DNA from: Minisyncoccota bacterium | GTDB lineage: Bacteria > Patescibacteriota > Minisyncoccia > Phycocordibacterales > GCA-2747955 | Direction of reading: 5' to 3' | NCBI GenBank assembly: GCA_023143935.1 | Contig: JAGLGQ010000049.1 | Coordinates: forward strand, 1-10,252 | DNA length: 10,252 nucleotides | In this document: positions 1-10,252 of the stretch, in pieces | Layout: every line of letters starts with the position of its first letter | Numbering within the stretch: the first letter of the stretch is position 1 | Translations under genes and position numbers: made by a program | Notes under the pieces: model-generated | The model's database searches: none | What the model saw: only the letters and a program-made list of their open reading frames with translations | What the model was told of the DNA's origin: nothing

Positions 1-1518
1 AAAGATATAAAATCTTTTTTAATAAAAAAAGGAGTAAAATTTAATTCTGAAACTGATACGGAAGTTATTGCTCAATTAATTGAGTATAATTATCGGGGTG
101 ATTTAAAAAAAGCAGTTTTAAAAAGTTTAAAATCTATAAAAGGAGCTTTTGCTGTAGCAGTATTTTCTAAAGATGAAAATCGTTTGATTGGTTTTAAAAA
201 AGGAAGTCCGTTGGTATTGGGTATTGTAAATGGAGATGAACCAGAGTTTATTTTATCTTCTGATATTTCTGCTTTTGTTTCTAAAACCAAAAAAGTAATT
301 TATTTGCAAGATGGTGAAATGGTGGATATTTTTGATGGTAAATTTAAATTTTTTGATTTTTGTAATGAAATAAAAAAAGAAAAAATACAAACTATAAATT
401 GGGACGTTGGTTCTATTTCTAAAAATGGATACAAACATTTTTTAATTAAAGAAATTATGGAACAACCGGAAACTATAAAAGATTCGATTCGTGGTCGGTT
501 AATTTATGAAACGGGAGATATAAAGTTCGGTGGATTAGAAGAAATTCAAAATAGATTAAAAAAAATAAATAGAGTTGTAATTGTAGGAATTGGAACATCG
601 GCATATTCTGCGATGTTGGGAGAAATTTATTTTGAAGAAATATCAAGAATGCCCACAAAAGTAGAACTTTCTCCAGAATTTAGATATAAAGATATAGTTT
701 TAGATAAAAATACATGGGTTATTGCGATGTCACAATCAGGAGAGACTGCTGACACTATCGCTGCGATAAAAGAAGCTAAAAGAAAGGGAGCTTTGGTTAC
801 GGGTATTGTAAATTCCGTTGGTTCTACTATTTCACGAATTACAGATGCAGGTGTTTATAATCATATAGGGCCAGAAATTTCTGTAGCATCCACAAAAGCT
901 TTTACTTCTCAATCTGTTCTATTACTTATGCATGCTTTAATGTTAGGTAGATTACAGGGAAAAATTTCTTTACAAAAAGCTCAAAAAATTATTTCAGAAA
1001 TTAACAAACTGCCAGCGTTAATAGAAAAAACATTAAAAGAAAAAGATAAAATAAAGAAAATTGCAAAAAAATATATAAAACATAAAAATTTATTTTATAT
1101 TGGAAGAAAATATAATTATCCTACGGCACTAGAGGGAGCTTTAAAAATAAAAGAATTAGCCTATATTCACGCAGAAGGTATGGCCGGTGGAGAATTAAAA
1201 CATGGATTTATAGCATTGGTGGATAAAAACATGCCTACTGTTGCAATTGCCACAAAAGATTCTATTTACGAAAAACAAATATCAAATATTGAAGAAGTAA
1301 GAGCAAGGGGTGGAAAAGTATTTTCTATTGCAACAAAAGGCGATAAAAAAATAAAAGAAATTTCAGATGATGTAATTTATATACCAAAGGTTTCCGAGGA
1401 ATTATCACCAATTTTAAATACAGCTGTTTTACAACTTTTAGCATATTATACTAGTGATTTAAAGGGTCTTGATGTTGATCAACCAAGGAATTTAGCAAAA
1501 TCCGTAACTGTTGAATAA
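1..1518 (+). CDS. glmS: Glutamine--fructose-6-phosphate aminotransferase (isomerizing), 5'-truncated by window edge
   Basis: GlmS converts fructose-6-P and glutamine to glucosamine-6-P and glutamate, the first committed step to UDP-GlcNAc, in the cytosol. The frame is open from base 1, giving 505 residues; the family is about 600, so roughly 100 N-terminal residues, including the catalytic Cys1, lie outside the window. The remaining glutaminase part shows FNSETDTEVIAQLIEY (window residues 14-29) and GSPLVLGI. Two SIS sugar-isomerase domains follow: GIGTSAYSA, the phosphosugar-binding SQSGET, VASTKAFTSQ, then ALEGALKIKELAYIHAEG and GELKHG. The C-terminus DVDQPRNLAKSVTVE is the canonical GlmS end. 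An internal TTG at 184 is not a start, because conserved GlmS sequence precedes it in frame. Its product would feed the UDP-HexNAc-using operon downstream, although it appears to be a separate transcript. No glmS ribozyme can be assessed, as the 5' region is missing. Confidence 0.97.
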   Translation, partial: KDIKSFLIKKGVKFNSETDTEVIAQLIEYNYRGDLKKAVLKSLKSIKGAFAVAVFSKDENRLIGFKKGSPLVLGIVNGDEPEFILSSDISAFVSKTKKVIYLQDGEMVDIFDGKFKFFDFCNEIKKEKIQTINWDVGSISKNGYKHFLIKEIMEQPETIKDSIRGRLIYETGDIKFGGLEEIQNRLKKINRVVIVGIGTSAYSAMLGEIYFEEISRMPTKVELSPEFRYKDIVLDKNTWVIAMSQSGETADTIAAIKEAKRKGALVTGIVNSVGSTISRITDAGVYNHIGPEISVASTKAFTSQSVLLLMHALMLGRLQGKISLQKAQKIISEINKLPALIEKTLKEKDKIKKIAKKYIKHKNLFYIGRKYNYPTALEGALKIKELAYIHAEGMAGGELKHGFIALVDKNMPTVAIATKDSIYEKQISNIEEVRARGGKVFSIATKGDKKIKEISDDVIYIPKVSEELSPILNTAVLQLLAYYTSDLKGLDVDQPRNLAKSVTVE

Positions 1519-1549
1519 TATTTACATTTTTTTAAAATTTATAAATAAT

Positions 1550-1573
1550 CCCCAGATTTAGGGTTTTTTTTTT
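1550..1573 (+). terminator. Weak intrinsic terminator after glmS
   Basis: CCC(C) at 1550-1553 can pair with GGG at 1561-1563 across a short A/T loop, directly followed by ten T residues (1564-1573). It lies about 30 nt past the glmS stop. The GC stem is only 3 bp, with imperfect A-T extension, so termination may be partial. The last two T residues are also the first two bases of the downstream TTGACA, so terminator and promoter overlap. Confidence 0.4.
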
Positions 1574-1600
1574 GACATATAAATACATAAATGTAATACT
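1572..1600 (+). promoter_or_regulatory. Promoter P1 of the polysaccharide operon
   Basis: Perfect -35 TTGACA at 1572-1577, a 17-bp spacer, and -10 AATACT at 1595-1600 preceded by TGT, which makes an extended -10 (TGn). The -35 box is fed by a ten-T tract that could act like an UP element. Predicted transcription start is near 1607, giving a leader of about 95 nt to the dehydrogenase ATG at 1702. The -10 matches TATAAT at only 4 of 6 positions, compensated by the TGn and the perfect -35. Confidence 0.65.
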
Positions 1601-1622
1601 ATAAATTTAAGGTTTTTTTTTT

Positions 1623-1651
1623 TTGACATATATATATAAAAATGTAATACT
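1623..1651 (+). promoter_or_regulatory. Promoter P2 of the polysaccharide operon (duplicate of P1)
   Basis: TTGACA at 1623-1628, a 17-bp spacer, TGT then AATACT at 1646-1651: the same architecture as P1, 51 bp further down, with a 12-T tract just upstream. Predicted start is near 1658, leaving a leader of about 44 nt. GGGAG at 1662-1666 lies some 35 nt before the ATG, too far to act as a normal ribosome-binding site. Confidence 0.65.
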
Positions 1652-1701
1652 TTATTCTATTGGGAGTTATTAAAAATTTTTTTTTATAATAAAAAAATAT
1701 T

Positions 1702-2988
1702 ATGAATTCTAATAAAAATAAACAAATTACGATTATTGGGCTTGGATATGTGGGACTTCCTTTGGCATTACTTGCTGAAAAAAAAGGATATGAAGTTATT
1801 GGTATTGATACCGATTCTAAAAAAATTAAATTAATAAATGATAAAATTTCTCCTTTTGAAGATGAAAAAATAACAAATCAATTAAAAAATTCATCAATTG
1901 TTGCAACTGATGATTTGACTAAAATAAAAGATTCATCAATTATTATAATTTGTGTTCCTACTCCAGTATATGAAAATCATATACCAAATTTGGAACCAGT
2001 AAAAGGTGCTTGTAATAGTGTTGCTCCTTTTATACAAAAAGGACAACTCGTAATTTTAGAATCTACTGTTAATCCTGGGGTTTCAGAAGATACAGTATTA
2101 CCAATTCTTGAAGAAAAAAGTGGATTGAAATGTGGAGAAGATTTTTATTTAGCTCATTGTCCAGAAAGAATAAATCCTGGAGATGAAAAATGGAATGTTG
2201 AAAATATAAATCGTGTTGTGGGAGCTTTTTGTAAACAAGGACTTGAAAAGGCAGTTGCTTTTTACAAAACAATTCTTTCTGGCAAAATAAAGCTAATGAA
2301 TTCTTTGAAAGAGGCGGAAGCCGTTAAAGTTGTTGAAAATTCTTTTCGTGATATAAATATTGCTTTCGTAAATGAATTAGCAATGTCTTTTTCTAGATTA
2401 AACATCGATATTGTAAATGTAATTGAGGGTGCAGCAACAAAACCATTTGCATTTATGCCTCATTTTCCAGGTTGTGGAGTCGGAGGACATTGTATTCCAG
2501 TTGACCCATATTATTTAATTGAATATGCAAAAAAAAGTGGATTTGATCATGATTTTTTATCGCTTGCTCGTAGAATAAATATTAAAATGCCTAGTTTTAC
2601 AGCAAAACAAGCCATGCTTGAATTAAATAAAATAAATATTCCTATTAATAATGCAAAGGTTGTTGTTTTAGGTCTTTCATATAAACCAAATATTGATGAT
2701 TGTAGAGAAAGTCCTTCATTTGAAATTATAAAAGCTCTTGAGAGATATGGAGCAAATATTGTTACTTATGACCCATTTGTTCTTGATAAATCAACGGCTA
2801 AAAATTTAGATGAAGCACTTAAAAATGCAAAGGCAGTCATTATTGCAACATCACATGACGCTTTTACAAGATTAACTCTTAATGATTTTATAAAAAATGG
2901 AGTAGGAGTTGTTATAGATGGTCGTAACTGTTTGTCAAAAGATGATTTTATTAAATCAGAAGTTGCCTATAAGGGAATTGGAAGATAA
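1702..2988 (+). CDS. Nucleotide-sugar dehydrogenase, UDP-GlcNAc/UDP-ManNAc 6-dehydrogenase class
   Basis: A cytosolic NAD-dependent enzyme that oxidises C6 of a UDP-N-acetylhexosamine twice to give the UDP-uronic acid. It has 428 residues, normal for the family. The N-terminal Rossmann domain has GLGYVG (13-18); STVNPG is at 121-126; the middle domain has K209 and N213 (AVKVVENSFRD); the catalytic cysteine is C264 in GVGGHCIPVDPYYL; the C-terminal UDP-binding domain carries GLSYKPNIDDCRESPS. The GGHCIPVDP form of the cysteine motif is typical of the UDP-HexNAc (WbpA/WecC/TviB-like) class, whereas UDP-glucose dehydrogenases have GGxCFPKD. GlcNAc versus ManNAc cannot be decided from sequence. 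First gene of the four-gene operon; it starts at ATG after AAAAATATT with no Shine-Dalgarno, and ends 10 nt before the synthase. It should supply the acidic sugar that the lyase in this operon needs as a cleavage site. Confidence 0.93.
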   Translation: MNSNKNKQITIIGLGYVGLPLALLAEKKGYEVIGIDTDSKKIKLINDKISPFEDEKITNQLKNSSIVATDDLTKIKDSSIIIICVPTPVYENHIPNLEPVKGACNSVAPFIQKGQLVILESTVNPGVSEDTVLPILEEKSGLKCGEDFYLAHCPERINPGDEKWNVENINRVVGAFCKQGLEKAVAFYKTILSGKIKLMNSLKEAEAVKVVENSFRDINIAFVNELAMSFSRLNIDIVNVIEGAATKPFAFMPHFPGCGVGGHCIPVDPYYLIEYAKKSGFDHDFLSLARRINIKMPSFTAKQAMLELNKINIPINNAKVVVLGLSYKPNIDDCRESPSFEIIKALERYGANIVTYDPFVLDKSTAKNLDEALKNAKAVIIATSHDAFTRLTLNDFIKNGVGVVIDGRNCLSKDDFIKSEVAYKGIGR

Positions 2989-2998
2989 TCGTATTTTA

Positions 2999-4399
2999 AT
3001 GGAGAATAAAAAAAAAGAACATATTCTATACAGAGACAGTAATCTTGGTAAATCTAATAGAATATTAATTTATTTTATTGTTTTTGCAATATTTATAATT
3101 CTTTTAGGGAAGATTCTTTTTGTTGAATCTGAGTATCACATTCTTTATCTTTATGGTGTAGCTGTTACTTCTGTATTATTTATTAATTTTTTTATAGCAA
3201 TATTTAAATATGAAGATCTTGCGATTCTCGCAAAAAATATAGAAATAGAAGAGAAAAATGCTAAAATAAAAAATAAAAGACCTTTGGTTACTTGTATGGT
3301 TCCTGTTTTTAACGAAGAGGTTCTTGTGGAACAATGTATTCTTTCTATGATTGTACAAACATATGAAAATAAAGAAATTATTTTTATTAATGATGGTAGT
3401 ACGGATGGTACAGCAAAAGTATTAGATAGGTACGCAAAAAAGGGATTAATAAAGGTTATACATCAAGAAAATGTTGGAAAAAAACGAGCGTTAGGTAGAG
3501 CAATGCGTGAAGCAAAAGGAGAAATATTTGCTTTTTCTGATAGTGATTCAATATGGAAACTTGATGCTCTTGAAAAAATAGTACCAATATTTAATCAATT
3601 TCCTGAAGTGGGAGCAGTTAGTGGTCATTTTAGATTAAAAAATTCAAGTACAAATATTTTAACACGAGCGCAGGATTCTTGGGCAGAGGGTCAATTTGCT
3701 ATTCGTAAAGCATTTGAAAGTTATTATGGGGTTGTTACATGTGTTTCTGGTCCTCTTGCTGTTTTTCGTAAAAAAGCTATATATAATTTTATTCCAGCAT
3801 GGGAAAAAGATTCTTTTTTGGGGCAAGAATTTAGATTTGCAACAGATAGAACAATGACGGGGTTTGTTTTGGGTGCAAAATATATTGGTGAAAAAGTAAG
3901 AAAAAAATATATAGATCAAGATTTTAAATTTATTTCTGAATATAAAGATGAAGATTGGAAAGTTGTTTATTCTAAATCTGCAAAAGCATGGACTGTTTTA
4001 CCCGATAATTTTAAATCTTTATTAAGACAACAAGTTCGTTGGAAAAAAAGTTTTATTCGTAATACTTTTTTTACAGGTTTATTTTATTGGAGATTTCCGA
4101 TTCTTCCTTCACTTGTTTATTATTTACATATTATTTTTGTTTTAGTAGGTCCTTTTATAGCTTTTAGACATTTAATTTTTTTACCTATGCGTGGTGATAT
4201 ATTTGCTGCAATTTTATATATTTTTGGAATTGTTTTTGTCGGATTTATGTTTGGGTTTGCTTATAAATTAGAAAATAAAAATTGTCATATTTGGATATAT
4301 AGACCAATTATGAGCTTACTTTCAACCCTGATGCTTTCTTGGGTTATATTTTATTCAGCATTAACTATAAAAAAAATGGTATGGTACAGAGACAGTTAA
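2999..4399 (+). CDS. Membrane GT2 polysaccharide synthase, hyaluronan-synthase/NodC-like
   Basis: A processive family-2 glycosyltransferase expected to polymerise UDP-sugars on the cytosolic face and extrude the chain through its own membrane channel. It has 466 residues: two N-terminal membrane segments (about 22-42 and 48-69), a GT-A domain starting at RPLVTCMVPVFNEE (94 on), then three C-terminal segments (about 366-389, 401-422, 433-457). Catalytic signatures are DGS at 132-134, DSD at 181-183 (UDP/metal), TDR around D283 (candidate catalytic base) and QQVRW at 344-348, followed by KKSFIRN as in hyaluronan synthases. The usual GDDR/ED motif is changed to ATDR, keeping the second Asp. I chose ATG 2999 over ATG 2918: the 27-residue extension overlaps conserved dehydrogenase sequence in another frame and resembles nothing in the family. 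The 3' end overlaps the lyase gene by 19 nt. The polymer cannot be inferred; chitin-like, hyaluronan-like or HexNAc-uronan are all possible. Confidence 0.9.
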   Translation: MENKKKEHILYRDSNLGKSNRILIYFIVFAIFIILLGKILFVESEYHILYLYGVAVTSVLFINFFIAIFKYEDLAILAKNIEIEEKNAKIKNKRPLVTCMVPVFNEEVLVEQCILSMIVQTYENKEIIFINDGSTDGTAKVLDRYAKKGLIKVIHQENVGKKRALGRAMREAKGEIFAFSDSDSIWKLDALEKIVPIFNQFPEVGAVSGHFRLKNSSTNILTRAQDSWAEGQFAIRKAFESYYGVVTCVSGPLAVFRKKAIYNFIPAWEKDSFLGQEFRFATDRTMTGFVLGAKYIGEKVRKKYIDQDFKFISEYKDEDWKVVYSKSAKAWTVLPDNFKSLLRQQVRWKKSFIRNTFFTGLFYWRFPILPSLVYYLHIIFVLVGPFIAFRHLIFLPMRGDIFAAILYIFGIVFVGFMFGFAYKLENKNCHIWIYRPIMSLLSTLMLSWVIFYSALTIKKMVWYRDS

Positions 4400-7300
4400 A
4401 AATAAAAAAAATTGAAATATTTTTTATAATAATAACTATTATATTGTTTTTTATTTTAGGAAATAAATATATTATTGATGGAATTACAAAGAGATTTGAA
4501 GTTAAGGAAATTTACAATAGCGTTAAAGAAAACATAATAGAAAAATTTACACTAGAGGAAGAAATTATTTGTGGAAATAATCAAATTAAAATTTCAGTTC
4601 AGGATGGTGGTTTGTGTAGAGAAAAAATTGATGAAAAAGATTATAAATATTTGGAAATTTATGACACCTATCCAAAATCAGTAAATGGAAAAGAAATTAT
4701 TTATGATTTTTTAGATGAAGGGGATATTGTCATTGCAGATGCTTATTTAAAAAATGAAATAAAAATTGAACGATACAATTCGGTAAAAGTCGATAAAATA
4801 ACATGGGAAGAAGATCCTTTTGGTGAAAGATATTGGAGATTTATTTTTTATAGTTTAAGAGATACACGACATCTTTTATATGCATATCAAGAAACTAAAG
4901 ACGAGAGATATAAAGATAAACTAATTGAAATAATAGAAAGTTTTATTGATAACGGAATAGATAAACCACATGCATGGGATGATTATCATGGAGTTGCTTT
5001 CAGAACGATGACACTTATAAATACATGGTGGAAATTACGAGAACAAAATGTGCTTTCTGTTGAAATGAGTGAAAAAATTCTTAAAGCATTGCAAAGACAT
5101 GGAGAATTTTTACTTGAAGAGGAACATTACGAAGAAAAGTATAATCATGGAATTAATCAAATGGTAGCTTTGTTGATTTTGTCTGTTAATTTTCCCGATC
5201 TTGAGGATGTTGATGATTGGTTTATTATGGCTAAAAAAAGATTACATGAAGGAATTAACACACTTGTTGATGATGATGGAATATTAGTTGAAAATTCTCC
5301 ATATTATCATTTTTATACATTAGAAAAATATTGGCTTGTTTTTAAATTTACAACAGAACATGATGTAGATGTTGGTGATGGTTTGAAAAAAACAGTGGAC
5401 AAAATGATTTCTTATGCTACTTATATTTTGCAACCAAATTTAGATTCTCCCATCCTAGGAGCTTCTCTTGAAAGAAGAGTTGGTAGAAAAGGTACTTTTA
5501 AAGAAATAGCAAAAGAAAATTCAGAATTTTTATATGTCTTAACTCAGGGAAAAAGAGGAAAACAACCGAGTGAATTGAGCAAATATTATCCAATCGGAGG
5601 ACAGGTAATTATGCGTTCGGAATGGGAACGGAAAACAAAATTTGAAAATAAATTTGAAGATCAAACACAAATTATATTTGATGTTGGACCATACAGAACA
5701 GCACATAGCGATTTTGATGCATTAAGTTTCGTTCTATATAGTAATGGAAAAACCTTAATTACAGATTCAGGTCTTTATACTTATGAATTTGAAGATGAAC
5801 TAAAGTCATATTTTCATGGAACTCGTGGACATAATACAATTTTGATTGATGGTAAAGACCAAAGATTTGGTACTGCAGTTTCTGGAAAATTTAAACAAGG
5901 TGGTGATTTTGTTTTTCATTCCGCCCAGCATAATTTATATCCTCAAATACATCACCAAAGAACGATGATTCTTTTGGGACATGATTTAGTTTTAATTATA
6001 GATAGACTTATTTCAGATAAAAAACATGATTATGAGCAATTATTTCATTTGTTTCCTAAAGCAAAAATTGAAATTAATAACACAACTGTAACTGCAATAG
6101 GAGAAAATGAAAAAGAGGAAATAACTATTCATCAACTTTTACCAAATAATATTAAATTATCATCAACAATAAGTGATGAAGATACTGGTAATGGTTTTTG
6201 TTCGTTTGAATATGAAAAAAAAGTTCCTTGTTATATGCTTTCATACAAACAACATGCTAAAAATACTTCTTTTATAACTTTATTAGAGATTGGAGATAAT
6301 AGTAATTATATTTCCGCTGAAATTAAAAATAATAAAGTTATTCTTAAAACAAAAAATAAAACATATGATATTAATTTAAATGAATTAGATGTAAAATTTT
6401 TAGATGAATCCTTTGTGGGGGAAAGTATTGTTAATGATTATAATTTAGAACTTGGTTTAGAAAATAATAATTGGTTTTTAAAAGGTAATGGAAGTGATAA
6501 ATTTCAAATAAATCAGGATGATAATGGAAAAATCATTATTATTCCAAAAAATTTAGATAATAATTCTATTTTTTCAGAAAGACCATATTATGTAGCAGAA
6601 ATTGATGATGTAGATTCATATTATTCAATAGATCAAAATATTTATACAGATATTCCAATGGATGATAAAGTTAAACAATTCAAAATTTATGAACAAGAAG
6701 ATTTTGTTCCAATTTTAGGTTATCATCATATAATTGAAGATGGTCAAGAAATAAAACATCCAACACTTGAAATGCATGTTTCAAATTTCGAAAAACAAGT
6801 TAATTATATGACTAATGAAATGGGTTGTAGATGGTTTACTTTTGGAGATATAATGGAAAATTATGTTTTGAAAAATAAAAAAATTCCCAAAAGAACTTGT
6901 ATAATGAATTTTGATGATGGACGAAAAAATCATTTTACTTTTGGATATCAAACTTTTAAAAAATATGGAGCAGTTGCAACATTTTATATTATTACTGACC
7001 GTATACTTAGCTCAGGGGGAGCATATATGAGTTTATCTGAATTAGATAAGTTACATTATAATGGTAACGAAATTGGATCGCATACCGTAAGTGCTAGTAG
7101 TCTTATAACAAATAATTATAATCAAAAAGATTTAATTTATCAATTTGAAGAATCAAAAAGGATGCTCGAAGAACAAGGATACAAGATAACAACTTTTGCC
7201 TATCCACGAGGTAATCAAAATCAAAAAATTGTAAATTTAACAAAACAATTTTATATTGCCGGAAGAGATACAAGCAAAGATAATAAATGGCGAGACAGGC

Positions 7301-8022
7301 GACCTTCTACAGTAAGTTTTGATAAAAACTATCTTTGGCATATGCATTATCATAAACCAGAAATTCAGACACCAAAGGAACTAGAAGAATCAATCGGATA
7401 CAATACATGGTGGCAATTTGAAGAAGGATATAGGATTGATAGAAATTATGATAATAGAGTTAGAACTTTGTCGTCCGTAAGACCGACAGATAGTTCTTTT
7501 GCATCTGTTTTTTTAGAAAAAATTGGTAATAAAATTTCAAATAAATTTATTGTTTCAAAAGATTCTGATTACGTTATAGAAGTTTTTGGAACTGTTAATG
7601 TTAAAAATTTATTTAGATATACTAATGTTGATACAATAAAAATTTATATTGATAATGTTTTGCAAAGAAATAAAAAAAATCTTACCGAAGAATGCGTATT
7701 ACACAAAGAACAATATTATTGTTTTTATAATGTCTCTGTAAGTTTAAAAGAAGGACTACATACGATATCAATTGAGGCAAATCAAAAAAATGTGAAAGTG
7801 GATAAATTTAGAATGTATAGACCCATGAATACACAAAATTCTTATAATTTAAAAATTACAGAATTAAAAAAAATTTCACCAAGAGAACATCCAAATCAAA
7901 TTGAAATAAACATAAAAAAACATTTTTCTAATCGAATTTTGATTTTAATTTATATAATTGGTATACTATTTTTATCAGCATTGATTTATTTGTTTATAAA
8001 TTTTAAAAAAAAAATAATATGA
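4381..8022 (+). CDS. Doubly membrane-anchored heparinase II/III-type lyase fused to a NodB-type polysaccharide deacetylase domain
   Basis: A 1213-residue cell-surface enzyme. Order: a cytosolic RQLKIKK start with membrane anchor 11-30; an alpha-toroid lyase domain about 140-380; the heparinase II/III beta-domain about 395-650; a NodB domain about 775-990; a beta-sandwich, perhaps carbohydrate-binding, about 1045-1150; a second membrane segment 1186-1206 ending NFKKKII. Candidate lyase residues are N255/H256 (NHGINQ), Y308/Y309 (SPYYHFY) and H442 (HSDFDALSF), plus D462 and GHNTILIDG with H484. The NodB part has LGYHHI (779 on) and NFDDG with D845/D846. Its second motif reads HTVSA (901-905) where HTxxH is normal, so a metal-ligand His is replaced by Ala905. 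FAYPRG follows. Expected chemistry is beta-elimination at uronic acid linkages and N-deacetylation, the latter doubtful. ATG 4381 is preferred to TTG 4339, which would add 14 residues inside the synthase frame. It overlaps the next gene by ATGA. Substrate unknown. Confidence 0.87.
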   Translation: MVQRQLKIKKIEIFFIIITIILFFILGNKYIIDGITKRFEVKEIYNSVKENIIEKFTLEEEIICGNNQIKISVQDGGLCREKIDEKDYKYLEIYDTYPKSVNGKEIIYDFLDEGDIVIADAYLKNEIKIERYNSVKVDKITWEEDPFGERYWRFIFYSLRDTRHLLYAYQETKDERYKDKLIEIIESFIDNGIDKPHAWDDYHGVAFRTMTLINTWWKLREQNVLSVEMSEKILKALQRHGEFLLEEEHYEEKYNHGINQMVALLILSVNFPDLEDVDDWFIMAKKRLHEGINTLVDDDGILVENSPYYHFYTLEKYWLVFKFTTEHDVDVGDGLKKTVDKMISYATYILQPNLDSPILGASLERRVGRKGTFKEIAKENSEFLYVLTQGKRGKQPSELSKYYPIGGQVIMRSEWERKTKFENKFEDQTQIIFDVGPYRTAHSDFDALSFVLYSNGKTLITDSGLYTYEFEDELKSYFHGTRGHNTILIDGKDQRFGTAVSGKFKQGGDFVFHSAQHNLYPQIHHQRTMILLGHDLVLIIDRLISDKKHDYEQLFHLFPKAKIEINNTTVTAIGENEKEEITIHQLLPNNIKLSSTISDEDTGNGFCSFEYEKKVPCYMLSYKQHAKNTSFITLLEIGDNSNYISAEIKNNKVILKTKNKTYDINLNELDVKFLDESFVGESIVNDYNLELGLENNNWFLKGNGSDKFQINQDDNGKIIIIPKNLDNNSIFSERPYYVAEIDDVDSYYSIDQNIYTDIPMDDKVKQFKIYEQEDFVPILGYHHIIEDGQEIKHPTLEMHVSNFEKQVNYMTNEMGCRWFTFGDIMENYVLKNKKIPKRTCIMNFDDGRKNHFTFGYQTFKKYGAVATFYIITDRILSSGGAYMSLSELDKLHYNGNEIGSHTVSASSLITNNYNQKDLIYQFEESKRMLEEQGYKITTFAYPRGNQNQKIVNLTKQFYIAGRDTSKDNKWRDRRPSTVSFDKNYLWHMHYHKPEIQTPKELEESIGYNTWWQFEEGYRIDRNYDNRVRTLSSVRPTDSSFASVFLEKIGNKISNKFIVSKDSDYVIEVFGTVNVKNLFRYTNVDTIKIYIDNVLQRNKKNLTEECVLHKEQYYCFYNVSVSLKEGLHTISIEANQKNVKVDKFRMYRPMNTQNSYNLKITELKKISPREHPNQIEINIKKHFSNRILILIYIIGILFLSALIYLFINFKKKII

Positions 8023-8948
8023 TAAAAAATTTACTTTCTCTAATTTTAATTTTATTTATTTTAAGTACTTTTTTGTATTTTAATTTTATTAATAATCAAA
8101 ATAATAATAATCAAAATAAAGAAATTGAAAAAATAAATATTAAAGTAGAAGAAAAAAAGGTGGAAAATCTTGAATTGCCAAAAGTATTTTTAAATAATTT
8201 ATTTGAAGATACTTTTGATAAAGGTGAAATATTAGAAGAAACTGGCAATATGGAAAAAAGCTTAAGTCCGCATTGGTGGGTAAATTCTGGGGCATTTTTG
8301 ATTCAAGAAAATGGAATTGCTAGAACCCTTTTTGGTGCATTGGAAGAAGATTCTGAATGGCAGATAAAATATAGTAATGGAAAAAGAGATATTCCAGAAG
8401 AAACTGATGGTGGTTATTATCCTCAAAATATTTTTAGATTAATCACAAAAAGTAAATGGCAAAATTTTCGACAAGAAGCTTATTTTAAAATAGTTAAATA
8501 TAATTTAAGTAATAGCAAACATCGTAGTGAATCAAATGGTTTATTATTTTTTAGTCGTTATAAAGATCAATATAATTTATATTATGCTGGAATTCGTGTT
8601 GACGGAACAGCCGTTATAAAGAAAAAAATAAATAAAGAATATTATATAATATCACAAGGAAAAATTTTTGATGGAGAATTTGACAAAAAAATAAATCCAA
8701 ATCTTTTACCAATAAATCAATGGATTGGTATTAGAAATGAAATTAAAACAGTTGATAGAAATAAAGTTGAAATAAAAATATTTATTGATGAAAAGAGAAC
8801 AGGTAATTGGGAATTGGTATTAGTTGCAATAGATGATGGAAAAAGTTATGGGGGAGAAGCTATTTTAAGTGAGGAGTATGCAGGAATACGAACAGATTTT
8901 ATGGATGTAAAGTTTGATAATTATAAAATTGAAGATATTACTGATTAA
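8019..8948 (+). CDS. Membrane-tethered extracellular protein, putative concanavalin-like jelly-roll domain
   Basis: A 309-residue protein of no family I can name with certainty. A signal anchor (about 4-24, no cleavage site or lipobox seen) is followed by an Asn-rich then Glu/Lys-rich linker (25-52). A beta-rich domain fills the rest. It opens with LFEDTFDKG (61-69), contains SPHWWVNSGAF and NGLLFFSRYKDQYNLYYAGI, and closes with EEYAGIRTDFMDVKFDNYKI. That opening and the alternating hydrophobic strands resemble ConA-like lectin/glucanase folds, which include DUF1080-type and several polysaccharide lyase families; this assignment is by pattern only. Translation is coupled to the lyase gene by ATGA (8019-8022), so it very likely works on the same polymer outside the cell, as a binding module, an accessory lyase or hydrolase, or an assembly factor. 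It is the last gene of the operon, and its TAA stop is also the first codon of the 21-bp repeat array. Confidence 0.75.
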   Translation: MIKNLLSLILILFILSTFLYFNFINNQNNNNQNKEIEKINIKVEEKKVENLELPKVFLNNLFEDTFDKGEILEETGNMEKSLSPHWWVNSGAFLIQENGIARTLFGALEEDSEWQIKYSNGKRDIPEETDGGYYPQNIFRLITKSKWQNFRQEAYFKIVKYNLSNSKHRSESNGLLFFSRYKDQYNLYYAGIRVDGTAVIKKKINKEYYIISQGKIFDGEFDKKINPNLLPINQWIGIRNEIKTVDRNKVEIKIFIDEKRTGNWELVLVAIDDGKSYGGEAILSEEYAGIRTDFMDVKFDNYKIEDITD

Positions 8949-9039
8949 GCTAAAAAGTAGCACGACTAAGTTAAAAAGTAGCATGACTAGCTTAAAAAGT
9001 AGTATGATTAAGCTAAAAAGTAGCACGACTAGCTTAAAA
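8946..9039 (+). repeat. 21-bp direct tandem repeat array (four units plus a 10-bp partial)
   Basis: Units are 8946-8966, 8967-8987, 8988-9008 and 9009-9029, with a partial at 9030-9039. Consensus is TA(A/G)-(G/C)(C/T)T-AAAAAGTAG-(C/T)A(C/T)GA(C/T). Units 1 and 4 are identical. The first three bases of unit 1 are the stop codon of the preceding gene. In that gene's frame each full unit has two stops (codons 1 and 5), because 21 bp is seven codons. One other + frame and one - frame are stop-free across the array. Arms 9008-9015 and 9030-9037 form an 8-bp perfect inverted repeat. There are no spacers, so it is not CRISPR. It lies in the 3' UTR just before the operon terminator. Confidence 0.9.
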
Positions 9040-9054
9040 TTCAATTCTGGTTTT

Positions 9055-9098
9055 ATAACAAAAAACAAGGAAGCAGGGCCTCCTTGTTTTTTTGTTAT
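9055..9098. terminator. Strong bidirectional intrinsic terminator closing the polysaccharide operon
   Basis: A left arm at 9055-9071 (ATAACA...CAAGGA) pairs with a right arm at 9081-9098 (TCCTTG...GTTAT), a 17-bp stem with one bulged T. The loop region AGCAGGGCC can add two more G-C pairs. The right arm carries seven T residues and the left arm six A residues, so both strands give a GC-containing hairpin followed by U residues. It lies 106 nt after the last operon stop and just upstream of the next promoter; no - strand gene is seen that would use the reverse direction. Confidence 0.85.
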
Positions 9099-9133
9099 GG
9101 GATTAGAAGGTTAGATTATTTGGTTTTATATTG

Positions 9134-9139
9134 TATAAT
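9134..9139 (+). promoter_or_regulatory. -10 box of the small membrane-protein gene
   Basis: Perfect TATAAT at 9134-9139, after the operon terminator and 8 nt before ATG 9148. No good -35 is found at 16-18 bp upstream (TTAGAT at 9111-9116 is poor). Normal start spacing puts the first transcribed base at about 9146, so the mRNA would be leaderless or nearly so. Confidence 0.5.
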
Positions 9140-9147
9140 TGTTAAAT

Positions 9148-9597
9148 ATGATAAATTATAAACATACACAAATAAATCCGATTTCGTCTTTTTTGTTGCC
9201 AATTTCACCAATAGTTTTTTATTTAGTGATGCAATATAACGGTTTGAGTGTTTTTGATCAACCAATAATTTTAAGTATTTTTTTATTTTTTATTTTTATT
9301 ATTTCTTTTTTTTCTCGCATGACAGTATTAGTAAATGATGAAAAAATTAGTATTAATTTTTTATGTTTTAGGTGTAAAAAACATTTTTATTTTAAAGATA
9401 TTGTAGGGGTAAAAATTGTAAAAAATTATTGGTATCATGGGTGGGGAATTAGAATAATTCCAAAAGGAGTTTTATTTAATGTTTATGGATTAGATGCTAT
9501 AGAATTAAATTTAAAAACTGGAAAAAGAATCAGAATTGGTACGGATGAGCCCGATATTTTATTTAATATAATAAAAAATGCAATTAAAAAAGTATGA
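9148..9597 (+). CDS. Small membrane protein: two TM segments and a cytosolic PH-like beta domain
   Basis: A 149-residue protein of unknown function. Two hydrophobic segments (about 11-29 and 37-56) form a hairpin, followed by about 90 mostly beta-strand residues. These carry VLVNDEKISINF, FKDIVGVKIVKNYW, HGWGIRIIP, NVYGLDAIELNLKTGKR and RIGTDEPDILFNII. A short TM hairpin followed by a DEKI...I...W.GWGIR...G..A(I/V)EL...G...RIGTDEP pattern recalls bacterial PH-like membrane proteins, but I cannot tie it to a characterised member. ATG 9148 is preferred to TTG 9139, because the TTG overlaps the TATAAT. It is separated from the polysaccharide operon by a strong terminator, so a role there is not implied. 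Its TGA stop overlaps the next gene's extended -10 box. Confidence 0.8.
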   Translation: MINYKHTQINPISSFLLPISPIVFYLVMQYNGLSVFDQPIILSIFLFFIFIISFFSRMTVLVNDEKISINFLCFRCKKHFYFKDIVGVKIVKNYWYHGWGIRIIPKGVLFNVYGLDAIELNLKTGKRIRIGTDEPDILFNIIKNAIKKV

Positions 9598-9603
9598 TAT
9601 AAT
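9595..9603 (+). promoter_or_regulatory. Extended -10 promoter of the transporter gene, overlapping the upstream stop codon
   Basis: TGATATAAT at 9595-9603 is a perfect TGn-TATAAT. The TGA is the stop codon of the small membrane-protein gene. No convincing -35 lies 17 bp upstream, where the sequence is A-rich; extended -10 promoters tolerate this. Predicted start is near 9610, with a leader of about 32 nt to ATG 9642. Confidence 0.5.
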
Positions 9604-9641
9604 TTTTGTTTATTAATTTAATTATATAAATTTAAAATATT

Positions 9642-10252
9642 ATGAACGAAATACTTTTTATTACCTTTGCATTTTTTTGCCTTTCTTTAGTTTTGGTAGC
9701 TTTTAGAATGGGTAAATTATATCTTTTTTTATTAATTTCTGTTTTTACAATTTTAATGAATATTTTTGTTTTAAAACAGTTTGAATTGTTTGGGTTATTA
9801 ATTACTGGTGGAAATATTTTATATGGTTCTTTATTTTTAATTACAGATTTACTTTCTGAGCATTATGGAAAAAAAGAAGCATTTAGGGCGGTTATTATTG
9901 GATTTTTAACTTCAGCTTTTTTTGTGGTAGCTTTACAATTTTTATTAGCTTTTGTTCCATCAGTAGATGATTTTGCGCAAGATTCACTCAATACGTTATT
10001 TTCAATTGCTCCAAGAATTTTAATTGGGTCAATGTTAGCTTATTTAATAGCTCAATCAGTTGATATTATTTTGTATGATAAAATTAAAAGCATAAAATCA
10101 TCAAAAAATTATTTATGGTTAAGGAATAATGGTTCAACTTTGATATCTCAAGCAATAGATACATTTATATTTACTTTGGTAGGACTTACGACTTTATCTT
10201 TTTTGCCTTTTGGTGGAGTAATACCAGTAGAGATATTTTGGGAAGTATTTTT
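9642..10252 (+). CDS. yhhQ: Queuosine precursor transporter, YhhQ/VUT (DUF165) family, 3'-truncated by window edge
   Basis: An integral membrane transporter that imports 7-deazaguanine precursors (preQ0/preQ1 or queuine) for tRNA queuosine. The frame starts at ATG after AAAATATT and is still open at the right edge (203 codons seen; the family is about 210-240, so little is missing). Family signatures are KQFELFGLLITGGNILYG (45-62), TDLLSEHYGKKEA (68-80), the PRI...SMLAYLIAQSVD segment (124-141), LWLRNNGST (158-166) and SQAIDTFIF (169-177). At least five hydrophobic segments can be counted. It lies 44 nt after the small membrane-protein gene and has its own extended -10 box there; read-through from upstream is also possible. 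In a reduced genome this transporter would suit salvage rather than synthesis of the queuosine base, but no biosynthesis gene is in view to test that. Unrelated to the polysaccharide operon. Confidence 0.92.
   Translation, partial: MNEILFITFAFFCLSLVLVAFRMGKLYLFLLISVFTILMNIFVLKQFELFGLLITGGNILYGSLFLITDLLSEHYGKKEAFRAVIIGFLTSAFFVVALQFLLAFVPSVDDFAQDSLNTLFSIAPRILIGSMLAYLIAQSVDIILYDKIKSIKSSKNYLWLRNNGSTLISQAIDTFIFTLVGLTTLSFLPFGGVIPVEIFWEVF

What the first reader, a model, noticed from the sequence alone, without database searches (positions are those of the whole stretch)
1702..8948. Minimal synthase-dependent exopolysaccharide operon that appears built for a cell without an outer membrane
Four overlapping or near-overlapping genes encode precursor oxidation (UDP-HexNAc dehydrogenase), polymerisation and export (HAS-like GT2), and surface modification or cleavage (lyase + NodB fusion, and a tethered jelly-roll candidate). 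Known synthase-dependent systems (alginate, PNAG, Pel) pair a GT2 synthase with a deacetylase and a lyase or hydrolase, but spread these over periplasmic and outer-membrane proteins. Here they are condensed into membrane-tethered proteins with no flippase, ABC exporter, outer-membrane porin or c-di-GMP protein in view. The enzymes agree chemically: the dehydrogenase makes the uronic acid that a heparinase-type lyase needs. If the host is a Patescibacterium, this could be an uncharacterised capsule or attachment polymer.
Basis: partly seen in the sequence, partly recalled or inferred. Interest (0 to 1): 0.8.

Follow-up and report, generated by a model that had tools for sequence, protein, structure and literature searches.

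The report
Surface-sugar operon of tiny episymbiotic microbes
Four adjacent genes look like a compact machine that builds an acidic sugar chain, pushes it out of the cell and trims it; relatives of the set turn up in scattered small-genome bacteria and archaea, and we found no description of it.

Summary
The four-gene operon is real: UDP-HexNAc-type dehydrogenase (1702-2988), processive HAS/NodC/PgaC-like GT2 (2999-4399), membrane-anchored heparinase-III-like lyase fused to NodB (4381-8022), tethered CBM66-like lectin (8019-8948), then an intrinsic terminator (~9060-9092). It is not unique to this contig. GT2 lies directly 5' of the lyase in 13 of 14 named loci that can be judged (9 titled Patescibacteria lineages, Diapherotrites, 3 without a lineage), and their lyases form one supported clade. 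In relatives the lectin is fused to the lyase protein, GlmU-type genes follow the lectin, and a GH18 gene replaces the lyase. I read it as a synthase-dependent surface-polysaccharide cassette with co-encoded trimming and holding proteins.

Corrections: the deacetylase half lacks the second metal-binding histidine in 28 of 30 window-type proteins, so deacetylation is doubtful. UDP-GlcNAc 2-epimerase is absent from 10 of 13 cluster genomes, pointing to UDP-GlcNAcA rather than UDP-ManNAcA. The contig is patescibacterial but probably misbinned. The cassette is rare (3 of 379 sampled genomes, the window's own included). Polymer, polymerisation and export are inferred, not shown. New variant of the known monoderm synthase-dependent kind.

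The parts
1556..1651 (+). 51-bp unit repeated 1.9 times, each copy with a TTGACA-17-AATACT promoter-like site with TG (1572-1600 and 1623-1651); possible tandem promoters of the operon
   Evidence: consensus match only, and promoter-like sites in the window were fewer than in shuffles (57 vs mean 71.6)
1702..2988 (+). UDP-sugar dehydrogenase of the UDP-HexNAc class (428 aa); C264 in GVGGHC, K209, N213
2999..4399 (+). GT2 polysaccharide synthase, HAS/NodC/PgaC-like: D132, D181xD183, D283-R284, Q344xxR347W348 (numbering from ATG 2999), SGPL motif, 2 N-terminal and 3 C-terminal hydrophobic segments; exact start uncertain
4381..8022 (+). ORF4, 1213 aa, hydrophobic segment at both ends: lyase + NodB + C-terminal beta domain
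4621..6384 (+). lyase half, heparinase III (PL12)-like; N255, Y309, H310, H442 line up with HepC
6691..7401 (+). NodB half of NodB2 type; D845, D846 and H901 kept, second MT2 histidine replaced by A905
7504..7926 (+). C-terminal beta-rich domain of ORF4 between NodB and the C-terminal TM; may be a binding module, not assigned
   Evidence: secondary structure; no Pfam family over cut-off
8019..8948 (+). ORF5, N-terminal TM plus CBM66/ConA-like jelly-roll; 1564 homologues at E<=1e-3
8946..9039 (+). 21-bp tandem repeat, 4.5 copies, starting at the ORF5 stop codon
   Evidence: no notable RNA fold (8940-9040, z -0.35)
9060..9092 (+). intrinsic terminator (stem plus T run)
   Evidence: -14.1 kcal/mol, z -3.7, 0 of 200 shuffles as low; the scan did not list it
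1..1518 (+). glmS, 5' part cut by the contig end: makes GlcN-6-P, an early step to UDP-GlcNAc; probably a separate unit upstream, link suggestive only
   Evidence: TIGR01135 562 bits

Best explanation
A synthase-dependent surface-polysaccharide cassette. The dehydrogenase oxidises a UDP-HexNAc (most likely UDP-GlcNAc) to a UDP-HexNAcA; the HAS-like GT2 polymerises it with a second UDP-sugar (probably UDP-GlcNAc) and extrudes the chain through its own membrane channel; the chain meets ORF4, anchored at both ends on the outside, whose lyase half cuts at uronic residues to set chain length or release the chain, while the NodB half binds or modifies N-acetyl groups; ORF5, a tethered CBM66-like lectin, holds the polymer at the cell surface. 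Shown: gene order, families, kept catalytic residues, predicted folds, conservation. Inferred: substrate, polymerisation, export, cutting, retention, and any role in capsule or attachment.
For: GT2 directly 5' of the lyase gene in 13 of 14 named loci where this can be judged (L016-L021, L024-L029, L044; the miss is L022), with a 16-nt overlap to a candidate start codon in 8 of these 13. A dehydrogenase-related gene directly upstream in 6 of these 13 (five full length; one of 279 aa in L044 below the family cut-off), and PF03721 over its cut-off somewhere in 10 of the 13 genomes. GT2 residues D132, D181, D183, D283, R284, Q344, R347, W348 invariant in 30 of 30 rows. Lyase N, Y and H columns invariant in 25 of 25 rows. 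ORF5-like domain fused to the lyase-NodB protein in P0034 and P0043 (seen in the alignment) and to a NodB C-terminal part in P0127 (by eye). GlmU-like uridylyltransferase gene just after ORF5 or its fusion in L018 and L020 (204 and 233 bits, below the cut-offs of the two-domain models, which these one-domain proteins only half cover) and a related sugar-1-P nucleotidyltransferase in L021. In G344, GT2 - NodB - GH18 - ORF5.
Against: No polymer or activity known. GT2 is far below the PgaC (136 vs 422) and NodC (125 vs 550) equivalog cut-offs, and its best single-sequence PDB rows are GalT1 and another putative glycosyltransferase (60.6 and 57.7 bits), ahead of HAS (48.6). The lyase scores far below the HepC cut-off (114 vs 700). 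Second MT2 histidine lost. No adjacent dehydrogenase gene in 7 of 13 loci; no GT2 upstream of the lyase in L022; no ORF5 profile hit in 5 of 13 loci that can be judged.
Confidence: 0.6

Rival explanations
1. A foraging or host-attack locus: the lyase, NodB and lectin act on polysaccharide of a host cell, and the GT2 with dehydrogenase is incidental or decorates the cell.
For: Lyase homologues without a homologous GT2 beside them exist in Myxobacteria and others: of the 20 loci among L030-L050 other than L044, one (L032) has a weak GT2 hit touching the lyase gene. L022 has a lyase of this kind without GT2 upstream. PL12 enzymes are classically degradative (recalled).
Against: GT2-lyase adjacency in 13 of 14 loci, in most with overlapping reading frames; GlmU-type neighbours; predicted tethering at the membrane; no uptake transporter within the four-gene unit of the window.
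Confidence: 0.15
2. The GT2 is not a polymerase but builds a short oligosaccharide, glycolipid or protein glycan which the ectoenzymes trim.
For: Best PDB rows by single sequence are glycosyltransferases that I take to be non-processive (from their names); equivalog cut-offs not reached.
Against: QxxRW, the D-R motif, SGPL and hydrophobic segments on both sides of the GT domain, as in HAS and chitin synthases (pattern recalled).
Confidence: 0.15
3. Hyaluronan- or heparosan-like polymer: the dehydrogenase makes UDP-GlcA, so this is a HasA-HasB type operon.
For: HAS is the nearest processive synthase with a structure; a UDP-Glc-DH-like gene lies about 3.8 kb upstream of GT2 in L020.
Against: The window dehydrogenase and those of L019, L021, L024, L026 and L029 score higher on a UDP-HexNAc dehydrogenase model than on any UDP-Glc dehydrogenase model.
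Confidence: 0.2
4. The deacetylase half works normally with a rearranged metal site, as in a PNAG/PplD-type deacetylase.
For: The MT1 aspartates, the first His, YPxG, the separate Arg and the MT5 Tyr-His are each kept in 28 to 30 of 30 rows; 2 of 30 rows (P0016, P0021) keep the second His.
Against: 28 of 30 rows lack it at +4, and none has it at +5.
Confidence: 0.4

Closest known systems
HasA-HasB hyaluronan operon (class I HAS; recalled)
   Same: Dehydrogenase next to a single membrane GT2 that polymerises and exports; GT2 motifs; no flippase needed (recalled)
   Different: Dehydrogenase is of the UDP-HexNAc class; lyase-NodB ectoenzyme and lectin are co-encoded
pga/ica (PNAG) systems with PgaB/IcaB
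   Different: Uronate lyase and dehydrogenase present; second MT2 His missing; no PgaA/PgaD or IcaD/IcaC genes seen in the window
Clostridial ccsZABHI cellulose operon (PMC7710045, outline with abstract seen)
   Same: Synthase operon of a Gram-positive with its own depolymerase
   Different: Cellulose synthase and GH5; different families
Heparinase III / HepC (PL12)
   Different: 20% identity; membrane tethered; fused to NodB; beside a synthase
CBM66

Membership tests
Class I hyaluronan synthase-type processive GT2 | D, DxD, D-D/R and QxxRW motifs (definition recalled) | tested here: met
   invariant in 30 of 30 rows
Class I hyaluronan synthase-type processive GT2 | makes a GlcNAc/GlcA polymer | not testable with these tools
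   needs enzymology
PNAG synthase PgaC/IcaA | NCBIfam TIGR03937 cut-off 422.3 | tested here: not met
   135.7 bits
UDP-HexNAc 6-dehydrogenase class | scores above UDP-Glc dehydrogenases | tested here: met
   326/255/232 vs 191/150/67 bits; PDB 275 (UDP-ManNAcA DH), 240 (Cap5O), 220 (NDP-GalNAcA DH) vs 117 or less for chains labelled UDP-glucose dehydrogenase; CalS8, not labelled, 166
UDP-ManNAc dehydrogenase (equivalog) | NF040825 cut-off 750 | tested here: not met
   326 bits
UDP-ManNAc dehydrogenase (equivalog) | UDP-GlcNAc 2-epimerase partner (PF02350) in the genome | tested here: inconclusive
   3 of 13 cluster genomes have it; the window's true genome is unknown
PL12 heparinase III | helical toroid plus beta fold with catalytic N, Y, H (residues recalled) | tested here: met
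HepC equivalog | NF045573 cut-off 700 | tested here: not met
   113.8 bits
CE4 / NodB2 deacetylase | MT2 with two metal-binding histidines (HTX2H or H(T/S)X3H, PMC10967932 passages) | tested here: not met
   28 of 30 rows, the window among them, lack the second
CE4 / NodB2 deacetylase | MT1 aspartates, N-terminal MT5, AYPxG | tested here: met
CBM66 | sequence family match | tested here: inconclusive
   no Pfam hit, fold match only
Gram-negative synthase-dependent EPS system | TPR/porin export and c-di-GMP control (recalled) | not tested
   no such family among the window's Pfam hits; no whole-genome search was made for them

The most novel reading that the evidence does not exclude
A modular polysaccharide cassette (synthase + swappable depolymerase: PL12-like lyase with dehydrogenase, or GH18/GH26 without a complete adjacent one, + tethered lectin) has been exchanged between Patescibacteria and DPANN archaea and makes a HexNAcA-containing polymer that these ultra-small cells use to stick to hosts; in the window type the NodB half has become a metal-free or re-tuned sugar-binding or deacetylating domain.
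Probability: 0.27. Interest if true: 0.82.

Novelty: new variant of a known kind. Interest (0 to 1): 0.6.

Why it matters
How ultra-small episymbionts cover their surface and hold on to hosts is open. In Ca. Southlakia epibionticum one essential gene and two neighbours whose loss slows growth are predicted EPS genes (SEML1_0081-0083; PMC10633639, passages); those passages do not say which families they are, and I could not test whether they match this cassette. The cassette is a short, expressible set of enzymes with a definite chemical prediction, found in both bacteria and archaea.

Tried and rejected
Own-bin searches (one hit only for GT2 family PF00535; no PF02350) were set aside as evidence because the contig looks misbinned. 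Idea that ORF5 is a GH16- or PL-type enzyme: no Pfam enzyme family; VIA rows 1-3 are CBM66, then come galactocerebrosidase (tied), a galectin-like protein, phage tail proteins, thrombospondins, lectins and beta-xylosidases; PL14 alginate lyase, ulvan lyase and glucanase rows appear in Foldseek, so an enzyme is not excluded. Idea that an epimerase supplies UDP-ManNAc: PF02350 absent in 10 of 13 genomes, which may be incomplete. Promoter scan: no enrichment.

Literature: no paper holds all of Patescibacteria, heparinase and polysaccharide deacetylase or DPANN, polysaccharide deacetylase and glycosyltransferase; none holds 4 of the 5 terms. Searches (20 of 68 listed; 1; 7; 15 of 66 listed; 3) listed nothing that, by title and start of abstract, describes the cassette; two searches were for PplD and Southlakia. 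Only an open-licence library was searched. Five papers were opened: PMC10967932 (passages), PMC10633639 (passages), PMC11665869 (term search, no passage found), PMC7710045 (outline and abstract), PMC6744442 (passages).

L023 starts inside the lyase gene. L022 and L028 end inside it, so ORF5 cannot be judged there. The tree left out L022 and L028 and used 9 chosen outside rows. The 30-row set of A3 left out the partial proteins P0023 and P0024. A2 and A4 hold chosen samples of the listed homologues (39 of 120, and 20 of 120 plus 9 locus proteins, besides the window).
Full report
Observation. The window is one whole contig (C74, 10,252 bp) of a 629,564-bp bin in 129 contigs. Four same-strand genes lie at 1702-8948 with a 10-nt gap, a 19-nt overlap and a 4-nt overlap between neighbours. 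Before them is a 51-bp unit repeated 1.9 times that carries two TTGACA-17-AATACT sites (promoter-like sites as a whole are not enriched), after them a clear intrinsic terminator (-14.1 kcal/mol, z -3.7). Upstream is glmS (cut by the contig end), downstream a small protein with two hydrophobic segments and no family over cut-off, and a queuosine-precursor transporter.

Conservation. I looked closely at L016-L029 and L044. GT2 lies directly 5' of the lyase gene in L016-L021, L024-L029 and L044, 13 of the 14 loci that can be judged; L022, a 3.3-kb contig titled Thaumarchaeota, has 478 bases upstream without GT2 signal, and L023 starts inside the lyase gene. Titles of the 13: Amesbacteria, Moranbacteria, Magasanikbacteria, Ryanbacteria, Berkelbacteria, Moraniibacteriota, Parcubacteria group, Zambryskibacteria, Saccharibacteria (9 Patescibacteria titles), Diapherotrites, two only 'bacterium' and one only 'archaeon'; their genomes measure 0.5-1.2 Mb. 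Close GT2 homologues also carry the names Woesearchaeota and Nanoarchaeota (P0298, P0312). The GT2 of L025-L027 is a divergent subfamily in the same place (161-176 bits; 30 and 32% identity for L025 and L026). A 16-nt overlap between GT2 stop and a candidate lyase start recurs in 8 of 13 (one TTG, one GTG); the window has 19 nt. Among the other 20 loci of L030-L050, only L032 has a GT2 hit touching the lyase gene, on its 3' side; L031 has a weak NodB hit just 5' of it. The lyase tree puts the window and 13 of these loci (L016-L021, L023-L027, L029, L044) in one starred clade (100/98) apart from 9 chosen Myxococcota, Thermoplasmatota and Actinomycetota rows; the root is a midpoint for drawing only. 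Inside the clade several forks are open, so transfer between domains is possible but not shown.

Gene content around it. A dehydrogenase-related gene lies directly upstream of GT2 in 6 of 13 (full length in L019, L021, L024, L026, L029; 279 aa in L044, below the TIGR03026 cut-off), not in L016-L018, L020, L025, L027, L028. An ORF5 profile hit at E<1e-5 lies in or next to the lyase gene in 8 of 13 loci that can be judged (L016, L018, L020 fused, L021, L023, L025, L026, L027; four of them weak, 23-32 bits), not in L017, L019, L024, L029, L044; L024 reached only the single-sequence search (25 bits). In the archaeal L019 a Laminin_G_3 protein sits in that place. In L044 lyase and NodB are separate genes. 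ORF5 is fused to the lyase-NodB protein in P0034 and P0043 and to a NodB end in P0127. GlmU-like genes follow in L018 and L020, a related nucleotidyltransferase in L021. In G344 the order is GT2 - NodB - GH18 - ORF5, with a 232-aa dehydrogenase-like gene before GT2 that is below the Pfam cut-off; in G119 a NodB gene precedes GT2 and a GH26-family gene converges on it, without ORF5 hit. This suggests that the depolymerase is the exchangeable part; two loci are too few to prove that the dehydrogenase goes with the lyase.

Rarity. Strong GT2 orthologues (E below 1e-200) occur in the same 3, two weaker ones (about 1e-63) in G119 and G344. ORF5 occurs in 4: the bin, G281, G344 and, without these partners on its 6.5-kb contig, G364. 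None of 4 same-genus and 5 same-family genomes has any ORF4 match.

Deacetylase doubt. In NodB2-type enzymes MT2 has two histidines (PMC10967932, passages). In 30 window-type rows (window included) the first is kept in 29; the second is A, S, G or T in 28 and H only in P0016 and P0021. Of the 10 rows of the other subfamily in A1, all 10 keep the second and 9 keep both. By pattern 73 of the 88 listed proteins P0033-P0120 have H[ST]xxH after residue 650; the 15 without it carry no PF01522 in the listing (the pattern can also match by chance). The four PDB sequences shown all have His where ORF4 has Ala. So N-deacetylation should not be taken as given.

Precursor. PF02350 (UDP-GlcNAc 2-epimerase family) is missing from 10 of 13 cluster genomes and present in those of L016, L020 (barely over cut-off) and L026, so UDP-ManNAc is unlikely as a general substrate; with glmS upstream here and GlmU-like genes in relatives, UDP-GlcNAc is the likely one. 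The tool gives no completeness for those 13.

Which organism? Tetranucleotide correlation of 2.5-kb pieces of C74 to the bin pool is 0.55-0.77 (whole contig 0.79), while 14 readable pieces out of 20 asked for gave 0.81-0.92 (the other 6 came as N); G+C is alike (0.266 against 0.25-0.31). GlmS of C74 has no match in 4 of 4 same-genus genomes, 35-39% identity in 3 of 5 same-family genomes and none in the other 2, but 61% in G090, which shares only the phylum. The nearest ORF4 homologue with a name is labelled Falkowbacteria (67%). The contig is thus patescibacterial but probably not from the lineage of its bin; transfer of the whole region is the alternative.

Verdict. Real, conserved, undescribed as far as the searches can tell, and best read as a monoderm-type synthase-dependent polysaccharide cassette. 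The chemistry is inferred.

Noticed in passing
L025:14522-18487: Downstream of a Moraniibacteriota cassette: a camelysin-family protein (PF12389, 36.8 bits), a second protein alike by eye, a signal-peptidase-like gene and an LTD-domain protein, reminiscent of a SipW/TasA matrix-fibre locus (names recalled).
   Followed up: partly
L138 (G344 C28) 8451-13492: GT2 - NodB - GH18 - ORF5 variant without the lyase.
   Followed up: partly
L145 (G119 C13) 7161-11876: NodB gene and GT2 in tandem, with a GH26-family gene converging on them.
   Followed up: partly
window 8946-9039: 21-bp tandem repeat (4.5 copies) between ORF5 and the terminator; purpose unknown.
   Followed up: no
window 1556-1651: Duplicated promoter-like unit with long T runs, 51-bp period.
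   Followed up: no
window 9642-10250; L124; L125: Three queuosine-precursor transporter copies in one 630-kb bin, one with in-frame stops; fits either paralogues or contamination of the bin.
   Followed up: no
L026:17209-21024, L023:4304-7216, L021:2673-7241: Large proteins with LamG, SpaA-like, PA14, PKD, beta-helix or RTX domains beside cassettes in other Patescibacteria.
   Followed up: no
L017:2-130: End of a transposase-like frame just upstream of the GT2 of a Moranbacteria cassette (by eye, not searched), a hint of mobility.
   Followed up: no
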